From Oscillatoria sp. CS-180 (lineage in GTDB: Bacteria > Cyanobacteriota > Cyanobacteriia > Phormidesmidales > Phormidesmidaceae), in the NCBI RefSeq assembly GCF_028330965.1, contig NZ_JAQMUB010000081.1, positions 1 to 64,000 on the forward strand: a DNA stretch of 64,000 bases, given 5' to 3'. Shown here in pieces: positions 1 to 64,000 of the stretch. The position numbers and the translations under genes were made by a program. Under the pieces are notes generated by a model that was not told where the DNA came from, made no database searches, and saw only the letters and a list, made by a program, of their open reading frames with translations. The first letter of the stretch is position 1, and each line of letters starts with the position of its first letter.

Positions 1-30
1 GCGCTCGGATGAGCGCGGATGACAGTACTC

Positions 31-324
31 TCAATTGAGAGGGTTTTCAAAATCAAAGAGGTCCGCAACGGCCCAGCTTAGCTGCCGCCAGACTCCTTTC
101 TGGCTCCAACGGTTGAACCGCTTGAAGACGCTGTTCCACTTCCCACAGTGCGCCGGCAATTCGCGCCACTGCGCCCCTGTTTTGTTGATCCACAAGACCG
201 CTTCAACAAAACGGCGACACTCGCTCTCTTTTCCCACATAAACCTCCGGCATTGCTCGCAGGTTTGAGAGGACTTTTTGCCATTGCGGCTCACATAATTG
301 TACAGAAGGCATCTCTTGCCTCAT
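31..324 (-). CDS. IS5-type transposase, N-terminal part (partial element)
   Basis: The 97-residue product has the N-terminal IS5/IS4-type transposase pattern: WINKTGAQWRELP followed by WNSVFKRFNRW. The frame closes at position 31 after FENPLN. One base further on, another frame reads IESTVIRAHPS to the window edge, which matches the start of the catalytic half (the DST-V-RAHP motif of IS5 orfB). The element is therefore split by a frameshift, either programmed as in several IS5 subgroups or a mutation, and its remainder lies outside the window. I could not define terminal repeats. Confidence 0.75.
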   Translation of the reverse strand: MRQEMPSVQLCEPQWQKVLSNLRAMPEVYVGKESECRRFVEAVLWINKTGAQWRELPAHCGKWNSVFKRFNRWSQKGVWRQLSWAVADLFDFENPLN

Positions 325-386
325 GGTTACTACTTTTGCAACCCATCGAGTTCAACCTCAAAATGTTAAGATGTCCTAGTGGCCAG

Positions 387-1052
387 TCAATTATTTATTG
401 ACGGGTAAAGGCGTTGTAATTTCACCCTGGCATCAGCGGCTGTAAATCGCCAATCTATCCAGGTCTCCTCGTGATTACGATTGTCTTGCCAAGCAGCCAC
501 CTCACCCCTCAGGGTGTCTATATCAGCGATGCGTCGGTCCAGACATTGACGCCCCAAAATACTGAGTTCAATTTCGGCCATGTTCAACCAACTGCCGTGT
601 TTGGGGGTATGGCAAAATTCCAAACGACTCAGAATTCGGTGCGCTTCACTCGGCACAAACGCTTTGTAGAGTGAAGCGGGCGAATGGGTGTTGAGATTGT
701 CCTGAATGATGATGAGTTTGTCGGCATGGGGATAATCACAATTCACGAGGGTTTTGAGTAAGTGGGCATAATCGAGCGCTGTGTGCTGCTGTGTCACCGC
801 GACTCGTCGCCACCCCATCATCGGCTCACACACCATAAACAGGTTGGCGGTGCCGTTGCGCTCATATTCGTAGTCAATCCGTTCCGGGTGCCGGGGTTGG
901 GCAGCCATAGGCCGATGGGTTTCTTTCACTAACTGCTTGGTCGCTTCATCAATGCAAATGACGGGGATATCTGGATTGTATGCCGTTTGATAAACGTCTA
1001 AAACTGTCTCCATCCGCCAGACAAATTCGGCAATCCTGCTGGGCGGAATCAC
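387..1052 (-). CDS. IS630 transposase, DDE catalytic half (orfB)
   Basis: The catalytic domain has the IS630 DDE triad in order: D in VICIDEATK, D in IIQDNLNTHSP, and E in SWLNMAEIELS. It ends with the usual C-terminal stretch RVKLQRLYP. The open frame begins upstream of the nominal GTG and joins orfA at an A7 run, so translation probably starts in orfA and shifts by -1. Relative to the degraded copy at 1.7-2.95 kb it keeps a full frame. Confidence 0.85.
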   Translation of the reverse strand: MIPPSRIAEFVWRMETVLDVYQTAYNPDIPVICIDEATKQLVKETHRPMAAQPRHPERIDYEYERNGTANLFMVCEPMMGWRRVAVTQQHTALDYAHLLKTLVNCDYPHADKLIIIQDNLNTHSPASLYKAFVPSEAHRILSRLEFCHTPKHGSWLNMAEIELSILGRQCLDRRIADIDTLRGEVAAWQDNRNHEETWIDWRFTAADARVKLQRLYPSINN

Positions 1053-1525
1053 CCAGCAGGATTGCCGCCAAGGCTGTAGTTTGTTTTTTTGAGTACTTGC
1101 CGCACGCTTTCGTGACTCAACTCATCGAGAGAGTCCAGTTCCACCATCCGCTCTGCCAACAGACGTAAGGTCCATCGACCTCGACCCTCAGGAGGGGCAC
1201 CACAGCGCAAGGCTATCAAGTGAGCTTCGGCTTCACCATCGAGTTTCCGTTTGCGACCTCGACCCGCACGAGGCTTCAGGACAGCTTCTAACCCTTCCTC
1301 GACAAACCGTTGTCGCACCCGCTCAATTGTTCTGATGCTGATATCTAGCGCTGCTTTGATATCCTGGTCACGCCAACTCCCCTGAGCTTGTTCAGTATCC
1401 GCTTTCAGAAGAATGCGAGCATGATTGATCGTGGCGGCGGCTCGTTTGCCCGTGTGGACAATCTCTTCGAGAGACTGGCGCTCTTCTGCACTTAAGCTCA
1501 CAACGTACTTTTTCACCATACCCAT
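1049..1525 (-). CDS. IS630 transposase, DNA-binding half (orfA)
   Basis: The 158-residue product carries the N-terminal helix-turn-helix region of an IS630 transposase. Residues of about 20-75 (GKRAAATINHARILLKAD, then SIRTIERVRQRFVEEG) form a HTH_29/homeodomain-like domain. A basic linker RGRKRKLDGEAEAHLIAL follows, then the conserved SHESVRQVLKK. The frame ends in KKTNYSLGGNPAG, which does not match the family. The adjoining -1 frame gives KKNKLQPWRQSCWVIPP, which does. It therefore probably works as a frameshift fusion with the downstream catalytic half. Confidence 0.85.
   Translation of the reverse strand: MGMVKKYVVSLSAEERQSLEEIVHTGKRAAATINHARILLKADTEQAQGSWRDQDIKAALDISIRTIERVRQRFVEEGLEAVLKPRAGRGRKRKLDGEAEAHLIALRCGAPPEGRGRWTLRLLAERMVELDSLDELSHESVRQVLKKTNYSLGGNPAG
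1084..1090 (-). promoter_or_regulatory. A7 slippery run, probable -1 frameshift site in IS630 transposase
   Basis: On the minus strand the run CTC-AAAAAAA-C lies exactly where orfA leaves family similarity and orfB begins. A -1 slip converts KKTNYS into KKNKLQPW, restoring the expected transposase sequence. The mechanism is inferred from the sequence; a single-base indel mutation would look the same. Confidence 0.6.
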
Positions 1526-1587
1526 GCCATGAAGGAGATGCCCTCAATTCTACCTCCTTTACCCGTCATTCTCTATTTGACTGAGCA

Positions 1588-1683
1588 CTAGTAACGCTAC
1601 CCGGAATTCAAAATTCAAAACTAAGGCAGATAAGCTTTCTCAGTGTTTTGAATGGTGAGCCTATTTCTGCCGCAGTGTACTAG
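1588..1683. repeat. MITE family A, copy 1 (between the two IS630 copies)
   Basis: This 96-bp copy runs from CTAG to CTAG and is nearly identical to four further copies at 45.85, 48.61, 49.57 and 51.64 kb. Its ends read CTAGTA inward on both sides. An internal stem pairs ATTCAAAAC with GTTTTGAAT. It has no coding capacity. Both terminal TA dinucleotides are shared with the flanking IS630 copies. Confidence 0.85.
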
Positions 1684-1690
1684 TGGTGAG

Positions 1691-2954
1691 TCAATTATTT
1701 ATTGACGGGTAAAGGCGCTGTAGTTTCACTCTGGCATCGGCGGTAGTAAATCGCCAATCGATCCAGGTCTCCTCATGATTGCGCTCATCCTGCCAAGCCG
1801 CGACCTCATGCTTAAGGGTGTCGATATCGGGAATGCGATGGTTGAGACACTGACGCCCCAGAATACTCAGTTCAATTTCGGCCATATTCAACCAACTAAC
1901 GTGTTTGGGAGTATGACAAAATTCCAAGCGACTCAAAATACGATGCGCTTCACTCGGTGCAAATGCTTTGTAAAGTGAAGCGGGCGAATGGGTGTTGAGA
2001 TTATCCTGAATGACGATGAGTTTATCGGCTTGAGGATAGTCTTTATCCACGATGGCTTTGAGTAAGTGGACATAATCGAGCGCGGTGCGCTGCTCAGTCA
2101 CTTCAACTCGCCGCCATCCCACCATCGGTTCACACACCATAAACAGGTTGGCGGTGCCGTTGCGCTCATATTCGTAATCAATCCGTTCGGGGTGTTCGGG
2201 CTGGGCTGCTATGGGGGGCTGAGTTTCGTGCACTAACTGCTTGGTGGCTTCATCAATGCAAATGACGGGTATTAGACGAGAGCTAAAAACTGCGATCGCG
2301 ACAGCTATACGTAGAACCGATCGAAGCCTCCTATATAGCTTTGAGCATTTGTTCTAGTTGTCGCAACACCTAAAAATAGCTGTCATTTAATAGACGGAGA
2401 TATCGGGATTGTAAGCCGTTTGGTAAACATCTAAGACCGCTTCCATGCGCCAGACAAACTCAGCATTCTCAGCGGGTGGAATCACCCAGCAGGATTATCG
2501 CCAAGGCTGCAGTTTGTTTTTTTAGCACTTGGCGTACGCTTTCGTGACTCAACCCATCGAGATACTCTAGTTCCACCATCCGCTCTGTCAGCAGACGTAA
2601 GGTCCATCGGCCTCGACCCTCAGGCGGTTCACTACAGCGCAGTGCCACCAAGTGAGCTTCGGCTTCACCATCGAGCTTCCGTTTGCGACCCCGACCAGAA
2701 CGAGGCTTGAGGGCGGCCTCTAATCCCTCTTCGACAAACCGTTGGCGCACCCGCTCAATCGTTCTGATGCATATCCAGCGCCGCTTTGATGTCCTGGCCT
2801 CACCAACTGCCCTGAGCGTGCTCCGTATCCGCTTTCAGGAGAATGCGCGCAGATTGATGGTGGCGGCGGCTCGTTTACCTGTGCTGACAATCGCTTCGAG
2901 CGACTGGCGCTCGTCTGCCGTTAAACTCACAACGTATTTTTTCACCATACCCAT
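1691..2954 (-). pseudogene. IS630 transposase pseudogene
   Basis: The reading frame begins like copy 1 (MGMVKKYVVSL at 2954). It is broken by small deletions near 2850 and 2770, has an in-frame stop after QPWR near 2500, and is interrupted between the first catalytic Asp region and the ETQPPIAAQPEHPERID segment by the nested element. The remaining open pieces are 2469-2750 (basic linker plus SHESVRQVLKK) and 1691-2233, which still shows IQDNLNTHSP and NMAEIE. Confidence 0.85.
2269..2392. mobile_element. 124-bp nested element with inverted ends and 5-bp target duplication
   Basis: Comparison with copy 1 shows a clean insertion in the transposase gene. It is flanked by direct repeats GACGG (2264-2268 and 2393-2397). 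The ends form inverted repeats of 16 bp with 13 matches: TATTAGACGAGAGCTA at 2270-2285, and the complement of TATTAAATGACAGCTA at 2377-2392. On the minus strand it reads RQLEQMLKAI-stop, resembling a transposase C-terminus, so it may be a MITE or an IS deletion derivative. Confidence 0.75.
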
Positions 2955-3094
2955 GCCATTAAGAAGACTGCTTTAATCCTACCTCCTCTACCCGTCATTA
3001 TCTATTTGACTGAGCACTAGGTTGGAGGCAAGATGTCAGAGCAATGCATGCCGGTCTTAATACTCGCAGGAATAATCCTAGCCGCCAGTTCGAG

Positions 3095-3919
3095 CTAATT
3101 CGAAACCTGACTTTCTGAAAGGGATTCTAAATAGCAGAGGAACTGAATCAACTCTTCTTCTGAAAGCTCGTGACGCGATCGCTTGTTGTAATTTCGTTCT
3201 AGATACTCGCGTCCCGTTTCGACAGACCATCCCAGGCGACGCAGTTCAATATCAGTTTGAGCAATGACATCAGATAAATTGATCGGTGCAGGCAGGGGAG
3301 CAGCTGAACCAGGGTCCTGTTGTGCAGATTCGGAATCAATAGTTGCATCGATAGTTGCGACGACAGTTTTCACTGGCTCATCTGTCTTGACTAGCTCATC
3401 TGTCTTGATTGGCTCATCTGTCTTGACTGGCTCACTTAACTGCACGGGTGCGTCCGACGTTTTAGCCACAGCTTGAGGTGTGGAAGAGACCTGTGGCTCT
3501 GCTTTCTCAATTTTTTGAGTAGCGGAACGAACTGGGGTCAAAACAGTCGTTTCTAACAACTTCGGAGGACCACTATCTGAATCCAGCGCAGACGAGGGTA
3601 CAGCCGTTGCCTTAGTAGAAACAGGCAAGGCAATTTCTGGGGGCAAAGTATCGGTTGCGTCCACCTCAGATGATGACTGCGACGCTTTCGGAGACAAATC
3701 GCTGACGTCATATAATCCCAGACCTGCCAATGCTCGCTGTCGAGCCCGATCTTCAGCCGCTTCAATCACCAAATCAGCCGCAAGCCCCGCCGCTTGCCCT
3801 GACGAGGTCGTTGTGATCGTGACCTTCACCACAAACTGGTCGTCTTTGACCATGAGTATCTCACTCTGAAGAGTCGCATCAGGACAGCGATCGCGAAATG
3901 CTCTCAAAGACACAGTCAT
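3095..3919 (-). CDS. Conserved hypothetical protein with low-complexity middle
   Basis: I do not recognise this 274-residue protein as a named family. Residues 1-72 look folded and alternate beta and helix, including ILMVKDDQFVVKV and an Ala-rich helix. Residues of about 75-210 are Ser/Thr/Glu/Pro-rich and disordered, with an 18-bp tandem repeat. The last ~60 residues form a compact helical domain (IELRRLGWSVETGREYLE, then YNKRSRHELSEEELIQFL). The N-terminal layout loosely recalls single-strand annealing (Rad52/RecT-like) accessory proteins, but I would not assign that. The upstream same-strand genes encode a nuclease-like protein and a RusA resolvase, so a DNA-repair context is possible. Confidence 0.7.
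   Translation of the reverse strand: MTVSLRAFRDRCPDATLQSEILMVKDDQFVVKVTITTTSSGQAAGLAADLVIEAAEDRARQRALAGLGLYDVSDLSPKASQSSSEVDATDTLPPEIALPVSTKATAVPSSALDSDSGPPKLLETTVLTPVRSATQKIEKAEPQVSSTPQAVAKTSDAPVQLSEPVKTDEPIKTDELVKTDEPVKTVVATIDATIDSESAQQDPGSAAPLPAPINLSDVIAQTDIELRRLGWSVETGREYLERNYNKRSRHELSEEELIQFLCYLESLSESQVSN
3373..3426. repeat. 18-bp tandem repeat, three units
   Basis: Three consecutive 18-bp units of the type CTGGCTCATCTGTCTTGA, plus a partial fourth, encode KTDEPV/KTDELV/KTDEPI on the minus strand. They lie in the disordered centre of the 274-residue protein. Unit number could vary between strains by slippage. Confidence 0.9.
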
Positions 3920-4050
3920 GATTGCCTCAACAGCCTCTTCATTTCTAGACAGCGATATCTCTAGAAAGCATATTTCAAAAAGCTATCCTTCGCGTCTATT
4001 AGGAAAAGGAGTGAATTTTTAATTGAAGTGTTTGAACCAGTCTGATGAAA

Positions 4051-4392
4051 TCAGCTTGCTTGATGATGTCGAGGATTAGTAACCACTAGATTAAATTGCC
4101 ATCCTGGAATAGATTCCACTTTTTCAACAAGACGCCTTAAGTCCGCAGAACCATTCAACGTTAGATTGGGACGAGAACGCACATCAGCAACGACTGTCTC
4201 GTTTTCACCGTGAGCAATTAACGCGATCGAACAGCCCTGCAGGACGTCTGGCAAAGCCTCGTCCTCAGGATAAAGCATCACATCATAGCCAGCACGTTTA
4301 TACTCACGGGCAAGACGTGACAAGCGACGACGTTCAAGGGGAGTTTCAAAGGGTCGACTCTTCATGACGACTCTATTTGCCTCAGATGACAC
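4051..4392 (-). CDS. Small conserved protein, possibly a degenerate restriction-nuclease fold
   Basis: The product is 113 residues. After a basic N-terminal helix (ETPLERRRLSRLAREYKRAGYDV) come YPEDEALPD, then IALIAHGENETVVADVRSR, and GWQFNLVVTNP near the end. The strand-rich order with an acidic residue followed by a D-V-R triplet resembles a PD-(D/E)XK nuclease core in which the usual E-x-K is altered, so it may be inactive or non-catalytic. This is an inference from pattern only. It overlaps the upstream rusA-like gene by 11 bp and is likely co-translated with it. ATG at 4365 is an alternative start. Confidence 0.65.
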   Translation of the reverse strand: MSSEANRVVMKSRPFETPLERRRLSRLAREYKRAGYDVMLYPEDEALPDVLQGCSIALIAHGENETVVADVRSRPNLTLNGSADLRRLVEKVESIPGWQFNLVVTNPRHHQAS

Positions 4393-4801
4393 TTTCAGGA
4401 TTTTTCAGAATGTCTACTTTAACATGCAAAAACTCTTCGCCCTTGCAGAAACCTTCTGCTAAAGCTACAGACATCCCTTTGACTTGGAAAGAACCGTTGA
4501 GATTACGACGACGATTGTCGAGTTCAGCAATCTGATAGTCGTCTTGGTAAATCACCCCGTTCAACTCGTCCAAAACGGGTTTGATGATTCTTTCACTGTC
4601 CAAATTTTCTCCCATATTTCCCAAAAGCGCATCGTAAAAATGGGTTATCTTTACGTGAAGTTTATCTGTCAATGGTGGATGATCTCCCCAGCAATACTGG
4701 GCAGTTGTTCTCACATGGTCTCGCCAAGCTCTTAGGGCTTTCTTGTCTTTAGCTCGGTGAGGCACAGGCTTGCCGATAATAACAAAATCGAAAGGCAGCA
4801 C
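4382..4801 (-). CDS. RusA-type Holliday junction resolvase
   Basis: The 139-residue product matches the RusA endodeoxyribonuclease family in length and motif order. FDFVIIGKPVPHRAK opens the protein, and the core is NLDSERIIKPVLDELNG followed by YQDDYQI. D68, K74, D78, D87 and D88 are the expected metal-binding and catalytic positions. RusA dimers cut four-way junctions symmetrically with Mg2+ and are often phage-derived, although cyanobacteria carry chromosomal versions. No phage structural genes are nearby. The gene is first in a minus-strand group with the 113-aa and 274-aa genes. Confidence 0.8.
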   Translation of the reverse strand: MLPFDFVIIGKPVPHRAKDKKALRAWRDHVRTTAQYCWGDHPPLTDKLHVKITHFYDALLGNMGENLDSERIIKPVLDELNGVIYQDDYQIAELDNRRRNLNGSFQVKGMSVALAEGFCKGEEFLHVKVDILKNPESVI

Positions 4802-5114
4802 TAACCTAGTCCCTGACGGTAATTACTGATGACACAAGAGCTAGTAGAAGTCCCTGAGTAAAGCTTTAGCCATCTAGGCTTGTGTACCCAATAGCATCCA
4901 AGTGCTGAGAGCAGCGCCAGATGGCTCGTCGCCTTGTTCTAACGAAACTGACGACGGCTGTAAACTTGACTCACCTTCGAATGCACAAACAAACTTAGAT
5001 GTCAAGTCCTCTCCTAATGATAAGCGAGAAATTTAGGATCGTGTGTCTCAGTAGCCGAAGTTATTGATATCTTTCACCCGTAGTCAAAGATACCCGGAAA
5101 CTCCAGATATTCTC
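4802..5114. other. Intergenic stretch with repeat D only
   Basis: These 313 bases separate the rusA-like gene from the 3' end of map. Apart from the short dispersed repeat at 4862-4909 I see no gene, clear terminator or promoter. Confidence 0.5.
4862..4909 (+). repeat. Repeat D, copy 1
   Basis: The ~48-bp segment begins AGCTTTAGCCATCTAGG and ends AAGTGCTGAG. Similar segments lie at 17840-17872 (+), 26326-26359 (+) and 60215-60261 (-). All are intergenic, and most can fold into a hairpin. It is probably a REP-like dispersed element. Confidence 0.6.
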
Positions 5115-5918
5115 TTAGGCAGGCACCTTACTTTCTGCCAGAGTTAGAACATCTGCTCCGTCCTCTGTGACTGCAATGGTGTGTTCAAACTGAGCTGATA
5201 ATTTGCGATCGGCTGTCAAGGCAGTCCAACCATCCGCCAGAACTTCAACCTCATGAGAACCCACATTAATCATGGGTTCGATTGTGAAGACCATGCCTTT
5301 TCGTAATTTCTTACCCTTGCCAGCAGTTCCATAATGAGGAATCTGGGGGGCGGTATGAAAGATGCGGTGAACACCATGTCCAACGAAATCGCGGACGACT
5401 GAGAACCCTTCGGCTTCTGCGTAAGCTTGGATAGCAGCACCAATATCGCCAATTCGAGCACCGGGCTTAACAGCACGAATACCCAGCCACATACATTCTT
5501 CAGTGACTTTGACCAGTTTCCTAGCTAAGGGAGAAGGATCCCCGACGAAAAAGGTCCGCGATGTATCGCCGTGAAATCCACCCAGAATTGGCGTGACATC
5601 AATGTTCATGATGTCACCATCCCTCAAAATCTGGTCAGCACTGGGAATGCCGTGACAGACAACTTCATTAACACTGGTACAAATCGATTTGGGGAACGGA
5701 TCGACTGCACCTGGATAACCTAAGGGTGCGCTTTTAGCACCGTGCTGTTGTGTCCATTCCTCTGCGGCATCGTTCAGCTCCAAAGTACTAATGCCGGGTT
5801 GTACCCTTGGTTCGAGATAGTCCAGTAGTTGAGCGGCGAGGCGTCCAGCCTGACGCATTTTCTCTATTTCTCGGCGCGATAGGAGTGTAATGACCTCTTG
5901 CTGTTCCACAGTGCTCAA
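5115..5918 (-). CDS. map: Methionine aminopeptidase, type I
   Basis: This cytosolic enzyme removes the initiator methionine from nascent proteins. The 267-residue product has the pita-bread fold signature with all five metal ligands: D107 (NIDV), D118 (GDTS), H181 (GHGV), E214 (TIEPM) and E245 (QFEHT). The auxiliary H89 (CHG) is also present. There is no N-terminal zinc finger, so it is type I, and the length is slightly above the usual 250. Two ATGs are not available upstream, so the start at MSTVEQQ is reasonable. It is not obviously in an operon. Confidence 0.96.
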   Translation of the reverse strand: MSTVEQQEVITLLSRREIEKMRQAGRLAAQLLDYLEPRVQPGISTLELNDAAEEWTQQHGAKSAPLGYPGAVDPFPKSICTSVNEVVCHGIPSADQILRDGDIMNIDVTPILGGFHGDTSRTFFVGDPSPLARKLVKVTEECMWLGIRAVKPGARIGDIGAAIQAYAEAEGFSVVRDFVGHGVHRIFHTAPQIPHYGTAGKGKKLRKGMVFTIEPMINVGSHEVEVLADGWTALTADRKLSAQFEHTIAVTEDGADVLTLAESKVPA

Positions 5919-6044
5919 GTTGTTATCTGTTTGTAACGGTTCTCTTTAATACTGTAACCCTGGACGGATGAATTGGTCATCTATTCATCTTGACAGGCTA
6001 AAGAAATTGGTTACCCTACAGAGGTCGCTTCACATTTTGCCCGA

Positions 6045-6404
6045 ATGCATTTCTGGTTCTTGTGCTGTTTTTTACTCTTCATTGTCTCGCAGGGGTATGG
6101 TTGGCTAAGTCATCAATCCTGGTTTGCAATTCATGAGTTGGGATTGCCTTGGGTCATGCTAGGCGGCGTTGGTTTGGCGATCGCGTCTAACTACAGCACC
6201 TTATCACCCACCGCAAAGCCGAAAGCGACGCTGTCCCCCCCTCCGTCACGTTCATCTCAGAAGCCTGACAAGCCACCTCAGATTATTAGCGAAGAGCCAC
6301 CGTTATTAGTCACCTCAGCAGCCCAAAAACCAATTTCCATTTCCTTTGAGATCCGAGAGGGTAATAGGGCCACAGGCGGAAGCAGCGAGAACGAAGAAGA
6401 ATAG
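6045..6404 (+). CDS. Small membrane protein, unknown function
   Basis: The 119-residue product starts with a strongly hydrophobic helix (HFWFLCCFLLFIVSQGYGW). A second hydrophobic segment, WVMLGGVGLAIAS, lies at about 36-48. A Pro/Ser/Lys-rich, probably disordered tail of about 70 residues ends in SSENEEE. I do not recognise a family. It is divergent from map and convergent with tpiA, so it is likely monocistronic. Confidence 0.65.
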   Translation: MHFWFLCCFLLFIVSQGYGWLSHQSWFAIHELGLPWVMLGGVGLAIASNYSTLSPTAKPKATLSPPPSRSSQKPDKPPQIISEEPPLLVTSAAQKPISISFEIREGNRATGGSSENEEE

Positions 6405-6475
6405 ATTTTCTATCGAGTTAAGAGCTTCTCGATTTTGATGCGGAGCGGTTTAAGCCGGATCGACTTAGGTTAGGG

Positions 6476-7204
6476 TCACTGCACAAAGTTGGCGATTCGG
6501 CTGAAGCTATCGGGTTCCAGGCTTGCTCCACCGACCAACACACCATCAATATCAGATTGGGCCATGATTTCGTCAATGTTGCCGGGTTTAACCGAGCCGC
6601 CATACTGAATGGAAACGCTCTGATTGTCTAATTGCTGACGGATGACTCCGATGATTCGGTTGGCTTCGGTTGTCTCACAGGTATCCCCTGTGCCGATCGC
6701 CCAGATAGGTTCGTAGGCAATCACCAGGTTGCTTTGATCAATATTGACCAAAGCCTGCATCAACTGCTTGCTGATGATGTCTTCCGCTTCACCACGATCT
6801 CGCTGTTCCTTAGTTTCACCCACGCACAGAATAGGCGTTAGGGCATGTCGTTGAGCAGCCATTAGGCGCTTGTTGACGGTCTGGTCCGTTTCACCAAAAA
6901 GCTGACGACGTTCACTATGGCCAACAACGACGTAGCGAATGCCGAATTCTTCCAACATACTGCCGGAGACTTCACCGGTATAAGCGCCACTGTCTTCCCA
7001 GTGAATATTTTGAGCACCCAACATAACCCGACTACCGTGCAAATTCTTAGAAAGCGCACTCAGAGCGGTGAAGGGGACACAGAGTACAACTTCTCGATCT
7101 TGCGGTGTCTCCGAGAGCTGCCCCAAAAAGCCCTGAAGAAACGTCAGCGCTTCTCCTTGGGTTTTGTGCATTTTCCAGTTTCCAGCAATAACAATCTTAC
7201 GCAC
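6476..7204 (-). CDS. tpiA: Triosephosphate isomerase
   Basis: It interconverts dihydroxyacetone phosphate and glyceraldehyde 3-phosphate in glycolysis and the Calvin cycle. The 242-residue product, close to the family norm, has K11 in GNWKMHK, H96 in VVGHSERR and the catalytic E165 in [11 protein letters not shown]. The phosphate-binding loop YGGSVKPGN and the terminal GVLVGGASL are also present. Start [10 protein letters not shown] fits the family exactly. No co-transcribed neighbour is evident. Confidence 0.97.
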
Positions 7205-7337
7205 GGTCGTTCAGCTAAATGGGTTTACAGAGACATGCATCATTGCATCCTACTAGCAAAGGTTGCGCGGATCAAATGAGGCACTCGGAGATTGCAATTT
7301 GTGATTTTGACTACGCCATTATTCAGAACAATGCATC

Positions 7338-10300
7338 TCACAGCGTCACGAGTTCAGCAATCATGGGTTCTGTCAGCGTTTGATGCTTATTCAACATCAA
7401 AGCAGCCAGATAATTTTGGATGCGATCGCGCTGTTGTTCATTCAGCATGTAAATCTGGCGAGTCTGCTGAGTTAATAAGGGTCTAGAGGTTAGCGCTTGA
7501 GATAACTCACTCATAAGACTCGCCTCAGCAAAGTAGTCTTGAGTGGACGCATCCGGGACAAAACCAGGAGGCAAATGGCCTTCCAAAATAGCCTCAATAC
7601 GAGAGCGACAGGCATCCGTATTGATTCCTTGCTCAGTCAATAGGTGCAGAATGCCTTCAAAGGGCATCGGTGTTCCAGGCACGACTCGGACAATCTCGTG
7701 CAGCAAAAAATAGTCGCTGTATTGATGTCTTGAGATATCGAGTACTTGGGGATAACGACACAGATTTGCCAGACCATAAGCAACACGACTACAGGTCTGC
7801 GGTCGATTGCTGGGATACGTATCTTGAATGATGGTGGCATTCGGGAATTTCTGTCGTAGCCATTTGGCAATGGTACTAAACGATGCATTTCCCCCTGTAC
7901 AAATCACTTGGTTAATCCCCTGAGCCGAGAGACCCGTTTGGCTGAGCAGCGAATTGACTTGTTGATTAAGCCTCTGGATATAAGGCACCAGAACTCGACT
8001 TTCCAAATCTCGGCGCAGGACTTTCCAGGACTGATCGGCCAGCTGTAACTGATACTGGTTTTGATGCTGCAGGATCAGCTTCAAATATCGGGCAGCTTCC
8101 AATAGACTTTGGCCCAATTTTGAAGACTCTAAGTGACGGCGCAAACGAATGCGTTCCCCTAAATCAGGTTCTGCTAGCTGCGGCAAATCCAGGGCCTCGA
8201 TCTGAAGTTCTTCCCAGCGAGCATTGGCCACATCTGGAGAAGTAGCCTGCCAGCCCCAGCCATCTCTGGATGCCCGGCGATCGCTCGCGGTAACCGATTG
8301 CCTCCGCTCAGCCGGAACTAAGAGCTGACAAATGATATCCAGATCGAGCGCATCTCCACCATAGGCAAGATTTCGCAACTTGAAATCCTCATGGCTGAGG
8401 GCATCAAGGGGACGAGGCAAATCAACAGTACCGACCTCTGTACAGATAGAACCGCTACTGATGACCACCGTGCCACCTTGCCAGTTGCATTGATACAGGG
8501 TTTGAGCCTGACGATTTTGCTCTGGCAATGGTTCGTGGGGATCAGGCAATCCTGACAAAACGGCAGCGATCGCCTCTTCCAAAAAGAAAATCTGTCCTGG
8601 AGATGCCACCAAACCTGCTGACAAAACGGCCTCACGCAGATTGATGCAGTAGGTATCCGGCCAATTGCTCGGAATGCCAACAACAACGCCTTGAAGATTG
8701 TCCAAAACGTCGTATAGCAAACTGGTTTCCAACCCCACTGCCTCAAGGCGCAAAGAGACTGCATGGGCCTGTGTAATCAACTCCAGCAGAGCTTGCGTAC
8801 TCATCAGTACCTGCTGTAGTGAGACCGCCTGATCAGTCGTCCATTGGATAGTCGGTTCCCAACGACCCGAAGTGGTTTGGTGCGGAATTCCGATCTTGAG
8901 TAAAGGTTTGAGAGTGTTGATCAGGACATCGGCATTTTCGGAAGTTTCAGATAGAGCTGCCAATCCCACAGCGTTCAAGTGCAGCTCAGTGGCGGCTTCA
9001 GGATTAGTTCGCATGGAGGCAACCGCAGGCATCCGATAGGTTGGTTGGGTCGAGTCGTCATTGGACAGAGGGAACCAACAGAGTGGATGAGCCGAACCGC
9101 TCACATGTTCCATCAGGACTGCCGATAATCCGTTGCTACCAAAATCCAGGCCCAAGAACCATTCTTCTTCAGGACTATCGGATTCACTTGTAGACTCTGG
9201 GTCTTCATCTCCAGGCTCTTCCGTTGGAATGGTGGCTAAGACACTAGACGAGGCAAACACGGCCTCATCAGCCAAGGTCTCTTCGCTGCTATCCTCTTCC
9301 TCAACAGATGGCAATTCAACAGGGGCAGTTCCAATCTCGTCTTCCCGATCAACCGGAACATCCAGATCAACTGCTGCGATCGCGTCGGTGACGAAAAGGT
9401 CCTCATCGGTAATCAACGGTTCTTCAACGTCATCATCTGACGACGATTCTTCAAAATCCTCCACTGACGGCAGTTCAGTAGACGCAACTTCTGTGCTTTC
9501 TTGCTGGTTAAAGAGATCATTTAAATCGGCAATGGTGTCCTCTTCCATTGCAGGCGACACATCATCGGTTGCCGACAAGTCTTCATCAGTTATGGTGTCC
9601 TCTTCCACTACAGGCGACACATCATCGGTTGCCGATAATTCTTCATCAGTTGCCGGAAGGTCTTCTGTCAGCGTGCTGTCTATTGAAGGATCGTCTGCGA
9701 TCGTCGGGGAGGCTTCAAACGACAAAGCATCTTCGAAGGAAACTGATTCGCTGACGTCATCTGTTGAGTCTGCCTCATCAAAAATGACTGAAAACTCAGC
9801 TGCTGTATCCGTATCAGCCTTGCTGGCAGACTCAGAATCAGTAACGCTGGCGGAAAAATCGTCATCAAAAGCGGATCGAAAAGCATCATCATTTTCAAGC
9901 TCAGCCTCACTCATCTCTTCAAAAGACAAGTCAAGACCTGCTGCAAACAAAGAAGGATCAGAGGTTATGGCTTCTGGGTCCCTTGTTTCTGCTGCTTCAG
10001 AAGACCCAGAGTCGGGTCCAGACGATAGTTCTAACTTATTGTCAATTTCATCGGTAATCTCAAAATCGAGGGTTAGAGGATCCCAATCTTCTGAAACGGG
10101 TGTTGGGTTGGGTGATGTCACCTCATCGGAACGATCAGACGACTCCTCAAATAGTTGCTGGGCAGAGTCCTCTGTTTCAGAAGGCGTTGCCGCTATCTCC
10201 TCCAAATCCATGTCGACATCGTCTGTCGTGCCAAAGCCGATGCTGTCTAAGTTAAGCGCGGCATCAAGCGACATTGACGAGGATGCAGAGATCGCCGCAT

Positions 10301-13300
10301 CCTCTCCTGGTGCTTCAGTTAGAACTTCGTCTAGGGAAGAAACACTATCAACCGGGGGAAACAGCTCAGTGAAGTCAGTTTCGGAGTCGACGTCTGCTGA
10401 TGTCAACTCCAGTGTTGAGTCAGTCACCTCTTCTGCCGGAGCGATCGCCGAACTTGCCAAATCCGGGACTTCTAGTTCCACATCTGGGACTTCCAGTTCT
10501 GGACCTTCCAGATTCGATGCGTCTGATTCTGAGGCTTCTGGATTAACAGTTGAATCAGCAGGAGCAACATCATCAAAGAGAAAATCCAGGCCATCTTCAC
10601 TAGCGGGAGTATCCTGTTCGCGATCGTTACTTACAGGTACCTGAGGAGGAAAGAAGTCTGCAAATTCGTCATCTGACAGAGGACCGGCTGCTTCCGCTGG
10701 TGCATTCTCAAGCGGTGTTTCCTGCGCTTCCGCAATGTCCACAGCCGCCTCATCGGACTGGCCCGATTCCAGAGTTATCCAGTCACTTTCTTCCCCAGCC
10801 AAATCAAACAGGTCATCAGCATCGGCTTGGATAGACAGGTCGTCAGCGCTTAAGTCACTGTCAAAGGACTCTGATGAGGTTTCAAGTGAGGTTTCAAGAG
10901 GTTCTGCATTGGCTAAATCTGTCTGAAAAGCGTCCTCCTGAGAACTGTCCTCCGCCTCCGCTGCTGAAAATTCCAGTTCGCTCTCCTGAAAAGATTGCAG
11001 CGTCGATTCACTAATATCGCCACTGGCTGCAGCAACATCCGCTTCAGACGAATCGTCCAAAGAGACGGAAGAGGCGTCACGCTCGGGTGCTGGTGCTGCA
11101 TTCGGATCAAGTTCGTCGTAATTGGGGAGATTATCAAGAGATGAGGTGAAGGACTCCACCTCCGGCTGTTCCAACAAGGCAACCGCATATCCCTCAGAGG
11201 GTGATCCAGTCAGCGTCAGCCCAGCATCGGCATCGATTGGGGCAGTCGAGATTTCCTCGAACGCTTCATTGTCAGCAGCAGATGGTTCAGGCTCCGATGA
11301 AGCTACTGGCTCATCAGGATCGTACTCAGGAATCTCTGCCAGGGATAGCTCGGCAACCGGGAAAGAAAGCGCAGTGACTGAAATCAGCTGATCCTCGTCT
11401 GAAGAAAGACCTTGGCCATACAGCCGATAGGGCGAGTCGCTGGCAAAGTCGTCTTGCCATTCGCTGGAACTATCGTCTTCTGCTGAGACCGCAGGAGGAA
11501 CATCTAGCGTATCCGCGAGGTCAGCTTCGGAACTTTGCTCAGAGGAAACCAGCTGAAAACCGTCGTCCAAGGAACCGGTCAATTGGAAAGCAGGATTTAA
11601 CTCAGATTGAGGCGATCGCACCTCTTCTGCTGCTGTCGTCTCCTGTAATGCCAACAATTCAGCTTCAACGACAGTGTCCTCCGCTGGTCTGTCGGCCAAG
11701 AAGTCAGCATCATCATCAACGCTGGCATAATCAGGAATATCTGTGCTCCAATTAACCAGCTGTTGATCCAGCCTACCTTCAGGGGAGGCAACCGAAAACC
11801 CTTCAGCAATACTGCCCGTCAAAGGCAAACGGGAGTCGGCTATGGATGATGAGCGATCGTCTACGCCAGTTGTATCTGATATATCAGAGGCAGTATCGCT
11901 TTCCGGCGTGTCAGATTCAACGTCTTGAAGCAATGGAGCTTCAGAGCTATCAAGGCTAAAATCATCTGCTAACGCCGGGGAAGGGTCTGTGTCCGTCTCG
12001 ACGTCTAACGATAAATCGAGGTCAAGGTCTCCTAGAGAAAAGATATTGTCTGGCTGCTCAGCGAGACGTTCGCTATGAATAACGTCCTCAAACGAGGGGA
12101 CAGTGTCCTCTAATACGGCATCTTCAGAGGGTGTTGGATTAGAAACTGAATTCGAGTCTTCTCCAATGTTGATAGCTAGATCATCCGCGATCGCACCCTC
12201 ATTCAGCGACCCCTCTCCCTCGTCTTCTACCGTGAGGCTTTCCTCAGAAGGGGCCTCACTCTCAGCTGAGGCTTCAGAAAAATCAGGTAGCTCTAGATCA
12301 AGCGACAGATTATCAAGCGCCAGCGAAAACGATTCGTCCACTGGCTGATCAGAGGACTCAGGTGTTTCGACAATTGAAGAAGTGACATCACCCTGATCGA
12401 TAGTATCGAATGGCAGAGACGAGGACACGCCTAATCCTGGCGAAGATTGATCTTCCAACATTGAAAGATCAGACGTCAGTTTTTCCAGGGTATCGTCATC
12501 CAGCGTTAGCTCTAGGTTTGTTTCAACAGCCTCTCCCTCGCCTTCTAATAGATCCTCATTAGGGGGAGCTGGAATGAACGTGTCCTCTGATTCATCAAAC
12601 GTCGCGAATGGATCAGTCACCCCTTGGAAACCACCTGTCTCTGAATCTGGCAATAGCTCAGCTAAAGAAGCAATGGTATCTCTTGGGGATGAGATTTCTT
12701 CGGCAGGCGTCGTCAACTCATCCGCAATTTCAGTCCCGAGTAGGGTTTCAAGGGACGATGAAGCATCTGGGTCTTCCGGCAACACCGCAGAAGCGTCAGT
12801 CGTTTCCGCCTCTGACAGCGGCGCAGTTGGCTCTATCAAGGTTTCAAGAGAGGTCTCTAGAGGGACCTCAGTCACCTCTTCATCAGCTGTTTCAGACTCA
12901 GTTGTTGGCGCTAGCTCCATCTCGTCAGGCGACCTATTGGCAGCCAGCAAAGACTGCACTAGCCCTGCCTCAAGATCGCCCTCGATAGTGGAATCTTCAT
13001 CGACAAGAAAAGCGTCTTCACTATCTGAAGAGGACACCTCATCTGAAACGACTTCGGTGTCGCCAAACAAACTGACATAAAGGGAATCAATCTCTTCTGT
13101 ATAACCCGCATCTTCCTCCTGAGCTGACGCTGGCTCTGTTGGAGTCGAATCCTCTTCCGATTGCCCAGTTAAAGCGCTCCAAGCAATTGGCTCTGTCTGA
13201 ATGATGGTTTTATCTTCATCGTCGTCATCTGGCGCTGGTACATCTGCGATCGCGTCGAAGTCTTCACTGTCGTCTAGTTGCAGCCCAACAAACTCTCCAT

Positions 13301-14342
13301 CCAGCTGAAACAAAGTCACTTCTTCATCAACGTCGATTTCTGGATCGAGGGAAATGCCTTCCAAATTAACTTCATCCAGACTAACGACTGCATCCATTTG
13401 ATCGTCATCGATTGACAGGGACGCCTCTGAATCTTCAAAAGGTCTCTCCTCTCGTCCTTCTAAACGAGCAACATCCTCTGCTTCACTGCTGGTGAGATAG
13501 CTACCGGTTTCCTGCTGCATTTGCTGCGCTAGGTGATTCACAAAAGTGCGGAAAATGAATTCACCTTGCTGCCCCAAGCCGTGCATAGCGTCTAACCCTT
13601 GATTAAGAGTATCGCTGTAGCTCTGGATACTCTGATCCAACGATTCAAACACAGCACGCAAGTTGGCATCCAGCTTGAGCAACATGTAGTCTGTTTGCGC
13701 TTGAACCTGTTGCAGCTGTTCCAGTCGCTGCTCAGGGGTGAGTTGAGGCAAATCAGCAGCCGCTTCTCGCGGATCTTGAGCCGTGCCATAGAGTAACGGC
13801 GGATTGTTAGATTGAGCCTGCAACGCTCTAATTTGAGGTATCAGCTGCTCCAGCAGAGAAGCTCGTAGCTGATCGACAACTTCGCTAATCCAGGCTGGAT
13901 TCAACCGATCCGTATCTGGGTTATCTACTCTATTTGAACGGTTCAGCTCAAGCTCACGCACTTCGTTTTGCAATGCTTCGCGCTGCTGCTGCAGGGTCAT
14001 GACCTCATTGGTCAAAGGCTGCACCATCTGCACCCGCAGATATTGCATTTCCTGCAGCAAAGCCTGTAGGACTTGGTGACTCGTCGCTTCAGCACTCTCG
14101 TAGGGATCAGGCGTTTCCTGTAGAGTGGAACTGGCGGTGCGATCGCTAGCGACAGCAGCCTGATCCAGCAACACTGTCTTTGCTTCTCGAAATTCTTTCA
14201 AATAAGCCAACGCCAGTTCCATCAGCTGACGCTGTTCACTATCCGCATTGGCTGCACTCCAAGGAAGCTTCGGAGTAGCCCTGCCGAGCAATGCTTCAAT
14301 TTCGGTGATGAGTGCTTGAAGTTGTCCTTGTTGCGAAGTCAC
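7338..14342 (-). CDS. Giant acidic protein with C-terminal Hsp70/actin-like ATPase domain
   Basis: The product is 2334 residues. Residues 1-~300 are helical and coiled-coil prone (QQREALQNEVRELELNR). Residues ~300-1725 are dominated by Asp, Glu, Ser, Thr and Ala with hardly any Lys, and should be disordered. From about 1729 comes an Hsp70-type nucleotide-binding fold: phosphate-1 loop LGLDFGSNGLSAVLM, the connect region VVVGIPSNWPD...EEAIAAVL near 1885-1925, phosphate-2-like QGGTVVIS near 1957, and the adenosine motif VICTGGNASF near 2149. The usual Asp before GGGT is absent, so ATPase activity is uncertain, and no standard substrate-binding domain is seen. The middle repeats LTGS-x3-G-F/Y three times (near 840, 922, 1042). 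The start is GTG. Function is unknown; cell-surface, chaperone-like or cytoskeletal roles are all possible. Confidence 0.85.
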   Translation of the reverse strand: MTSQQGQLQALITEIEALLGRATPKLPWSAANADSEQRQLMELALAYLKEFREAKTVLLDQAAVASDRTASSTLQETPDPYESAEATSHQVLQALLQEMQYLRVQMVQPLTNEVMTLQQQREALQNEVRELELNRSNRVDNPDTDRLNPAWISEVVDQLRASLLEQLIPQIRALQAQSNNPPLLYGTAQDPREAAADLPQLTPEQRLEQLQQVQAQTDYMLLKLDANLRAVFESLDQSIQSYSDTLNQGLDAMHGLGQQGEFIFRTFVNHLAQQMQQETGSYLTSSEAEDVARLEGREERPFEDSEASLSIDDDQMDAVVSLDEVNLEGISLDPEIDVDEEVTLFQLDGEFVGLQLDDSEDFDAIADVPAPDDDDEDKTIIQTEPIAWSALTGQSEEDSTPTEPASAQEEDAGYTEEIDSLYVSLFGDTEVVSDEVSSSDSEDAFLVDEDSTIEGDLEAGLVQSLLAANRSPDEMELAPTTESETADEEVTEVPLETSLETLIEPTAPLSEAETTDASAVLPEDPDASSSLETLLGTEIADELTTPAEEISSPRDTIASLAELLPDSETGGFQGVTDPFATFDESEDTFIPAPPNEDLLEGEGEAVETNLELTLDDDTLEKLTSDLSMLEDQSSPGLGVSSSLPFDTIDQGDVTSSIVETPESSDQPVDESFSLALDNLSLDLELPDFSEASAESEAPSEESLTVEDEGEGSLNEGAIADDLAINIGEDSNSVSNPTPSEDAVLEDTVPSFEDVIHSERLAEQPDNIFSLGDLDLDLSLDVETDTDPSPALADDFSLDSSEAPLLQDVESDTPESDTASDISDTTGVDDRSSSIADSRLPLTGSIAEGFSVASPEGRLDQQLVNWSTDIPDYASVDDDADFLADRPAEDTVVEAELLALQETTAAEEVRSPQSELNPAFQLTGSLDDGFQLVSSEQSSEADLADTLDVPPAVSAEDDSSSEWQDDFASDSPYRLYGQGLSSDEDQLISVTALSFPVAELSLAEIPEYDPDEPVASSEPEPSAADNEAFEEISTAPIDADAGLTLTGSPSEGYAVALLEQPEVESFTSSLDNLPNYDELDPNAAPAPERDASSVSLDDSSEADVAAASGDISESTLQSFQESELEFSAAEAEDSSQEDAFQTDLANAEPLETSLETSSESFDSDLSADDLSIQADADDLFDLAGEESDWITLESGQSDEAAVDIAEAQETPLENAPAEAAGPLSDDEFADFFPPQVPVSNDREQDTPASEDGLDFLFDDVAPADSTVNPEASESDASNLEGPELEVPDVELEVPDLASSAIAPAEEVTDSTLELTSADVDSETDFTELFPPVDSVSSLDEVLTEAPGEDAAISASSSMSLDAALNLDSIGFGTTDDVDMDLEEIAATPSETEDSAQQLFEESSDRSDEVTSPNPTPVSEDWDPLTLDFEITDEIDNKLELSSGPDSGSSEAAETRDPEAITSDPSLFAAGLDLSFEEMSEAELENDDAFRSAFDDDFSASVTDSESASKADTDTAAEFSVIFDEADSTDDVSESVSFEDALSFEASPTIADDPSIDSTLTEDLPATDEELSATDDVSPVVEEDTITDEDLSATDDVSPAMEEDTIADLNDLFNQQESTEVASTELPSVEDFEESSSDDDVEEPLITDEDLFVTDAIAAVDLDVPVDREDEIGTAPVELPSVEEEDSSEETLADEAVFASSSVLATIPTEEPGDEDPESTSESDSPEEEWFLGLDFGSNGLSAVLMEHVSGSAHPLCWFPLSNDDSTQPTYRMPAVASMRTNPEAATELHLNAVGLAALSETSENADVLINTLKPLLKIGIPHQTTSGRWEPTIQWTTDQAVSLQQVLMSTQALLELITQAHAVSLRLEAVGLETSLLYDVLDNLQGVVVGIPSNWPDTYCINLREAVLSAGLVASPGQIFFLEEAIAAVLSGLPDPHEPLPEQNRQAQTLYQCNWQGGTVVISSGSICTEVGTVDLPRPLDALSHEDFKLRNLAYGGDALDLDIICQLLVPAERRQSVTASDRRASRDGWGWQATSPDVANARWEELQIEALDLPQLAEPDLGERIRLRRHLESSKLGQSLLEAARYLKLILQHQNQYQLQLADQSWKVLRRDLESRVLVPYIQRLNQQVNSLLSQTGLSAQGINQVICTGGNASFSTIAKWLRQKFPNATIIQDTYPSNRPQTCSRVAYGLANLCRYPQVLDISRHQYSDYFLLHEIVRVVPGTPMPFEGILHLLTEQGINTDACRSRIEAILEGHLPPGFVPDASTQDYFAEASLMSELSQALTSRPLLTQQTRQIYMLNEQQRDRIQNYLAALMLNKHQTLTEPMIAELVTL
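9532..9651. repeat. 60-bp tandem duplication inside the giant gene
   Basis: Two adjacent 60-bp units (9532-9591 and 9592-9651) differ at only a few positions and keep the frame. They encode two copies of a 20-residue acidic unit with the core LSATDDVSP. This is direct evidence that the acidic region has grown by tandem duplication. Confidence 0.9.
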
Positions 14343-15118
14343 GGCAATCCCCTAGAAACCGACTAACAGCATCAAAACCCGTAAAGAGTAGCGTGCCCTA
14401 TAACTGATCAAAATAGCTTGGTGTTGATAGTCTGCAAGACGAGCTATGTGCCTTTAAGAATACTTTCTACTTCATTCAGTGTGGTTTGAACCGCATCTAG
14501 CTTGCTCAAAGTGTAAGGCAGCAGACTAAAAAAGGTTACTTTTGTTGAGACACGTCCATCAAGTTAAGCCAAAAGAGTTTGGAAACCCATAATCATCCAT
14601 AACCTCTTCACAAACTCGACCAGGAAAATAGCGGCTGATTCGTCATTAGTCATTATGTGGTTATCACTGATGACAGTTTCTATTTGTCATGGAGAATAAA
14701 TGCGATGAAGTCATTTGATATCCACTCAATCGGCTTAAAGCATTGGTCGACCTTGATATCAAGAGAGGCGTCAAAACGCCCGCCATGAATGGGGTATACT
14801 GCGCTTGACACTGATCTAGGTGGGCCATCATCTTAGCCGAGTTGATGGATGAGCCTTACTCTTTCCAACAGCGAAGTTCACACGTTAACCTAAGTGGTGG
14901 ACTCGTTCCGCGTAAGTGATATGCTAAAAAGTTAAAGGCAGAGTGGGTAATCTTGATCGTAAACAACTATATCTTTGCGTAATGGTTCTATGTAGGATTT
15001 CCGGAATTTGAATCGGCAGGTTGATGTTGGAAAAGAGCGCTGCTGAATGGCAGATTTATTCTCAGCCTGGCCGTTGCGACGAACGTTTTGAAAAATTTTG
15101 TTAAGCTCTGGATCTTGA
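14343..15118. other. Long intergenic region between the divergent giant gene and the Crp/Fnr gene
   Basis: These 776 bases must hold the promoters of both divergent genes. I see a perfect TTGACA at 14805-14810 (+) without a convincing -10 at the right spacing, and a small GGCGT-CAAA-ACGCC hairpin at 14767-14780. A 27-codon open frame starting at an ATG near 14704 behind a GGAG is too short to call. Nothing else is recognisable. Confidence 0.45.
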
Positions 15119-15832
15119 GTGTTCATGGATAGTCGTTATGGATCTCGTGACAATCCAATGGATGGAGTGCCGCCTATCCAAGAAACTCCATTTTTTCAGG
15201 GCCTTCCTGAAGACATTGTTCAGAAGGCAACCGCTCAGGCTGTCATTCGACGGCATCCTGCCAATCAGGTCATTTTGCTTGAAAACGATTGGGGAAGCTC
15301 TGTTTACTTCATCTTGGATGGTTGGGTGAAAATCCGAACCTACAACTTGGATGGTAAAGAAATTACGTTGAACATTTTGGGCAAGGGAGAGTTGTTTGGA
15401 GAGATGGCACCGCTGGATGAGGTTCCTCGCTCCACGGATGTCATTACGCTAGTGCCGACAATGATTGGCAACTTGCCTGCGCAAGATTTTGTCAGCTTCA
15501 TTCAAGTTGAACCACTCGCTGGTATCCGCTTGTCAAAGCTGATGGCGCGGCGGCTCCGTCAGGTTAATCGACGACTTCGCTTACGAGAATCCGACAGTAC
15601 GTCACGAGTTACTGACATTTTGTTGTTCTTGGCGGATGGACAAGGAAAGCCTGCCAGGACAGGGTTAGAGATTCCTAATCTACCTCATAGAGAACTCAGT
15701 AGCCTAAGTGGTCTGGCGCGTGAAACGGTGACTAGGGTCCTGAATAAGCTAGAAAAGAAGGGACTGGTCGAGCGCGATCGCGATGTTATGTATATTCCAG
15801 ACGTCGCAGAGCTTGAAAAACTTTTGGTTTAG
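15119..15832 (+). CDS. Crp/Fnr-family transcriptional regulator
   Basis: The 237-residue product has an N-terminal cyclic-nucleotide-binding-type beta roll (about 20-140, including FILDGWVKIRTY and GELFGEMAPLDEVPRS). A dimerisation helix follows, then a C-terminal winged helix (about 170-230) with the recognition helix LSSLSGLARETVTRVLNKLEKKG. It resembles the cyanobacterial Crp group rather than NtcA proper, since the exact NtcA DNA-recognition sequence is not seen. The effector is unknown. The start is GTG at 15119 or ATG at 15125. It probably forms an operon with the DUF2232 and CobT-like genes, which follow within 20 bp each. Confidence 0.88.
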   Translation: MFMDSRYGSRDNPMDGVPPIQETPFFQGLPEDIVQKATAQAVIRRHPANQVILLENDWGSSVYFILDGWVKIRTYNLDGKEITLNILGKGELFGEMAPLDEVPRSTDVITLVPTMIGNLPAQDFVSFIQVEPLAGIRLSKLMARRLRQVNRRLRLRESDSTSRVTDILLFLADGQGKPARTGLEIPNLPHRELSSLSGLARETVTRVLNKLEKKGLVERDRDVMYIPDVAELEKLLV

Positions 15833-15838
15833 TTGGGC

Positions 15839-16639
15839 ATGGAACAGCCTCATTCAAAGGGATTGAGCGATAACCCTACTGACGCTTGGGGCACAGACAT
15901 GCCGATAGCTGATCCTGACGAACTGGCTGAGGTGGAAACCTACTTAGAGTACCGCCCAGCAGACTCCTCAGGTGCTACAGCATCAACGGCTCGTCGGCCT
16001 CAAGTAGGTCCTGCTGCGATGGTGGAAACGGCTTTTTTAGCCAGCGCAGCGAGTTTGATGTGGCTGGTTAATGCTTATTTTCCACCGGGGCCCTTACTGC
16101 GCATCGTTTTTCCATTGCCGATCGCCCTAGTCTATCTTCGCTGGGGAAGTCGGGCCGCTTGGATGGGAGCCTTGGTTTCAGGGTTGCTGCTTGCGGTCCT
16201 CATGGGTCCCCCTCGCAGTCTGTTATATGTCATGCCCTATGGACTCTTGGGCGTTCAGCTGGGTTGGCTATGGCGTAGGGGAGCTTCGTGGTATGCCTCG
16301 ATTGGGTTGGGAACTCTCCTAAGTACACTCGGTTTTTTCGTGCGCCTATGGCTTCTCTCCCTAATGTTGGGAGAAGATATGTGGGTTTATCTGATCAACC
16401 AGGCAACTCAGATCATTAACTGGATGTTGGCACGCTTAGTAAACCTGGGCTTGGTTGGATGGGGCAGTCTGAGTCAGTCCAATACGTCTTTGATCCAAAT
16501 CGTTGCTTTGGTCATCGTGGTGATCAGTTCATTAGTGTACTTATTTACGGTTCACCTAGCATCTTGGCTATTACTGGAACGGTTGGGAGAAAAAATTCCG
16601 TCTCCTCCCAATTGGGTGCAACAATTACTGGAGAGTTGA
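15839..16639 (+). CDS. DUF2232 integral membrane protein
   Basis: About 266 residues. A soluble acidic N-terminus of some 60 residues precedes roughly six to seven hydrophobic segments, for example LRIVFPLPIALVYLRWG, AWMGALVSGLLLAVLMG and IVALVIVVISSLVYLF. The GPPRSLLYVMPYGLLG loop and the overall layout fit the DUF2232 (YybS-like) family, whose function is unknown, with a possible transporter-component role. I prefer ATG 15839 over the TTG at 15833. The gene starts 6 bp after the regulator's stop, indicating co-transcription. Confidence 0.8.
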   Translation: MEQPHSKGLSDNPTDAWGTDMPIADPDELAEVETYLEYRPADSSGATASTARRPQVGPAAMVETAFLASAASLMWLVNAYFPPGPLLRIVFPLPIALVYLRWGSRAAWMGALVSGLLLAVLMGPPRSLLYVMPYGLLGVQLGWLWRRGASWYASIGLGTLLSTLGFFVRLWLLSLMLGEDMWVYLINQATQIINWMLARLVNLGLVGWGSLSQSNTSLIQIVALVIVVISSLVYLFTVHLASWLLLERLGEKIPSPPNWVQQLLES

Positions 16640-16652
16640 TCAGTATCCTGCT

Positions 16653-17795
16653 ATGAACCGCGTCTACACCCAAACGACCCGAGGGCAGGGATGGTTACGA
16701 CGCTATCTAGGGCACCGACCTCGTTTGGTTTGTGTTTTGGGATTCACGGAAACGGCACTGATTCCAGGCATTTCTGCCGCAGGTGCCACACCTCACGATC
16801 GCCAAACTACCGCGATCGCAGACGCTGAATTCCTCTATCGAGGCCCTGTTCTGGTACCCAAATATCCGTTACCTCCTTTGATCAACGGAGTTTCTCCAGT
16901 GATCATTTCTCGGGCTATTGCTTCAACGCAGCGGATACCGCTCTTGCTTTTCAATGCCGGTTTGCCAATTGCGCCAACGGTTCCTCATATTGATCTCAGA
17001 GGAGCACCTGCTGCCTGTGTCAGTACAGGGCAGGCGATGGATAAAAGTACGGTAGCGTCTCTGTTTCGACTAGGGATGGCATGGGGTCACCGTTTGGGCA
17101 GTGAAGCTGATTCCAACTATGTGATTCTGGGCGAATGCGTTGTTGGAGGAACAACAACAGCTTTAGCCCTGTTAACGGGGCTAGGATTTCCGGTACAAGG
17201 AAAAGTAGGCAGCAGTCATGCCGTCTGCAATCATGAGCAAAAGCAGGCGATCGTCCAGCAGGGACTCAGCAGATGGTCAGATCGTCAAAAGGCTTGTCCC
17301 TCTAATGACCTGTTTGACGTAGTAGCTGCCATTGGGGATCCAACACAGATCGTGGTAGCCGCAATGGCCATCACAGCTAGTTTCTATGGCGGAGTCATGC
17401 TGGCGGGGGGTACCCAAATGCTGGCAGTATACGCGCTGGCACGAGCCTTGGCCAAGCAACGCCGGATTCCCTGGCAGTGTGACAAGATCGTTGTAGGCAC
17501 GACACGCTGGGTAGCTGAAGATCCAACCTGCAAAACTGTTGAACTGGCTGAACTTATTGACGATGTACCGCTAATTGCAACACAGCTTTCCTTCAGCGAA
17601 TCTCGGTATGCACCTTTGCGCCAGTATGAATCGGGCTATGTCAAAGAAGGCGTTGCGGCAGGTGCATGTGCGATCGCAGCCAACCTCTATCAACACTGGC
17701 AGCAGCCACAACTGCTGGGTGCTATCGAAGCACTGTACGAAAAGATCCTGCGGCAGCAAATGACTCGTGCTGTGGCCATAGCTTCTGAAGTCTAG
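16653..17795 (+). CDS. cobT: CobT-like nicotinate-mononucleotide phosphoribosyltransferase (TIGR00303 type)
   Basis: The 380-residue product matches the cyanobacterial/archaeal-type CobT family, which activates the lower base of (pseudo)cobalamin by transferring phosphoribose from nicotinate mononucleotide. Family-like features are GFTETALIPGISAAGATPHDR near the start, the stretch VGGTTTALALLTGLG, and the glycine-rich GGVMLAGGTQMLAVYAL. It begins 13 bp after the DUF2232 gene. Whether cobalt supply links this enzyme to the membrane protein upstream is speculation. I see no cobalamin riboswitch near it. A strong hairpin follows at 17958. Confidence 0.82.
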   Translation: MNRVYTQTTRGQGWLRRYLGHRPRLVCVLGFTETALIPGISAAGATPHDRQTTAIADAEFLYRGPVLVPKYPLPPLINGVSPVIISRAIASTQRIPLLLFNAGLPIAPTVPHIDLRGAPAACVSTGQAMDKSTVASLFRLGMAWGHRLGSEADSNYVILGECVVGGTTTALALLTGLGFPVQGKVGSSHAVCNHEQKQAIVQQGLSRWSDRQKACPSNDLFDVVAAIGDPTQIVVAAMAITASFYGGVMLAGGTQMLAVYALARALAKQRRIPWQCDKIVVGTTRWVAEDPTCKTVELAELIDDVPLIATQLSFSESRYAPLRQYESGYVKEGVAAGACAIAANLYQHWQQPQLLGAIEALYEKILRQQMTRAVAIASEV

Positions 17796-17839
17796 CAAGC
17801 ATTCTGTTGCTGCAGAGCTGATCAACGTCTGAGAACGAT

Positions 17840-17872
17840 AGCTTTAGCCATCTGGGGGCGTATCCAATAGCC
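17840..17872 (+). repeat. Repeat D, copy 2 (short)
   Basis: This segment shares AGCTTTAGCCATCTGG and TATCCAATAGC with copy 1 at 4862. The 3' part is diverged. It lies between the cobT-like gene and its candidate terminator. Confidence 0.5.
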
Positions 17873-17957
17873 GCCGGAGGTTGAACCCATGGCCTAATGA
17901 CTCTCTGTATCGTCCTGATAGAACTGCGACGGTTATGGCAAAGAGACTGAAGCGATC

Positions 17958-17985
17958 AAGACAGGGGAACTAACCCTGTCTTCTG
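17958..17985 (+). terminator. Candidate terminator after the cobT-like gene
   Basis: A perfect 9-bp stem AAGACAGGG / CCCTGTCTT with a 7-base loop, followed by only a short T run. It is placed about 160 bp after the cobT-like stop and is symmetric, so it could serve either strand. Confidence 0.55.
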
Positions 17986-18117
17986 CCTCACGCTTGCCTA
18001 CATTCTTTGGCTAGATTTTCTAGCGCCGCCGTCGAATTCTGTCCTCACCAGAGTATATTAAGAACTATAAAGGTCCCTCTCCACTGCCGCTGGAGAAGGC
18101 TCTTCATAGTGATGATT

Positions 18118-18163
18118 GCCAGGATAGTCCTTTAAAACCAAGTGACCTGTCCTGGCTTTTTTT
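18118..18163 (+). terminator. Strong intrinsic terminator upstream of the 47-aa gene
   Basis: The stem GCCAGGA (18118-18124) pairs with TCCTGGC (18150-18156) and is followed directly by seven T residues. It ends 24 bp before an ATG, so it terminates either a small RNA or a leader transcript (attenuator) for the 47-aa gene. A further hairpin TCTCCA/TGGAGA lies at about 18078-18096. AT-rich -10-like sequences TATATT and TATAAA lie at 18054 and 18066, without clear -35 partners. Confidence 0.75.
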
Positions 18164-18187
18164 GCCGTCTGATCAAACTAGGTTCCT

Positions 18188-18331
18188 ATGGCTAGCAAAG
18201 AACAAATTCAAAAGCATCTGTCTTTAAGCTCCAACATCAAACTCAGCAACAATGCTCCTGACAAAAAATCTGAAGATGCCCGTAAAGCTCGCATTATGGA
18301 GCACCTTCAGCGTAGTAAGGGTCAAAGATAA
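18188..18331 (+). CDS. 47-residue basic small protein
   Basis: The frame runs from ATG (MASKEQIQKHLSL) to TAA and encodes a Lys/Ser-rich, charged protein ending in HLQRSKGQR, without hydrophobic segments. I do not recognise a family; it is not IF7/IF17-like. Its last 10 bp overlap the 3' end of the convergent M23 peptidase gene. Coding is supported by a clean frame, a sensible composition, and a preceding leader and terminator arrangement typical of a regulated short gene. Uncertain without comparison to relatives. Confidence 0.55.
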   Translation: MASKEQIQKHLSLSSNIKLSNNAPDKKSEDARKARIMEHLQRSKGQR

Positions 18332-19533
18332 CCCATTGGGTTGACTGGGGTGCCATTTTGACGCACCTCAAAGTGCAAGTGGGGGCCAGTCGAGAGTCCT
18401 GTCGAACCAACGGCAGCGATCGCCTGGCCTTGACTAACCGATTGCCCAACGCTGACAAACAGCCGACTGGAATGGGCATACAAAGTCGTTATTCCACCCC
18501 CGTGATCAACGATGACAGTGCGGCCATAACCACCACGCCAACCCGCATAAATCACTCGCCCGGAATCTGCTGCATAGATAGTCGTTCCTTGAGGAGCACC
18601 AAAATCAACGCCAGCATGTAAGCGTGATGTCCCTAGAATGGGATGACGGCGATAGCCGAACCCACTAGTGATGCGCCCATTGACTGGAAAAACGAAAACC
18701 CCAGTACCTCTAACAGCTCCAGAAGACGCCGCAACTCGCTGACGAATCAAGTTTGCAATCTCTTCTGAATCTCGTACCAGTTGAGTTTGAGCCGCTTTTA
18801 GGGCTGCTTGATCGTTTTGCAAACGGTCAATTAGCTGCTTTTGCAACGTCGCCTCTGCTTCATCTTGCTGTTTTTTCGCGAGCAACTCTTGCCGAAGCAA
18901 AGCAACACGAGTTTTTTGTTCTTCAACAATTTCTCGCTGAGCTTTGATTTCGTCTGCCTTGGTTTTCAGATCAGCCAGGACTCCACGATCAGCAGCATAC
19001 ACTCGCCGCAGCTGATAACGACGCTCTAGAAACTCGTTGAAATTTTCGCTCTGCAAGAGAACAGCCCAGCCTTCACTCCCCTGCTGTCGCTGCAAGAATT
19101 GCAGGCGGCCTACAGCGGCTCGTCGCACCTCTTCATAGGCCGCTTCAGCTTTGAGTAGATCAGCTTCTAACAGCGCCAGTTCTTGCTCAGCTTTGGCCAG
19201 TCGGAATTCAGTGTCGGCAATCTGGCGCGATGTATCGGCAATGCTTTGCTGTAGACTGCCGAGATCTTGCTCCGCCTGATTAGTTTGCCGCTCAAGCTGC
19301 TCGGTTTGCTGCTGCAACGATTCTCGCTGCTGGTCGACTGTTTTTTTCTGCTGCTGTAATTCTTCGAGCGATTGAGCCACCAGTTGAGATCGCCCAACAG
19401 CAGCGTTGACAGGAGTGTTGGCAATCACGGCATGACACAGCACAATCGCAATCGCCAAAATAACACTGCTTACCCACCAGCGCCATAGTCGGACTCGCCT
19501 CGTCTGTTGAATTCGCCTGCTTGTCATGACCAC
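18322..19533 (-). CDS. M23-family murein endopeptidase with coiled coil (EnvC/NlpD-like)
   Basis: The 403-residue product has a basic N-terminus, a membrane or signal segment at about 19-40 (WWVSSVILAIAIVLCHAV), and a long coiled coil at about 50-260. A LytM domain occupies the last ~110 residues. The zinc ligands are present: H306 and D310 in LHAGVDFG and H387 in PHLHFEV, with H354 (YAHSS) and H385 as the other catalytic histidines. It is thus probably an active peptidoglycan cross-link hydrolase or an amidase activator in cell separation. Start GTG at 19533 or ATG at 19527. Its 3' end overlaps the convergent 47-aa gene. Confidence 0.9.
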   Translation of the reverse strand: MVMTSRRIQQTRRVRLWRWWVSSVILAIAIVLCHAVIANTPVNAAVGRSQLVAQSLEELQQQKKTVDQQRESLQQQTEQLERQTNQAEQDLGSLQQSIADTSRQIADTEFRLAKAEQELALLEADLLKAEAAYEEVRRAAVGRLQFLQRQQGSEGWAVLLQSENFNEFLERRYQLRRVYAADRGVLADLKTKADEIKAQREIVEEQKTRVALLRQELLAKKQQDEAEATLQKQLIDRLQNDQAALKAAQTQLVRDSEEIANLIRQRVAASSGAVRGTGVFVFPVNGRITSGFGYRRHPILGTSRLHAGVDFGAPQGTTIYAADSGRVIYAGWRGGYGRTVIVDHGGGITTLYAHSSRLFVSVGQSVSQGQAIAAVGSTGLSTGPHLHFEVRQNGTPVNPMGYL

Positions 19534-19873
19534 ACCATGTCAGAGCCTTAGAAGCACCCTGCTTAAGGAATACCGATTGAATCACCGCATTGTATCGATA
19601 AAGGTGCGATCGCAAAAAAGCAGTTCAACGCTTGGGAAATGCTCTGCCGATTTACGATTTGATCCAATCAGAAGCACATCAACCCTAGATGTAGGGTCAA
19701 TGCGCTCAAATCCTACTACATGTGTGCAAATTGACGGTAATTGTGAACTTTTGTGAACTCAACCACCTCAAGCACTCGATGGATAACCGTCGCTAGTGCC
19801 CTTAGGACAAAACAGGGAGCTATCTAGCTAAAAGCAATAAAGTCGCTGCCCATGGCCTGCTGCAATCTCACAA
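19534..19873. other. Intergenic region between the M23 peptidase gene and perR
   Basis: These 340 bases precede the M23 peptidase start. They contain a short perfect hairpin ACCCTA-GATG-TAGGGT near 19683-19698, and at the other end AATCTCA/TGAGATT (19864-19884), which overlaps the perR stop and could end its transcript weakly. No gene seen. Confidence 0.45.
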
Positions 19874-20302
19874 TCACTGAGATTCTGAGCAGCGATCGCA
19901 GCAGCCAGTCACAGTGACTTCGTAACGCTCAGGCTGTAATCCCGGGCGGAGGTGCGATTCCACCAATTCGTGAAATGTGTTCCACGGAATATCTTCGATA
20001 TGACCACACTGACGACACCGAAAATGATGATGCTGCTCAACATTGGCGTCATAACGAACAACGCCCTCTTCAAGCAGCACTTCCCGCACTAATCCAACCT
20101 CACGCAGGGCCTGTAGCGAGTTATAAATAGTTGCCTGAGAGGAAACTGGTCCGGCCTGATTCAGATCCGACAACAGCTGCTCTACTGTGGGATGATCCGT
20201 GCGCTCAAGCAGATTCGCATAGACAGCAAACCGCTGAGGCGTGACTCGCAACCCGTGCGCTTTCAGGGTGTCCACAATTGCATCAGTAGACGAAATACTC
20301 AT
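19874..20302 (-). CDS. perR: Fur-family peroxide regulator (PerR)
   Basis: A 142-residue Fur-type repressor if it starts at MSISSTDAIV (20302); the frame extends upstream but without family similarity. The winged helix is HGLRVTPQRFAVYANLL...TIYNSLQALREVGLV. The metal-sensing region QHHHFRC comes next, followed by two zinc cysteine pairs, CRQC and CDRC. It is divergent from a Prx5-type peroxiredoxin gene. The same arrangement is known in Synechocystis PCC 6803 (slr1738/sll1621), where the Fur-type protein acts as PerR. The palindrome at 20416 is a likely operator, so autoregulation is probable. Confidence 0.9.
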   Translation of the reverse strand: MSISSTDAIVDTLKAHGLRVTPQRFAVYANLLERTDHPTVEQLLSDLNQAGPVSSQATIYNSLQALREVGLVREVLLEEGVVRYDANVEQHHHFRCRQCGHIEDIPWNTFHELVESHLRPGLQPERYEVTVTGCCDRCSESQ

Positions 20303-20415
20303 GTCAGTGCCATTTTCCTTTAGATCTATCTTGCCCAATCGTTTTGCCGAATGCCAGTCTCTACACAGATCCCCTAGACGAAACAATCGCCAAAAGGACT
20401 TGTCACTTTTCTATT

Positions 20416-20430
20416 TTAGAACTATTCTAA
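20416..20430. promoter_or_regulatory. Probable PerR operator
   Basis: TTAGAACTATTCTAA is a perfect 6-3-6 palindrome in the perR/peroxiredoxin divergent spacer. Its length and arms resemble the Bacillus PerR box (TTATAATNATTATAA). The assignment is inferred from position and pattern. Confidence 0.65.
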
Positions 20431-20511
20431 TTTTAGAGTAAATCGTTATTAAGATTGATTTAACAAACGATTGACTCTTGTATTTGTAGTTCTTGAGACA
20501 AAAGAGGTTGT

Positions 20512-21045
20512 ATGGCTGTTCTTGAGCGTGTGCCTAACGTAGTATTCAAGACTCGGGTTCGGGACGAGTCTGTAGAAGGGCCAAATCCTTTTCGCTGGCA
20601 GGATCTCACCAGTGATGAAATCTTTAGTGGCAAGCGCGTCGTTATTTTTTCACTACCTGGCGCTTTCACGCCAACTTGCTCCTCAACTCACCTGCCTCGC
20701 TATGAAGAGCTTTACGACGAGATCAAAGCTCAGGGTGTAGACGAAATCCTTTGCGTCTCGGTTAACGATGCCTTCGTAATGTTCCAGTGGGGCAAAGCTC
20801 AAGGTGCAGATAAGGTGTTCTTGCTGCCTGATGGCAACGGTGAGTTCACTCGTAAGATGGGGATGCTGGTAGACAAGTCGAACCTTGGTTTTGGAATGCG
20901 GTCTTGGCGCTATTCTGCCGTGATTGATGACGGCAAAATCGAGAAGATGTTTGTTGAGCCTGACTTCGGCGATAACTGTCCTACTGATCCCTTCGAGGTT
21001 TCTGACGCTGATACGATGCTGGCTTATCTGAAAGGTGCAAAGTAA
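20512..21045 (+). CDS. Type II (Prx5-like) peroxiredoxin
   Basis: The 177-residue product reduces peroxides through a cysteine thiol. The active site is [14 protein letters not shown] with the peroxidatic C56. The Prx5 pattern continues with [15 protein letters not shown] and the basic R in [15 protein letters not shown]. Further Cys at 81 and in FGDNCPTDP could resolve the disulfide. No targeting sequence, so cytosolic. The gene is divergent from perR, and glutathione reductase lies downstream, which supports a glutathione/glutaredoxin-coupled antioxidant unit controlled by peroxide. Confidence 0.93.
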
Positions 21046-21086
21046 CGCATCGTTATAGCGACAGTAATTTCATTACGCTAGCGTAG

Positions 21087-21118
21087 GAGGGAAGGCCGCT
21101 ACGGTTTTCCCTCTTTGT
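21087..21118 (+). terminator. Terminator after the peroxiredoxin gene
   Basis: GAGGGAA (21087-21093) pairs with TTCCCTC (21107-21113), followed by TTTGT. It is placed 41 bp after the stop codon. Confidence 0.6.
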
Positions 21119-21243
21119 ATAGGTGGACCTTTAAGTCGGTGTGTGGTTTATCTTGTGACTGATATTGGCACTGCTTACGCTGCAATTACTACTGGTTATG
21201 TCTAGTTAGCCCTACTGCGCTGCTCTTCAAGGCTCAGTAAGAT

Positions 21244-21320
21244 AAAAGCAGATTGTTCGCTTCGCAATCAGCTGTATGACTGTCTAATTTTTTAGGTGCC
21301 TTTCGTGACGGTCTGCTTTT
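21244..21320 (+). other. Structured leader or small RNA candidate upstream of gor
   Basis: AAAAGCAGA (21244-21252) pairs perfectly with TCTGCTTTT (21312-21320). Inside it are smaller hairpins: GATTG/CAATC (21251-21269) and CTAA/TTAG around the T6 run near 21285. The block ends 76 bp before the gor start. It could be a 5' leader element, a small RNA or a relic of a mobile element. Confidence 0.35.
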
Positions 21321-21396
21321 GAGAAAGTGTTGAGTTGGTGTGGACCGCTTTCTCTATCAATCCTTTCGACTCATAGTTACCAAAAGGGGAAAATAT

Positions 21397-22752
21397 ATGG
21401 ATTACGATTTTGATTTATTCGTCATTGGTGGTGGCTCAGGTGGCATATCCTCAGCTCGACGAGCTGCTCAGTATGGCGCTAAGGTCGGCATTGCTGAGTC
21501 TTGGACGTTAGGAGGAACCTGTGTAAACCGAGGCTGTGTTCCTAAGAAGCTGATGATGTACGCTTCTCGATTTCCTGAGCAATTTGAGGTCTCAACAGGG
21601 TATGGCTGGAGTGCTCCCAAGAGTGAATTTGACTGGAAGCACTTGATCACTGCGGTCAATCAGGAATTGGGACGACTCAACGGCATTTATGAAAGCATGC
21701 TGGATCGGGCTGCCGTTCAAGTCTTTCCGCATCATGCCAGTTTCTTGAATGCTCACACGTTGGATGTTGGTGGGCAAAAAGTGACTGCCGATAAGATTTT
21801 AATTGCCGTGGGTGGCAAACCTGTTCGTCCCCCTATTCCGGGTATCGAGCACGCTATCACCTCAGACGATATCTTTCATTTAGAAGAGCAGCCTCGCCAC
21901 GCGGTCATTCTAGGTGGTGGCTACATCGGTTGTGAGTTTGCTTGTATTTTGAACGGGCTGGGAACCAAGGTGACGCAGGTCATTCGCGGCGATAAGATCT
22001 TGCGTGGGTTTGATGACGACATCCGATCTGAGATTCAGGCCAAAATGATTGCCGATGGCATTGATATTTTGTCTGAAACGAATATCAAGGAGATTACCAA
22101 AACTGATTCAGGCATCATTGATGTTTGTTTAATCGCGGATGGTGAAGAAGATCACATTCTGGCAGATGTCGTCAGCTTAGCTGCTTTAGGTCGCAAGCCT
22201 AATATCGACAACTTGGGTCTGGAGAATACTCAAGTTGAGCTAGCTGCGGGAGCGATCGCAGTCGACAAATACAACACCACTGCGGCATCAAACATCTTTG
22301 CAGTAGGTGATGTCACAGACAAGATTAACCTAACGCCTGTTGCTATTTCTGAAGGGCGAGCGTTTGCTGACACTCAGTTTGGAGGACAATCTCGCATCGT
22401 TAGCTACGAGAACATTCCTACAGCAGTGTTCACTTCACCAGAAGCGGCAACCGTCGGATTGACGGAAGCTGAAGCAATTGAACAGTATGGCGAAGATGGC
22501 ATTAAAATCTATCGTTCTAGATTTCGCCCAATGTTCTACACCATGCCCGACATTCAGAAAAAAACATTGATGAAGCTCATTGTGCATCAAGACAGTGATC
22601 GCGTTTTAGGTGCTCATATGGTTGGTGATGATGCAGCCGAGATTGTTCAAGGTGTTGCGATCGCCCTCAAGACAGGGGCTACTAAGGCTAACTTTGACGC
22701 CACTGTTGGAATTCATCCCAGCGCGGCAGAGGAATTTGTCACCATGCGTTGA
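21397..22752 (+). CDS. gor: Glutathione reductase
   Basis: FAD-dependent disulfide oxidoreductase of 451 residues that regenerates glutathione with NADPH. It shows the FAD-binding GGGSGG near the N-terminus, the redox pair C42/C47 in GGTCVNRGCVPKK, and the pyridine-nucleotide motif GGGYIGCEFA. The second FAD motif is IFAVGDVTD and the C-terminal catalytic pair is GIHPSAAEEF. ATG 21397, with AAGGGG seven bases upstream, fits better than the GTG at 21340. It lies downstream of peroxiredoxin and PerR, consistent with an oxidative-stress cluster. Confidence 0.95.
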   Translation: MDYDFDLFVIGGGSGGISSARRAAQYGAKVGIAESWTLGGTCVNRGCVPKKLMMYASRFPEQFEVSTGYGWSAPKSEFDWKHLITAVNQELGRLNGIYESMLDRAAVQVFPHHASFLNAHTLDVGGQKVTADKILIAVGGKPVRPPIPGIEHAITSDDIFHLEEQPRHAVILGGGYIGCEFACILNGLGTKVTQVIRGDKILRGFDDDIRSEIQAKMIADGIDILSETNIKEITKTDSGIIDVCLIADGEEDHILADVVSLAALGRKPNIDNLGLENTQVELAAGAIAVDKYNTTAASNIFAVGDVTDKINLTPVAISEGRAFADTQFGGQSRIVSYENIPTAVFTSPEAATVGLTEAEAIEQYGEDGIKIYRSRFRPMFYTMPDIQKKTLMKLIVHQDSDRVLGAHMVGDDAAEIVQGVAIALKTGATKANFDATVGIHPSAAEEFVTMR

Positions 22753-22849
22753 GGGTGATACCTCAAAGGCAACTGTCTGCCATACCTGTTCAGTCAGCAA
22801 CGCCATAAACAGAACTACGGCATTTGAATAATTGCCTTAGAAATCTATG

Positions 22850-22898
22850 GCCTCCGTAGAAAGTGTCTCTCCAAAGAACCTTTTCACGGAGGCTGTTT
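22850..22898 (+). terminator. Candidate terminator after gor
   Basis: GCCTCCGT (22850-22857) pairs with ACGGAGGC (22886-22893), an 8-bp perfect stem with a 28-base loop, followed by TGTTTCCTTT. The loop is long, so efficiency is unsure. Confidence 0.45.
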
Positions 22899-22972
22899 CC
22901 TTTACTATAGAAACCAAGCACCTTTGATAAACGTGTTAGATATATCTAGGTCTCGATAGGCACTAGTGAACT

Positions 22973-23458
22973 ATGGCTGAAGAAAATACTACGCAATCCT
23001 CTGATCAGACGGAAAGCTCGACAACCAAACCGGCGGCTAAGGCGGAGCCGAAAGCTAAAGCTAAAAAAGAAAAGCCGCCCAAGATAGAAGACAAACCGTT
23101 TGGCGAATTTATGGAACAGCATTTTGTTCCAGAGCTGAGCAAGGCGCTGAAGGAAGAGGGATGGGAATATGTTGAGCTAACGTTCAAAAAGGCACCTTTA
23201 GCAGTGAAAGGCGCTAGTGCCGAAGAGGACTATTGGCAAGTTCAAGGCGATCGCCCCATCGATATTGATCAGCAATTCAATATCGTTTTTTCGAAGGAAG
23301 ATATCAAAGGTCCTAAATTCTTCTACTACACTCAGGGCAACAGCCCTTCTAGTACGGTAGAGCAGTTCATGGGTGATGAGCGAAGAATTACGCTCGGTTT
23401 AATGGTGCTCTACACCGTACAGCGACTGAACGGTCAAAAATGGCTGGCTCGAAACTAG
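22973..23458 (+). CDS. DUF2996-family cyanobacterial protein
   Basis: 161 residues. The first ~40 are a Lys/Ala/Glu-rich low-complexity arm (KAEPKAKAKKEKPP). The remainder is compact, with KPFGEFMEQHFVPELSKALKE, VELTFKKAPL, and a C-terminal pattern FMGDERRITLGLMVLYTVQRLNGQKWL that fits DUF2996, a family of oxygenic phototrophs without a settled function. No membrane segment or signal peptide. It stands alone between gor and argS. Confidence 0.75.
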   Translation: MAEENTTQSSDQTESSTTKPAAKAEPKAKAKKEKPPKIEDKPFGEFMEQHFVPELSKALKEEGWEYVELTFKKAPLAVKGASAEEDYWQVQGDRPIDIDQQFNIVFSKEDIKGPKFFYYTQGNSPSSTVEQFMGDERRITLGLMVLYTVQRLNGQKWLARN

Positions 23459-23531
23459 CTGCTGAAATGCCTAGCCAGTAGACCACAATGCTCTGGGGCT
23501 GTCATCATTTAAAGTCTCATGCTTTGATAGC

Positions 23532-23619
23532 AAGGGGTTCAGCCCCTAGCTTAGGTCGTTAGTGCGGGCGTGGCCATGCTCATGCCATCAGGAATATGGC
23601 ACTAATTGACGACACGCCC
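23532..23619 (+). other. Two hairpins upstream of argS
   Basis: AGGGG-TTCAG-CCCCT near 23533-23547 is followed by a longer stem-loop. In the latter GGGCGTG (23566-23572) pairs with CACGCCC (23613-23619), and the inner GCCAT (23573-23577) pairs with ATGGC (23596-23600). They sit 41 bp before the argS start. They may be a leader structure or the end of a small IS200/IS605-like repeat. Confidence 0.4.
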
Positions 23620-23660
23620 TAGGATTGAAAAGGTTTGTTGATAGCGCCTAGAGGCTGCTT

Positions 23661-25418
23661 ATGTTGTCTGCGATCGCAACGCTTACCTCTCGTCTAGAGC
23701 AAGCGCTGGTGAATGCTTTTGGTTCAGAGCTGGAGGGCGCTGATCCTCTGTTGGTCCCTGCTAGTAATCCTAAGTTTGGTGATTACCAAGCAAATTGCGC
23801 CCTACCGTTAGCTAAGCGATTGAAGGACAAACCTCGGGCGATCGCAGAAAAAATTGTTAGCAACTTAGAGGTTGCTGATATCTGTGAACCGCCGGAAATT
23901 GCTGGCCCCGGCTTCATCAACCTACGCTTGAAGACGGCTTATTTGGAAGCGCAGCTTCAGATAATCCGAAAAGACGAGCGGCTTGGCGTCGAGATCGTCA
24001 AGCATCCGCAAAAAGTCGTTGTTGATTTCTCCAGTCCCAACATTGCCAAAGAGATGCATGTTGGACATTTGCGGTCAACTATTATTGGCGATTCTATTGC
24101 CCGAGTGCTGGAATTCCTCGGACATGATGTTCTGCGGTTGAACCACGTCGGTGACTGGGGAACTCAGTTCGGCATGTTGATTACACATTTGCGGGATGCC
24201 TGTCCAGAAGCACTAACAGGGTCTGACACAGTCGATATTGGTGATCTAGTTGTCTTCTACAAACAGGCTAAGAAACGCTTTGATGACGAGGACGATTTTA
24301 AGGAGCGATCGCGCCAAGCCGTCGTCGATTTGCAATCAGGCGATCAAGATGCTCGACAAGCGTGGCAAGTACTCTGTAACCAGTCCCGTAAGGAGTTTCA
24401 GAAGATTTATGACCTGCTTGACATTGACATCATTGAGCGAGGCGAGTCCTTCTATAATCCTCTATTGCCTGCCGTCACTGAGGATCTGCGAGACCAAGAA
24501 CTTCTAGTAGAAGATCAGGGTGCTCAAGTCGTTTTTCTAGACGGCTTTACCAACAAAGCGGGCGATCCACAGCCTGTTATTATTCAAAAGTCCGATGGTG
24601 GATTCAACTACGCAACAACTGACTTGGCCGCCATTCGCTATCGCATTCAGAAAGACAACGCAGAGCGTATCCTCATTGTTGCTGATGCAGGGCAAGCCAA
24701 CCACTTCAACCAGGTACTTCAAGTTGCCGAGAAGGCAGGGTGGGTGCCCAACACCGTAGAGATGGCGCACATTCCCTTCGGGCTGGTGCAAGGTGAAGAT
24801 GGTAAGAGGCTCAAAACGCGATCTGGTAAGACGGTCCGGCTTAAAGACTTGCTTGATGAGGGAATTAACCGAGCAAGAACTGATTTAGAAAAGCGCATCC
24901 AAGACGAAGATCGAGATGAAACAGAAGACTTTATTCAATCAGTGGCTCAAACGGTTGGCATTGGCGCGGTGAAATACGCCGACTTGAGCCAAAACCGCAC
25001 TAGCAACTATGTCTTCAGCTATGACAAGATGCTGGCACTTCAAGGAAACACTGCACCCTACATGCTATACGCCTACGTTCGAGTTCAGGGAATCAGTCGT
25101 AAAGGCAATATTGATTTTCAAACGTTGGACGACGATGCTCCAATACAGCTAGAGGACGATAGTGAACTAACCCTAGCAAAGCACGTTCTTCAACTTGACG
25201 AAGTGATTGCTGCTGTTGCGGAAGACTTATATCCAAACCGCCTATGTCAGTATCTGTTTGAACTGAGTCAAAAGTTTAACCAGTTTTATGATCGCTGTTC
25301 TGTCCTTCAGGCTGAAGAACCACAACGGACCTCTCGCCTGATGCTGTGCGACCTGACCGCCCGAACGCTCAAACTAGGGTTATCACTTCTGGGCATTCAA
25401 GTGCTAGAGCGCATGTAA
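23661..25418 (+). CDS. argS: Arginyl-tRNA synthetase
   Basis: The 585-residue class Ia synthetase charges tRNA-Arg. The N-terminal additional domain (about 1-110) is followed by the Rossmann fold with [18 protein letters not shown], where H133-V-G-H136 is the HIGH motif. [19 protein letters not shown] stands in for KMSK, which is degenerate in ArgS. The C-terminal anticodon-binding domain ends in [10 protein letters not shown] as is typical. Length and ends match the family. ATG 23661 overlaps the beginning of a HIP1 site. Confidence 0.97.
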
Positions 25419-25534
25419 CTTTATTGTTGCATTGACAACTTATGTATCCGTAAGTTTCGGTAACTTGTATGCTTTCTCCGGACAGCTAGGTATGCCTACC
25501 GAAACCTTAGGAGATAGCTTTACGTATTAGTTTT

Positions 25535-26215
25535 ATGAAGACACCAAAGTCCGATCCAAAGTTGTCTTCCGCCTCAGAGTACGCTCTGATTTTTGGAGCT
25601 GGTGTCAGCGCTGCTGCTTCGTTGGCTGCTCAACAAGTTGCTGCTGCTTCGCTGCCGGTCACAGCTCTTGTTGCGCTTGGACTGGTTAATCGTCGTCGCC
25701 TTGACCAACAGATTAAAGAAGGGCACCCCCAAGATTCACGACTTGAGGAACAGTCCACTCGCGATGTCAGCTCTGGGCAACTGAAACAACAAGTAACGGC
25801 TTCTCCACTGCCCGAAATTCAAATGGCGCAACCCTTGCCGGAAGTGCAGATGGCACAACCTTTGCCGGAAGTGCAAATGGCACAACCCCAGGTAACACCT
25901 CGACGAAGAAGCAGTCGCATAGACTTCTCTCGAAGACGACCCATGGATGCTGATAAAGAAAGATTAGTTTCAGTCCAGAAAGATAGTCTTCAAAAAATCG
26001 GAGCTTATCTTTATCAAACCCGTCAGAAACAAGGTCTCTCCTTACAGGATATCCATCAAAAAACCTTCATCCAGCGGTATGCGCTCAAAGCAATTGAGGC
26101 TGGCGATTTAGACACTCTACCGGAACCTTTTTACGTTCGTGCATTTATTCACAAATATGCAGTTGCATTGGGCTTGATTGATTGCGACGTAGCAGCTGAT
26201 TTCCCAGTTTTCTAG
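25535..26215 (+). CDS. RodZ-type HTH domain protein with inverted architecture
   Basis: 226 residues. Residues 11-55 are Ala/Leu-rich and could span or enter a membrane (LIFGAGVSAAASLAAQQVAAASLPV). A charged linker contains three 9-residue repeats, LPE(I/V)QMAQP. Residues of about 148-220 form a HTH_25/RodZ-like helix-turn-helix (IGAYLYQTRQKQGLSLQDIHQKTFIQ...YVRAFIHKYAVALGL). In RodZ the HTH is N-terminal and the membrane helix follows; here the order is reversed and there is no periplasmic domain. It is probably a cyanobacteria-specific relative acting at the membrane or with MreB-like partners, but that is inference. Confidence 0.75.
   Translation: MKTPKSDPKLSSASEYALIFGAGVSAAASLAAQQVAAASLPVTALVALGLVNRRRLDQQIKEGHPQDSRLEEQSTRDVSSGQLKQQVTASPLPEIQMAQPLPEVQMAQPLPEVQMAQPQVTPRRRSSRIDFSRRRPMDADKERLVSVQKDSLQKIGAYLYQTRQKQGLSLQDIHQKTFIQRYALKAIEAGDLDTLPEPFYVRAFIHKYAVALGLIDCDVAADFPVF
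25808..25888. repeat. 27-bp tandem repeat, three units
   Basis: Three consecutive in-frame 27-bp units (25808, 25835, 25862) encode LPEIQMAQP/LPEVQMAQP/LPEVQMAQP. Units two and three are nearly identical, implying recent duplication. Confidence 0.9.
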
Positions 26216-26325
26216 AGGCTATTGCAAACCACCATTTCCAATATTCAAGATAGGAGTGTTTGTAGGTGGTTGGCGTAGAACGCAGTGAAGCCAACGTTTT
26301 CACGATTTCAATACCGACAAACCAC

Positions 26326-26359
26326 TAAGCTAGGCACCCATTAGTATCTGGGTGCCTAG
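26326..26359 (+). repeat. Repeat D, copy 4, forming a perfect hairpin
   Basis: CTAGGCACCCA (26330-26340) and TGGGTGCCTAG (26349-26359) form an 11-bp perfect stem with an 8-base loop. The primary sequence resembles the core of the copies at 4862 and 60215. There is no T run, so it is not an obvious terminator. Confidence 0.6.
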
Positions 26360-26451
26360 TACGCCATCAGATGACTCACCGTCTATCCCAACAAGACTAG
26401 CTGTCGGCTAGTTCCAAAACCGTGACTGTTATAACATCAGGTTCGGAAAAA

Positions 26452-26499
26452 GCGTTTTTAGTCATTGCCGATAAGGCCTATGACTCTGAGAACGCCGAA
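26452..26499 (+). pseudogene. IS5-type transposase fragment
   Basis: The plus strand reads AFLVIADKAYDSENA, close to the conserved second-Asp region of IS5-family transposases (ADKAYDS). No further transposase sequence surrounds it, so it is a relic of a few dozen bases. Confidence 0.4.
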
Positions 26500-26654
26500 A
26501 CATCCACAGGCAAAATCCGAGGCTGCTGCTGATTATCCTTGAAGAAGTCTGCTAGAGCGTCTACAGTCCTATCTGTCGAGTTGGCAATAGGAGATCCACT
26601 CGTCCAAAAGCCACCACAGCCAGTACCAAAGCGAGTATCCCTGTTTCCAGTCAT
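26478..26654 (-). CDS. Possible 58-residue small protein downstream of malQ
   Basis: An ATG with GAGG just upstream opens 58 codons starting MTGNRDTRFGTGCGGFW and ending DVSAFSES. It begins 38 bp after the malQ stop on the same strand. Composition is protein-like, and no family is recognised. Its last six codons overlap the IS5 relic, so it may be a truncated gene. Confidence 0.35.
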   Translation of the reverse strand: MTGNRDTRFGTGCGGFWTSGSPIANSTDRTVDALADFFKDNQQQPRILPVDVSAFSES

Positions 26655-26691
26655 CCTCGTCTAGGTTATGGCTCTATTCTTGATCTTGAAC

Positions 26692-28203
26692 TCAATTCCA
26701 ATGGGCAGGAGCACGTCCATACAGCCGCGTGAGTTCTCGCAAGCGCTCTCGCAGTTCGCCCGTCAGCATTTCCGAACGATAGCGCCAACCCCAATTCCCT
26801 TCTGCTTTACCAGGACTATTCATACGGGCAAAGCTGCCGAGTCCTAAAACATCTTGCAGTGGAATGATTGCTTGATTGGAAATAGAACTCAGAGCTAGTC
26901 GAATCATGCTCCAATGGATACCTTCACCACTCATGCCACCAATGTATTGAAGGACGCGATCGCGCTCATATTCAGAGGCTCGATCAAACCACCCTACCGT
27001 CGTGTCGTTGTCATGGGTGCCCGTATAAACTAGAGAGTTTTGCACGTAGTTGAATGGCAGATAGGGATTAGTATGGTCGCCGCCAAAGGCAAACTGCAAG
27101 ATTTTCATTCCTGGAAAATCAAACTTGTCACGCAGTGCTTCCACCTCTGGCGTAATCAACCCTAAATCTTCCGCCAAGATAGGCAAACTGCCAAATTCTT
27201 CTCGGACCGTTGTGAAAAAAGCCTCGCCGGGAGCCTCAATCCACTGACCATTGATGGCGGTTGTCTCGCCCTCTTTGACCGCCCAATAGGCCTGAAATCC
27301 CCGAAAGTGGTCAATCCGAATCAGATCAACATAGCTGAGCAGTGACTTGAGACGCTGTAGCCACCAGCCAAAACCTCTTTTTTTAAGGACATCCCAGTCG
27401 TAAGTTGGATTACCCCAAAGCTGTCCCGTCTCACTGAAATAATCGGGGGGCACACCTGCCATTTCAGAGGGCTCCAGCGTTTCCTCATCAATCATGAAGT
27501 TGTCAGGGAACGCCCATACATCAACACTGTCATGGGCGACGTAGATAGGCATATCACCCACGATCTGAATATGACGCTCATTCGCGTACTGTTTCAGGCT
27601 GGCCCATTGGCGGTCAAATTCAAACTGAAAATACTTGTGATAAGCGATCGCCTTCGACAGCTTGTCGTGCCAATCAACCATAGCTTGCGGCTTACGGCGA
27701 GCTAAATCTTCATGCCACTGATTCCAGCTAGCTCCCTCGTGAGCACGCTTTGCTGCCATAAAGAAGGCATAGTCGTCTAGCCAGAAAGCTCGTTCCTGAC
27801 AAAATTGGTCGTATTCCGCTCGCGTACCCTCATCCGTTGAGTGGTGAAACGCTTCAGCAGCTTTTTCTAAGAGCTTGAGTTTTTCTGGTAGAACATCGCT
27901 GTATTCGACAGCATCTTCGGGAAAGTGAGGAAAGCTATCTAAATCGTCTTGGGATAACAGACCGCGATCGCGCAACTGCTCCAAGCTGATGAGCATGTGA
28001 TTTCCCGCCATCGCAGAGTAAGACATGTAGGGGGAGTTGCCATGACCCGTGGGGCCTAGCGGCAAAACTTGCCAAATCTGCTGACCTGTCTCGGCAAGAA
28101 AATCGACAAATTGATAGGCGGTTGGACCCAGATCACCCATCCCGAAAGGACCCGGAAACGAAGTTGGGTGCAGGAGAATACCGCTAGCTCTCTGGAAAGG
28201 CAT
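26692..28203 (-). CDS. malQ: 4-alpha-glucanotransferase (amylomaltase)
   Basis: GH77 enzyme that moves alpha-1,4-glucan segments between maltodextrins during glycogen turnover. About 503 residues from MPFQRASGILLHPTSFPGPFG, the conserved N-terminus. Family motifs include DMPIYVAHDSVDVWA, the nucleophile Asp in LIRIDHFRGFQAYW, the acid/base Glu in PILAEDLGLI and the third acid in YTGTHDNDTTVGW. Length is typical. An upstream ATG at 28215 would add only four residues. Confidence 0.96.
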   Translation of the reverse strand: MPFQRASGILLHPTSFPGPFGMGDLGPTAYQFVDFLAETGQQIWQVLPLGPTGHGNSPYMSYSAMAGNHMLISLEQLRDRGLLSQDDLDSFPHFPEDAVEYSDVLPEKLKLLEKAAEAFHHSTDEGTRAEYDQFCQERAFWLDDYAFFMAAKRAHEGASWNQWHEDLARRKPQAMVDWHDKLSKAIAYHKYFQFEFDRQWASLKQYANERHIQIVGDMPIYVAHDSVDVWAFPDNFMIDEETLEPSEMAGVPPDYFSETGQLWGNPTYDWDVLKKRGFGWWLQRLKSLLSYVDLIRIDHFRGFQAYWAVKEGETTAINGQWIEAPGEAFFTTVREEFGSLPILAEDLGLITPEVEALRDKFDFPGMKILQFAFGGDHTNPYLPFNYVQNSLVYTGTHDNDTTVGWFDRASEYERDRVLQYIGGMSGEGIHWSMIRLALSSISNQAIIPLQDVLGLGSFARMNSPGKAEGNWGWRYRSEMLTGELRERLRELTRLYGRAPAHWN

Positions 28204-28353
28204 CGTCTCTCCCATAACGTCCCATAGACTCTAACACGGGGATTCTTGAGAATTGCCTAACAATTGGTAGAGTTTTCACGTAAATTTTGAAGTTGAAATG
28301 AACGGAGTCCACTTTAGGCCATTAAGGCTCTATTTCCTGAGGCTGACTTAGTT

Positions 28354-28818
28354 TTGGCCCCAAGTTTATCTGCGTTGAGTAATCAAACTGTGACATACCG
28401 CAATCCCGCTCCAACTGTCGATATCATCATCGAGCTTCGCGATCGCCCCCATCGTCCCATCGTTCTGATTGAGCGGCGCAATGAACCGTTGGGTTGGGCT
28501 ATCCCCGGTGGCTTTGTAGACTATGGCGAGGCGGTCGAAGCGGCAGCCATCCGCGAAGCCCAGGAAGAAACGCAGCTAGCAGTCACCTTAATCGAACAGT
28601 TTCACGTCTATTCCGATCCCACGCGCGACCCCCGAAAGCACACGATCAGTATTGTGTTTTTGGCCTTTGCAGAGGGAACTCCTGTAGCCGATGACGATGC
28701 TAAAGCGATCGCGGTTTTCAATCCTTGGGAAGTGCCCAATAACCTTTGCTTTGACCATAACCACATCCTGCAAGAGTATTGGCAATATCGGCATTATGGC
28801 CTGCGCCCTCGAATATAA
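28354..28818 (+). CDS. NUDIX hydrolase
   Basis: 154 residues with a full Nudix box: [22 protein letters not shown] matches GX5EX7REUXEEXG, except that the last Gly is Thr. NUDIX enzymes hydrolyse nucleoside diphosphates linked to another moiety, and the substrate here is unknown; an ADP-ribose or sugar-nucleotide type is plausible from the N-terminal [22 protein letters not shown]. No ATG is available. TTG 28354 is the best start I see, within a frame open from about 28307. Confidence 0.88.
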
Positions 28819-28862
28819 GTTGATGCCATCCAAACATTGGCGCTAGGGTTCATACTCCGCCT

Positions 28863-29594
28863 TTATCCTTCTCTACCGCTTGAGTACGTTAAAGCACGAA
28901 CCGCAAACTGAGGTAAGGCTAGCATTCTCCGCCAGCGCCATGGCTCTTGATAGAGACGATAAAGCCATTCCAAATTGTTATTGCAAAACCAAGCGGGTGC
29001 CCGTTCTTTTAACCCTGCCCAAATATCAAAACTGCCACCGACTCCAACCCAAACAGCCTGGGGACAAAGATGTCGTCGTTCTCTAATCCAAAATTCCTGT
29101 CTGGGAACGCCCAAGGCCACCAAAATAACGGTGGGTTGCAGCTGTTCAAGGCGCTTTTCAATATCAGGCAGTTCTTCAGCGGAAAAGTAACCGTGCTGTA
29201 CGCCTGCGATCGCAAGTCCTGGCTGTCTTATTTGCCAATTATGGGCAGCTTTTTCTGCAACCTCTGGCGCCGCCCCTAAAAAGAAAACCGATTGCGTAGA
29301 ATCCAACTTCGCCAGCAGCGATTCAGCGAGTTCAATCCCTGGATAGCGCCGCATACGTTTGCCCTTAATCCGAAAGTAGAGCACAATGCCAGCACCATCA
29401 GGAATCGCTAAATCTGCCTGGCAGAGTACCTCTTTCAACGCAGGATTTTGGTCAGCCTGCATTGCCATCTCAGCATTCAAGGTGACCACATGAGAGGCTA
29501 ATCCTTGACTATGACGTGCGAGTAACCAGTCTTCGTAACAAACACCACAGTGAATGGGCAGTCCCATGACCGATAGCGTTTCTAGTTCTCCCAT
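28863..29594 (-). CDS. WecG/TagA/CpsF-family glycosyltransferase
   Basis: About 243 residues from MGELETLSVMGLP; the frame extends to 29672 without similarity. The GT26 family transfers N-acetylmannosamine-type sugars to lipid-linked acceptors for polysaccharide or teichoic-acid-like polymers. Signature segments are VVTLNAEM, DLAIPDGAGIVLYFR, VFFLGAAPEV, LVALGVPRQEFWI and GVGGSFDIWAG. No membrane helix; activity is expected at the inner face of the plasma membrane. Neighbours give no pathway clue. Confidence 0.9.
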   Translation of the reverse strand: MGELETLSVMGLPIHCGVCYEDWLLARHSQGLASHVVTLNAEMAMQADQNPALKEVLCQADLAIPDGAGIVLYFRIKGKRMRRYPGIELAESLLAKLDSTQSVFFLGAAPEVAEKAAHNWQIRQPGLAIAGVQHGYFSAEELPDIEKRLEQLQPTVILVALGVPRQEFWIRERRHLCPQAVWVGVGGSFDIWAGLKERAPAWFCNNNLEWLYRLYQEPWRWRRMLALPQFAVRALTYSSGREG

Positions 29595-29852
29595 GACTCT
29601 CCCGTTTGGCAAATGTATTCCTGCAAACATGGGCTTAGAACACCGTGGAACTAACCAACAGCCGCCAGTCAACTATAGCGGTGTTCTCGTCGCAGATTGC
29701 GATCGCCGCAGTGAATTCTACATCACACAATCCACCTAAGTTTTTCACAAGCTGTGGAAAACTTAGGGCAAACGTGGAAACCACAATCAACTCTTGAGAA
29801 TCGGTCATCAAGGAAAGCCTTAATTAATAGAAGAGACCAACCCCCTAAAGCC

Positions 29853-30806
29853 TTAATAGTCCATCTCTTCCTCGTACTCAGTTACCTTCTTCTTCTGAGG
29901 AATATTCACTGGAGGCGCATTGTAAGGCTCTGGCTCATCATCCGTCCAGATATCTTCAGTCACCTCTTTGACATCATCTTCGTATCTAATCGAAGGCGGA
30001 TTGACGGGCTGAGCCGGCCAGTTGTCCTCTTCGAGAGGCGCTTCTCGGTAGTTCACTTCCTCAAGGGGTTGAGGCATCGGTTCAGCAGAAATCGGTTCAG
30101 GCGTTCCCCAATCATCATCGGTCCAGCGTTCTTCAACAACTGGAGCGCGATCGCGCATCGGCTCAACTGGAGCCTGTACACCGGAAGGCAGTTGGTTTGC
30201 CGTAGGCACCGGCATGATGTACTCACTATCATCATCCCGTTCCCAAGGAGCCCGGCCAATGCCCAAACGCTCCAGCAGACCTACACTGAGCTGAACCAAC
30301 TTTTCTTCAGCTCCCTCAAAGACAATGAGGCGATCTGGGCCACTACTCACAATTTCGTCTACGGGTAGCTCGTAAGTACTGATCACCTGATCCGGAATCT
30401 TCGGCAATCCGAAAGAGGCAATCACAATAGACTCTAGCTTTCCCGTCGTTACGTCAAACTTCAGATCACGCAAGCGCCCCAGCATTTCACCGGACTCTGT
30501 AATCACCTCGGAGTTGATCATGGTGCTGAAAGGCGCCAGGTTCAGATCATCTTCAACAACATCATCATCGTCCACCAGAATGACATCACCAACCTGACGA
30601 ATGCTGCTGAGCTGCATGACATGCTCTGTCCCTGACATAACCCCAGGCAAAATTTGCTCTCGCAGTCCAAGCGCAACAACTTCGCCACGATCAACATCCA
30701 CCCAAAGTTGACTCACAAAACCCAGACTTTTTCCTGTTGTTCTGGTAATGACTTGTGTGCCTAAAAAGTCGGAGCGTTGACGAAACTGGTCATAGGATGG
30801 AGTCAT
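29853..30806 (-). CDS. PRC-barrel domain protein
   Basis: 317 residues with two PRC-barrel domains at about 10-85 (LGTQVITRTTGKSLGFVSQLWVD) and 97-175 (INSEVITESGEMLGRLRDLKFD). An acidic, proline-rich disordered tail with several W-T-D-D-type motifs follows. PRC barrels are small beta barrels used in RNA metabolism (RimM), photosynthetic reaction centres and adaptor proteins. The gene lies 91 bp downstream of smc on the same strand, so an operon is likely, but a link to chromosome organisation is only inferred. Confidence 0.85.
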   Translation of the reverse strand: MTPSYDQFRQRSDFLGTQVITRTTGKSLGFVSQLWVDVDRGEVVALGLREQILPGVMSGTEHVMQLSSIRQVGDVILVDDDDVVEDDLNLAPFSTMINSEVITESGEMLGRLRDLKFDVTTGKLESIVIASFGLPKIPDQVISTYELPVDEIVSSGPDRLIVFEGAEEKLVQLSVGLLERLGIGRAPWERDDDSEYIMPVPTANQLPSGVQAPVEPMRDRAPVVEERWTDDDWGTPEPISAEPMPQPLEEVNYREAPLEEDNWPAQPVNPPSIRYEDDVKEVTEDIWTDDEPEPYNAPPVNIPQKKKVTEYEEEMDY

Positions 30807-30897
30807 AGCCGGAGCCTGTTGGAACTTAAATTGTCGATGGACAGCATGCAGTCCGATTAAAGCGTGATTTTATCGAGGGATTTCGATCTTAACAGAT

Positions 30898-33800
30898 CTA
30901 CATGGACGCACTTTGTGCCTCTAGGTTGATCCCTAATACTTGAGTATAAGCGCCTCGTGCTTGAGTCACACCAATCGTACGTTGAGCTGATTCGATCATA
31001 GGACGTCGCAAGCTAACAACAATGAATTGTGCCTGCTGCGCCTGCTGTTTAATCATTTTTGACAGTCGCTCTACGTTTGCACCATCCAAGAACATGTCCA
31101 CTTCGTCGAAGGCATAGAACGGGGAGGGGCGATATCGTTGCAGAGCAAAAATAAAGCTCAGTGCGGTCAGTGACTTCTCACCCCCAGACATTGAAGCCAA
31201 ACGGCGAACGGGTTTTCCTTTGGGATGAGCTACAAGGTTTAACCCTCCATTGAAAGGGTTTTGAGGATCATCCAATTGGAGGTAACCGTCCCCATCAGAA
31301 AGCTTGGCAAAGATATCGCTGAAATTTTCGTTGACGGCGTCAAAGGCTTCTTGAAACGCCTGCTGTCGTAGGGTGGTGAAATTTTCGATGCGAAGCAGAA
31401 GCTCAGTACGCTCCTCTTGCAGCGTCCCCAATTTGTCAGACAGATCCTCTAAACGAGTCTGAGTCTGGTTATACTCCTCCAACGCCAGCATGTTGACAGG
31501 TTCCAGGGCTTCTAGGCGCCGTTGTAGCGATCGAATCTGCTTTTTCACGGCTTCTAAATCAGTCTCAGCTGGGATTTCCGGCAAATTTTCCGGCAACTCT
31601 GCGGCTTGAGTGGCAAGTTCTGCCTCCAATATGGTCAGCTGCTGCTGTCGCTCTTGTCGCGTTTCAGTTCGTTTTTCACGCTGCCATTCAATCTGCTGTT
31701 TGTCTGTCTGCTGCTGCCGCAGTTGTGCTTCGACTTGATCGCGATTCCCTTTTTCTGACGCCAACGTCTCGTCTAATGCTCTCAACTTTTGTCGAGTTTG
31801 CTGCGTGGCTTCTGCGAGTTCAGCCTGTTGAGCTTCCAGTTTCTGACGCTGTTCCTCCTGCTGGAGCTGCTGTTGCTGGCTAGCCGCAATCTGTTCCTGC
31901 TGTTGCTGAATCGTAATCTGAGTCCGTTCTTGTTGCGACTGAAAAGTCTGTAGGCGCTTTTCCGCAGCCTGTAGCATAGCCTGGCGATCGCTCAGCTGCT
32001 GTTCTAACGCCTGCACTTCTGACTGAGCTTGCTGCCATTCACTATGAGTTTGAGAATCTTCGAGAGCTGCTAGAGCGTCCCGTTCAGCCTGCAACTCAGC
32101 CTCTTGCACAGGGAGCTGTTCTGCCAGCTCCACCAGTCGGCTTTGAGCGGTAGTCAGTTCTTGTTGATATTGAGCTAGACGAGCTTCACCCTGTGCTCGC
32201 TGCTGCTGAAGTTGCCGCAATTGCTTTTGCATCTGCTCCGTTTGCAGTTGTTGTTCGCGGTGCTGCTGCCGCGCTTCCACAAAAGCATCGGACGTCTCTT
32301 TGACCGCTACTGTGCCGGCAGCAATACGCTGTTCGCAATGGCTGAGAATCTGCTCAATTTCGGACAGGCGATTCCTGAGTACGATCGCCTCTTCAGATTC
32401 CCCAGCTTCCACAGTCCCAAAATGCAAGCGGCCCCGCTGCTTGCTCAGGCTCCCTCCCGTCATCGCACCGCTAGCTTCCAACAGTTCGCCATCCAGGGTG
32501 ACCATGCGCTGCTTGCCCAAATGCGCTCGTGCACTTTGCAGCGTATCGAAAACGGCGGTGCTGCCAAAAATGAATTCAAATACTTTGCGGTAGCGATCGT
32601 CGCAGTCAATGATGTCAACAGCGTAGTCTAGTAAGCCATCTGGACGTTTCCAGTCAGGAATGCGAGTAATTTTAGGCACGCGAATGGCATTTAAGGGCAG
32701 AAATGTCGCTCGACCTGCTCGCTGTTTCTTCAGCAGCGCAATTCCCTGAGAGGCAACTTGATCATTTTCGACCACTAAATATCCTAAACGTCCGCCAGCC
32801 GCAATTTCTAAGGCCAGCTGAAACCGGGGTTCGACCCGTCCCAGCTGAGCCACCAGACCACAGATACCCGGTAAGCCAGTATCAATCAAAATCTGAGTAG
32901 CATGGGTACCCTGACTTTCTTGCAACGCTTGTGCCTGCGCTTCGATTTTGTCGAGTTGGCGTTGCTTATCCCGCTGCTCTTGCAGTAAGCGCTGCTGTGT
33001 TTCTCGCTGCACCTTCAGTTCCTGCTCAGCGGCAGCTAGAGCTTGAGCCAACTGCTGGACTTGAGCTTCACCATCTTGGGCAGTTCCGCTAGCTGGACCA
33101 GCACCACTCTGCGCCTCCATCTGCTGAGCCAACTCACGCACATTGACCGTGAGTTCTTCAATCTGCTGGGTTAGTTGGCTGACGCGCTCCTGCAGCCGCA
33201 CTTGTTCTGATCGCTGAGGTTCCAGTGTCGCCAATAAATCTTCAAGCCGGCGACGACGTTGGGTTTGCTCTTCCACCCATGCTTGGGAGGCACTGGCGAT
33301 CGCGCTCGTAGCCTCTCGCTTATCAGCCAGGGCTACCTGGGCTGCATCCCGTTCCCGCGTCAGCGCTACCAACTCACCCTGCTGCAGGACCTGCAATTCT
33401 TCAACCAAGCGAGCTGCGGTTTGCTGGTGCTCCTGCAGAGAAATCTGCCCCTGCCGTAGTTTAGCGGCAGTTGTTTGACTCTCAGTGATCAAGGTCTGCT
33501 GCTGGCGCTGAAGTTGACGCATCTCTGCCTCTTGAGTGGCTAGCTGAGACTGCAACGCCAAGTGTTCGTCTTCACCTAGAGCCTTAACTCGCGCATTCAA
33601 CACATCCAGCTCTTGAGTTGTGGCTTGCAGTGTCTCTGTCAACTGCTGTATTTGAGTAGTGAACTGTTGAATCGCTTCACCATCTTTTTGGATATTCTGC
33701 TGCAACCTGACAACTTGCTGCTGCTGTTGTCGCCACCCCAGAACGGCCTCCCATTCCATACGAGTGTGTAGTTCCGCTTTGAGTCGCTGATATTTCTCGG

Positions 33801-34593
33801 CTTTGATGCGATCCTGGGCCAGGCGATCGCGCTGCACAATCAGCTCACGCTCAACCACCCGAAAGCGTTCCTCCCGCTCTCGGACAATCTCTAGCTTCTC
33901 TAACGCCTGATTAATTTTGCGGTCAAAGGAGGCAACTCCTGCCAGCTCATCAATGATCTCTCGCCGCTCACGGGAGTTCATAGAGATGATGCTAGTGACA
34001 TCTCCCTGCAAAACGACGTTGTAACCTTCCGGATACACGTGAAATCGCTGTAGCTGCTCATGCAGTTCTGTTAGCGTACAGGGATCACCGTTGACGTAAT
34101 AGTTGGAGGTATAAGTGCCCTGGTTAGTGACCCGCAGCCGCCGAGTCACTGTCCATTCGCGAGGAGAAGTATGGAGGGGAACGACTTTGCTGTCAGAATC
34201 AGCGATCGCTTCATCGCTTGCTGGAACGACCTCATCCTCACTCGACGATTTCTCGACCACCTCAATATCAACCGTTTCAGAATTGCCCTCTGCACCTGAG
34301 TCGTCATTCATCAACAACTCCGAAGCCACATCGGTAATGTCAAAAGTGACCGTCACAGTCGCCTCAGCCGTTGAACGGCGACCTATATGACTTTGATTAA
34401 CCAAATCAGGAAGACGATCCGCTCTCATCCCACGAGAACTTGCAAGCCCCAATGCGAACAGCAAAGCATCCAAAATATTGGACTTTCCAGAGCCGTTAGG
34501 CCCTGAAATAACAGTAAAACCAGGCAGCAGTGGTACCGCAGTCGTACCACCGAATGACTTGAAATGAGACAGTTCTACGCGCTTAATGTGCAC
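30898..34593 (-). CDS. smc: Chromosome segregation protein SMC
   Basis: 1231-residue condensin ATPase that organises and segregates the chromosome with ScpA/ScpB, which are not in this window. Walker A GPNGSGKSN is at about 34. The first Gln/Glu-rich coiled coil leads to a hinge around 560-720 (GICGLVAQLGRVEPRF...GAMTGG), and the second coil follows. The C-terminal ABC signature SMSGGEKSL is at about 1136 and Walker B YAFDEVDMFLDG at about 1161. An acidic insertion of about 60 residues (from about 93) interrupts the N-terminal head and is unusual. Start MHIKRVELSHFKSF is canonical. Confidence 0.97.
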   Translation of the reverse strand: MHIKRVELSHFKSFGGTTAVPLLPGFTVISGPNGSGKSNILDALLFALGLASSRGMRADRLPDLVNQSHIGRRSTAEATVTVTFDITDVASELLMNDDSGAEGNSETVDIEVVEKSSSEDEVVPASDEAIADSDSKVVPLHTSPREWTVTRRLRVTNQGTYTSNYYVNGDPCTLTELHEQLQRFHVYPEGYNVVLQGDVTSIISMNSRERREIIDELAGVASFDRKINQALEKLEIVREREERFRVVERELIVQRDRLAQDRIKAEKYQRLKAELHTRMEWEAVLGWRQQQQQVVRLQQNIQKDGEAIQQFTTQIQQLTETLQATTQELDVLNARVKALGEDEHLALQSQLATQEAEMRQLQRQQQTLITESQTTAAKLRQGQISLQEHQQTAARLVEELQVLQQGELVALTRERDAAQVALADKREATSAIASASQAWVEEQTQRRRRLEDLLATLEPQRSEQVRLQERVSQLTQQIEELTVNVRELAQQMEAQSGAGPASGTAQDGEAQVQQLAQALAAAEQELKVQRETQQRLLQEQRDKQRQLDKIEAQAQALQESQGTHATQILIDTGLPGICGLVAQLGRVEPRFQLALEIAAGGRLGYLVVENDQVASQGIALLKKQRAGRATFLPLNAIRVPKITRIPDWKRPDGLLDYAVDIIDCDDRYRKVFEFIFGSTAVFDTLQSARAHLGKQRMVTLDGELLEASGAMTGGSLSKQRGRLHFGTVEAGESEEAIVLRNRLSEIEQILSHCEQRIAAGTVAVKETSDAFVEARQQHREQQLQTEQMQKQLRQLQQQRAQGEARLAQYQQELTTAQSRLVELAEQLPVQEAELQAERDALAALEDSQTHSEWQQAQSEVQALEQQLSDRQAMLQAAEKRLQTFQSQQERTQITIQQQQEQIAASQQQQLQQEEQRQKLEAQQAELAEATQQTRQKLRALDETLASEKGNRDQVEAQLRQQQTDKQQIEWQREKRTETRQERQQQLTILEAELATQAAELPENLPEIPAETDLEAVKKQIRSLQRRLEALEPVNMLALEEYNQTQTRLEDLSDKLGTLQEERTELLLRIENFTTLRQQAFQEAFDAVNENFSDIFAKLSDGDGYLQLDDPQNPFNGGLNLVAHPKGKPVRRLASMSGGEKSLTALSFIFALQRYRPSPFYAFDEVDMFLDGANVERLSKMIKQQAQQAQFIVVSLRRPMIESAQRTIGVTQARGAYTQVLGINLEAQSASM

Positions 34594-34960
34594 TGGCTAG
34601 GGCTATAGCAGTTAAAACAAATGTACTTAATTCGCGAAAATTTAACAAGTTCCCCAATGAGTTGAATAGAAAGCTTTACTCAGCAGCAGAAAACGCCATG
34701 TAACACTCAGAAGATTGGTGCACTTCAGGATGCCGCCTCAGTTTAATCGCAGCAAAGTAGAAATGCCACCGATATTGCCATAATTGTGCCCTTAATCAAG
34801 AAAAACGTTGATTGTCGTCAAAGCCATTGTGCTTAGGGCAGGTGAAGAGTCAGAGTCCTAGACTAAAGCTACATTTGACCCTGTTCTGCTTTGATGTTTG
34901 GACGTCGCGATCTCCTCCTGATTCAGTCTTAAACTAGATGCAAGCAGCAAGGGCAACACC
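34594..34960. other. Divergent promoter region between smc and the Uma2 gene
   Basis: These 367 bases hold the upstream regions of smc (-) and the Uma2 gene (+). TTAAACT near 34931 could be a -10 for the latter. No repeat, RNA or open frame is recognised. Confidence 0.4.
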
Positions 34961-35590
34961 ATGATTCTCCTGAACGATTTGTCCGAAAAATTGGCGGTTG
35001 AAGCACCTGAAGAGCGACGGATCTTTAATGAGGTGAGCTGGTCACAGTACGAAGCGCTCCTGGCAGATATCGGCGAGAAGTCTCCCTACCGAGTACATTA
35101 CCTGGAAGGAATATTAGAAATCGTGGCTCCTAGTCGCCGTCATGAAAGTGGGAAAACTCGCATAGGGGATCTACTCTTAATCTACTTTCTGAGCACAAAC
35201 ACTGAATATTTTCCGATGGGGTCTACAACACTTAGGAGACCTGAAAAAAGTGCTGGGGGAGAACCTGACGAAAGTTACTGCATTGAAACGGATAAAGATT
35301 TCCCCGATCTGGCGATTGAGGTCATTGTGACTAGCGGCAGCATTAATCGCCTCGAACTGTACCGCCGTTTAGGGGTTCGAGAAGTCTGGTTTTGGCAGAA
35401 TAATGACCTCACTTTGTACTACCAAAGAGAAGGAGCAGCCGAACAGTTGGCTGAGACTGCTGGCTATGAAGAGATTTCTCGAAGCGAAGTTTTACCCGAT
35501 CTAGATATTGATTTGCTGACGCGCTGCCTTCAGAATCCAAGTCCGTTGGCAGCGGCAAAAGCCTTTCGGCAGGGACTGCGTGGCGATTAA
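34961..35590 (+). CDS. Uma2-family putative endonuclease
   Basis: 209 residues of the Uma2 (DUF820) family, which has a PD-(D/E)XK nuclease fold and is greatly expanded in cyanobacteria. Visible motifs are YRVHYLEGILEIVAPS, GGEPDESYCIE with the first acids, FPDLAIEVIVTSG with the core E, and LELYRRLGVREVWFW. Its biological role is unknown, with mobile-element or defence functions suspected. It stands alone between smc and tldD. Confidence 0.9.
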   Translation: MILLNDLSEKLAVEAPEERRIFNEVSWSQYEALLADIGEKSPYRVHYLEGILEIVAPSRRHESGKTRIGDLLLIYFLSTNTEYFPMGSTTLRRPEKSAGGEPDESYCIETDKDFPDLAIEVIVTSGSINRLELYRRLGVREVWFWQNNDLTLYYQREGAAEQLAETAGYEEISRSEVLPDLDIDLLTRCLQNPSPLAAAKAFRQGLRGD

Positions 35591-35687
35591 AAGCGTGATT
35601 CCTCAAAGTAAGGACAAACAGCTTTGCTCTACGGACGGCGATTTCTTTACTTAGAATAGAAAACGATTCACGAACCTGGAGATCACT

Positions 35688-37160
35688 GTGACTGCAACTC
35701 CTCTACGCACTACCGCTGATCCGATTGATTTGTTGAAAGACGCGATCGCTTCTCTGGATCTCGCTGCTGATTGGATTGGCATTCGTGCCCTGCGAGAGGA
35801 GAGCGTCTATCGATCGCAACGGGACGGTAACCCTGAAAGCAATCGACGCTCAGTCGACCAAGGGGCAATGGTGGAAGTGCTAGTGCAGGGGCAGATTGGC
35901 TACGCAGCTACCAATCGATTGACTGTGGAAGGACTACGGCAGGCAGCAGAACAGGCTTTCCAGCAAGCTCAAGCTGCTCTTCCTTGGCAAATTTATGCCT
36001 TCGATACCAGCGTTCGTCCTGATGGCATGGGCGCTTATCACTCCTTTGTTGAAAAACCTCTCCGCACGCTTAGCACAGCGGAGGCTCACGACCTGTTATC
36101 TCGGATCTGCCAGGGGCTGAAAGTTTCAGACAAGATTGTGCAAGCCAGCGCCAGCATTAGCGCCAAGGAAGTCGATACCTGGCTGGTCAGCAGCAGCGGG
36201 ACTCAGATTCACCAGCATTTTTCGTTGTTCACGCCCAGTTATGGGGCCACTGCACAAGATGGGGCGATCGTTCAAACGCGGACTAACAACGGTCGAGGTC
36301 ACAGCTATCAAGGCGGATGGGAATTTTTTGAGCAGGGCGACTTAGTTTGGGAAGCCGTTCAGCGCACAGGCGAGCAGGCGGTTGAATTGCTGACCGCAGA
36401 CGAGTGTCCTGAGATGACGACGACGCTGGTTCTGGCTCCTGATCAAATGATGCTGCAAATTCACGAAAGCATCGGACATCCGTTAGAACTGGATCGCATT
36501 TTGGGGGATGAGCGCAATTATGCCGGCGGTAGCTTTGTTCAGCCAGCTGATTTTGGCAACCTGCGATATGGGTCAAAGTTGCTCAACGTCACCTTTGATC
36601 CAACCGTGGAGCAGGAATTTGCGAGCTATGCCTTTGATGACACAGGAGTAGTCGCAGAGAAGCAGTACTTGATTCACGAAGGGGTATTGCAGCGAGGCTT
36701 AGGAAGCCGCGAAAGTCAAATGCGATTGGGCGTACCAGGAGTCGCGTGTGCCCGTGCAACATCTTGGGATCGTCCACCGATTGATCGCATGGCAAATATT
36801 AATGTGGAACCCGGAGATCGCTCTTTTGCTCAAATCATTGGCGCTATTGAAGACGGTGTATACATGGAAGCCAACCGTTCTTGGTCAATTGACGATCAGC
36901 GATACAAATTCCAATTTGGTTGTGAGTATGCCAAGCGTATCCGCAATGGGCAGCTTGCCGAAACCCTGCGAAACCCCAACTATCGAGCGACTACACCCCA
37001 ATTCTGGGGCAGCTTGGCTCAAGTGGGCGATCGCAGCACTTGGCAAATGTTTGGTACACCTTTTTGTGGCAAAGGGGAACCCAACCAAGTCATTCGAGTG
37101 GGCCATGGAGCTCCAGTCTGTGCGTTCAACACGATTGAAGTTTTTGGAGGTGTAAGCTGA
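35688..37160 (+). CDS. tldD: TldD-type metalloprotease subunit
   Basis: 490 residues starting at GTG. The catalytic zinc motif HExxxH is present as H259-E260-S-I-G-H264 within QIHESIGHPLELDRILGDE. TldD and TldE form a heterodimeric protease that degrades unfolded peptides and, in some bacteria, matures microcins or processes the CcdA antitoxin. The next gene, tldE, overlaps its stop by one base (TGATG), so the subunits are translationally coupled. No RiPP precursor is evident beside it. Confidence 0.94.
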   Translation: MTATPLRTTADPIDLLKDAIASLDLAADWIGIRALREESVYRSQRDGNPESNRRSVDQGAMVEVLVQGQIGYAATNRLTVEGLRQAAEQAFQQAQAALPWQIYAFDTSVRPDGMGAYHSFVEKPLRTLSTAEAHDLLSRICQGLKVSDKIVQASASISAKEVDTWLVSSSGTQIHQHFSLFTPSYGATAQDGAIVQTRTNNGRGHSYQGGWEFFEQGDLVWEAVQRTGEQAVELLTADECPEMTTTLVLAPDQMMLQIHESIGHPLELDRILGDERNYAGGSFVQPADFGNLRYGSKLLNVTFDPTVEQEFASYAFDDTGVVAEKQYLIHEGVLQRGLGSRESQMRLGVPGVACARATSWDRPPIDRMANINVEPGDRSFAQIIGAIEDGVYMEANRSWSIDDQRYKFQFGCEYAKRIRNGQLAETLRNPNYRATTPQFWGSLAQVGDRSTWQMFGTPFCGKGEPNQVIRVGHGAPVCAFNTIEVFGGVS

Positions 37161-38491
37161 TGCAGACTTGGGAAACAACGTTCAATCAGCTCATCGACGC
37201 TCTGATACCTCAACTGAATGAGGACGAGTCACTGACGTTAAGTTTGGTCGCTGAGGAAAGCCAGTTTACTCGCTTCAATCATGCGAAGGTGCGGCAAACA
37301 GGCAGTGTTGAGAACGGAGACTTGACTCTGACACTGATGGGGCAACAGCGATCAGCAACTGAGTCGGTCACCTTCACCGGAGAGAAAGCAACCGATTGGC
37401 CACTGTTGCTCGCAGCCCTACAAACGTTGCGCGAAGAATTACCCGATTTACCAGAAGATTCCTATCTGGTGCTGCCAGAGGGGGACGCTCAAAGCCGAGA
37501 GGTTTACTCAGGAGACCTGCTCGCTAGCACTGCTGTCGCACCCACCATCATGGCTAAGATGGCTGGCATTGACGCTGCCGGACTCTACGCTGGGGGACGC
37601 TCTGTTCGAGCGTATGCAGACTCTGCCGGACAGCGTCACTGGTTTGAGACTGCGACCTTTACTTTGGACTATTCTCTGTTTACCGCGTCAGGCCAGGCCG
37701 TCAAAGGCACCTACGCTGGGCGAACGTGGGACGATACAAGCTATGCCGACACTCTGGGGGTGTCTCAAACCCTGCTGAAACAGATGGCGCAGACACCGCG
37801 ACAGCTGGAAAGGGGGCAGTATCGGACTTATTTGGCTCCAAGTGCAGTAGCAGATTTAGTCAGCATGCTGTCATGGGGAGGCATTAGCGAGGCCGCAATT
37901 CGTCGGGGTGGTAGTGCGCTGGGAGCTTTACGGCGTCAGGAGCAGACACTTTCAAATCAGGTTCACCTGACGGAGGACTTCTCTCAAGGTCAAGTGCCTC
38001 GCTTCAATCAGTATGGTGAGCTGGCACCGACTACCATGCCACTGATTGAATCGGGGCAACTGGTCAACACCCTGGTCAGCGCCCGAACGGCTAAAGAATA
38101 TGACATTCCTTCAACCTATGCAGCAGGAGGTGAGTATTTGCGATCGCCCGTCCTCTCCCCCGGTACCCTGGCCACCAGCGATATTTTGAGCGCCCTGGAT
38201 ACCGGTCTCTATGTCTCGAACCTGCACTATTTGAACTGGAGCGATCGGCCCAACGGGCGCATTACAGGGATGACCCGCTATGCCTGTTTCTGGGTCGAAA
38301 ATGGCAAGATCATCGCCCCCATCGAAAATCTCCGATTCGACGAAAGCCTCTATAACTTTTGGGGTGAAAACCTGATTGCTCTTACCCAAGACCTCACCTT
38401 TATCCCCGAAGTCGGCAGCTACGGTTATCGTGATCTTGGCGGCACTCTAGTCCCCGGCATGTTAGTCAACAACTTTGCATACACCCTGTAA
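37160..38491 (+). CDS. tldE: TldE/PmbA-type protease partner subunit
   Basis: 443 residues, partner of TldD. It lacks the HExxxH motif, as expected for TldE. Family features include ESQFTRFNHAKVRQTG, IDAAGLYAGG and the C-terminal NGRITGMTRYACFWVENGKI followed by RDLGGTLVPGMLVNNF. It starts within the tldD stop codon. The later gene pair is a toxin-antitoxin module, and TldD/E is known to degrade CcdA in E. coli, but a connection here is not shown. Confidence 0.92.
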   Translation: MQTWETTFNQLIDALIPQLNEDESLTLSLVAEESQFTRFNHAKVRQTGSVENGDLTLTLMGQQRSATESVTFTGEKATDWPLLLAALQTLREELPDLPEDSYLVLPEGDAQSREVYSGDLLASTAVAPTIMAKMAGIDAAGLYAGGRSVRAYADSAGQRHWFETATFTLDYSLFTASGQAVKGTYAGRTWDDTSYADTLGVSQTLLKQMAQTPRQLERGQYRTYLAPSAVADLVSMLSWGGISEAAIRRGGSALGALRRQEQTLSNQVHLTEDFSQGQVPRFNQYGELAPTTMPLIESGQLVNTLVSARTAKEYDIPSTYAAGGEYLRSPVLSPGTLATSDILSALDTGLYVSNLHYLNWSDRPNGRITGMTRYACFWVENGKIIAPIENLRFDESLYNFWGENLIALTQDLTFIPEVGSYGYRDLGGTLVPGMLVNNFAYTL

Positions 38492-38700
38492 ACATAGGTG
38501 CATGCTAGGTAAAACCTTCTAGACAGAGCCCTGCTAAAGCGAAGCGTAACCCTGCGAGTTGTTGTTTATTGACTCTAGAAGGCAACTTCAACAGTCCTCA
38601 ACTGCAGCCATCTTGTAAAGCGCGAAGGCTGATGTCATCGCCATGTAGAAAGATCAAGGTGACATTTGAATACTACGAAAAGGTTGGTGAACCCAAAACA

Positions 38701-39006
38701 ATGAATAGTTCTTTTAATACAACCCGCTCAATCCTACAAGCCCAACGGAGAGAGATTCTAGGGCTAGCTGTGAAACATGGTGCGTGCAACGTCAGAGTGT
38801 TTGGTTCAGTTGTGCGTGGAGAAGAAACAGCAGATAGCGACATTGACTTTTTAGTAGATTTGGGAGAAAAACTTAGCCCCTGGTTTCCAGTCGGACTCAT
38901 CCGGGATTTGGAAGACTTACTGGACCGAAAGGTGGACGTCGTGACCGAAAAGTCATTGCACTATTACATCCGCGATAAGGTGTTGGCAGAAGCTCAGGTC
39001 TTATGA
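38701..39006 (+). CDS. MNT-type minimal nucleotidyltransferase antitoxin (MntA-like)
   Basis: 101 residues from ATG 38701. The nucleotidyltransferase motif is FGSVVRGEETADSDIDFLVDL, with G35-S36 and D47/D49 as expected metal ligands, and the segment LLDRKVDVVTEKSL follows. In MNT/HEPN modules MntA AMPylates and silences the HEPN ribonuclease. It overlaps the downstream HEPN gene by four bases (ATGA), so the two are co-translated. Upstream in-frame starts exist but lack family sequence. Confidence 0.9.
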   Translation: MNSSFNTTRSILQAQRREILGLAVKHGACNVRVFGSVVRGEETADSDIDFLVDLGEKLSPWFPVGLIRDLEDLLDRKVDVVTEKSLHYYIRDKVLAEAQVL

Positions 39007-39335
39007 AAGATAGCCGTCTCTACCTGGTCCATATCGCGGACTGTGTCGACCGAATTGAAGTTTACACGGTTGAAGGCAAGGCGGCTTTCATGGCAGATAC
39101 CAAAACCCAAGATGCTGTTATTCGAAATCTAGAGGTGATGTGCGAATCCACTCGCCAACTTCCAGATGCTTGGAAAGCAGCTCACATTGAAGTCGACTGG
39201 CGGCAGGTGAGTGACTTTCGTAATTTTTTAGCCCACCAGTACTTGGATGTAGACTTGGAAATTATCTGGAATGTAGTTGCGAACTATTTGCCACAGCTCA
39301 AGGCTGCCGTAGATGCTATGCAAATTGAGTTTTAG
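39003..39335 (+). CDS. HEPN-domain toxin (HepT-like)
   Basis: 110-residue all-helical HEPN protein. The RNase motif Rx4HxY is intact: R73-NFLA-H78-Q-Y80, followed by LDVDLEIIWN. HepT toxins cleave RNA, including tRNA, and are neutralised by AMPylation of the Tyr in this motif. It is the second gene of the pair with mntA. Confidence 0.9.
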   Translation: MKDSRLYLVHIADCVDRIEVYTVEGKAAFMADTKTQDAVIRNLEVMCESTRQLPDAWKAAHIEVDWRQVSDFRNFLAHQYLDVDLEIIWNVVANYLPQLKAAVDAMQIEF

Positions 39336-39492
39336 AGATAGTGGCGCATATTCGCTTCGGTAGTCTCTGTACCTGTAAGATTTTCTCCATTCTTCTTTTC
39401 TTTGCTAACACTCGATTTTAGTCAGGTTTCCATTTCCGTAACCCAACGCCTCCCTCAACCGCTACTCTATACCTTAGAGTTGTGGCGAAGTC

Positions 39493-40059
39493 GTGGAGTT
39501 TCAGTCGTCGTCAAATCCGGTTAGCAATCTTGGGGAAACGCCCTCACCAGAACAGTTGGACAGCATCAAAGCGCAGCTCGATTTGGTATTGCTGGCGTTG
39601 GAATCGCTTACTGGCGTTGGTTCTGAGGCCATGCTGGAGGTTGCTAAGCAGACCGGGGTAGAAGCGCTGATGAGCGATCGCGTCACCCTGTGGCGGCTAC
39701 GACAGGCAAGCCCTTTGCGTAAGGGTCAGGGTCGCAAAAAACTTGATGTCGATGAAGCTCGTGGTTTGGTGCTTGTTAGCGCTTACTTAGCCCAGCAGCA
39801 TCAGCAAAAAATTCGTCAGGCTGTCACGCTTTTAGAGGAGGCAACTGCACGGAAAAAACCACCCCATCGAGTGGCGCTGCTCGGTGATTATTTAGATGCG
39901 TTTAGCAACTTCTATGAAGACCGTATGATTTCCGACAATGCTCCCATTCCTGAGTCTCTACGGGATTTAGCGCTGAAGCTACTCATTGACCTATTGTTCT
40001 ACAGTCAGTCTGGTGGTGAGCGACGGCTATGGCTAGCCCTACTGGAGCGATCGCGCTAA
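39493..40059 (+). CDS. DUF3038 protein
   Basis: 188 residues, predicted soluble and helical, starting at GTG. Matches the cyanobacterial DUF3038 family: QLDLVLLALESLTGVGSEAML, then WRLRQASPLRKGQGRKKLD, and the C-terminal LLIDLLFYSQSGGERRLWLALL. Function unknown. The DUF4335 gene begins 18 bp later, an arrangement I recall as common in cyanobacteria, so the two probably form an operon. Confidence 0.8.
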   Translation: MEFQSSSNPVSNLGETPSPEQLDSIKAQLDLVLLALESLTGVGSEAMLEVAKQTGVEALMSDRVTLWRLRQASPLRKGQGRKKLDVDEARGLVLVSAYLAQQHQQKIRQAVTLLEEATARKKPPHRVALLGDYLDAFSNFYEDRMISDNAPIPESLRDLALKLLIDLLFYSQSGGERRLWLALLERSR

Positions 40060-40077
40060 CTCTGCATCTGCATAGCA

Positions 40078-41574
40078 ATGACCTCAACGACTCAGCTGAT
40101 TCCCCTACATTACGAGACACCAACTGTCACTTTAGACGTGATGGCGCGGGAAGCTGCGATTTCGCAGTGGTCAGATAAGCCTGTGGTGCAAGTCTTACGC
40201 TATCAGCTCCAGGTTCGTAACCTAGACGAGACGAATGAAGGCGTTGAAATTCAAGGCGATCGCGACTCGTTTTTACCGTTAGTAGAAGCTGTCCAGATCT
40301 ACATTCAATCGCAGCTGACGGGAATTGATGACTCGAATCGTAGCCTCTCCAACTTGCCCTATGTAGAATCCAACAGTTTGACCCAATGTACGCTGCATCT
40401 TGGGCAACTGCGGACGACGACGGGTGCGACCACTCTTTCTTTAGGAGCAATTCAGCTATCCGATCTGGGGAATGTTCTGAATCAGCTTGAGACCCAATTT
40501 CGACCGCTGCCCGTCGCTATTGCTCCGCAAAGGCAGCGACCATTGTGGCGGTCATGGGGCACAACTGCCGCTGGAATGGTAGCCGCTGTAGGTATCACAA
40601 CCGCAATCTGGTCTACCTATCGCTCTCCTCAAACAAGTCTGGACACTGCGTCAGAGACAGCCGTCATTGAAGCGGCACCCCAAACAATCAATAGAGCAGA
40701 AGAACAACGTCCGCGATCGCAGCCCCTAGATGACCGAGCAGACAGCCCAGAGATAGCTTCTGAAGCAGTGGAATCCGATGAGATTGAGAATCGCTCAATA
40801 GCGGAACCGAGTGAAGAGGCATCCGAGCCGGTTGAACGCTCGGATGCTCCTACCACCGATAACGCCCCCAAAAATAGGCCCTCCCCAACTCAATCACCAG
40901 CAGACAATGAGGAACGCAGGACTAATAAACCGGCTCCTCAAGATACATCTTCCCCAGCAGCCGATGCAGATAGGCCTATGGAAGCTGAACTGGAGCAAGA
41001 GACCGTACCGGAACCAGAAGCCCCAGAAACGCCTACGATTGCCCAAACCGCACCATCTCAACTTCCTCCTGCGCCTAGTCCAGAGATAGCTACGGAGGGG
41101 GATGAGAGTCTAGCTGAGGATGAAACTCTAGCCGAGGATGCTGCAGAAACAGGGGACGAGCAGTTTTTAGCCCGTCCTGAAGGTCTCGACGAGCAGGAAT
41201 CAGAACAGCCCTCACCGCCTACTGACACTCAGAGTTCGTTATCGATCGCTAGCGAAGAGATGCCCTCATCAGGATCATCTGCTCGCGTTGATGCTAGCCC
41301 CGCAGTTTTCTCATTGGACATCCTAATTGAGCAAATCCGCGATCGCTGGCCTCATCCAGACTTTCCCGACGAAACCTTAACCTATATGCTGACCATAGCG
41401 GCTGATGGGACTTTGATAGACGTCCAACCGGCAGATGATCTCTCTGCACAATATCGCGATCGTACCGGCATTCCTGAACCGGGCACTGCGGTCTTTTCGA
41501 CCGATACTCCTCAAACCCTTCAAATTCTGCTGCTACCTAACGGCAATATTGAGATTGCAGATCCATCGATTTAA
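40078..41574 (+). CDS. DUF4335 protein with membrane segment and acidic-proline linker
   Basis: 498 residues. The N-terminal domain (1-150; LHYETPTVTLDVMAREAAISQW, ...GVEIQGDRDSFLPLVEAVQ) matches DUF4335. One transmembrane helix lies at about 160-182 (TTAAGMVAAVGITTAIW). A long Glu/Pro/Ala/Ser-rich linker (about 185-400) is disordered. The C-terminal ~90 residues form a small domain (FSLDILIEQIRDRWPHPDFPDETLTYMLTI). Topology suggests a cytoplasmic N-domain and an exported C-domain. Function is unknown; it follows the DUF3038 gene. Confidence 0.75.
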   Translation: MTSTTQLIPLHYETPTVTLDVMAREAAISQWSDKPVVQVLRYQLQVRNLDETNEGVEIQGDRDSFLPLVEAVQIYIQSQLTGIDDSNRSLSNLPYVESNSLTQCTLHLGQLRTTTGATTLSLGAIQLSDLGNVLNQLETQFRPLPVAIAPQRQRPLWRSWGTTAAGMVAAVGITTAIWSTYRSPQTSLDTASETAVIEAAPQTINRAEEQRPRSQPLDDRADSPEIASEAVESDEIENRSIAEPSEEASEPVERSDAPTTDNAPKNRPSPTQSPADNEERRTNKPAPQDTSSPAADADRPMEAELEQETVPEPEAPETPTIAQTAPSQLPPAPSPEIATEGDESLAEDETLAEDAAETGDEQFLARPEGLDEQESEQPSPPTDTQSSLSIASEEMPSSGSSARVDASPAVFSLDILIEQIRDRWPHPDFPDETLTYMLTIAADGTLIDVQPADDLSAQYRDRTGIPEPGTAVFSTDTPQTLQILLLPNGNIEIADPSI

Positions 41575-41645
41575 AGGCCACCATCACTGACCGGTGAAAT
41601 GAGGCAAAATGATGGCTTTCGCAGAAGTTGTTGAGCGGACAGGAA

Positions 41646-42407
41646 ATGACGATGCTTGCGGGAATTGCGACCCTTTTGTTCACCGTTCTGGCGGGTATTT
41701 ACACCGCATTCATCCTGCCATCCCTGCAAGACTACCTCAAAACCCGCATTGCTCGTTACAACAGTCAGCGTGAAGAGAGCGAGGCTAGTCGCAACAAAAT
41801 CAATCTCATCTACCTCAATCCTCTGCGACTCTGGCTAGAGGAGGCTTATGTTCGTCTGAGCGAAATTGCCGACGGGATTGACACCCACGGATCCGCTGCT
41901 GCGCTCCTGTTCGTGACGCAGCCCAGCGATGTCTCCAAGCAGGAAGCCGCATGGTTCAACAGTGAAGGCTGCTATCTTGTCTCTACTTGCTACATCACTG
42001 CCTGCCTATTTTTTGCTATCAAACAAGTCAGGGACAATATTCCTTATTTACGGCTTGCTAAAGGTAGTGATACAGAGCTGATGACGCTGTTGTTTCAGGT
42101 CAGTCAAGCTTTTTTACAGGAATTAGGCGTTTTCTATGTCATTCAACCCAGCATCGGCAATGATGTGTATCTAGCAGCCCACAAACGTCTCATGACCTAC
42201 CGTGAATTTTGTGAGCTGTTACAACAGCCCGAGCAACGAGTTTGGTTCGATCGCCTAATTCTGTTCTATTTAGAAACAGGAGCAGGCAAAAAGCGTGCGC
42301 GAATTCAGACTGCGCTCCGAGCTATCCAAGCCCTTTCCACCTTTTTGGATAGCCATATTGGTAAGGGTGTAGCCATTGGCGATCGCTTGAAAGCGGAACG
42401 AGGTTAA
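41646..42407 (+). CDS. Membrane-anchored protein of unknown function
   Basis: About 253 residues with one N-terminal transmembrane helix (LAGIATLLFTVLAGIYTAFILP). A basic, helical cytoplasmic domain without recognised motifs follows. The segment NSEGCYLVSTCYITACLFFAIKQVRDNIPYLRL is semi-hydrophobic. ATG 41646 seems more likely than TTG 41628. Sequence resembles unnamed bacterial proteins in which a single-span anchor carries a large helical domain. No functional call. Confidence 0.65.
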   Translation: MTMLAGIATLLFTVLAGIYTAFILPSLQDYLKTRIARYNSQREESEASRNKINLIYLNPLRLWLEEAYVRLSEIADGIDTHGSAAALLFVTQPSDVSKQEAAWFNSEGCYLVSTCYITACLFFAIKQVRDNIPYLRLAKGSDTELMTLLFQVSQAFLQELGVFYVIQPSIGNDVYLAAHKRLMTYREFCELLQQPEQRVWFDRLILFYLETGAGKKRARIQTALRAIQALSTFLDSHIGKGVAIGDRLKAERG

Positions 42408-42517
42408 AGGTGCTGATTCGGCTTGCCAGGCTCCGACAGAAAGCATTTCATTCATCCTAAAAAACTTTCTACAATGGAAGTTAGTGAAAAATGACGACGT
42501 AAGACTAGGGCACCAGA

Positions 42518-43435
42518 ATGGCAGATCAACTCCTTCGGGCAACCGCAGCCAACGGCGGCATCCGGATTGTCGGTACGATCACCACTGATTTGGTAGAAGA
42601 TGCACGTAAACGCCACAATTTAACTTACGTAGGTACTGCTGCTTTAGGTAGAGCCATGTCTGCTGGCCTGTTACTGGTTTCCAGCATGAAGCGGGCCGAA
42701 TCTCGAATCAATCTTCGGATTAAAGGCGACGGCCCCTTAGGTGGCGTCATGGTTGATGCGGGTTTAGACGGCGCTGTTCGAGGTTATGTCGATGATCCCT
42801 CGGTTGAGCTGCCGCCTTCACCCAACGGCACATTAAATGTAGGGGGCGCGATCGGGCGCAACGGCTATCTTTATGTTGTTCGCGATGTTGGCTATGGACA
42901 ACCGTACTCCAGTACGGTTGAGCTGATTTCTGGAGAAATTGGCGAAGATTTGACCTATTATCTCGCCACTTCTGAACAGACCCCATCAGCCCTAGCGTTA
43001 GGCGTTTTTGTCGATGAGAATGGAGTCGAGGCATCTGGCGGTCTGCTGTTGCAAGTCATGCCTAAGGCCGCTCGCGATGAATCTCTCATTTCGCTACTAG
43101 AGTCCCGTGTAGGAACGCTTTCAGACTTCACTCCCAAGCTCCGCAGCAACCATACTCTGCCGGATATCTTTGAGTCTCTGGTGGGCGATCTGGACTTGGA
43201 AATTCTGTCTGAGGCAGAGAGTCCAGATATTCGCTTCTACTGCCCATGCACTTACAACCGTATGCTGGGTGCGTTGAAAATGTTGGGCACGGAAGAACTG
43301 CAAGACATGATTGAAAAGGACAACGGGGCTGAAGCTACCTGTCACTTCTGCGGTAAGGTCTACCATGCGGACAGTAGCGAGTTGGCAGAATTGATTGCTG
43401 ACATTAATAAGCAGCGCTCAGAAGCACTCAACTAA
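42518..43435 (+). CDS. hslO: Redox-regulated chaperone Hsp33
   Basis: 305 residues. Hsp33 is a cytosolic holdase that is switched on by oxidation of zinc-bound cysteines. The four cysteines are C242 and C244 (CPC) with C275 and C278 (CHFC). The N-terminal domain shows RATAANGGIRIVGTITTDLV and the conserved LRIKGDGPLGGVMVDAG. Length is typical. No operon partner. Presence alongside peroxiredoxin and glutathione reductase elsewhere in the window is usual, not specific. Confidence 0.96.
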   Translation: MADQLLRATAANGGIRIVGTITTDLVEDARKRHNLTYVGTAALGRAMSAGLLLVSSMKRAESRINLRIKGDGPLGGVMVDAGLDGAVRGYVDDPSVELPPSPNGTLNVGGAIGRNGYLYVVRDVGYGQPYSSTVELISGEIGEDLTYYLATSEQTPSALALGVFVDENGVEASGGLLLQVMPKAARDESLISLLESRVGTLSDFTPKLRSNHTLPDIFESLVGDLDLEILSEAESPDIRFYCPCTYNRMLGALKMLGTEELQDMIEKDNGAEATCHFCGKVYHADSSELAELIADINKQRSEALN

Positions 43436-43454
43436 AGGTCATTAGGTTTTTTGA

Positions 43455-43550
43455 GGAATGAATTTTAAGTTCTCAGTTTTGAGTTTTGAATGATTGAATT
43501 ATCGGCGAATCCAAAGCTCAAAGTTGATACTTAAATAGGTTCTCGTTCCT
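43455..43550. repeat. Repeat B, copy 1
   Basis: A ~96-bp intergenic sequence starts GGAATGAATTTTAAGTTCTC and ends TTAAATAGGTTCTCGTTCC. It recurs at 53467-53560 with a few differences, the first copy having an extra GTTTTGA unit. The ends are weakly inverted (GGAATGAATTTTAAGT versus the complement of the other end). It is noncoding and probably a MITE. Confidence 0.75.
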
Positions 43551-43701
43551 GAGTGTGAATCGCGATCGTGGTGGATCGTGTATTTTCCTATCGTTACTTT
43601 TTAGGGGACGTCTCGCGGTATGGCACTCTAGTTTCAGATGGGCAGGGTGATGCCGTGCTGAGGCAGCTCGCCTCAACTGAACTGTTGCAGGGAGGGATGA
43701 C

Positions 43702-45015
43702 ATGACGCCGAAAATCATTGTGCTAGATGATGACCCCACCGGGTCACAGACAGTTCATAGCTGCTTGCTGTTGCTCAAGTGGGACGTTGAAACACTGGTT
43801 TTAGGGCTGCAAGACAATTCTCCGATTGTCTTTATTCTGACGAATACCCGAGCGTTATCTCCGGCACAGGCAAAAGCCATTACCACCGAAGTGTGCCACA
43901 ACTTGAAAACCGCAATTCTCCAGGCTGGCATTGAAGAGTTTCTAGTTGTCAGCCGTTCTGACTCAACCTTGAGGGGACACTATCCTATTGAAACGGATGC
44001 GATCGCCGCTGAGCTAGGTCCTTTTGATGCCCACTTTATGGTGCCGGCCTTTTTTGAAGGTGGACGCATTACCCGCAATAGCGTTCACTATGTTGTTCAG
44101 GACGAAACGCCCATACCTGCCCATGAAACTGAGTTCGCAAAAGATTCCGTTTTTGGCTACAGCACCAGCTATCTACCCGACTATGTTGCTGAAAAAACGG
44201 GCGATCGCATTTCTGCTGAGCAAGTCAAGCGTTTCACATTAGAGCGGATTCGTCAGGGCTGCCTAGATGAGTTGTTGGCATTGGAGAATAACGTCTGTGT
44301 GGCGGTAGACGGCGAGAGTCAACTCGATCTCAATCAGTTTGCTCAAGATGTGCTGACAGGGGCAGCTCAAGGAAAACGGTTTTTGTTTCGAAGTGCAGCT
44401 AGCCTATTAACGGCCCTGGCAGCCCTACCACCTCAACCCATCGCCGCAGAAGATATGGCTCAGTATGTCAAAGATCATCACCCTGGCGCGGTTTTAGTCG
44501 GCTCCCACGTCAAAAAAACGACACAACAGTTGGCAGCTTTGCTAAAAGCACCTGATGTCGTCGGTGTTGAAGTCGATGTCACTCAGATGGTGGATAACTT
44601 GGATGAAGGCAAATCTCGTCTTTTAGAGGGAACGCTGACACAAGTGCGGCAGATTCACGAACAAGGAAAAACCCCTGCTATTTATACCAGTCGTGAGGAA
44701 CTCACATTTCCCGATGTACAAACACGACTGGCCTTTGGCGAACATGTTTCAGCTCTCCTGATGGATATTGTGCGGGGGCTACCTAATGACTTGGGTTATC
44801 TCATTAGCAAAGGCGGCATTACCTCCAACGACACGCTCAGTAAAGGGTTAGCCCTCAGAACAACGCGGCTGCTAGGTCAAATTCTTCCGGGGTGCTCCGT
44901 CGTTCGAACAGCCGCCAATCATCCTCAGTTTTCTGCAATGCCAGTCGTTCTGTTTCCTGGCAATGTTGGGGATGAGAACGCTTTAGCTCTTGCCTATCAG
45001 CGCCTGAGTCGATAA
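43702..45015 (+). CDS. Four-carbon acid sugar kinase-family protein (DUF1537)
   Basis: 437 residues. The N-terminal domain starts KIIVLDDDPTGSQTVH, the DUF1537 hallmark, and continues with FILTNTRALS and VSRSDSTLRGHYPIE. The C-terminal nucleotide-binding domain shows VLVGSHVKKTTQQL, LISKGGITSND and the terminal VLFPGNVGDENAL. Characterised members (OtnK, DtnK) phosphorylate 4-carbon acid sugars. Substrate here is unknown, and the usual aldolase, isomerase and dehydrogenase partners are absent. Confidence 0.88.
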   Translation: MTPKIIVLDDDPTGSQTVHSCLLLLKWDVETLVLGLQDNSPIVFILTNTRALSPAQAKAITTEVCHNLKTAILQAGIEEFLVVSRSDSTLRGHYPIETDAIAAELGPFDAHFMVPAFFEGGRITRNSVHYVVQDETPIPAHETEFAKDSVFGYSTSYLPDYVAEKTGDRISAEQVKRFTLERIRQGCLDELLALENNVCVAVDGESQLDLNQFAQDVLTGAAQGKRFLFRSAASLLTALAALPPQPIAAEDMAQYVKDHHPGAVLVGSHVKKTTQQLAALLKAPDVVGVEVDVTQMVDNLDEGKSRLLEGTLTQVRQIHEQGKTPAIYTSREELTFPDVQTRLAFGEHVSALLMDIVRGLPNDLGYLISKGGITSNDTLSKGLALRTTRLLGQILPGCSVVRTAANHPQFSAMPVVLFPGNVGDENALALAYQRLSR

Positions 45016-45141
45016 CGAGAGAGCTGGTTTGTAGACAGGACAACAATTGGACTGCTACAAAGGTAGTTCCATCAGGGGAACCGTCTCTTACGGTACACAC
45101 CGTTACGCACTTCCAGTTACACACCTCAATTTCGGAATGTT

Positions 45142-45780
45142 ATGAAGCCTGATCCAGAACGATTTCGTGTAGTGATTTTTGGGTCTGCTCGCTTGAAACC
45201 GGGCGACACTATTTATGAACAGGTACGGCGTTTAGCCAAACTTATTGGGCGAGAAGGCTTAGATGTGGTGACTGGTGGTGGTCCAGGATTGATGGAGGCG
45301 GCTAATCTCGGCCATCGTGAAGGACGGGAAGATCCCCACAGTGTGGACGATTCCAGCAAATCCTACGGGCTAAACATCAAACTCCCTTTTGAAGAAGCGC
45401 CCAATCCGCACGTTGATATCAAACACGAGTTCGATCGCTTTTCAGAGCGACTGGATCACTTTATGCACCTGGCCAACGCCGTTGTTGTGGCTCCAGGTGG
45501 CGTTGGGACACTGCTCGAACTAGCGTATACGTGGCAGCTGATTCAAGTTGAGCATATGTCAAACATTCCCATCGTCCTGCTAGGCGATATGTGGAAAGAC
45601 TTCCTTCGCTGGGTCAAAGATTGGCCTCTAGAAAAGCAGCTGATCAACCCAGAAGACTACGAAATGCTGTTCCTCGTTCACAACTGTGACGAAGCGTTTG
45701 ACGTTGTTCGCGAAGCCTATCGTAAGTTCCTCACTCATCAGGACGAATTTTGCCTCAACTACCACGAATACAAACTTTAG
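45142..45780 (+). CDS. LOG-family protein (cytokinin riboside phosphoribohydrolase-like)
   Basis: 212 residues with the Rossmann-type LOG motif PGGVGTLLE at 118-126 and the upstream GGGPGLMEAAN at 45-55. LOG enzymes remove ribose 5-phosphate from cytokinin nucleotides or related AMP derivatives. Bacterial members may instead act on AMP or on unknown nucleotides. It is a larger variant than the ~190-residue plant-type LOG, with the insertion LGHREGREDPHSVDDSS. Stands alone. Confidence 0.85.
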   Translation: MKPDPERFRVVIFGSARLKPGDTIYEQVRRLAKLIGREGLDVVTGGGPGLMEAANLGHREGREDPHSVDDSSKSYGLNIKLPFEEAPNPHVDIKHEFDRFSERLDHFMHLANAVVVAPGGVGTLLELAYTWQLIQVEHMSNIPIVLLGDMWKDFLRWVKDWPLEKQLINPEDYEMLFLVHNCDEAFDVVREAYRKFLTHQDEFCLNYHEYKL

Positions 45781-45852
45781 GAAGGGGCTGGTCAAGACAC
45801 AAATTCAAACTGATTCCTCCTTCAACCCCAATTCTTGATGGTTCTCCGACAA

Positions 45853-45962
45853 CTAGTACCGCTACGCGGAATTCAAAATTCAAAATTCAAAATTCAAAAC
45901 TAAGGCAGCTAAGCTTTCTCAATGTTTTGAATGGTGAGCCTGTTTCTGCCGCAGTGTACTAG
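45853..45962. repeat. MITE family A, copy 2
   Basis: 110 bp from CTAG to CTAG. It contains an expanded run of the 10-bp unit AATTCAAAAT. Its right-hand CTA supplies the stop codon (TAG on the minus strand) of the ftsI-like gene. Confidence 0.85.
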
Positions 45963-47797
45963 GGAGACATCACACCGCCTAGAGCTTGGGGGGAAGACGG
46001 CGGAATGCCTTCTAAGACGACTAAAGATTCCATCACCGTTCTCACTAGCGGAGCAGCAACCGTTGAACCGTAAGCATCATCGCCTAAGGGTTCATCAATC
46101 ACCGCCAGCACAACGAATTGGGGCGCTTCGACTGGCAGTAACCCAACAAAGCTAGTAATGCGTCCAGAACCGTAGACGCCCCCCTCAGTCACTTTTTGAG
46201 AGGTTCCCGTTTTACCCGCAATGCGATAGCCCGGAATCTGAGCGGCCTCACCGGTGCCGTCTTCGACAACGGTTTCCATCATTTTGAGAACGGCATCGGC
46301 TGTTTCTTGCGAAAAGACGGATTTACGATCGCCCACATCAGGCTGCCACGTCAACTGCCCAGTGTCACTCACCAACCCCTTAACCACCTTGGGGGTCACC
46401 AGATAACCCCCATTCGCGATCGCAGCTTGCAGTTGCAGCAGCTTGATTGGCGTAAGTGCAATTCCTTGGCCGAAGGCTGCTGTGGCCGCATCAACTCGAC
46501 TATTGACGAACTGCTCTCGCTCCTTCAACGCCTGAGCATTCTCCGCAGGAAGACTGATATTCGTTGGGCGATCAAGCTCTAGCTTCTCTAACCAAGCGTA
46601 AAACTCCGATGCCGGGAGCTGCTCCATAATACGAACCATACCAACATTGCTAGACTTCCTGAGAACATCCGCAATGCTCAGCATGCCGACCCCTCCCATG
46701 GCCTCATAGTCAGAATTTTGAATCGTCCATTCACCAAACCGCAGACGCCCCTCGTCATAAATGGTGTCATCAGGAGTAATGGCATCAGCTTCCAGAGCGA
46801 TCGCGACATTGATCGGCTTAAACGTCGAACCGGGCTCATAAAGATCTGTGACCGCCCAATTCTTTAACCAGCCTAGATTAGCGTCAAAATAGCGATTGGG
46901 ATCAAAGGTCGGCTCAACGGCAAATGCCCGCAGCTCACCCGTATGAACTTCCATCACCATGACGGTTCCCTGTTGAGCACCAAACTTTCGCAAGGTTTGC
47001 CGTAAAGCTTCTTGAGCAATTCGTTGTAGGCGATTGTCCAACGTGAGTTGCAGCTGCTGTGATGTCTCTTCCGTGGGCAGGTTAATCACGGGCAACGCAG
47101 GTCCAACAACGTGAGGGGCTTGCGGCATTGGCAAGCTCAAACGCTTCTCGTACTGCGCTTCTAATCCCGTTTGCGCTTTACCCTCCAAATTAACAAAGCC
47201 TACGATTTGGGAGAACAAATCTTGCTGTGGATAAAAGCGCTGCTGACTAGGGACCAACTCCAATCCATCTAGTCGTAACTGTTGAATACGTCTAGCCGTT
47301 TCCTCAGGCAGATCATCGACAATTCGCAACCCCGTTGCCTGTCCTTTGAACTGCTCTGCCAAAGTGCCCGCAGGGATTTCAAGGACTGGACTCAAAGTTT
47401 GTGCGACAACGCTGATGGGTTGGCGAAACAACGCTGGATGACCGTAGAGGGTATAGACCAGACGGTCCACGGCTAGGGGAATTCCCTGATTATCAATGAT
47501 GGAGCGGCGGCCAACATTGGCATTGATCTGACGGGCTCGTTGCTGTTGAGCGATCGCCTGCAAGGTGTCTCCGTTAAAGAGTTGTAGATAAGCGAGCCGT
47601 CCCGCCAATCCCAAGGCAATGGCGACCAGCAGCAGCCAAACCAGCACAATCCTAACGATGGGAGATGGGCGCTTGGTCCGATGAGAGGGTTTTTGTGCGT
47701 TTGCCGCTCGCTTTTTAGCCACTCGCTTTCTCGCAGCTGGCGATCGCAAAGAGCGCTTACGAACGGAGGATCGATAACTTCCCATGAGCAACCTCAA
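45959..47797 (-). CDS. ftsI: Class B penicillin-binding protein, FtsI-like transpeptidase
   Basis: 612 residues. A Lys/Arg-rich cytoplasmic tail (1-47) is followed by one membrane anchor at about 48-69. The pedestal domain comes next, then the transpeptidase domain with S324-TF-K327 (EPGSTFKP), S382-S-N384 and K529-T-G531. It cross-links septal peptidoglycan in divisome complexes. The ftsL-like gene ends 14 bp upstream, which supports FtsI rather than an elongation PBP2. The reading frame stops at the boundary of a MITE, so the last residues may not be the ancestral C-terminus. Confidence 0.92.
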   Translation of the reverse strand: MRLLMGSYRSSVRKRSLRSPAARKRVAKKRAANAQKPSHRTKRPSPIVRIVLVWLLLVAIALGLAGRLAYLQLFNGDTLQAIAQQQRARQINANVGRRSIIDNQGIPLAVDRLVYTLYGHPALFRQPISVVAQTLSPVLEIPAGTLAEQFKGQATGLRIVDDLPEETARRIQQLRLDGLELVPSQQRFYPQQDLFSQIVGFVNLEGKAQTGLEAQYEKRLSLPMPQAPHVVGPALPVINLPTEETSQQLQLTLDNRLQRIAQEALRQTLRKFGAQQGTVMVMEVHTGELRAFAVEPTFDPNRYFDANLGWLKNWAVTDLYEPGSTFKPINVAIALEADAITPDDTIYDEGRLRFGEWTIQNSDYEAMGGVGMLSIADVLRKSSNVGMVRIMEQLPASEFYAWLEKLELDRPTNISLPAENAQALKEREQFVNSRVDAATAAFGQGIALTPIKLLQLQAAIANGGYLVTPKVVKGLVSDTGQLTWQPDVGDRKSVFSQETADAVLKMMETVVEDGTGEAAQIPGYRIAGKTGTSQKVTEGGVYGSGRITSFVGLLPVEAPQFVVLAVIDEPLGDDAYGSTVAAPLVRTVMESLVVLEGIPPSSPQALGGVMSP

Positions 47798-47811
47798 ACG
47801 CGATCCAAACT

Positions 47812-48309
47812 TCAGTAACCTTTGGGAAGAAAGCGCTGGTCTTTCGTATGCTCAGCAGCAGTCGCCGCCGTTGGAGACGGCTCAGGCAAGGAGGCAGGTT
47901 CAGCCATTTCCAGAAAAATGACTTCCTTAGGATGAAGGACGCTACTCTCGCTGTAGGTCACAGCAATTTGGGCCAAATGGTTTTTGAACACGGCGTTGGC
48001 TGTCGTTAGCTGCTGCTGCTGTTCTTGCAGACTTTCGAGAGTCGTGGTGGCCGTTGCCAAGCGACGATTCGTATTCACCGTTAGCCCATAAGCAGACAGC
48101 GCACCCACCACTGTCAGAGCAGCAACCCCCAGAGAAAGCCACTGCCCCCCTACTAGCAATTTCAGCCAGAGAGGACGATTAGCCCGTGTCTGCTTAGGAA
48201 AAGGCGCTGGAGCAGCCGTCGACGCCGAGGGCACGACCGTGAGCCGAGGGCGACGCTGAGGAGATTGGAGGGGAAGTCTCACCTCTTGAGGCTTCGGAAC
48301 AGCAGACAT
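47812..48309 (-). CDS. FtsL-like bitopic membrane protein
   Basis: 165 residues. A Pro/Arg-rich cytoplasmic arm (1-50) precedes one transmembrane helix at about 57-77 (LSLGVAALTVVGALSAYGLTV). A short coiled coil (RRLATATTTLESLQEQQQQL) and an extracytoplasmic tail follow. Size, topology and position directly before ftsI match FtsL/DivIC-type septum proteins, which are too divergent to recognise by sequence. The call therefore rests on synteny. Start ATG 48309. Confidence 0.6.
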   Translation of the reverse strand: MSAVPKPQEVRLPLQSPQRRPRLTVVPSASTAAPAPFPKQTRANRPLWLKLLVGGQWLSLGVAALTVVGALSAYGLTVNTNRRLATATTTLESLQEQQQQLTTANAVFKNHLAQIAVTYSESSVLHPKEVIFLEMAEPASLPEPSPTAATAAEHTKDQRFLPKGY

Positions 48310-48390
48310 ACATTACACTCCTGGATTACCGCGATCGCACATCTGAATGCGTCAATAACGGTTGCTGACAAATGCCGAATCACGCGACAT

Positions 48391-48490
48391 ACTAGCGCGT
48401 GCTTACCCACTCAGCAAGCCTTTTCCCAAATCTGAAAGACGTTACTGAAACCTGCACCCATAAAATACCTCAAGCTTTTGGATTTGCAAC
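48391..48490. repeat. Repeat C, copy 1
   Basis: A 100-bp noncoding sequence, ACTAG followed by CGTGCTTACCCACTCAG and ending GATTTGCAAC. A second, directly oriented copy with ~90% identity lies at 49667-49765. Here the leading CTAG has no MITE attached. Confidence 0.8.
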
Positions 48491-48612
48491 AACGATATCG
48501 ATGTTGAGTGTCAAAACCATCATGGAATAGCAGCCTTGCAATCGAGGTGATAATTCCAAGCTCTAGTGATCAGATCTCTGTATTTCGTCTCATATTCGAC
48601 TCTCACAGATAG

Positions 48613-48739
48613 CTAGTACCGCTACGCGGAATTCAAAATTCAAAATACTCTGAGAGAAGAGCAAAGCTCTACAAAGCTAGGGCAGATAAGCTTTCTCAGT
48701 GTTTTGAATGGTGAGTCTATTTCTGCCGCAGTGTACTAG
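48613..48739. repeat. MITE family A, copy 3
   Basis: 127 bp from CTAG to CTAG. Compared with copies 1, 2 and 4 it carries an internal ~30-bp segment (GAGAAGAGCAAAGCTCTAC) that is shared only with copy 5, defining a subfamily. Confidence 0.85.
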
Positions 48740-48966
48740 CCCTGTCTACCGACCCTTCTAGTCACCCCCGAACACAAAGCATATAGCGGCATGCATTTAA
48801 TCAAGCACACCTCATTCCCTATTCCTATTCCCTGCCTCCTTAAGACACTGAGATGCACTTAGCCAAGCTGCACAGGGCTGTAAACCCAAAACTTGCCATC
48901 TTCACTCAATTGTGTCCTCTAGACTAGGGATATACACAGCAGTGAGAACCTGATTAATCTGGAGTT

Positions 48967-49212
48967 ATGAAAGCGATCGAAGCAACAGCAACCATCAATA
49001 ATGAAGGTCAACTGGCCCTTGATTATCCTCTTGACGTGGCTCATCATCGTCGCGTCCGTGTCATTGTTCTCATTCCTGAATCAGAAGAGGATATCGGCCT
49101 AGAGGACTCTACCGAAACCATAATTGAGGGTATTCAAGAGGGATGGCAGCAGGCTCTCATAGGCGAAATACATCCCGTATCAGAGCTTTGGGATAGGTTG
49201 GATGTCGAATAA
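48967..49212 (+). CDS. Antitoxin of a type II toxin-antitoxin pair
   Basis: 81 residues. The N-terminal half (AIEATATINNEGQLALDYPL...RRVRVIVLIPE) looks like a small beta-rich DNA-binding domain of the kind seen in cyanobacterial antitoxins. The C-terminal half is acidic (TETIIEGIQEGWQQAL), suited to covering a basic toxin. The gene overlaps the RelE-like gene by 11 bp. No family name is certain. It probably represses its own promoter. Confidence 0.75.
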   Translation: MKAIEATATINNEGQLALDYPLDVAHHRRVRVIVLIPESEEDIGLEDSTETIIEGIQEGWQQALIGEIHPVSELWDRLDVE

Positions 49213-49543
49213 ACTACCGATTCAAATCAGCTTCACCAATCGATTTGAAAGAGATGTTCGGCGCCTCGCAAAGCGATATCGTAGCATCAAACTTGATATC
49301 CAGGTTCTTATCCAAAAACTTGAACTAGGAGACCTTCCAGGCGATCAAATTCCCAATCTTCAGCAAACAGTCTTCAAAGTCAGAGTAAAAAACAGCGACA
49401 TTCAGAAGGGAAAGAGCGGTGGTTATCGAGTAATTTACTATCTCAAAACGGAAACCCAGATAATACTCATTACCTTATATTCAAAATCTGACCGTTCGGA
49501 TATGTCCCTAACTGAAATTCAGAAAATCCTAAATCCTGCTTAG
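49202..49543 (+). CDS. RelE/ParE-superfamily toxin
   Basis: 113 residues. RelE-type core: ISFTNRFERDVRRLAKRY at the N-terminus, the central VFKVRVKNSDIQKGKSGGYRVIYYL, and a C-terminal ILITLYSKSDRSD. The Y-S-K-S-D ending is typical of YafQ/HigB-like mRNA interferases. Start ATG overlaps the antitoxin's end, so translation is coupled. Confidence 0.88.
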   Translation: MSNKLPIQISFTNRFERDVRRLAKRYRSIKLDIQVLIQKLELGDLPGDQIPNLQQTVFKVRVKNSDIQKGKSGGYRVIYYLKTETQIILITLYSKSDRSDMSLTEIQKILNPA

Positions 49544-49568
49544 GAGATCTAAAAACAAAACCACCTGG

Positions 49569-49671
49569 CTAGTACCGCTACGCGGAATTCAAAATTCAGA
49601 ACTCAAAACCAAGGCAGATGGGCTTTCCCAGCATTTTGAATGGTGAGCATATTTCTGCCGTAATGTACTAG
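49569..49671. repeat. MITE family A, copy 4 (most diverged)
   Basis: 103 bp from CTAG to CTAG with more substitutions than the other copies (for example CAGCATTTTGAATGG). It directly abuts repeat C copy 2, sharing its CTAG. Confidence 0.85.
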
Positions 49672-49765
49672 GGCGTGCTTACCCACTCAGTAGCCTTTTC
49701 CCAAATCTGAAAGACGTTACTGAAACTTGGACCCATAAAATACCTCAAGCTTTTGAATTTGCAAC
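49667..49765. repeat. Repeat C, copy 2
   Basis: Directly repeated relative to 48391-48490, about 1.28 kb apart. Together the two copies bracket the toxin-antitoxin pair and two MITEs. Confidence 0.8.
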
Positions 49766-49843
49766 AGTCAATTGTGTATTGATGTAAGCAAGCAATTAAG
49801 AGCAACCTGTTATTCTCTAGATATCAAGTTCAGGATTCTAAAG

Positions 49844-50494
49844 ATGGAAAAGGCATTCGGACTAGAAATTCCTGAAAACTTAGAGGACGCCTGCGAACTC
49901 AACCGTACAGCTTTAATCGTTTATGACATGCAGGCTGGCATTTTCAGCCAGTTGAGTGACGGAGACACAGTCAAGGCACAGGTTATAAAAGTACTTGAAG
50001 CAGCACGAAAAGTCGGTTTGCGGATCTTTTTCATGCGCCATATGTCGCTGCCCAAGGAACTGTCAGGAGTCTTTCAGCTAAAAACGGCTAAGGCGTGGCA
50101 AAGAGCTACTTCTGTTGATGATGTGCAGCCTTGGTTTCTGCCTAGCTCACCGGGTTTTCAACTGATCCCTGAAATATCCCCACTTCCTTCCGAAGCCATT
50201 TTTGACAAAATCACGATGTCTGCATTCGAAGGAACACCTCTCGATATCGCCTTACGCGATTGTGGTATTCAGACTGTGATTGTTGTGGGTGTAGCAACTG
50301 AGATTGGGATCGAGCCAACCCTTCGCCATGCGGCTGATCTGGGCTACATATCAGTTATGGTGACTGATGCTTGCGGAGCAGGCGACGAAGAAGCAGGTCA
50401 ACGCGCAATTGCCAGCCTCAAATTTATGGGGGACGCCTTTTTCACAGATGTCAACGGAATATGTTCAATTCTTCAGAAGAAAGCCGCAGCCTAA
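49844..50494 (+). CDS. Isochorismatase-family hydrolase
   Basis: About 216 residues from MEKAFGLEIP. The fold's first Asp is in TALIVYDMQAGIF and the Lys in IFDKITMSAFEGTPL. In the third motif, VVGVATEIGIEPTLRHA, the position usually held by the catalytic Cys of nicotinamidase-type members (ATDxCV) is Gly, as in isochorismatase itself. It may therefore act on an isochorismate-like ether or be a non-thiol variant. The substrate is unknown and no siderophore genes are near. GTG/ATG codons further upstream lie too close to repeat C to be credible. Confidence 0.82.
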   Translation: MEKAFGLEIPENLEDACELNRTALIVYDMQAGIFSQLSDGDTVKAQVIKVLEAARKVGLRIFFMRHMSLPKELSGVFQLKTAKAWQRATSVDDVQPWFLPSSPGFQLIPEISPLPSEAIFDKITMSAFEGTPLDIALRDCGIQTVIVVGVATEIGIEPTLRHAADLGYISVMVTDACGAGDEEAGQRAIASLKFMGDAFFTDVNGICSILQKKAAA

Positions 50495-50831
50495 AGAGGG
50501 CATGAACAATCTCGTTTTACAGCCTGGTAGCCCCGTTCGACAAGGCTCTCAGTAATGCTGTAAGGCAGCAGCGGCACACATAATCAGTTCTGTTTGAGTG
50601 CATAGGTAAAAGATTTCGGCATCTCAGTGGGGCCGCCGGTTCCCAAGAAACTGCTTGAGTAGCTACATCCTTTCTATACGGTTGCTCTCGAAGATCAAAT
50701 GAATTATTATCACCAACCATAGCTGCATCCGTGCAGCTTGCTTCCCCGAACGTTTAGTCGGCGGCACTGGCAAGTGATGGCACACAAACCAGCGCCTAAC
50801 CCATAGACAGTCCTAGCCTGTCGTACGGGCT
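50495..50831. other. Intergenic region without clear gene
   Basis: I see no convincing coding frame in these ~340 bases. The minus strand reads fragments such as DAEIFYLCTQTE with interspersed stops, suggesting decayed coding or mobile DNA. Confidence 0.35.
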
Positions 50832-50844
50832 TTGCCTATTTTAG

Positions 50845-50926
50845 GTCGCCCCACCGAAGCGCTTCGTCTAAGGGCGACTGAATCTTCGGGGATTCCAACC
50901 CAATCCAATTCTTTGGAGGAATCCCC
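50845..50926 (+). promoter_or_regulatory. Two-hairpin leader; second hairpin covers part of the RBS
   Basis: First structure: GTCGCCC (50845-50851) pairs with GGGCGAC (50872-50878), enclosing the palindrome CGAAGCGCTTCG (50855-50866). Second: GGGGATTCC (50888-50896) pairs with GGAATCCCC (50918-50926), a perfect 9-bp stem. The ribosome binding site GGAGG (50915-50919) overlaps the second stem, and the GTG start follows at 50928. This may regulate translation. Confidence 0.55.
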
Positions 50927-50927
50927 A

Positions 50928-51212
50928 GTGATTACCATTCAATACTTTCTGCCGTCTCACCACACTGAGGCGGCACCCCCGTCGTTGCCGAGTCATCCTA
51001 CTCATCCCCAGCGACGACACAAACGCCTGCGCCTCTATTTGGTGGGCACTGAAGCCGATACCCAAAGCGCCATTGATCTGTTCCACCTCCGGAACTGCGT
51101 CGAGCGTATCGAGTGGAGTCCGAAGATCGACGTGCCGGAAAACGGCGTGCTGATCCGCCAAGACCCCGGCGATGTGTTGCGATACTTGCAGCGCGACAGG
51201 TTGTTCGAATAG
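50928..51212 (+). CDS. Small conserved hypothetical protein
   Basis: 94 residues starting at GTG, chosen because GGAGG lies 8 bp upstream; the frame is open further back but lacks a signal. The N-terminus (VITIQYFLPSHHTEAAPPSL) is followed by a His/Pro linker. A mixed alpha/beta domain comes last, RLRLYLVGTEADTQSAIDLFHLRNCVERIEWSP...VLIRQDPGDVLRYLQR. I do not recognise the family. The gene stands alone after a structured leader. Confidence 0.6.
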   Translation: MITIQYFLPSHHTEAAPPSLPSHPTHPQRRHKRLRLYLVGTEADTQSAIDLFHLRNCVERIEWSPKIDVPENGVLIRQDPGDVLRYLQRDRLFE

Positions 51213-51306
51213 CAACCTAATTGAGGAGTATTGAGGGGCGATCGCTATTCTGTTTTGGAGAAGGCGATCGCTCCGACCCAATCAACCTCTCTTACTCAAA
51301 CCTTTT

Positions 51307-51608
51307 ATGTATCAGCCCTACTTTCGGATACCCTCTTGTCCTAAGGTCTTCATTGCACCGGACTGTCAAGTGCGATTGGGTAGGATCGAGAAGTTACTGA
51401 AAACCGGGATTGCGAACGTTATGCGGCTGAGCATTGGCTAAAGCATGTTAATGAAGATCGCGAAAGAATTACCTATGGGGTCCTACCAGGAATATCAGAT
51501 GTCCTCAACACCAATGACTCTCTCTGGACACTGTTTATCACCAATGCCGAAGCTCAATCCTGCACGCTGATCGAATACGGAAATGCACTTTTGATAGTGG
51601 TAGCGTGA
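51307..51608 (+). pseudogene. Probable decayed gene with two overlapping frames
   Basis: A 44-codon frame from ATG 51307 (MYQPYFRIPSCPKVFIAP...RIEKLLKTGIANVMR) overlaps another frame. The latter is open from 51384 to the TGA at 51606-51608 and reads AAEHWLKHVNEDRERITYGV and IEYGNALLIVVA without any Met. Together they look like one gene broken by a frameshift. MITE copy 5 lies 30 bp downstream. Confidence 0.4.
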
Positions 51609-51637
51609 CCCAAAGGCAATTGGAATAACTCAGAATA

Positions 51638-51764
51638 CTAGTACCGCTACGCGGAATTCAAAATTCAAAATACTCTGTGAGAAGAGCAAAGCTCTACAAA
51701 ACTAAGGCAGATAAGCTTTCTCAGTGTTTTGAATGGTGAGCCTATTTCTGCCGCAGTGTACTAG
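51638..51764. repeat. MITE family A, copy 5
   Basis: 127 bp from CTAG to CTAG, almost identical to copy 3 including the internal ~30-bp segment. It lies in the spacer upstream of purK, 136 bp before the start codon. Confidence 0.85.
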
Positions 51765-51900
51765 CGTTATTTTCCTTTCTCAAATTCAGGTTATTGAGCA
51801 TCACTCACGTTTCACTTTTGCTATAAAGTCTGGTCATGGAACTCAAGTGGCTATCGACCTTTTGTTTCTGGCTTCAAACTTCAATCTCCAAAATGTGTAA

Positions 51901-53076
51901 ATGAGTAATCAAGGGATTCATCCCAAAAAGCAGCGAATTGGCGTGATCGGTGGGGGGCAGCTAGCCTGGATGATGGCAATGGAGGCTCAGGAGCTAGGGA
52001 TGGAATTGGTTGTGCAAACACCGAAGTTGACTGATCCCGCTGTGACGATCGCCCTTAATCCCGTTCTAGCTCCGGTTGCTGATCCAGCGGGAACTCAGAT
52101 ATTGAGCGATCGCTGCGATGTCATCACGTTCGAAAATGAGTTTGTAGATCTCTCCGCGCTCAATCGACTTGAAACAGCCGGAACTCTTTTCCGTCCTCGG
52201 CTACAAGCGCTTGAACCCCTGCTGGACAAATACACTCAACGGCAGTTTCTAGCAGCTCACGGTCTACCTAATCCACCCTATGTGACGTTAGATGCCAACG
52301 TAGCCGACGAAGTAGTGCATGAGCTAGCCGGTTCGCTTGGTTTTCCGCTGGTCCTGAAAACACGACGATTGGGCTATGACGGACAGGGAACATTCATACT
52401 CCGCTCTGCTGACGAACTTTTGCAGACCTGGAGCCACCTCAATCGCCCACCTGTTTTGCTAGAAGCCTTCATTCCGTTTGAAAAGGAACTCGCGGTGATG
52501 GTTGCTCGCTCGCTTACAGGCGACATTGCCGTGTATCCGGTAGTGGAAACCCAGCAGGTTGACCAAGTTTGTCGGCGGGTGTTTGCCCCAGCACAGGTTG
52601 CGCCAGCGGTTGGGCACACCGTAGACGCGATCGCCCGCACCCTCATCACTCAGCTAGACTTCGTTGGCGTGCTGGGCATTGAGCTATTCTTAGCGCCGGG
52701 CAATAAGGTCTTAGTTAATGAGGTGGCTCCCCGGACCCATAATTCTGGGCATTACACGTTGAATGCTTGCGAAACGTCACAGTTTGCTCAGCAGCTTTTG
52801 GCCGTGTCAGGGCAGCCGTTGAGCAGTCCAGCAATGACTTGCGATCGCGCTCTCATGGTCAACCTACTAGGATTCGAGAACGCCAACAGTGACTATGCCA
52901 AGCAGCGACAGCTATTGGCTCAAATTCCGAACGCCCATGTGTACTGGTATGGCAAGCAAGAGTCGCGCCCAGGGCGCAAGCTGGGACACGTAACCGTCTG
53001 CTATGAGAAAAATGAGGAGGGCAGGGAGATCGCTCAACACATTGAAGCAACTTGGTATCCCGCCGCCAATTCGTAA
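51901..53076 (+). CDS. purK: N5-carboxyaminoimidazole ribonucleotide synthase
   Basis: 391-residue ATP-grasp enzyme of de novo purine synthesis that carboxylates AIR to N5-CAIR. The N-terminal RIGVIGGGQLAWMMAMEAQ is characteristic. ATP-grasp features are FPLVLKTRRLGYDGQGTFI, PVLLEAFIPFEKELAVMVAR and EVAPRTHNSGHYTLNAC. purE is not in the window. A 6S RNA gene follows on the same strand, an arrangement known from other cyanobacteria. Confidence 0.95.
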   Translation: MSNQGIHPKKQRIGVIGGGQLAWMMAMEAQELGMELVVQTPKLTDPAVTIALNPVLAPVADPAGTQILSDRCDVITFENEFVDLSALNRLETAGTLFRPRLQALEPLLDKYTQRQFLAAHGLPNPPYVTLDANVADEVVHELAGSLGFPLVLKTRRLGYDGQGTFILRSADELLQTWSHLNRPPVLLEAFIPFEKELAVMVARSLTGDIAVYPVVETQQVDQVCRRVFAPAQVAPAVGHTVDAIARTLITQLDFVGVLGIELFLAPGNKVLVNEVAPRTHNSGHYTLNACETSQFAQQLLAVSGQPLSSPAMTCDRALMVNLLGFENANSDYAKQRQLLAQIPNAHVYWYGKQESRPGRKLGHVTVCYEKNEEGREIAQHIEATWYPAANS

Positions 53077-53105
53077 TCTCCGGTCAAAGAATTCGCGAAA
53101 CACCC

Positions 53106-53136
53106 TTGCGTTTTCAGGGGTAGGGTTGGTTATTAT
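53106..53136 (+). promoter_or_regulatory. Candidate promoter of 6S RNA
   Basis: TATTAT at 53131-53136 is a good -10. TTGCGT at 53106-53111 could be a -35 with a long 19-bp spacer. The predicted transcript start near 53143 coincides with the beginning of the folded RNA. Confidence 0.5.
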
Positions 53137-53142
53137 GTCGAA

Positions 53143-53328
53143 AGATTCACTACGGCGTTGGTGACTGCCAATACTGTTTGTCGATCTATGCTTTGTCTTA
53201 AAGGGAATCGAGTAGTGCCGATGGCAGTATACCGAGCATGTACTCGGAAACTTAAAATCGGTGCCGGAATTCCCACCTGGTTCTTCCAGGTCGGAAACTG
53301 AGGTAAGACGGCGTCGCGGTGAATAATC
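53143..53328 (+). ncRNA. ssaA: 6S RNA
   Basis: No protein is plausible here. The transcript folds like 6S RNA, mimicking an open promoter to sequester RNA polymerase holoenzyme. The closing stem is 53145-53157 with 53312-53324 (13 positions, one mismatch, some GU). A large central bubble carries a hairpin on its 3' side (ACCTGG/CCAGGT around 53274-53290). The terminal stem is built from GGGAAT/ATTCCC, then GTGCCGAT/ATCGGTGC, and a CCGAG/CTCGG tip. The ~186-nt length and position downstream of purK match cyanobacterial 6S (SsaA in Synechococcus PCC 6301). Exact ends are estimates. Confidence 0.8.
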
Positions 53329-53331
53329 ATT

Positions 53332-53372
53332 GAAATCCCTTTCTGGTTATCAGGGGGGGATTTTGTTTTTTT
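53332..53372 (+). terminator. Terminator of the 6S RNA transcript
   Basis: AAATCCC pairs with GGGATTT across a ~20-base loop, followed by TTGTTTTTTT. It lies directly after the folded 6S RNA region. Confidence 0.75.
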
Positions 53373-53466
53373 AGCTATTCAATCAGTAGGCTAACCGTAA
53401 GCGGTGTTGTTGCATTCGTAGCGGTGTGTAAGCGAAACAAGTAAGACCTCTGCAAATAAACCGTTT

Positions 53467-53560
53467 GGAATGAATGAATTTTAAGTTCTCAGTTTTGAAT
53501 GATTGAGTCATCGGCGAATCCAAAGCTCAAAGTTGATACTTAAATAAGTTCCCGTTCCTT
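53467..53560. repeat. Repeat B, copy 2
   Basis: ~94 bp matching 43455-43550 with a few substitutions and lacking one GTTTTGA unit. It ends just before the stop of the YiaA/YiaB-like gene. Confidence 0.75.
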
Positions 53561-53587
53561 TGCAGCAGCCCTGCGGGCGATCTCCGT

Positions 53588-53887
53588 CTACTTATTGAGA
53601 CTGTTGTAGGGATCATAGTCGGCCAGTAAGCGCTCCAACTTAGCTTCATCAATGCGATTGGTGATGCGTTTGGACTCTTCAATATCGCGAACCGTTTTGG
53701 AGAGGCTAATGGTTGAGCCAATTGAAAAGAGCATGCCCATGCCGAGATAGCCCTTTAGCCAACCATTGACGGGCAAATAGAAGATGCCTGTTGCTGTGGC
53801 GCTGAGCGCGATCGCAAATGAAATCCATGTTTGTGCAATCCAGGCCGAGGTATGTGTTCTGGGCGTGTCATATTTCTTTGCGGTCAT
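53588..53887 (-). CDS. YiaA/YiaB-family membrane protein
   Basis: 99 residues from the ATG that follows GGAGG by about four bases. Two transmembrane helices lie at about 15-37 (AWIAQTWISFAIALSATATGIFYLP) and 45-62 (GYLGMGMLFSIGSTISLS). A charged cytoplasmic tail (KTVRDIEESKRITNRIDEAKL) follows. The W-x-x-Q-x-W pattern in helix one fits the YiaA/YiaB two-helix domain, whose function is unknown. Monocistronic, with repeat B immediately downstream. Confidence 0.82.
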   Translation of the reverse strand: MTAKKYDTPRTHTSAWIAQTWISFAIALSATATGIFYLPVNGWLKGYLGMGMLFSIGSTISLSKTVRDIEESKRITNRIDEAKLERLLADYDPYNSLNK

Positions 53888-53908
53888 GATGCCTCCAGTA
53901 AGATTCAA

Positions 53909-54257
53909 CCCAACAAGCTCATTCTGGCAGCTGTATCCGTGAGCCTACCAGGAGTTTCACACAGTAGGACGTAGACCATCGAAGGAGACCGAAGACAACC
54001 GCAGCCGCAAAGTTTTGCTGGCGATCGTGTCCTAAAGATTTCTTATGCAGGAAGCGATTAAAATTCGCTAAGGTATCAATTAATTTATGATTAAGAACTA
54101 TCGAAGCATTAGGCCAAATGCATAGGCTCTTATGGGTGTATCTCTTCGATGTTTCTGAAATTCTTTGCTACTGCACGGTTTCGACTGCACAGGCTAGCTC
54201 AGCAAGGTTTTACTTAGCTGAGATTGGGTCAAACATTTCTGGAAAAATCCCTCGACT
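53909..54257. other. Intergenic region before the M16 peptidase genes
   Basis: ~350 bases with one weak hairpin (CTCAGC/GCTGAG near 54198-54222) about 35 bp before the GTG start of the first M16 gene. No gene recognised. Confidence 0.4.
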
Positions 54258-55538
54258 GTGATTGCTCAACAAACATCTTTGACTTCTGCCCCTCCGTCCT
54301 TTCCAGCTACGATTCATCGCCTAGAGAATGGGCTAACAGTCGTGCATCAGCACATGCCTGCAACGCCTGTCGTTGTCGCTGACGTTTGGGTTAATGCTGG
54401 AGCTGCATTGGAACCAGTTGAGTGGACGGGCATGGCCCATTTCTTGGAGCACATGGTTTTCAAAGGCACCGAGCGTTTGTTGCCGGGCATGTTTGACTAT
54501 GCCATTGAAACGCGGGGTGGATTTAGCAACGCCGCAACCAGCCATGACTATGCCCACTTCTATATGGCATTGGCGGCCTCTGCGCTGCCTGATACGCTTC
54601 CCTATCTGGCTGATCTCGTGCTTCACGCTGCGATCCCCGCAGACGAATTTGTCCGAGAACGCCAGGTCGTGTTGGAAGAAATTCGGCAAGCTAAGGACGA
54701 TCCCGACTGGATTGGCTTTCAGGCTATGTCTGAGCAGGTATTTCCCAATCATGCCTATGGGCGACCTGTGTTAGGGACGGAAGAGATTCTGAGCCAGCGA
54801 TCGCCCGAAGAAATGCGGCACTTCCACCAAGCTCATTACCAACCTCAAAATATGACTGTAGTGGTGGCTGGCGGCGTCTCGTTAGACCCCACCTTAGAAA
54901 TGGTGCGGCATGCCTTCCGTGCCTTTGCAACCCCTTTGGAGATTACAAGGGAAACCGGACAGATTCAGCCGTGGTGGGGAGTGCAACGTCAAATACTGCG
55001 GGTTCCACGCTTAGAGCACGCCCGCCTGATGATGGCCTGGCTGGGTCCCGGAGTGGATAATTTGGATGCGGCTTGTGGCATGGATATTCTCTCAGCGGTT
55101 CTAGCGGAAGGACGCAGTGCCCGGTTGGTGAGAGAACTCCGTGAGGAACGACAGTGGGTGCTCGATATCACCAGTAGCTTTTCACTCCAGCGAGACTGTA
55201 GTCTGTTCACCTTGCAAGCCTGGCTTGATCCCGATCATGTTGATCCCGTCGAAGCCCTCATTTGCGATCGCCTATCCACACTGGCAGATCAGCCCATCTC
55301 TCACGCCGAATTAGACAAAGCTAAACGTCTATTGGTAAACGACTTCGCATTTTCTACAGAAACACCCGGGCAGCTTGCGGGGCTGTATGGTTATTACAGC
55401 GTGGTCGCTTCTGCCTCAGACAGCTATACTTACCCCGCTCGAATTAACGCTTACACACCAGCCTCTTTATCCGCATTGGCAAAACAGTTCCTTTCGGCGA
55501 ATACGTATGCTTCCACAGTGCTATTGCCTGCAAGCTAG
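54258..55538 (+). CDS. M16 zinc metallopeptidase (active subunit)
   Basis: 426 residues starting at GTG. The inverted zinc motif HxxEH is intact at H61-FL-E64-H65 (MAHFLEHMVFKGT), and the downstream Glu is in FVRERQVVLEEIRQAKDDP. The family includes processing-peptidase beta and PqqL-like proteins, which cleave peptides as heterodimers. No signal peptide. The second, inactive-type M16 gene follows 113 bp later, implying a two-subunit enzyme. Substrates are unknown. Confidence 0.93.
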   Translation: MIAQQTSLTSAPPSFPATIHRLENGLTVVHQHMPATPVVVADVWVNAGAALEPVEWTGMAHFLEHMVFKGTERLLPGMFDYAIETRGGFSNAATSHDYAHFYMALAASALPDTLPYLADLVLHAAIPADEFVRERQVVLEEIRQAKDDPDWIGFQAMSEQVFPNHAYGRPVLGTEEILSQRSPEEMRHFHQAHYQPQNMTVVVAGGVSLDPTLEMVRHAFRAFATPLEITRETGQIQPWWGVQRQILRVPRLEHARLMMAWLGPGVDNLDAACGMDILSAVLAEGRSARLVRELREERQWVLDITSSFSLQRDCSLFTLQAWLDPDHVDPVEALICDRLSTLADQPISHAELDKAKRLLVNDFAFSTETPGQLAGLYGYYSVVASASDSYTYPARINAYTPASLSALAKQFLSANTYASTVLLPAS

Positions 55539-55651
55539 CTCACTCTTCCAATATTGTTGAAGCTGTAACAGCTGAAAGCCAACCTGGGTAGAAAGTGTGT
55601 ATAAGAAATATGTCTGCTTGACTCACGCTAAAAGTATTGTTTCCTTAAGAT

Positions 55652-56905
55652 ATGACCTCACCTCCTTCTGTTGATCGCCCACTGCTCCATCGCACAGTCC
55701 TGAAAAATGGTCTGGTGGTGGTGGTCATTGAGAATTCAGTTGCAGATATTGTGTCTGCTCGGATGTTGGTCAGAGCTGGATCAGGCCATGAAACGCGATC
55801 GCAGGCTGGTTTATTCAGCCTCATTTCTTCACTGCTGACCAAAGGCACACAGCAGTTCACGTCCATGGAAATTGCTGAACAGGTTGAGTCTATTGGAGCC
55901 AGTTTGGGAAGTGATGCATCGGCGGACTATAGCCTCGTGAGTCTGAAGACCGTCTCTGCTGATTTCGAACCGATTTTGGCGCTAGCAGCTGAGGTAATTC
56001 GTCACCCAAGTTTTCCTGAAGCGGAACTTGATTTAGAGAAGCGACTGACATTACAAAGTATTCGCTCCATGAGGGAGCAGCCCTTTACGACGGCTTACAA
56101 CGCATTGCGAGCCGCGATGTATGGCGAACATCCCTACAGTCTGCCGGGAATCGGTACCGAAGATAGCGTTGCTCTGTTGTCCCAAGACGATTTATTTCAG
56201 ACTCATAAAGCCTACTATCGTCCCGACAACTGTGTGCTGGTTGTTGCGGGCCGGATTACGGTTGATAAAGCAGTTGCTCTGGCTGAACAAAACTTTGGCG
56301 ATTGGGAGGTTCCGGATCAACCCTTGCCACCGCTGGTGTATCCCACGCTCCCCCTGCAACCGACACATCAAGAGATCACCCAACTGACCAATCAAGCCAT
56401 CATCATTATTGGCTATCAGTCTCCCACGGTTAAGGATCCAGCCTATGGGCCGTTGAAGTTGATTAGCACTTATTTGGGCAACGGCTTGTCTAGTCGTCTA
56501 TTTGTAGAGCTGCGAGAGAAGCGGGGTCTTGCTTACGATGTCTCGGCCTTCTACCCAACTCGCCTGAGCCATTCACAGTTTGTAGCTCATATGGGGACAG
56601 CACCCGAGAATAGAGCGATCGCCCTAGCCGGACTGCGCGACGAAACAGAACGCCTTGGTGAAGCTGGACTAACGGTGGAAGAACTAGAAGCGTCCAAAAA
56701 TAAACTGTTGGGACAGTACGCGCTCGGTAAACAGACCAATGCTCAAACCGGACAACTGCTAGGCTGGTACGAGATTTTGGGGCTGGGTGTTGAGTTTGAT
56801 CAGGTCTTTCAGGAGACGATTCGGAAGGTAACCGCAGAAGAGATTCGAACTGCGGCTCAAGCTTATCTGACCGAACCCTTCGTCGTTGTTCTAGGCCCGA
56901 CCTAA
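55652..56905 (+). CDS. M16-family peptidase, non-catalytic-type subunit
   Basis: 417 residues with M16 fold features (VLKNGLVVVVIENSVADIV, YYRPDNCVLVVAGRI, and VELREKRGLAYDVSAFYPTRLSHSQ). At the zinc site it reads AGLFSLISSLLTKGT, so HxxEH is missing. The R/Y loop REKRGLAYDV that binds substrate is kept. This matches the alpha-type partner of the preceding gene. Confidence 0.92.
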   Translation: MTSPPSVDRPLLHRTVLKNGLVVVVIENSVADIVSARMLVRAGSGHETRSQAGLFSLISSLLTKGTQQFTSMEIAEQVESIGASLGSDASADYSLVSLKTVSADFEPILALAAEVIRHPSFPEAELDLEKRLTLQSIRSMREQPFTTAYNALRAAMYGEHPYSLPGIGTEDSVALLSQDDLFQTHKAYYRPDNCVLVVAGRITVDKAVALAEQNFGDWEVPDQPLPPLVYPTLPLQPTHQEITQLTNQAIIIIGYQSPTVKDPAYGPLKLISTYLGNGLSSRLFVELREKRGLAYDVSAFYPTRLSHSQFVAHMGTAPENRAIALAGLRDETERLGEAGLTVEELEASKNKLLGQYALGKQTNAQTGQLLGWYEILGLGVEFDQVFQETIRKVTAEEIRTAAQAYLTEPFVVVLGPT

Positions 56906-56968
56906 AAGATCCCTACAGCGGGAACGCGATCGCCCCCTGCCAACAAACTCAAACTCAGTCACCGTTGG

Positions 56969-57838
56969 CTAGCTAGAGGTTTGTCCCCCCGCTACATCCA
57001 GAAGGGCACCCGTGACGAAACTGCTATCCTCTGCGGCCATATAAACATAGGCCGGAGCCAATTCCTCGGGTTGTGCTGCCCGCTCCATCGCGACATCTGT
57101 GTCGTAGTTGTCGACTTTCTCTTTTGGCATTGTCGCGGGAATGTTCGGTGTCCACACAGGACCAGGAACCACAGCATTGACTCGAATATTGCGTGAAACC
57201 AAATTGAGAGCCAGGGATTTGGTGAAGGTATGAACGGCACCTTTGCTCGTCGCATAGTCCACCAACATGCCCTTGCCAATTTTGCCGACGATACTGCCCG
57301 TGTTGATAATGACGTCTCCCTCTTTCAAGTGAGGCAGCGCTGCTTTGACCATGTAGAAATAGCCGAAGACGTTGGTTTCCATAGTGCGACGAAACTGCTC
57401 CAGAGAAATATCCTCGACCTGCTTTTGGGTCATTTGATAAGCAGCATTGTTCACCAGGATGTTGAGCTTTCCAAACTCGTTGACCGTCTGATCAACTGCC
57501 GTCTGACAGTCCTCAAAATTGCGGACATCATATTTAAGAATTAGGCACTTTTGCCCGCGCTTTTCAACCAAATCACGAGTTGTTTCAGCGTCGCTATCAT
57601 TCTCGTTATACAGAATAGCCACGTCTGCACCTTCCATAGCATAGGCGATCGCCACAGCACGACCAATCCCGGAATCTCCTCCAGTGATGAGGGCAACTTT
57701 TCCAACCAACTTATTGGCGGGTTTGTAGTTTGACAAATCGCTGTCAGGCGCTGGCGTCATGTCAGACTGCTTGGCTGGATAGTCCAGCTTCTGACCCGGA
57801 ATTTCATCAGGAGTAGGTCGCCGCTCTTTAGATTGCAT
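56969..57838 (-). CDS. Short-chain dehydrogenase/reductase (YghA-like)
   Basis: About 289 residues from MQSKERRPTPDEIPGQ. The extended N-terminal arm with PGQKLDYPAKQSDMTPAPD is typical of the YghA/YdaD general-stress SDR group. The NAD(P)-binding motif is TGGDSGIGRAVA, followed by NNAAYQ, the catalytic Ser in INTGSIVGK, and YATSK with Tyr and Lys. These reductases act on aldehydes or alcohols, and the substrate is unknown. Confidence 0.93.
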   Translation of the reverse strand: MQSKERRPTPDEIPGQKLDYPAKQSDMTPAPDSDLSNYKPANKLVGKVALITGGDSGIGRAVAIAYAMEGADVAILYNENDSDAETTRDLVEKRGQKCLILKYDVRNFEDCQTAVDQTVNEFGKLNILVNNAAYQMTQKQVEDISLEQFRRTMETNVFGYFYMVKAALPHLKEGDVIINTGSIVGKIGKGMLVDYATSKGAVHTFTKSLALNLVSRNIRVNAVVPGPVWTPNIPATMPKEKVDNYDTDVAMERAAQPEELAPAYVYMAAEDSSFVTGALLDVAGGQTSS

Positions 57839-57947
57839 AGGACAGTAAATCAAAACTTACATGCCGATACTAAAGATCTGCGGTTGATTTGACATGCTTC
57901 CTAAGCTGGATCAACTACTCCATCTAAGGACGTAAATGTCATCTTTA

Positions 57948-58154
57948 CTAGCTTTGAAGAAAAACCACAACACAGGCAACTAAAAGCATCAGAAAAACAA
58001 AGTGTGGAAACTGGAAAGTTTCATCTGAGACATTAGATTCAAATCCGCACCATAGACAGCGGTAGTAATTTTCTCTAGGCTGTGCAAGTGCATGTTTACC
58101 GCACTTAGGGCAGATTTGAAGGTCTTGACGGGGGTCTTGAACGGTATAGGCCAT
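57948..58154 (-). CDS. Small membrane-anchored zinc-ribbon protein
   Basis: 68 residues. CPKCGKH and CLWCGFE provide four zinc cysteines at residues 15-39. After a short linker comes a C-terminal transmembrane helix (FVFLMLLVACVVVFLQ). It is thus tail-anchored with a cytoplasmic zinc ribbon. No family recognised. It lies downstream of the sigma-factor group, but a terminator at 58268 separates them. Confidence 0.65.
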   Translation of the reverse strand: MAYTVQDPRQDLQICPKCGKHALAQPRENYYRCLWCGFESNVSDETFQFPHFVFLMLLVACVVVFLQS

Positions 58155-58267
58155 AGATACTCTTTTTTGGACTTCTACCCATATGTGTCTTCAGGAAAAA
58201 TTATGTGACGGGCTCGATTTTGAAAGGTAGAAATCAATTTTTCAGAATTTTGAGTAACAGAGTTTAC

Positions 58268-58302
58268 TAAAAAGGCATTCAGCTTAGTACAGCCAAATGC
58301 CT
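58268..58302 (-). terminator. Terminator of the sigma-factor operon
   Basis: On the minus strand AGGCATT pairs with AATGCCT across a loop that can itself pair weakly (GGCTG/CAGCC). TTTTTAG follows. It ends 29 bp downstream of the 204-aa gene's stop. Confidence 0.8.
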
Positions 58303-58330
58303 CAAGGAATTGCGTATGAGGTTCTTGCAT

Positions 58331-58945
58331 TTATAGAAGGATGAAAATCATACCAACAAGGGCAAGCATCATTAGCCAGGAGACCGATTCTTCCACTAGA
58401 AAGTCTTGGAGAAAGTGTCCAATTTGAGTCAGACTTGACCCAGATTTAACAGGTTCATACCGAGTTGTTTGAAAGCTGGCATATTGAGTATTTCCTGAAA
58501 AGTCTCCCGATAGCAGCTTTTTGTTAAGAGAGTCTCGACAAGAATGTGTGGCGTCAAAAACCATTTCCATTCTAGGAGGATGGCTATTGGGATTAAGTTC
58601 CCGATAGCTGTGCTGACCAACCGTTGAAAAGCTCATTAGGATTTGTCGTTCATTTTCGCTAAGGATGTGTTCCTGAGCTTTGGATGCTTCGTTTTGATAA
58701 ATGAGCTGCGATCGATCACTGTAAAAACCCAGTTCTCGATACGTCTTCTCGTCAATCTGGTTGATTAGAAAACTCATGGTGTCATCAAGGGCTGCCATTT
58801 CTAGAATGTCTTCTAGCCTGCTAGCTTGCCTCTCAGATAATCTGGGCAGCCTCGCTAAATAATAATATTCAGCCAGAACCTTTCTGCATTCCGTCTTCGA
58901 AGCATTAAACGAGGTTCTGAAATCCTGGGATTCTTCTGGTCGCAT
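58331..58945 (-). CDS. Tail-anchored protein downstream of a sigma factor (anti-sigma candidate)
   Basis: 204 residues. The N-terminal ~180 are soluble and helical, opening with FNASKTECRKVLAEYYYLARLPRLSERQASRLEDIL. A single transmembrane helix closes the protein (VSWLMMLALVGMIFILL). I do not recognise a family, and no zinc HxxxCxxC of ZAS-type anti-sigmas is present. It lies 64 bp behind the sigma-factor gene, and the pair ends in a common terminator. This arrangement is typical of sigma/anti-sigma operons; the regulatory role is inferred from position and topology. Confidence 0.6.
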   Translation of the reverse strand: MRPEESQDFRTSFNASKTECRKVLAEYYYLARLPRLSERQASRLEDILEMAALDDTMSFLINQIDEKTYRELGFYSDRSQLIYQNEASKAQEHILSENERQILMSFSTVGQHSYRELNPNSHPPRMEMVFDATHSCRDSLNKKLLSGDFSGNTQYASFQTTRYEPVKSGSSLTQIGHFLQDFLVEESVSWLMMLALVGMIFILL

Positions 58946-59009
58946 GAAAATTGCACCAATCCTTTTGTTAATTACCTTGCTCGCGTGTGCCTAAATAGGT
59001 TCAAGTCTG

Positions 59010-59606
59010 TTAGCTGTTAACAGACAACATGCCTTTTCTGAGTTTTTCAAGTGCTCTTTTTCCCTGAGTCCGTAATTTTGGAATCAGAGAATCGCTAAAT
59101 CTCGGCTCGATCTTGGATTCCACAAAACAGCAAGCAACTTCTTTCCACGAATATCCTTTGACAATACGCAGTGTCAGAATTTGCCGATCTCGTTCTGGCA
59201 ACGAATCAAAAGACTTCCAAAGTGAATGCACCACCTCCTGATCGATGCCTTCTGTATAGGAATCATCAGGTAAATCTGTAGCGGCTTCATCCGGATGCGT
59301 TAGTTTCTGTCTGATGCCATAATTGCGTTTTCGCTGTCTTCTTTTCTCAAGAACAATGAATTGAGAAACCCGAGCCAGATAGGCAGGAAGGTTTTGAATC
59401 TCTTTGCCTGCCATGATTTGTTGGCGAATTCGCATGTAAGCCTCTACTAGAATTTCACTTTCGTGCCATTCGGGGTAAAGTCCCATCTGATAGAGCGATC
59501 GCCGAATAAAAAAGATTAGATTTTTAGAAGTGCTGACCTCCTCCAGTGATAAAGAGCGTTTGACGACCTCATTGAGCAATTCAAGCTGCTTGTAGATCTC
59601 ATTCAT
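59010..59606 (-). CDS. Sigma-70 family (ECF-like) RNA polymerase sigma factor
   Basis: About 198 residues from MNEIYKQLELL, behind GGAGG about ten bases upstream. Region 2 is SEILVEAYMRIRQQIMAGKEI..LPAYLARVSQFIVLEKRRQRKRNYG. Region 4 is SLPERDRQILTLRIVKGYSWKEVACCF...IPKLRTQGKRALEKLRKG, in which the helix-turn-helix has a short insertion. There is no region 1.1 or 3, so it is a group 4-type factor, though divergent. The downstream membrane protein gene may encode its regulator. Confidence 0.82.
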   Translation of the reverse strand: MNEIYKQLELLNEVVKRSLSLEEVSTSKNLIFFIRRSLYQMGLYPEWHESEILVEAYMRIRQQIMAGKEIQNLPAYLARVSQFIVLEKRRQRKRNYGIRQKLTHPDEAATDLPDDSYTEGIDQEVVHSLWKSFDSLPERDRQILTLRIVKGYSWKEVACCFVESKIEPRFSDSLIPKLRTQGKRALEKLRKGMLSVNS

Positions 59607-59862
59607 AGAAGTTTCTTTCCTCCTATAAGAATGTGACACCAGCAGACAAACGTGTGACACGAGCTATAGCTCAAGGCTAAAGATAGAAGGCAAAAGAATG
59701 AATCAAATCCTTTTACAACAGTGGTTTAGCACTCACAGAAGCCGTCTGAAATTAATCGCAGTCGCCTGTCACCTGACTGTCGATTCTCTTGGCAGCTGGC
59801 TTCTGCTTGCGAACGCCTAAACCCCTAACCCCGCCCAAATTTTCTTGCCCGATACCAATATC

Positions 59863-60132
59863 CTAGCGATTGGGTTGACGACTTTCGAGGCGAAACAAAA
59901 AGACCATCAGCGCTACAACACCAACTTGCAGCAAGAGATTAGGGATGGCTGAACCCACGTCCCGTCCGGCCAGAATCTGTGTCAGAAAGATGAACCCTCC
60001 GATCGCGCCAGAAGCAGCAAAGGTTCCATACACAAATTTTCGAAGACCTTTGTAGGGAGCTTTGGCCTCCGCTAAAAGTCGCTGATATTTCTCCGGCGTC
60101 ATGCCTTTAGGAATGCGATCGCGTCCGTCCAT
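59863..60132 (-). CDS. DUF3493 (LPA1/Rep27-like) membrane protein
   Basis: About 89 residues from MDGRDRIPKGMTPEKYQRLLAEAKAPYKGLRKFVYGTF. Two transmembrane helices lie at about 37-54 and 63-82. The motif RLLAEAKAPYKGLRKF matches DUF3493, which in algae and plants forms the membrane part of LPA1/REP27, a photosystem II assembly factor. The bacterial homologue's role is unproven. The upstream extension to 60198 lacks family sequence. Confidence 0.8.
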   Translation of the reverse strand: MDGRDRIPKGMTPEKYQRLLAEAKAPYKGLRKFVYGTFAASGAIGGFIFLTQILAGRDVGSAIPNLLLQVGVVALMVFLFRLESRQPNR

Positions 60133-60214
60133 AGCCCTAACAGTCCTCGTAACAGTAGCGTTATAGCTGTCGCCAGTTCCATTAGAACAAGACGGCAAAC
60201 CACCCAGCTATAGG

Positions 60215-60261
60215 CTCAGCACCCAAATGCTGTTAGTGCACAAGCCTAGATAACTAAAGCT
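60215..60261 (-). repeat. Repeat D, copy 3
   Basis: On the minus strand it reads AGCTTTAGTTATCTAGG and ends TTTGGGTGCTGAG, matching the copy at 4862 over ~47 bp. Intergenic, between the lipoprotein and DUF3493 genes. Confidence 0.6.
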
Positions 60262-60313
60262 ATAACTATCGCTACTGTCACCATACCGAAAACTGGCTGT
60301 CAGCAATAGCGGT

Positions 60314-60841
60314 CTATTGAATTTCGGCCTTTTGTACATAGCCGTCCTGAGCACCCAGCAGAAGCTTCAGCGATTGATCCGATTCATGGGCTTTCACCGC
60401 CTGCCGATAGACGGAATAGTCCGTTGGCAGCGTTACGGTTTCTCCCGCCTTATCAAATGTCAGCGAGTATTCTATCGACTTATCAATCAGCGGTTCTGAG
60501 AATGCCTCACCGTCTTTTAGCCTGGCTTCTAGGTCATCAACCGTTGGCTTTGGTGGAATTGCAGGCCACCAGATACCGTTTTCATCGCGTTCTCCCGTTG
60601 GATCGACTGTCGGTTCGCCATTCATGTTCACCAGCGAATTGGTCTCAAAGGTTTCAATACGCCCCTCACGGGGACGATCTGGTGTCACCCCCTGAGGACG
60701 ATATTCCGCCCGCCACGTGTAAGTCGTGACGGCCATTGCCTCATAGTCACTGGTGACGACCTCATCACAGCTCGCGATCGCGAACCCAAGCCCCACGCTA
60801 GCAACAACACCCAACATCGCTCTGTACTGTCGCAATTCCAT
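60314..60841 (-). CDS. Putative lipoprotein
   Basis: 175 residues from MELRQYRAML. A signal peptide ends in the lipobox GFAIAS-C25, so the mature protein starts with an acylated Cys. The mature part (DEVVTSDYEAMAVTTYTWRAEYRPQGVTP...) is beta-rich without recognised motifs, carrying ENGIWWPAIPPKPTVDDLEARL. Function unknown. It lies 65 bp downstream of the MFS gene on the same strand and may be co-transcribed. Confidence 0.72.
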   Translation of the reverse strand: MELRQYRAMLGVVASVGLGFAIASCDEVVTSDYEAMAVTTYTWRAEYRPQGVTPDRPREGRIETFETNSLVNMNGEPTVDPTGERDENGIWWPAIPPKPTVDDLEARLKDGEAFSEPLIDKSIEYSLTFDKAGETVTLPTDYSVYRQAVKAHESDQSLKLLLGAQDGYVQKAEIQ

Positions 60842-60926
60842 GACCAATCCCCTTTCTCCCAACCCAAAGACGCATAGCTACGCCCTACACACAGGCTATC
60901 GAACAATCCATACTCTGTTCCAAAAC

Positions 60927-62171
60927 CTAATCTCGACATTCCATCCGCTGCTCCAACACGTACAGAATTGCCAGCACGGGCACAATACTCATCGCCGCCA
61001 TCAGCCAAAAGCTATGGGCAACCTGCTGCGACTGATCCAGTGCCCATCCCCCAATTGGCGGGCCAATAAAATAGCCAATCGCCCAGCACATGGAATTCAC
61101 AGATAAATAGACGCCGCGCAGCGCTTCGGGTGCCAGCATCACGACAAAAGAGGAGGCAATCGGTGTGTAGGCGGTAACGGCGATCGCCATGATGGCCAAG
61201 GCTAATCCGGCTCCCACCACAGATTGGCTAAGAATTTTGATGCCAGTTGTCCATACGAGCGTAAATCCAATTCCCCACAGACAGGCTGAAATCATCAGTG
61301 CCCTGGGTTGCGCCAACGGTTTGAGCAGACGCGCTACGGGAAGCTGACACAGTGCTGTTAGCACAACATGCCCAGTGAACAAAGCACTGAGCGTTGCCTC
61401 CGATAGCCCATCGCCATCCTGCCCAGCAATAAACGTATTGAGGTAGACCGGCAGCGTACTTTGGATTTGAGCAATATAGCCTGTGAACACAATATTGACG
61501 CTGACATAAATCAGCAGCAATGTGTCTCTAAGGGCGACGTTCCAGCCTTGCAGAAAGGCACGATCGCCCTCCTGTTCAGGTCTGGTTTCGGCGATCGCAC
61601 TGTAGATAATGGCAAAGAACAGCAGAAAAGAAACACCATCAATCGCGAACAGTAAACGATACTGTTGCGTGGTCGAAATCAGAACGCCACCTAGCGAAAC
61701 GCCAACGCCTAGTCCCAAGCTATCGGCCAATCGCACCAGGGCAAACGCTTCATTGTGGTCCTTGTCATTGGTGACATCAGCAACAATGGTTTCGGTAGCA
61801 GGCCAATACAGCCCTACCCCAAAGCCCATTAGCAGATTGCCAGCGACAAACACCGGGAAGTTGTTCGAGAGCAAAAACACGCCGTCTGCGATCGCTGAAA
61901 TTAGCGCCGACAGCAGCAGCGTTTTCCGACGTCCCCAGCGAGGAGAATCCGTCATGGAGCCGCCCAAGAAGCGACCTACTAATCCCGACAGAGATTGGCT
62001 ACCCACCCCCAAACCGACTTGGGTAGCCGAAAGTCCTACCTGATTAACAAAGAAGATGGGGGCATAGAACAAGACAAAGCCGATGCCGACTTGGGACAGC
62101 AGACGGCCAGCCGCCAGTATCCAAACGCAGCGATCAAGATTTGGCAGCCAGCCCCGAATCGGATTTCCCAC
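60927..62171 (-). CDS. MFS transporter
   Basis: 414 residues starting at GTG, with about 12 hydrophobic segments. The MFS signature between helices 2 and 3 is GGSMTDSPRWGRRKTLLL. Helix 5-like GLGVGVSLGGVLI recalls motif C of drug:H+ antiporters (Gx8GPxxGG type). Another conserved segment is YWPATETIVADV. Substrate unknown; a drug or metabolite exporter of the DHA1 type is most plausible. Confidence 0.9.
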   Translation of the reverse strand: MGNPIRGWLPNLDRCVWILAAGRLLSQVGIGFVLFYAPIFFVNQVGLSATQVGLGVGSQSLSGLVGRFLGGSMTDSPRWGRRKTLLLSALISAIADGVFLLSNNFPVFVAGNLLMGFGVGLYWPATETIVADVTNDKDHNEAFALVRLADSLGLGVGVSLGGVLISTTQQYRLLFAIDGVSFLLFFAIIYSAIAETRPEQEGDRAFLQGWNVALRDTLLLIYVSVNIVFTGYIAQIQSTLPVYLNTFIAGQDGDGLSEATLSALFTGHVVLTALCQLPVARLLKPLAQPRALMISACLWGIGFTLVWTTGIKILSQSVVGAGLALAIMAIAVTAYTPIASSFVVMLAPEALRGVYLSVNSMCWAIGYFIGPPIGGWALDQSQQVAHSFWLMAAMSIVPVLAILYVLEQRMECRD

Positions 62172-62310
62172 AATACGCTGTCCCAGCGATTAACTGCACC
62201 CTGACAGTGTATCGAGGTAGAGACTCTCCCAACCTATCCACAGCGGTGGACTATTGTCCTACCGGCAACGGGCATAGCAGTCCACCCCGCTGTCCCGCCG
62301 ACATAGGGGC

Positions 62311-63240
62311 TCAAAGCGCCTCAACGACGGCCTTCATCGCCTGATCAACGGTGGGATACTGATAGGTGAAACCCGCTTCCGTCAGATGTCTGGGCACAAC
62401 TTGCTGTCCTTCTAAAACAACCACTGCCCCATCGCCTAACAACGCCTCAATCACAAAATCGGGTACGGGTAGCCAAGACGGTCTGTTGAGTGCTTGTCCC
62501 AAAGCTTCACAGGCCTCGCCCATGCGGACCGGATTCGGCGCTGTTGCGTTGTAGACCCCTGACATATGGGAATCAGTTAAAGCCTTGACCAGGAGAGCCA
62601 CCAGGTCATCAATATGAATCCAAGAGAACCATTGCTGGCCGCTGCCGATGGGACCGCCTGCAAACAGTCGGAAGGGAGTCAACATTCGACCCAGTGCCCC
62701 TCCTTCACCCAAAACAATGCCGATACGAGGAATGACTAGACGGACTCCCTCAATCTCTTTAACTTTAGAGGCTTCGGCTTCCCAGGCCTGACAAACCCGA
62801 GACAAAAAATCGCTGTCGTCGGGTCTGCCGGACTCATCGAAAGTCCTAGTGGGACTGGTGCCGTAGTAACCGATCGCAGACGCACTGACCAGCACACTAG
62901 GCTTTGATTCCGCCTGGGCGATCGCTTCGACAATTTTCTCAGTCCCAACTTTGCGACTGTCCATAATCGCTTTCTTATGGGCCGGAGTCCACCGCTCTGA
63001 AATGGGTGCACCCGCCAAATTCACGACTCCGTCGCAACCCGAAATCGCTGCCTGCCAAGGTCCAGAGGATTGCGGTGTGTAGGCGACAAGTGTCACTTTA
63101 GGAAACGCGGATTCTGGAAACACACGGCGAGCGCGAGCGGTGTCGCGGGTCAATACCACCAGTTCGTGACCCTGCGCTTGCAGCGCCTTCACCAGCTTAC
63201 TGCCAACAAACCCGGTGCCCCCGGTAATCGCAACTTTCAC
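62311..63240 (-). CDS. TIGR01777-family NAD-dependent epimerase (SDR39U1-like)
   Basis: 309 residues. NAD(P)-binding MKVAITGGTGFVGSKLVKAL, then GVVNLAGAPISERWT, the catalytic region SASAIGYYGT, and WFSWIHIDDLVAL. The C-terminal DUF1731 domain starts about EACEALGQALNRPSWLPVPDFV. The family (YfcH, SulA homologues, SDR39U1) has atypical SDR chemistry. In cyanobacteria and plants it is sometimes linked to cell division or chloroplast function; role here unproven. Confidence 0.93.
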   Translation of the reverse strand: MKVAITGGTGFVGSKLVKALQAQGHELVVLTRDTARARRVFPESAFPKVTLVAYTPQSSGPWQAAISGCDGVVNLAGAPISERWTPAHKKAIMDSRKVGTEKIVEAIAQAESKPSVLVSASAIGYYGTSPTRTFDESGRPDDSDFLSRVCQAWEAEASKVKEIEGVRLVIPRIGIVLGEGGALGRMLTPFRLFAGGPIGSGQQWFSWIHIDDLVALLVKALTDSHMSGVYNATAPNPVRMGEACEALGQALNRPSWLPVPDFVIEALLGDGAVVVLEGQQVVPRHLTEAGFTYQYPTVDQAMKAVVEAL

Positions 63241-63281
63241 TAACCCTGACTCCTTTGCACTGATATCTTCACAACGGTTTT

Positions 63282-63656
63282 TTACTGACCTGGTTCACCG
63301 TAAGCCATGCCGTTCGCTTCAGCATAGCGATGCATAAACCGCATAAACCTGTCCCAATGGTCTTCTCGGTCGATCTCGAGGGTGCACTCAACATGCTTTA
63401 GATCATCGCCCTCAGGCCCTGTGAAGATAAACTTAACGCCGGATGGCTCAATCGTAATAATCCCTTCGCTATCAGTCAGCCTGAGTGCTCTAGAGAAACG
63501 ACTGCGGAAGCTTTTAAATTCTTCGATCGCTTGCAAACGCTCAAACAGCAGCAATACGATGCGATCGCCTGTTGCCTTATCTTGTCTGAGACTGACATTG
63601 CTAATTTCTTCGGAAATGCCATCGAAAAACTCAACTGTAGGGACCTCAGAAGCCAT
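63282..63656 (-). CDS. psb28: Photosystem II assembly protein Psb28 family
   Basis: 124 residues. The C-terminal signature HWDRFMRFMHRYAEANGMAYGEP is diagnostic. The N-terminus VEFFDGISEEISNVSLRQDKATGDRIVLLLFE keeps the beta-strand pattern. Psb28 binds the cytosolic face of PSII assembly intermediates. The loop region RLTDSEGIITIEPSGVKFIFTGPEGDDLKH is diverged from standard Psb28, so this may be the Psb28-2 paralogue. 41 bp downstream of it lies the TIGR01777 gene. Confidence 0.88.
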   Translation of the reverse strand: MASEVPTVEFFDGISEEISNVSLRQDKATGDRIVLLLFERLQAIEEFKSFRSRFSRALRLTDSEGIITIEPSGVKFIFTGPEGDDLKHVECTLEIDREDHWDRFMRFMHRYAEANGMAYGEPGQ

Positions 63657-63700
63657 AGGAAAACTGACAAACTCAGGTCTTCAGTATAACGAGAAGCGGT

Positions 63701-64000
63701 TCACCGTCCGAGACGATATCCTTTGCCATACACAGTGTGAATGAGGGGCAATGTTCCTTTCGGCTCAATTTTTCGCCGCAGTAGTCGCATCTGAGCTGCA
63801 AGCACGTTACTGGCGGGTTCATCGGTATCTTTCCAAACGGCCTGATGAATCTGAGTATGTGTCAACACTTGGTTGGGATGACGCAGCAGGTAGCCCAGCA
63901 GTCGAGTCTCTTTTTCTGACAGTTCAATCATCTGTTCCTGTCGATAGGCTAATTGATTGGCTTCGTCGAGTTCCAAGTCTTCGTACTGGAGTCGGACGGG
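63701..64000 (-). CDS. OmpR/PhoB-type response regulator, C-terminal part (truncated by window end)
   Basis: The winged-helix effector domain is complete: ELSEKETRLLGYLLRHPNQVLTHTQIHQAVW, then SNVLAAQMRLLRRKIEP and IHTVYGKGYRLGR. The frame is open to the window edge, so the N-terminal receiver domain lies outside. The individual regulator cannot be identified from this domain. Confidence 0.9.
   Translation of the reverse strand, partial: PVRLQYEDLELDEANQLAYRQEQMIELSEKETRLLGYLLRHPNQVLTHTQIHQAVWKDTDEPASNVLAAQMRLLRRKIEPKGTLPLIHTVYGKGYRLGR

Follow-up and report, generated by a model that had tools for sequence, protein, structure and literature searches.

What does a cyanobacterial protein of more than two thousand residues do with an Hsp70-type ATPase domain carried at the far end of a long, highly acidic arm? 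The question is raised by the window, the 64,000-nucleotide stretch of Oscillatoria sp. CS-180 DNA analysed here (RefSeq assembly GCF_028330965.1, contig NZ_JAQMUB010000081.1), which contains the open reading frame that an earlier note had singled out. The window protein is one chain that runs from an N-terminal helical module through the acidic arm to a nucleotide-binding domain (NBD) of divergent Hsp70 type, followed by a C-terminal extension. The gene and its parts are placed as follows, with the basis of each assignment in brackets:

7338..14342, minus strand: whole open reading frame of 2,334 aa (GTG start; orthologues with the same layout)
13455..14342, minus strand: N-terminal helical/coiled-coil module, aa 1-296 (alignment A4, AlphaFold2 model)
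9168..13442, minus strand: acidic arm rich in Ser and presumably disordered, aa 301-1725 (composition)
13059..13097, minus strand: conserved short motif EEIDSLYVSLFGD, aa 416-428 (pattern count against shuffled arms)
7731..9161, minus strand: divergent Hsp70-type NBD, aa 1728-2204 (hhalign, Foldseek, phosphate-1 Asp in 36/36)
8433..8471, minus strand: phosphate-2 loop TVVISSGSICTEV, aa 1958-1970, with Ser for Asp (hhalign, residue counts)
7341..7730, minus strand: family-specific C-terminal extension, aa 2205-2334, RHQYSDYFLL... (conserved in alignments A1 and A2)

Two doubts attach to so unusual a gene, namely that the acidic part is a separate gene and that the whole is an assembly artefact. 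The single reading frame rules out the former in the window; the latter is unlikely because other genomes have unbroken frames of comparable length with the same arrangement of parts (L057, 2,608 aa; L009, 2,294; L010, 2,580; L011, 2,433; L018, 2,411). No Pfam or NCBIfam model attains its cut-off in the window protein. Conservation of both ends of the protein extends to many families of the class. The N-terminal module was modelled by AlphaFold2 as nearly all helix (pLDDT 62.8); Foldseek with this model returned nothing at E ≤ 0.001 (best E 2.0), and in other loci the module's profile matches within the same ORF or in a distinct one immediately upstream. The C-terminal extension (~130 aa) is mostly helical in a low-confidence model and found no match in a Pfam search. 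Alignment A1 holds the window sequence and 13 of the 20 loci of the first locus set; L026, which has 17 stops in translation and which we judged to be a frameshifted MAG sequence, was omitted. Alignment A2 holds the window sequence and 35 others (36 in all); left out were the reduced L086-L089, three further loci (L082, L090, L092) and all but two of the 20 first-set loci.

Sequence comparison identifies the C-terminal domain as homologous to Hsp70-type NBDs, in line with the Hsp70/actin-type ATPase domain that the earlier note had read there. Its phosphate-1 (LGLDFGS), connect (EEAIAAVL) and adenosine (VICTGG) motifs are all of Hsp70 type. In hhalign, the A2 profile reached a probability of 75.7 over 220 columns with the genome's own DnaK and 89.2 with another protein of that genome, which is Hsp70-like and 532 aa long (G000:C49), versus 59.4 over 97 columns for the genome's MreB and 0.4 for its PilM. 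The connect, phosphate-2 and adenosine motifs stand in register in the DnaK alignment, with VVISSGSICTEV (aa 1959-1970) paired with VFDLGGGTFDV of DnaK; phosphate-1 precedes the aligned stretch and was assigned by eye. Foldseek likewise favoured Hsp70, the best 50 of 501 PDB matches all being Hsp70/Hsp110 NBD structures (E 7e-10 to 1e-8), on a model poor enough (pLDDT 56.7; TM only 0.2-0.35, rmsd 16-24 Å) that the fold match is local. Profile scores stay below the cut-offs: Pfam HSP70 gives the window protein E = 0.09 and 11.4 bits against a curated cut-off of 20.6, and E ≤ 0.1 in 8/36 members (best 8e-4), while the nearest NCBIfam profiles, HscA and PRK11678 (which we take to be YegD), match at E 1e-4 and 2e-3 with scores far under their cut-offs. 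The Hsp70 matches of Pfam and NCBIfam stop inside the NBD of the window protein and no substrate-binding domain was detected, as the earlier note had read the sequence.

Across A2 the phosphate-1 Asp is invariant (36/36), as it is in Hsp70s (GIDLGTT), and the adenosine GG is Hsp70-like too, with the first Gly in 36/36 and the second in 29/36; the phosphate-2 Gly is kept in 35/36 and the connect Glu in 28/36. The Asp of DLGGGT is mostly replaced, this phosphate-2 residue being Asp in 5/36, Asn in 17, Ser in 5 and another residue in 9. The loss of this Asp had been recognised before, and Ser indeed takes its place in the window protein; the loop lies at aa 1959-1970 and not at the string 'QGGTV'. 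The invariant phosphate-1 Asp, together with the retained phosphate-2 and adenosine glycines, suggests that the NBD still binds nucleotide.

How widespread is this architecture? Of 386 Cyanobacteriota genomes sampled, 89 carry the family, which spans 47 of 142 genera. The gene for HetR, which is linked to the filamentous habit in cyanobacteria, is found in 73 of the 89 carriers and in 7 of the 297 non-carriers, counts that are not corrected for ancestry; the exceptions are 16 carriers without HetR and 7 HetR genomes without the family. This co-occurrence makes an uncharacterised ATPase of the Hsp70/actin superfamily a concrete candidate for the machinery of bacterial multicellularity, which is poorly known. 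Scaffold and ATPase are fused in 58 of the 89 genomes, lie in two same-strand ORFs in 21, and in 10 no N-terminal module was detected. On a tree of 36 rows (20 fused, 13 split), seven state changes are needed against 10.5 for shuffled labels, and three of the seven are forced by well-supported branches. Gene layouts and tree together indicate firmly that a one-gene/two-gene pairing of scaffold and ATPase has been repeatedly interconverted. Since the two parts are encoded as adjacent genes where they are split, and since the state changes repeatedly on the tree, they are probably functional partners.

A feature of the junction between scaffold and ATPase in relatives suggests how the two states may be connected. 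Runs of nine to eleven A (A9-A11; criterion, at least nine A within 600 nt ahead of the NBD) occur in 31 of 89 genomes and 31 of 109 loci, where 0.5 would be expected. The background was computed on loci no shorter than 6,500 nt: their other ORFs, 713,208 nt in total, contain 5 runs of this kind, or 0.0042 per 600 nt, and 0.0103 per 600 nt within run-bearing loci. The run is found in 11 of the 21 split genomes, each time inside or bordering the overlap of two frames. It is absent from 58 of the 89 genomes, including 10 of the 21 split ones; L007, L026 and L086 have none and stand outside the slippery count, and the window ORF lacks even a run of six. Eleven of the 31 run-bearing genomes have scaffold and ATPase out of frame, and four of these (G039, G203 and G336 of genus g14, and G060 of another family) have no start codon (ATG, GTG or TTG) in the ATPase frame ahead of the NBD. 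Out-of-frame parts at the run, together with the missing start codon in these four, suggest dnaX-like slippage recoding in the relatives. G328 and G074, whose loci end early, were scored without an N-terminal module; since their frames stay open over 1,480 and 1,511 aa, their A10 was counted as in frame. A need for the junction lysines as protein accounts poorly for the run, since, judged by eye, the lysines are lost too in four run-less members of family f7 (G042, G068, G199, G284), whereas three others (G127, G155, G376) retain two of them.

The family may go back to a recoded ancestor on whose A9-A11 run RNA polymerase (or the ribosome) would slip, yielding scaffold-only or ATPase-bearing chains at a fixed ratio for an assembly specific to multicellular cyanobacteria, and lineages would later have frozen it as one fused gene, as in the window, or as two; we regard this as possible, though we lean slightly against it. 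The run could instead be a phase-variation (slipped-strand) switch or a homopolymer error of sequencing or assembly and no recoding site at all, a reading that we doubt on balance but take seriously. Poly-A/T is slippery for DNA polymerase as well, according to the text of PMC3711429, most of the genomes concerned are drafts, and in g14 two very similar sequences differ in state (L067 with A10 fused, L065 with A11 split), possibly by a real indel or an error. Such a switch or error sits poorly with three split run-bearing loci from single-contig genomes (G011, G286, G099), with recurrence of the A9-A11 junction in eight families (f4, f5, f7, f8, f9, f11, f15, f29), and with g14 itself, where five of six genomes are out of frame and the NBD frame is still open, besides the four genomes that lack a start codon. 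Were the recoding real, the family would represent a scaffold/ATPase recoded in the manner of dnaX and a novel type of Hsp70-type machine. One class holds the fused, split and slippery states together, and if the junction is used they amount to a natural experiment on how recoding gives way to a fused gene or to separate ones.

The arm between the two conserved ends is, as first described, an Asp-, Glu- and Ser-rich region of about 1,400 residues within the same gene. It spans 1,425 residues with a net charge of -392 (D 14.7%, E 14.1%, S 14.0%, K 0.3%, R 1.1%), a composition from which we presume it to be disordered. Among the long members checked, its length ranges from ~240 to 1,690 residues, with ~1,400-1,700 in the window's genus and G135, and in 15 genomes its net charge per residue lies between -0.16 and -0.30. 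A motif of the type EEIDxLYxSLFG, counted as [LIVM][YFW]x[SANTD][LIVM][FW] beyond residue 250, occurs in 41 of the 89 proteins, 40 of them among the 70 that are complete; the pattern search missed it in the other 30 complete ones. Only 70 proteins are complete in this count because many loci have just 1.5 kb upstream. Shuffled arms of the 89 gave 1.25 proteins with the pattern, a comparison that is no independent test, the 70 proteins being kin. The motif's retention in 40 of the 70 points to specific binding.

Several neighbours of the gene are conserved as well. In the window the surroundings comprise:

6476..7204, minus strand: triose-phosphate isomerase, the next gene downstream (in no neighbour cluster of more than two loci)
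14343..15118, no strand: intergenic region of 776 nt (shared with the divergent Crp-type gene)
15119..15832, plus strand: Crp-type transcription regulator, divergent neighbour (Pfam cNMP_binding and HTH_Crp_2)
15833..16639, plus strand: DUF2232 membrane protein, conserved neighbour (47/61 loci)
16653..17795, plus strand: TIGR00303 CobT-like phosphoribosyltransferase, conserved neighbour (37/61 loci)

The Crp-type regulator usually stands beside the family and is very conserved; its cluster is present in 44 of the 61 loci. Its gene at 15119 shares the 776-nt region with ours, so that this is no private promoter region as had been proposed. NCBIfam does not support the regulator being NtcA, with 44 bits where the model's cut-off is 245. 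NtcA-type sites were seen 6 times against 4.7 expected and CRP palindromes 21 times against 31.6; a CRP-type palindrome scoring at least 9 of 10 occurred in none of 40 intergenic regions (0.58 expected), and promoter and terminator scans stayed at chance level.

What might such a protein do? Our model is an ATP-switched tethered scaffold in multicellular cyanobacteria, built from a helical module, an acidic arm with a docking-like motif and a terminal Hsp70-type NBD without a substrate-binding domain; we consider it evenly poised between right and wrong. The N-terminal module would probably oligomerise, and the long acidic, presumably disordered arm would present the conserved docking-like motif. 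At the end of the arm, the NBD would bind ATP and hydrolyse it slowly or not at all, because the phosphate-1 Asp is kept while the phosphate-2 Asp is usually Asn or Ser. Its conformation would then be set by the ATP/ADP state rather than by fast cycling, and it could dock onto the LYxSLFG motif of the arm or onto a client, the whole protein organising an assembly in filamentous cyanobacteria. In relatives with the A9-A11 junction, slippage would produce scaffold-only and scaffold-plus-ATPase chains and so fix their ratio; in the window's lineage, the fused form would have become fixed.

Other readings shift the working part elsewhere. The NBD may be a dead pseudo-ATPase serving as a structural or protein-binding module, as the scarcity of the phosphate-2 Asp and the incomplete retention of the connect Glu would allow; the invariant phosphate-1 Asp and first adenosine Gly and the nearly invariant phosphate-2 Gly speak against it, and we think it rather unlikely. 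It is improbable that the arm does the work, as a polyanionic holdase, ion buffer or osmolyte-like protein with an ATPase that merely regulates it. The extreme composition of the arm and its great length in the window's genus and G135 would suit such a role, which the earlier note had in part suggested, but length and charge vary while both ends are conserved, a motif is conserved inside the arm, and the ATPase is a separate ORF in 21 of the 89 genomes; we found no specific support for the holdase or ion-buffer idea. There is a similarly small chance that the protein is actin-like, a PilM/MreB-like cytoskeletal or pilus-platform component instead of an Hsp70 relative. Pfam PilM_2 does match 16/36 members at E ≤ 0.1 (best 6e-4), but the window protein scores 18.4 bits against a cut-off of 27, over positions 239-308 of 340 only, which is the shared adenosine region; the hhalign and Foldseek comparisons favour Hsp70s, and the identified recurring neighbours are not pilus genes. 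Giant coiled-coil/ATPase proteins are common in defence, yet an anti-phage or mobile-element role is very improbable here, given no PADLOC match at E ≤ 0.1 for three proteins, no plasmid match for the NBD, and neighbours that recur in 37 to 47 of 61 loci. Membership among PilM, MreB or defence proteins was accordingly rejected on profile scores, Foldseek, gene context, and PADLOC and plasmid searches.

The family is a new variant within the Hsp70/actin superfamily. It shares the aligned motif regions with DnaK/Hsp70 (PF00012) but differs in having mostly lost the phosphate-2 Asp, and in the unusual order already remarked on, with the NBD C-terminal behind scaffold and arm; the three DnaK-like genes of the window's genome do not belong to it. 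Compact Hsp70-like proteins (HscA, PRK11678, the 532-aa G000:C49) are its nearest profiles, although the 532-aa paralogue is a separate gene of that genome with no room for such an arm. PilM and MreB belong to the same ATPase superfamily but differ in gene context. HmpF, All4981, Fm7001 and ZicK/ZacK are not known to have an ATPase domain. Like the N-terminal module as modelled, these coiled-coil-rich cyanobacterial proteins are helical scaffold proteins (PMC7766704). The DnaK1-DnaJ3-GrpE chaperone system described for the type IV pilus motors of the filamentous cyanobacterium Nostoc punctiforme (PMC9239167) is an earlier case of an Hsp70-type ATPase devoted to a structural task, although a DnaK-type chaperone acts there. 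For slippage, the precedent is dnaX and other recoded genes, which have an A-rich junction in one-ORF or two-ORF form, two-ORF dnaX genes having a run of 10 A's and Thermus thermophilus one of 9 by the account in PMC3711429; dnaX encodes a different protein, and in the relatives of the window gene recoding is suggested by sequence. In the literature searched, we recognised no paper on the family, though one may exist; the main texts of PMC3711429 and PMC5009743 name neither Hsp70, DnaK, Nostoc nor Anabaena, and their supplements may list it. What goes beyond the earlier note is the co-occurrence with HetR, the set of conserved neighbours and, in relatives, the existence of two-gene forms and of an A-run at the junction. 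A search with Pfam HSP70 by itself would overlook the NBD of the window protein, at E = 0.09.

The giant protein of the window belongs to a real, conserved family. Relatives of its gene occur at 20 loci (48-68% identity over the best segment), with Halomicronema, Leptolyngbya, Nodosilinea and allied forms among those named. A dozen other loci carry the same layout in unbroken ORFs of 2,185-2,608 aa, which makes an artefact unlikely; in the window's lineage it is a single gene. The genome that holds the window measures 6.5 Mb. These ORFs bear out the earlier note in treating the acidic part and the ATPase as one gene. Smaller members exist too, such as those of L058 (1,663 aa) and L025 (1,331 aa). 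The features discussed below are:

7338-14342, minus strand: giant ORF, 2,334 aa, GTG start
aa 1-296: N-terminal module (N-module), conserved, predicted nearly all-helical (alignment of 13 sequences; pLDDT 62.8)
aa 301-1725: acidic, serine-rich arm, net charge -392
aa 416-428: short arm motif EEIDSLYVSLFGD
aa 1728-2204: ATPase-motif region
aa 2205-2334: C-terminal extension, conserved, without Pfam match
15119-17795: Crp-type regulator, DUF2232 and TIGR00303 CobT-like genes, a conserved trio

The C-terminal domain is homologous, as judged from sequence profiles, to the Hsp70-type nucleotide-binding domain (NBD). Single-sequence searches with the window protein gave weak matches, each below its cut-off: in Pfam to PilM_2 at E=1e-3 and to HSP70 at E=0.09, in NCBIfam to HscA at E=1e-4. 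Against proteins of the same genome, hhalign with the 36-member NBD profile gave 89.2 for a 532-aa Hsp70-like protein, 75.7 for DnaK, 59.4 for MreB and 0.4 for PilM; the top PDB sequence match of the profile is a DnaK (E=7e-4). The earlier note had placed an Hsp70/actin-type domain here, and the homology stands, whereas the exact fold is predicted only: AlphaFold2 gave a poor model (pLDDT 56.7, pTM 0.36), for which the 50 listed of 501 Foldseek matches are all Hsp70/Hsp110 NBD structures, with E-values of about 1e-9 to 1e-8 and TM-scores of only 0.2-0.35. The phosphate-1 Asp is present in every member (36/36), as is the first Gly of the adenosine motif; the hhalign alignments begin past the phosphate-1 motif, which was assigned by eye. 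The phosphate-2 Asp, noted earlier as missing, is indeed replaced in most members, by Asn in 17 and Ser in 5 of the 36, and kept in only 5. Hhalign puts the phosphate-2 loop at VVISSGSICTEV and not at the QGGTV stretch. The members tested reach no cut-off in Pfam or NCBIfam and have no PADLOC match. The family is a divergent member of the Hsp70 superfamily; it is not classed within the Hsp70 family proper, as most members lack the phosphate-2 Asp, the window protein falls short of the curated cut-off and no substrate-binding domain was detected.

For the N-module, Foldseek finds no similar PDB structure at E<=0.001. The arm motif recurs at about residue 270-530 in seven taxonomic families (f1, f4, f7, f11, f15, f16, f29), and is present in 41 of 89 proteins (40 of the 70 complete ones) versus 1.25 in shuffled arms of the 89, a comparison among related proteins and hence no independent test. 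Elsewhere the arm holds three alike stretches, LTGSIAEGF, LTGSLDDGF and LTGSPSEGY (11187-11822, minus strand), and a 60-nt direct repeat (9532-9651; two copies, 93% matches), perhaps a recent expansion.

Searched with the alignment of the window and 13 relative loci, 89 of the 386 Cyanobacteriota genomes sampled hold the family; they span 47 of 142 genera, all within the window's class. The NBD profile reached 112 genomes at E<=1e-6; in 22 of the 23 additional ones, among the matches listed, it matches the adenosine region only, in 519-675-aa frames of an Hsp70-like paralogue. The 532-aa protein (G000:C49 75863-77458; L004:829-2424), the sole other profile match in the window's genome, shows the same partial match, and frames of 519-576 aa that match in this way recur across cyanobacteria among the matches listed. 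Seven genomes of one genus (g30) encode a reduced form of ~400 aa in which the N-module is not detected.

HetR marks filamentous cyanobacteria, and the link of the family to the filamentous habit is drawn through this gene, not through the morphology of the carriers. HetR_C was found in 80 of the 386 genomes: in 73 of 89 family carriers versus 7 of 297 non-carriers. The 16 carriers without HetR, seven of them reduced forms, count against the association. By taxonomic family, both occur in 14, the protein family only in 3 and HetR only in 1. Among 109 genomes with the Crp neighbour, 69 have both, 11 the family only, 6 HetR only and 23 neither (Fisher p=3e-10, without correction for ancestry).

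A check for conserved neighbours, proposed earlier, was positive: in 61 loci, many of them partial, the DUF2232 protein lies near the gene in 47, the Crp-type regulator in 44 and the TIGR00303 CobT-like protein in 37, as a rule divergently. The Crp protein is wider than the family, occurring in 109 of 386 genomes at >=55% identity, some without the giant gene; in NCBIfam it comes closest to PRK11753 (CRP), though short of the cut-off. A CRP-type site did not rise above chance in 40 intergenic regions. A passage of PMC2633013 lists Synechocystis sll1371-sll1372-sll1373 as one unit with SyCRP1 as its first gene.

The N-module profile matches either the ORF of the NBD itself or a same-strand ORF immediately upstream of it; the 89 genomes comprise 58 fused, 21 split and 10 with the N-module undetected (the locus being cut in two of these). 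A maximum-likelihood tree was built from 36 NBDs, of which 20 are fused, 13 split and 3 unlabelled; a number of its deep branches have weak support, and some of its rows are long. On it the label changes at least seven times, at least three of them forced by well-supported branches. Shuffled labels give 10.5 changes versus the 7 observed, so the state is partly clustered on the tree. That two genes fuse and split more than once is a classical sign of joint function, so scaffold and ATPase are probably partners.

In 31 of 89 genomes (e.g. L060 at ~10166-10175, L065, L067, L113) the 600 nt ahead of the NBD contain a run of nine to eleven A's; neither the window nor any of the 20 named relative loci has one. 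The background, taken from other ORFs at these loci, is 5 such runs in 713,208 nt (a rate of 0.0042 per 600 nt; 0.0103 in run-bearing loci), versus 31 of 109 loci at the junction, a candidate recoding site. The run is in frame in 20 cases, G328 and G074 being counted with the 18 scored as fused, and is A10 in 19 of them and A9 in one; a one-A slip would terminate the protein after 0-43 residues. The 11 split cases (A9 in four, A10 in six, A11 in one) have the run inside or bordering the overlap of the two frames, which in G099, G203 and G336 measures ~13 nt and nearly coincides with it. In G060, G039, G203 and G336 the NBD frame offers no ATG, GTG or TTG ahead of the NBD, whereas each of the remaining seven has one or more candidate starts, some accompanied by a plausible ribosome site and others not. 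In the ten split genomes that have no A>=9 run, what was seen is a plain arrangement of two genes.

Most of these genomes are drafts, and an error in the homopolymer or phase variation may account for the split state at the runs, yet G011, G286 and G099 are single contigs and still split. As for recoding, the dnaX-type heptamer A_AAA_AAG stands in the ATPase frame in 16 of 31, the remainder ending in AAT, AAC, AAA or otherwise, which would favour slippage during transcription over frameshifting by the ribosome. The junction, known here from sequence, is likened to dnaX: according to passages of PMC3711429, two-ORF forms of that gene have 10 A's, and Thermus has 9.

The most likely mechanism, to which we give an even chance, is an ATP switch held by a tether to a scaffold of many subunits. 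In it the helical N-module would assemble, and the acidic arm would give reach and bear the docking motif. The NBD, without a substrate-binding domain, would bind ATP, clamp either the arm motif or a client, and be reset slowly for want of the phosphate-2 Asp. That an Hsp70 can be devoted to one structural task in a filamentous cyanobacterium has a precedent in the DnaK1-DnaJ3-GrpE system, which serves type IV pilus motors according to the abstract of PMC9239167.

Elsewhere in the window, an AHJR-like restriction-type nuclease adjoins a RusA-like resolvase (4051-4801, minus strand). ORF 3095-3919, without a Pfam match, holds an 18-nt tandem repeat (3372-3434; 3.5 copies), and ORF 25535-26215 a 27-nt tandem repeat in three copies (25809-25888).
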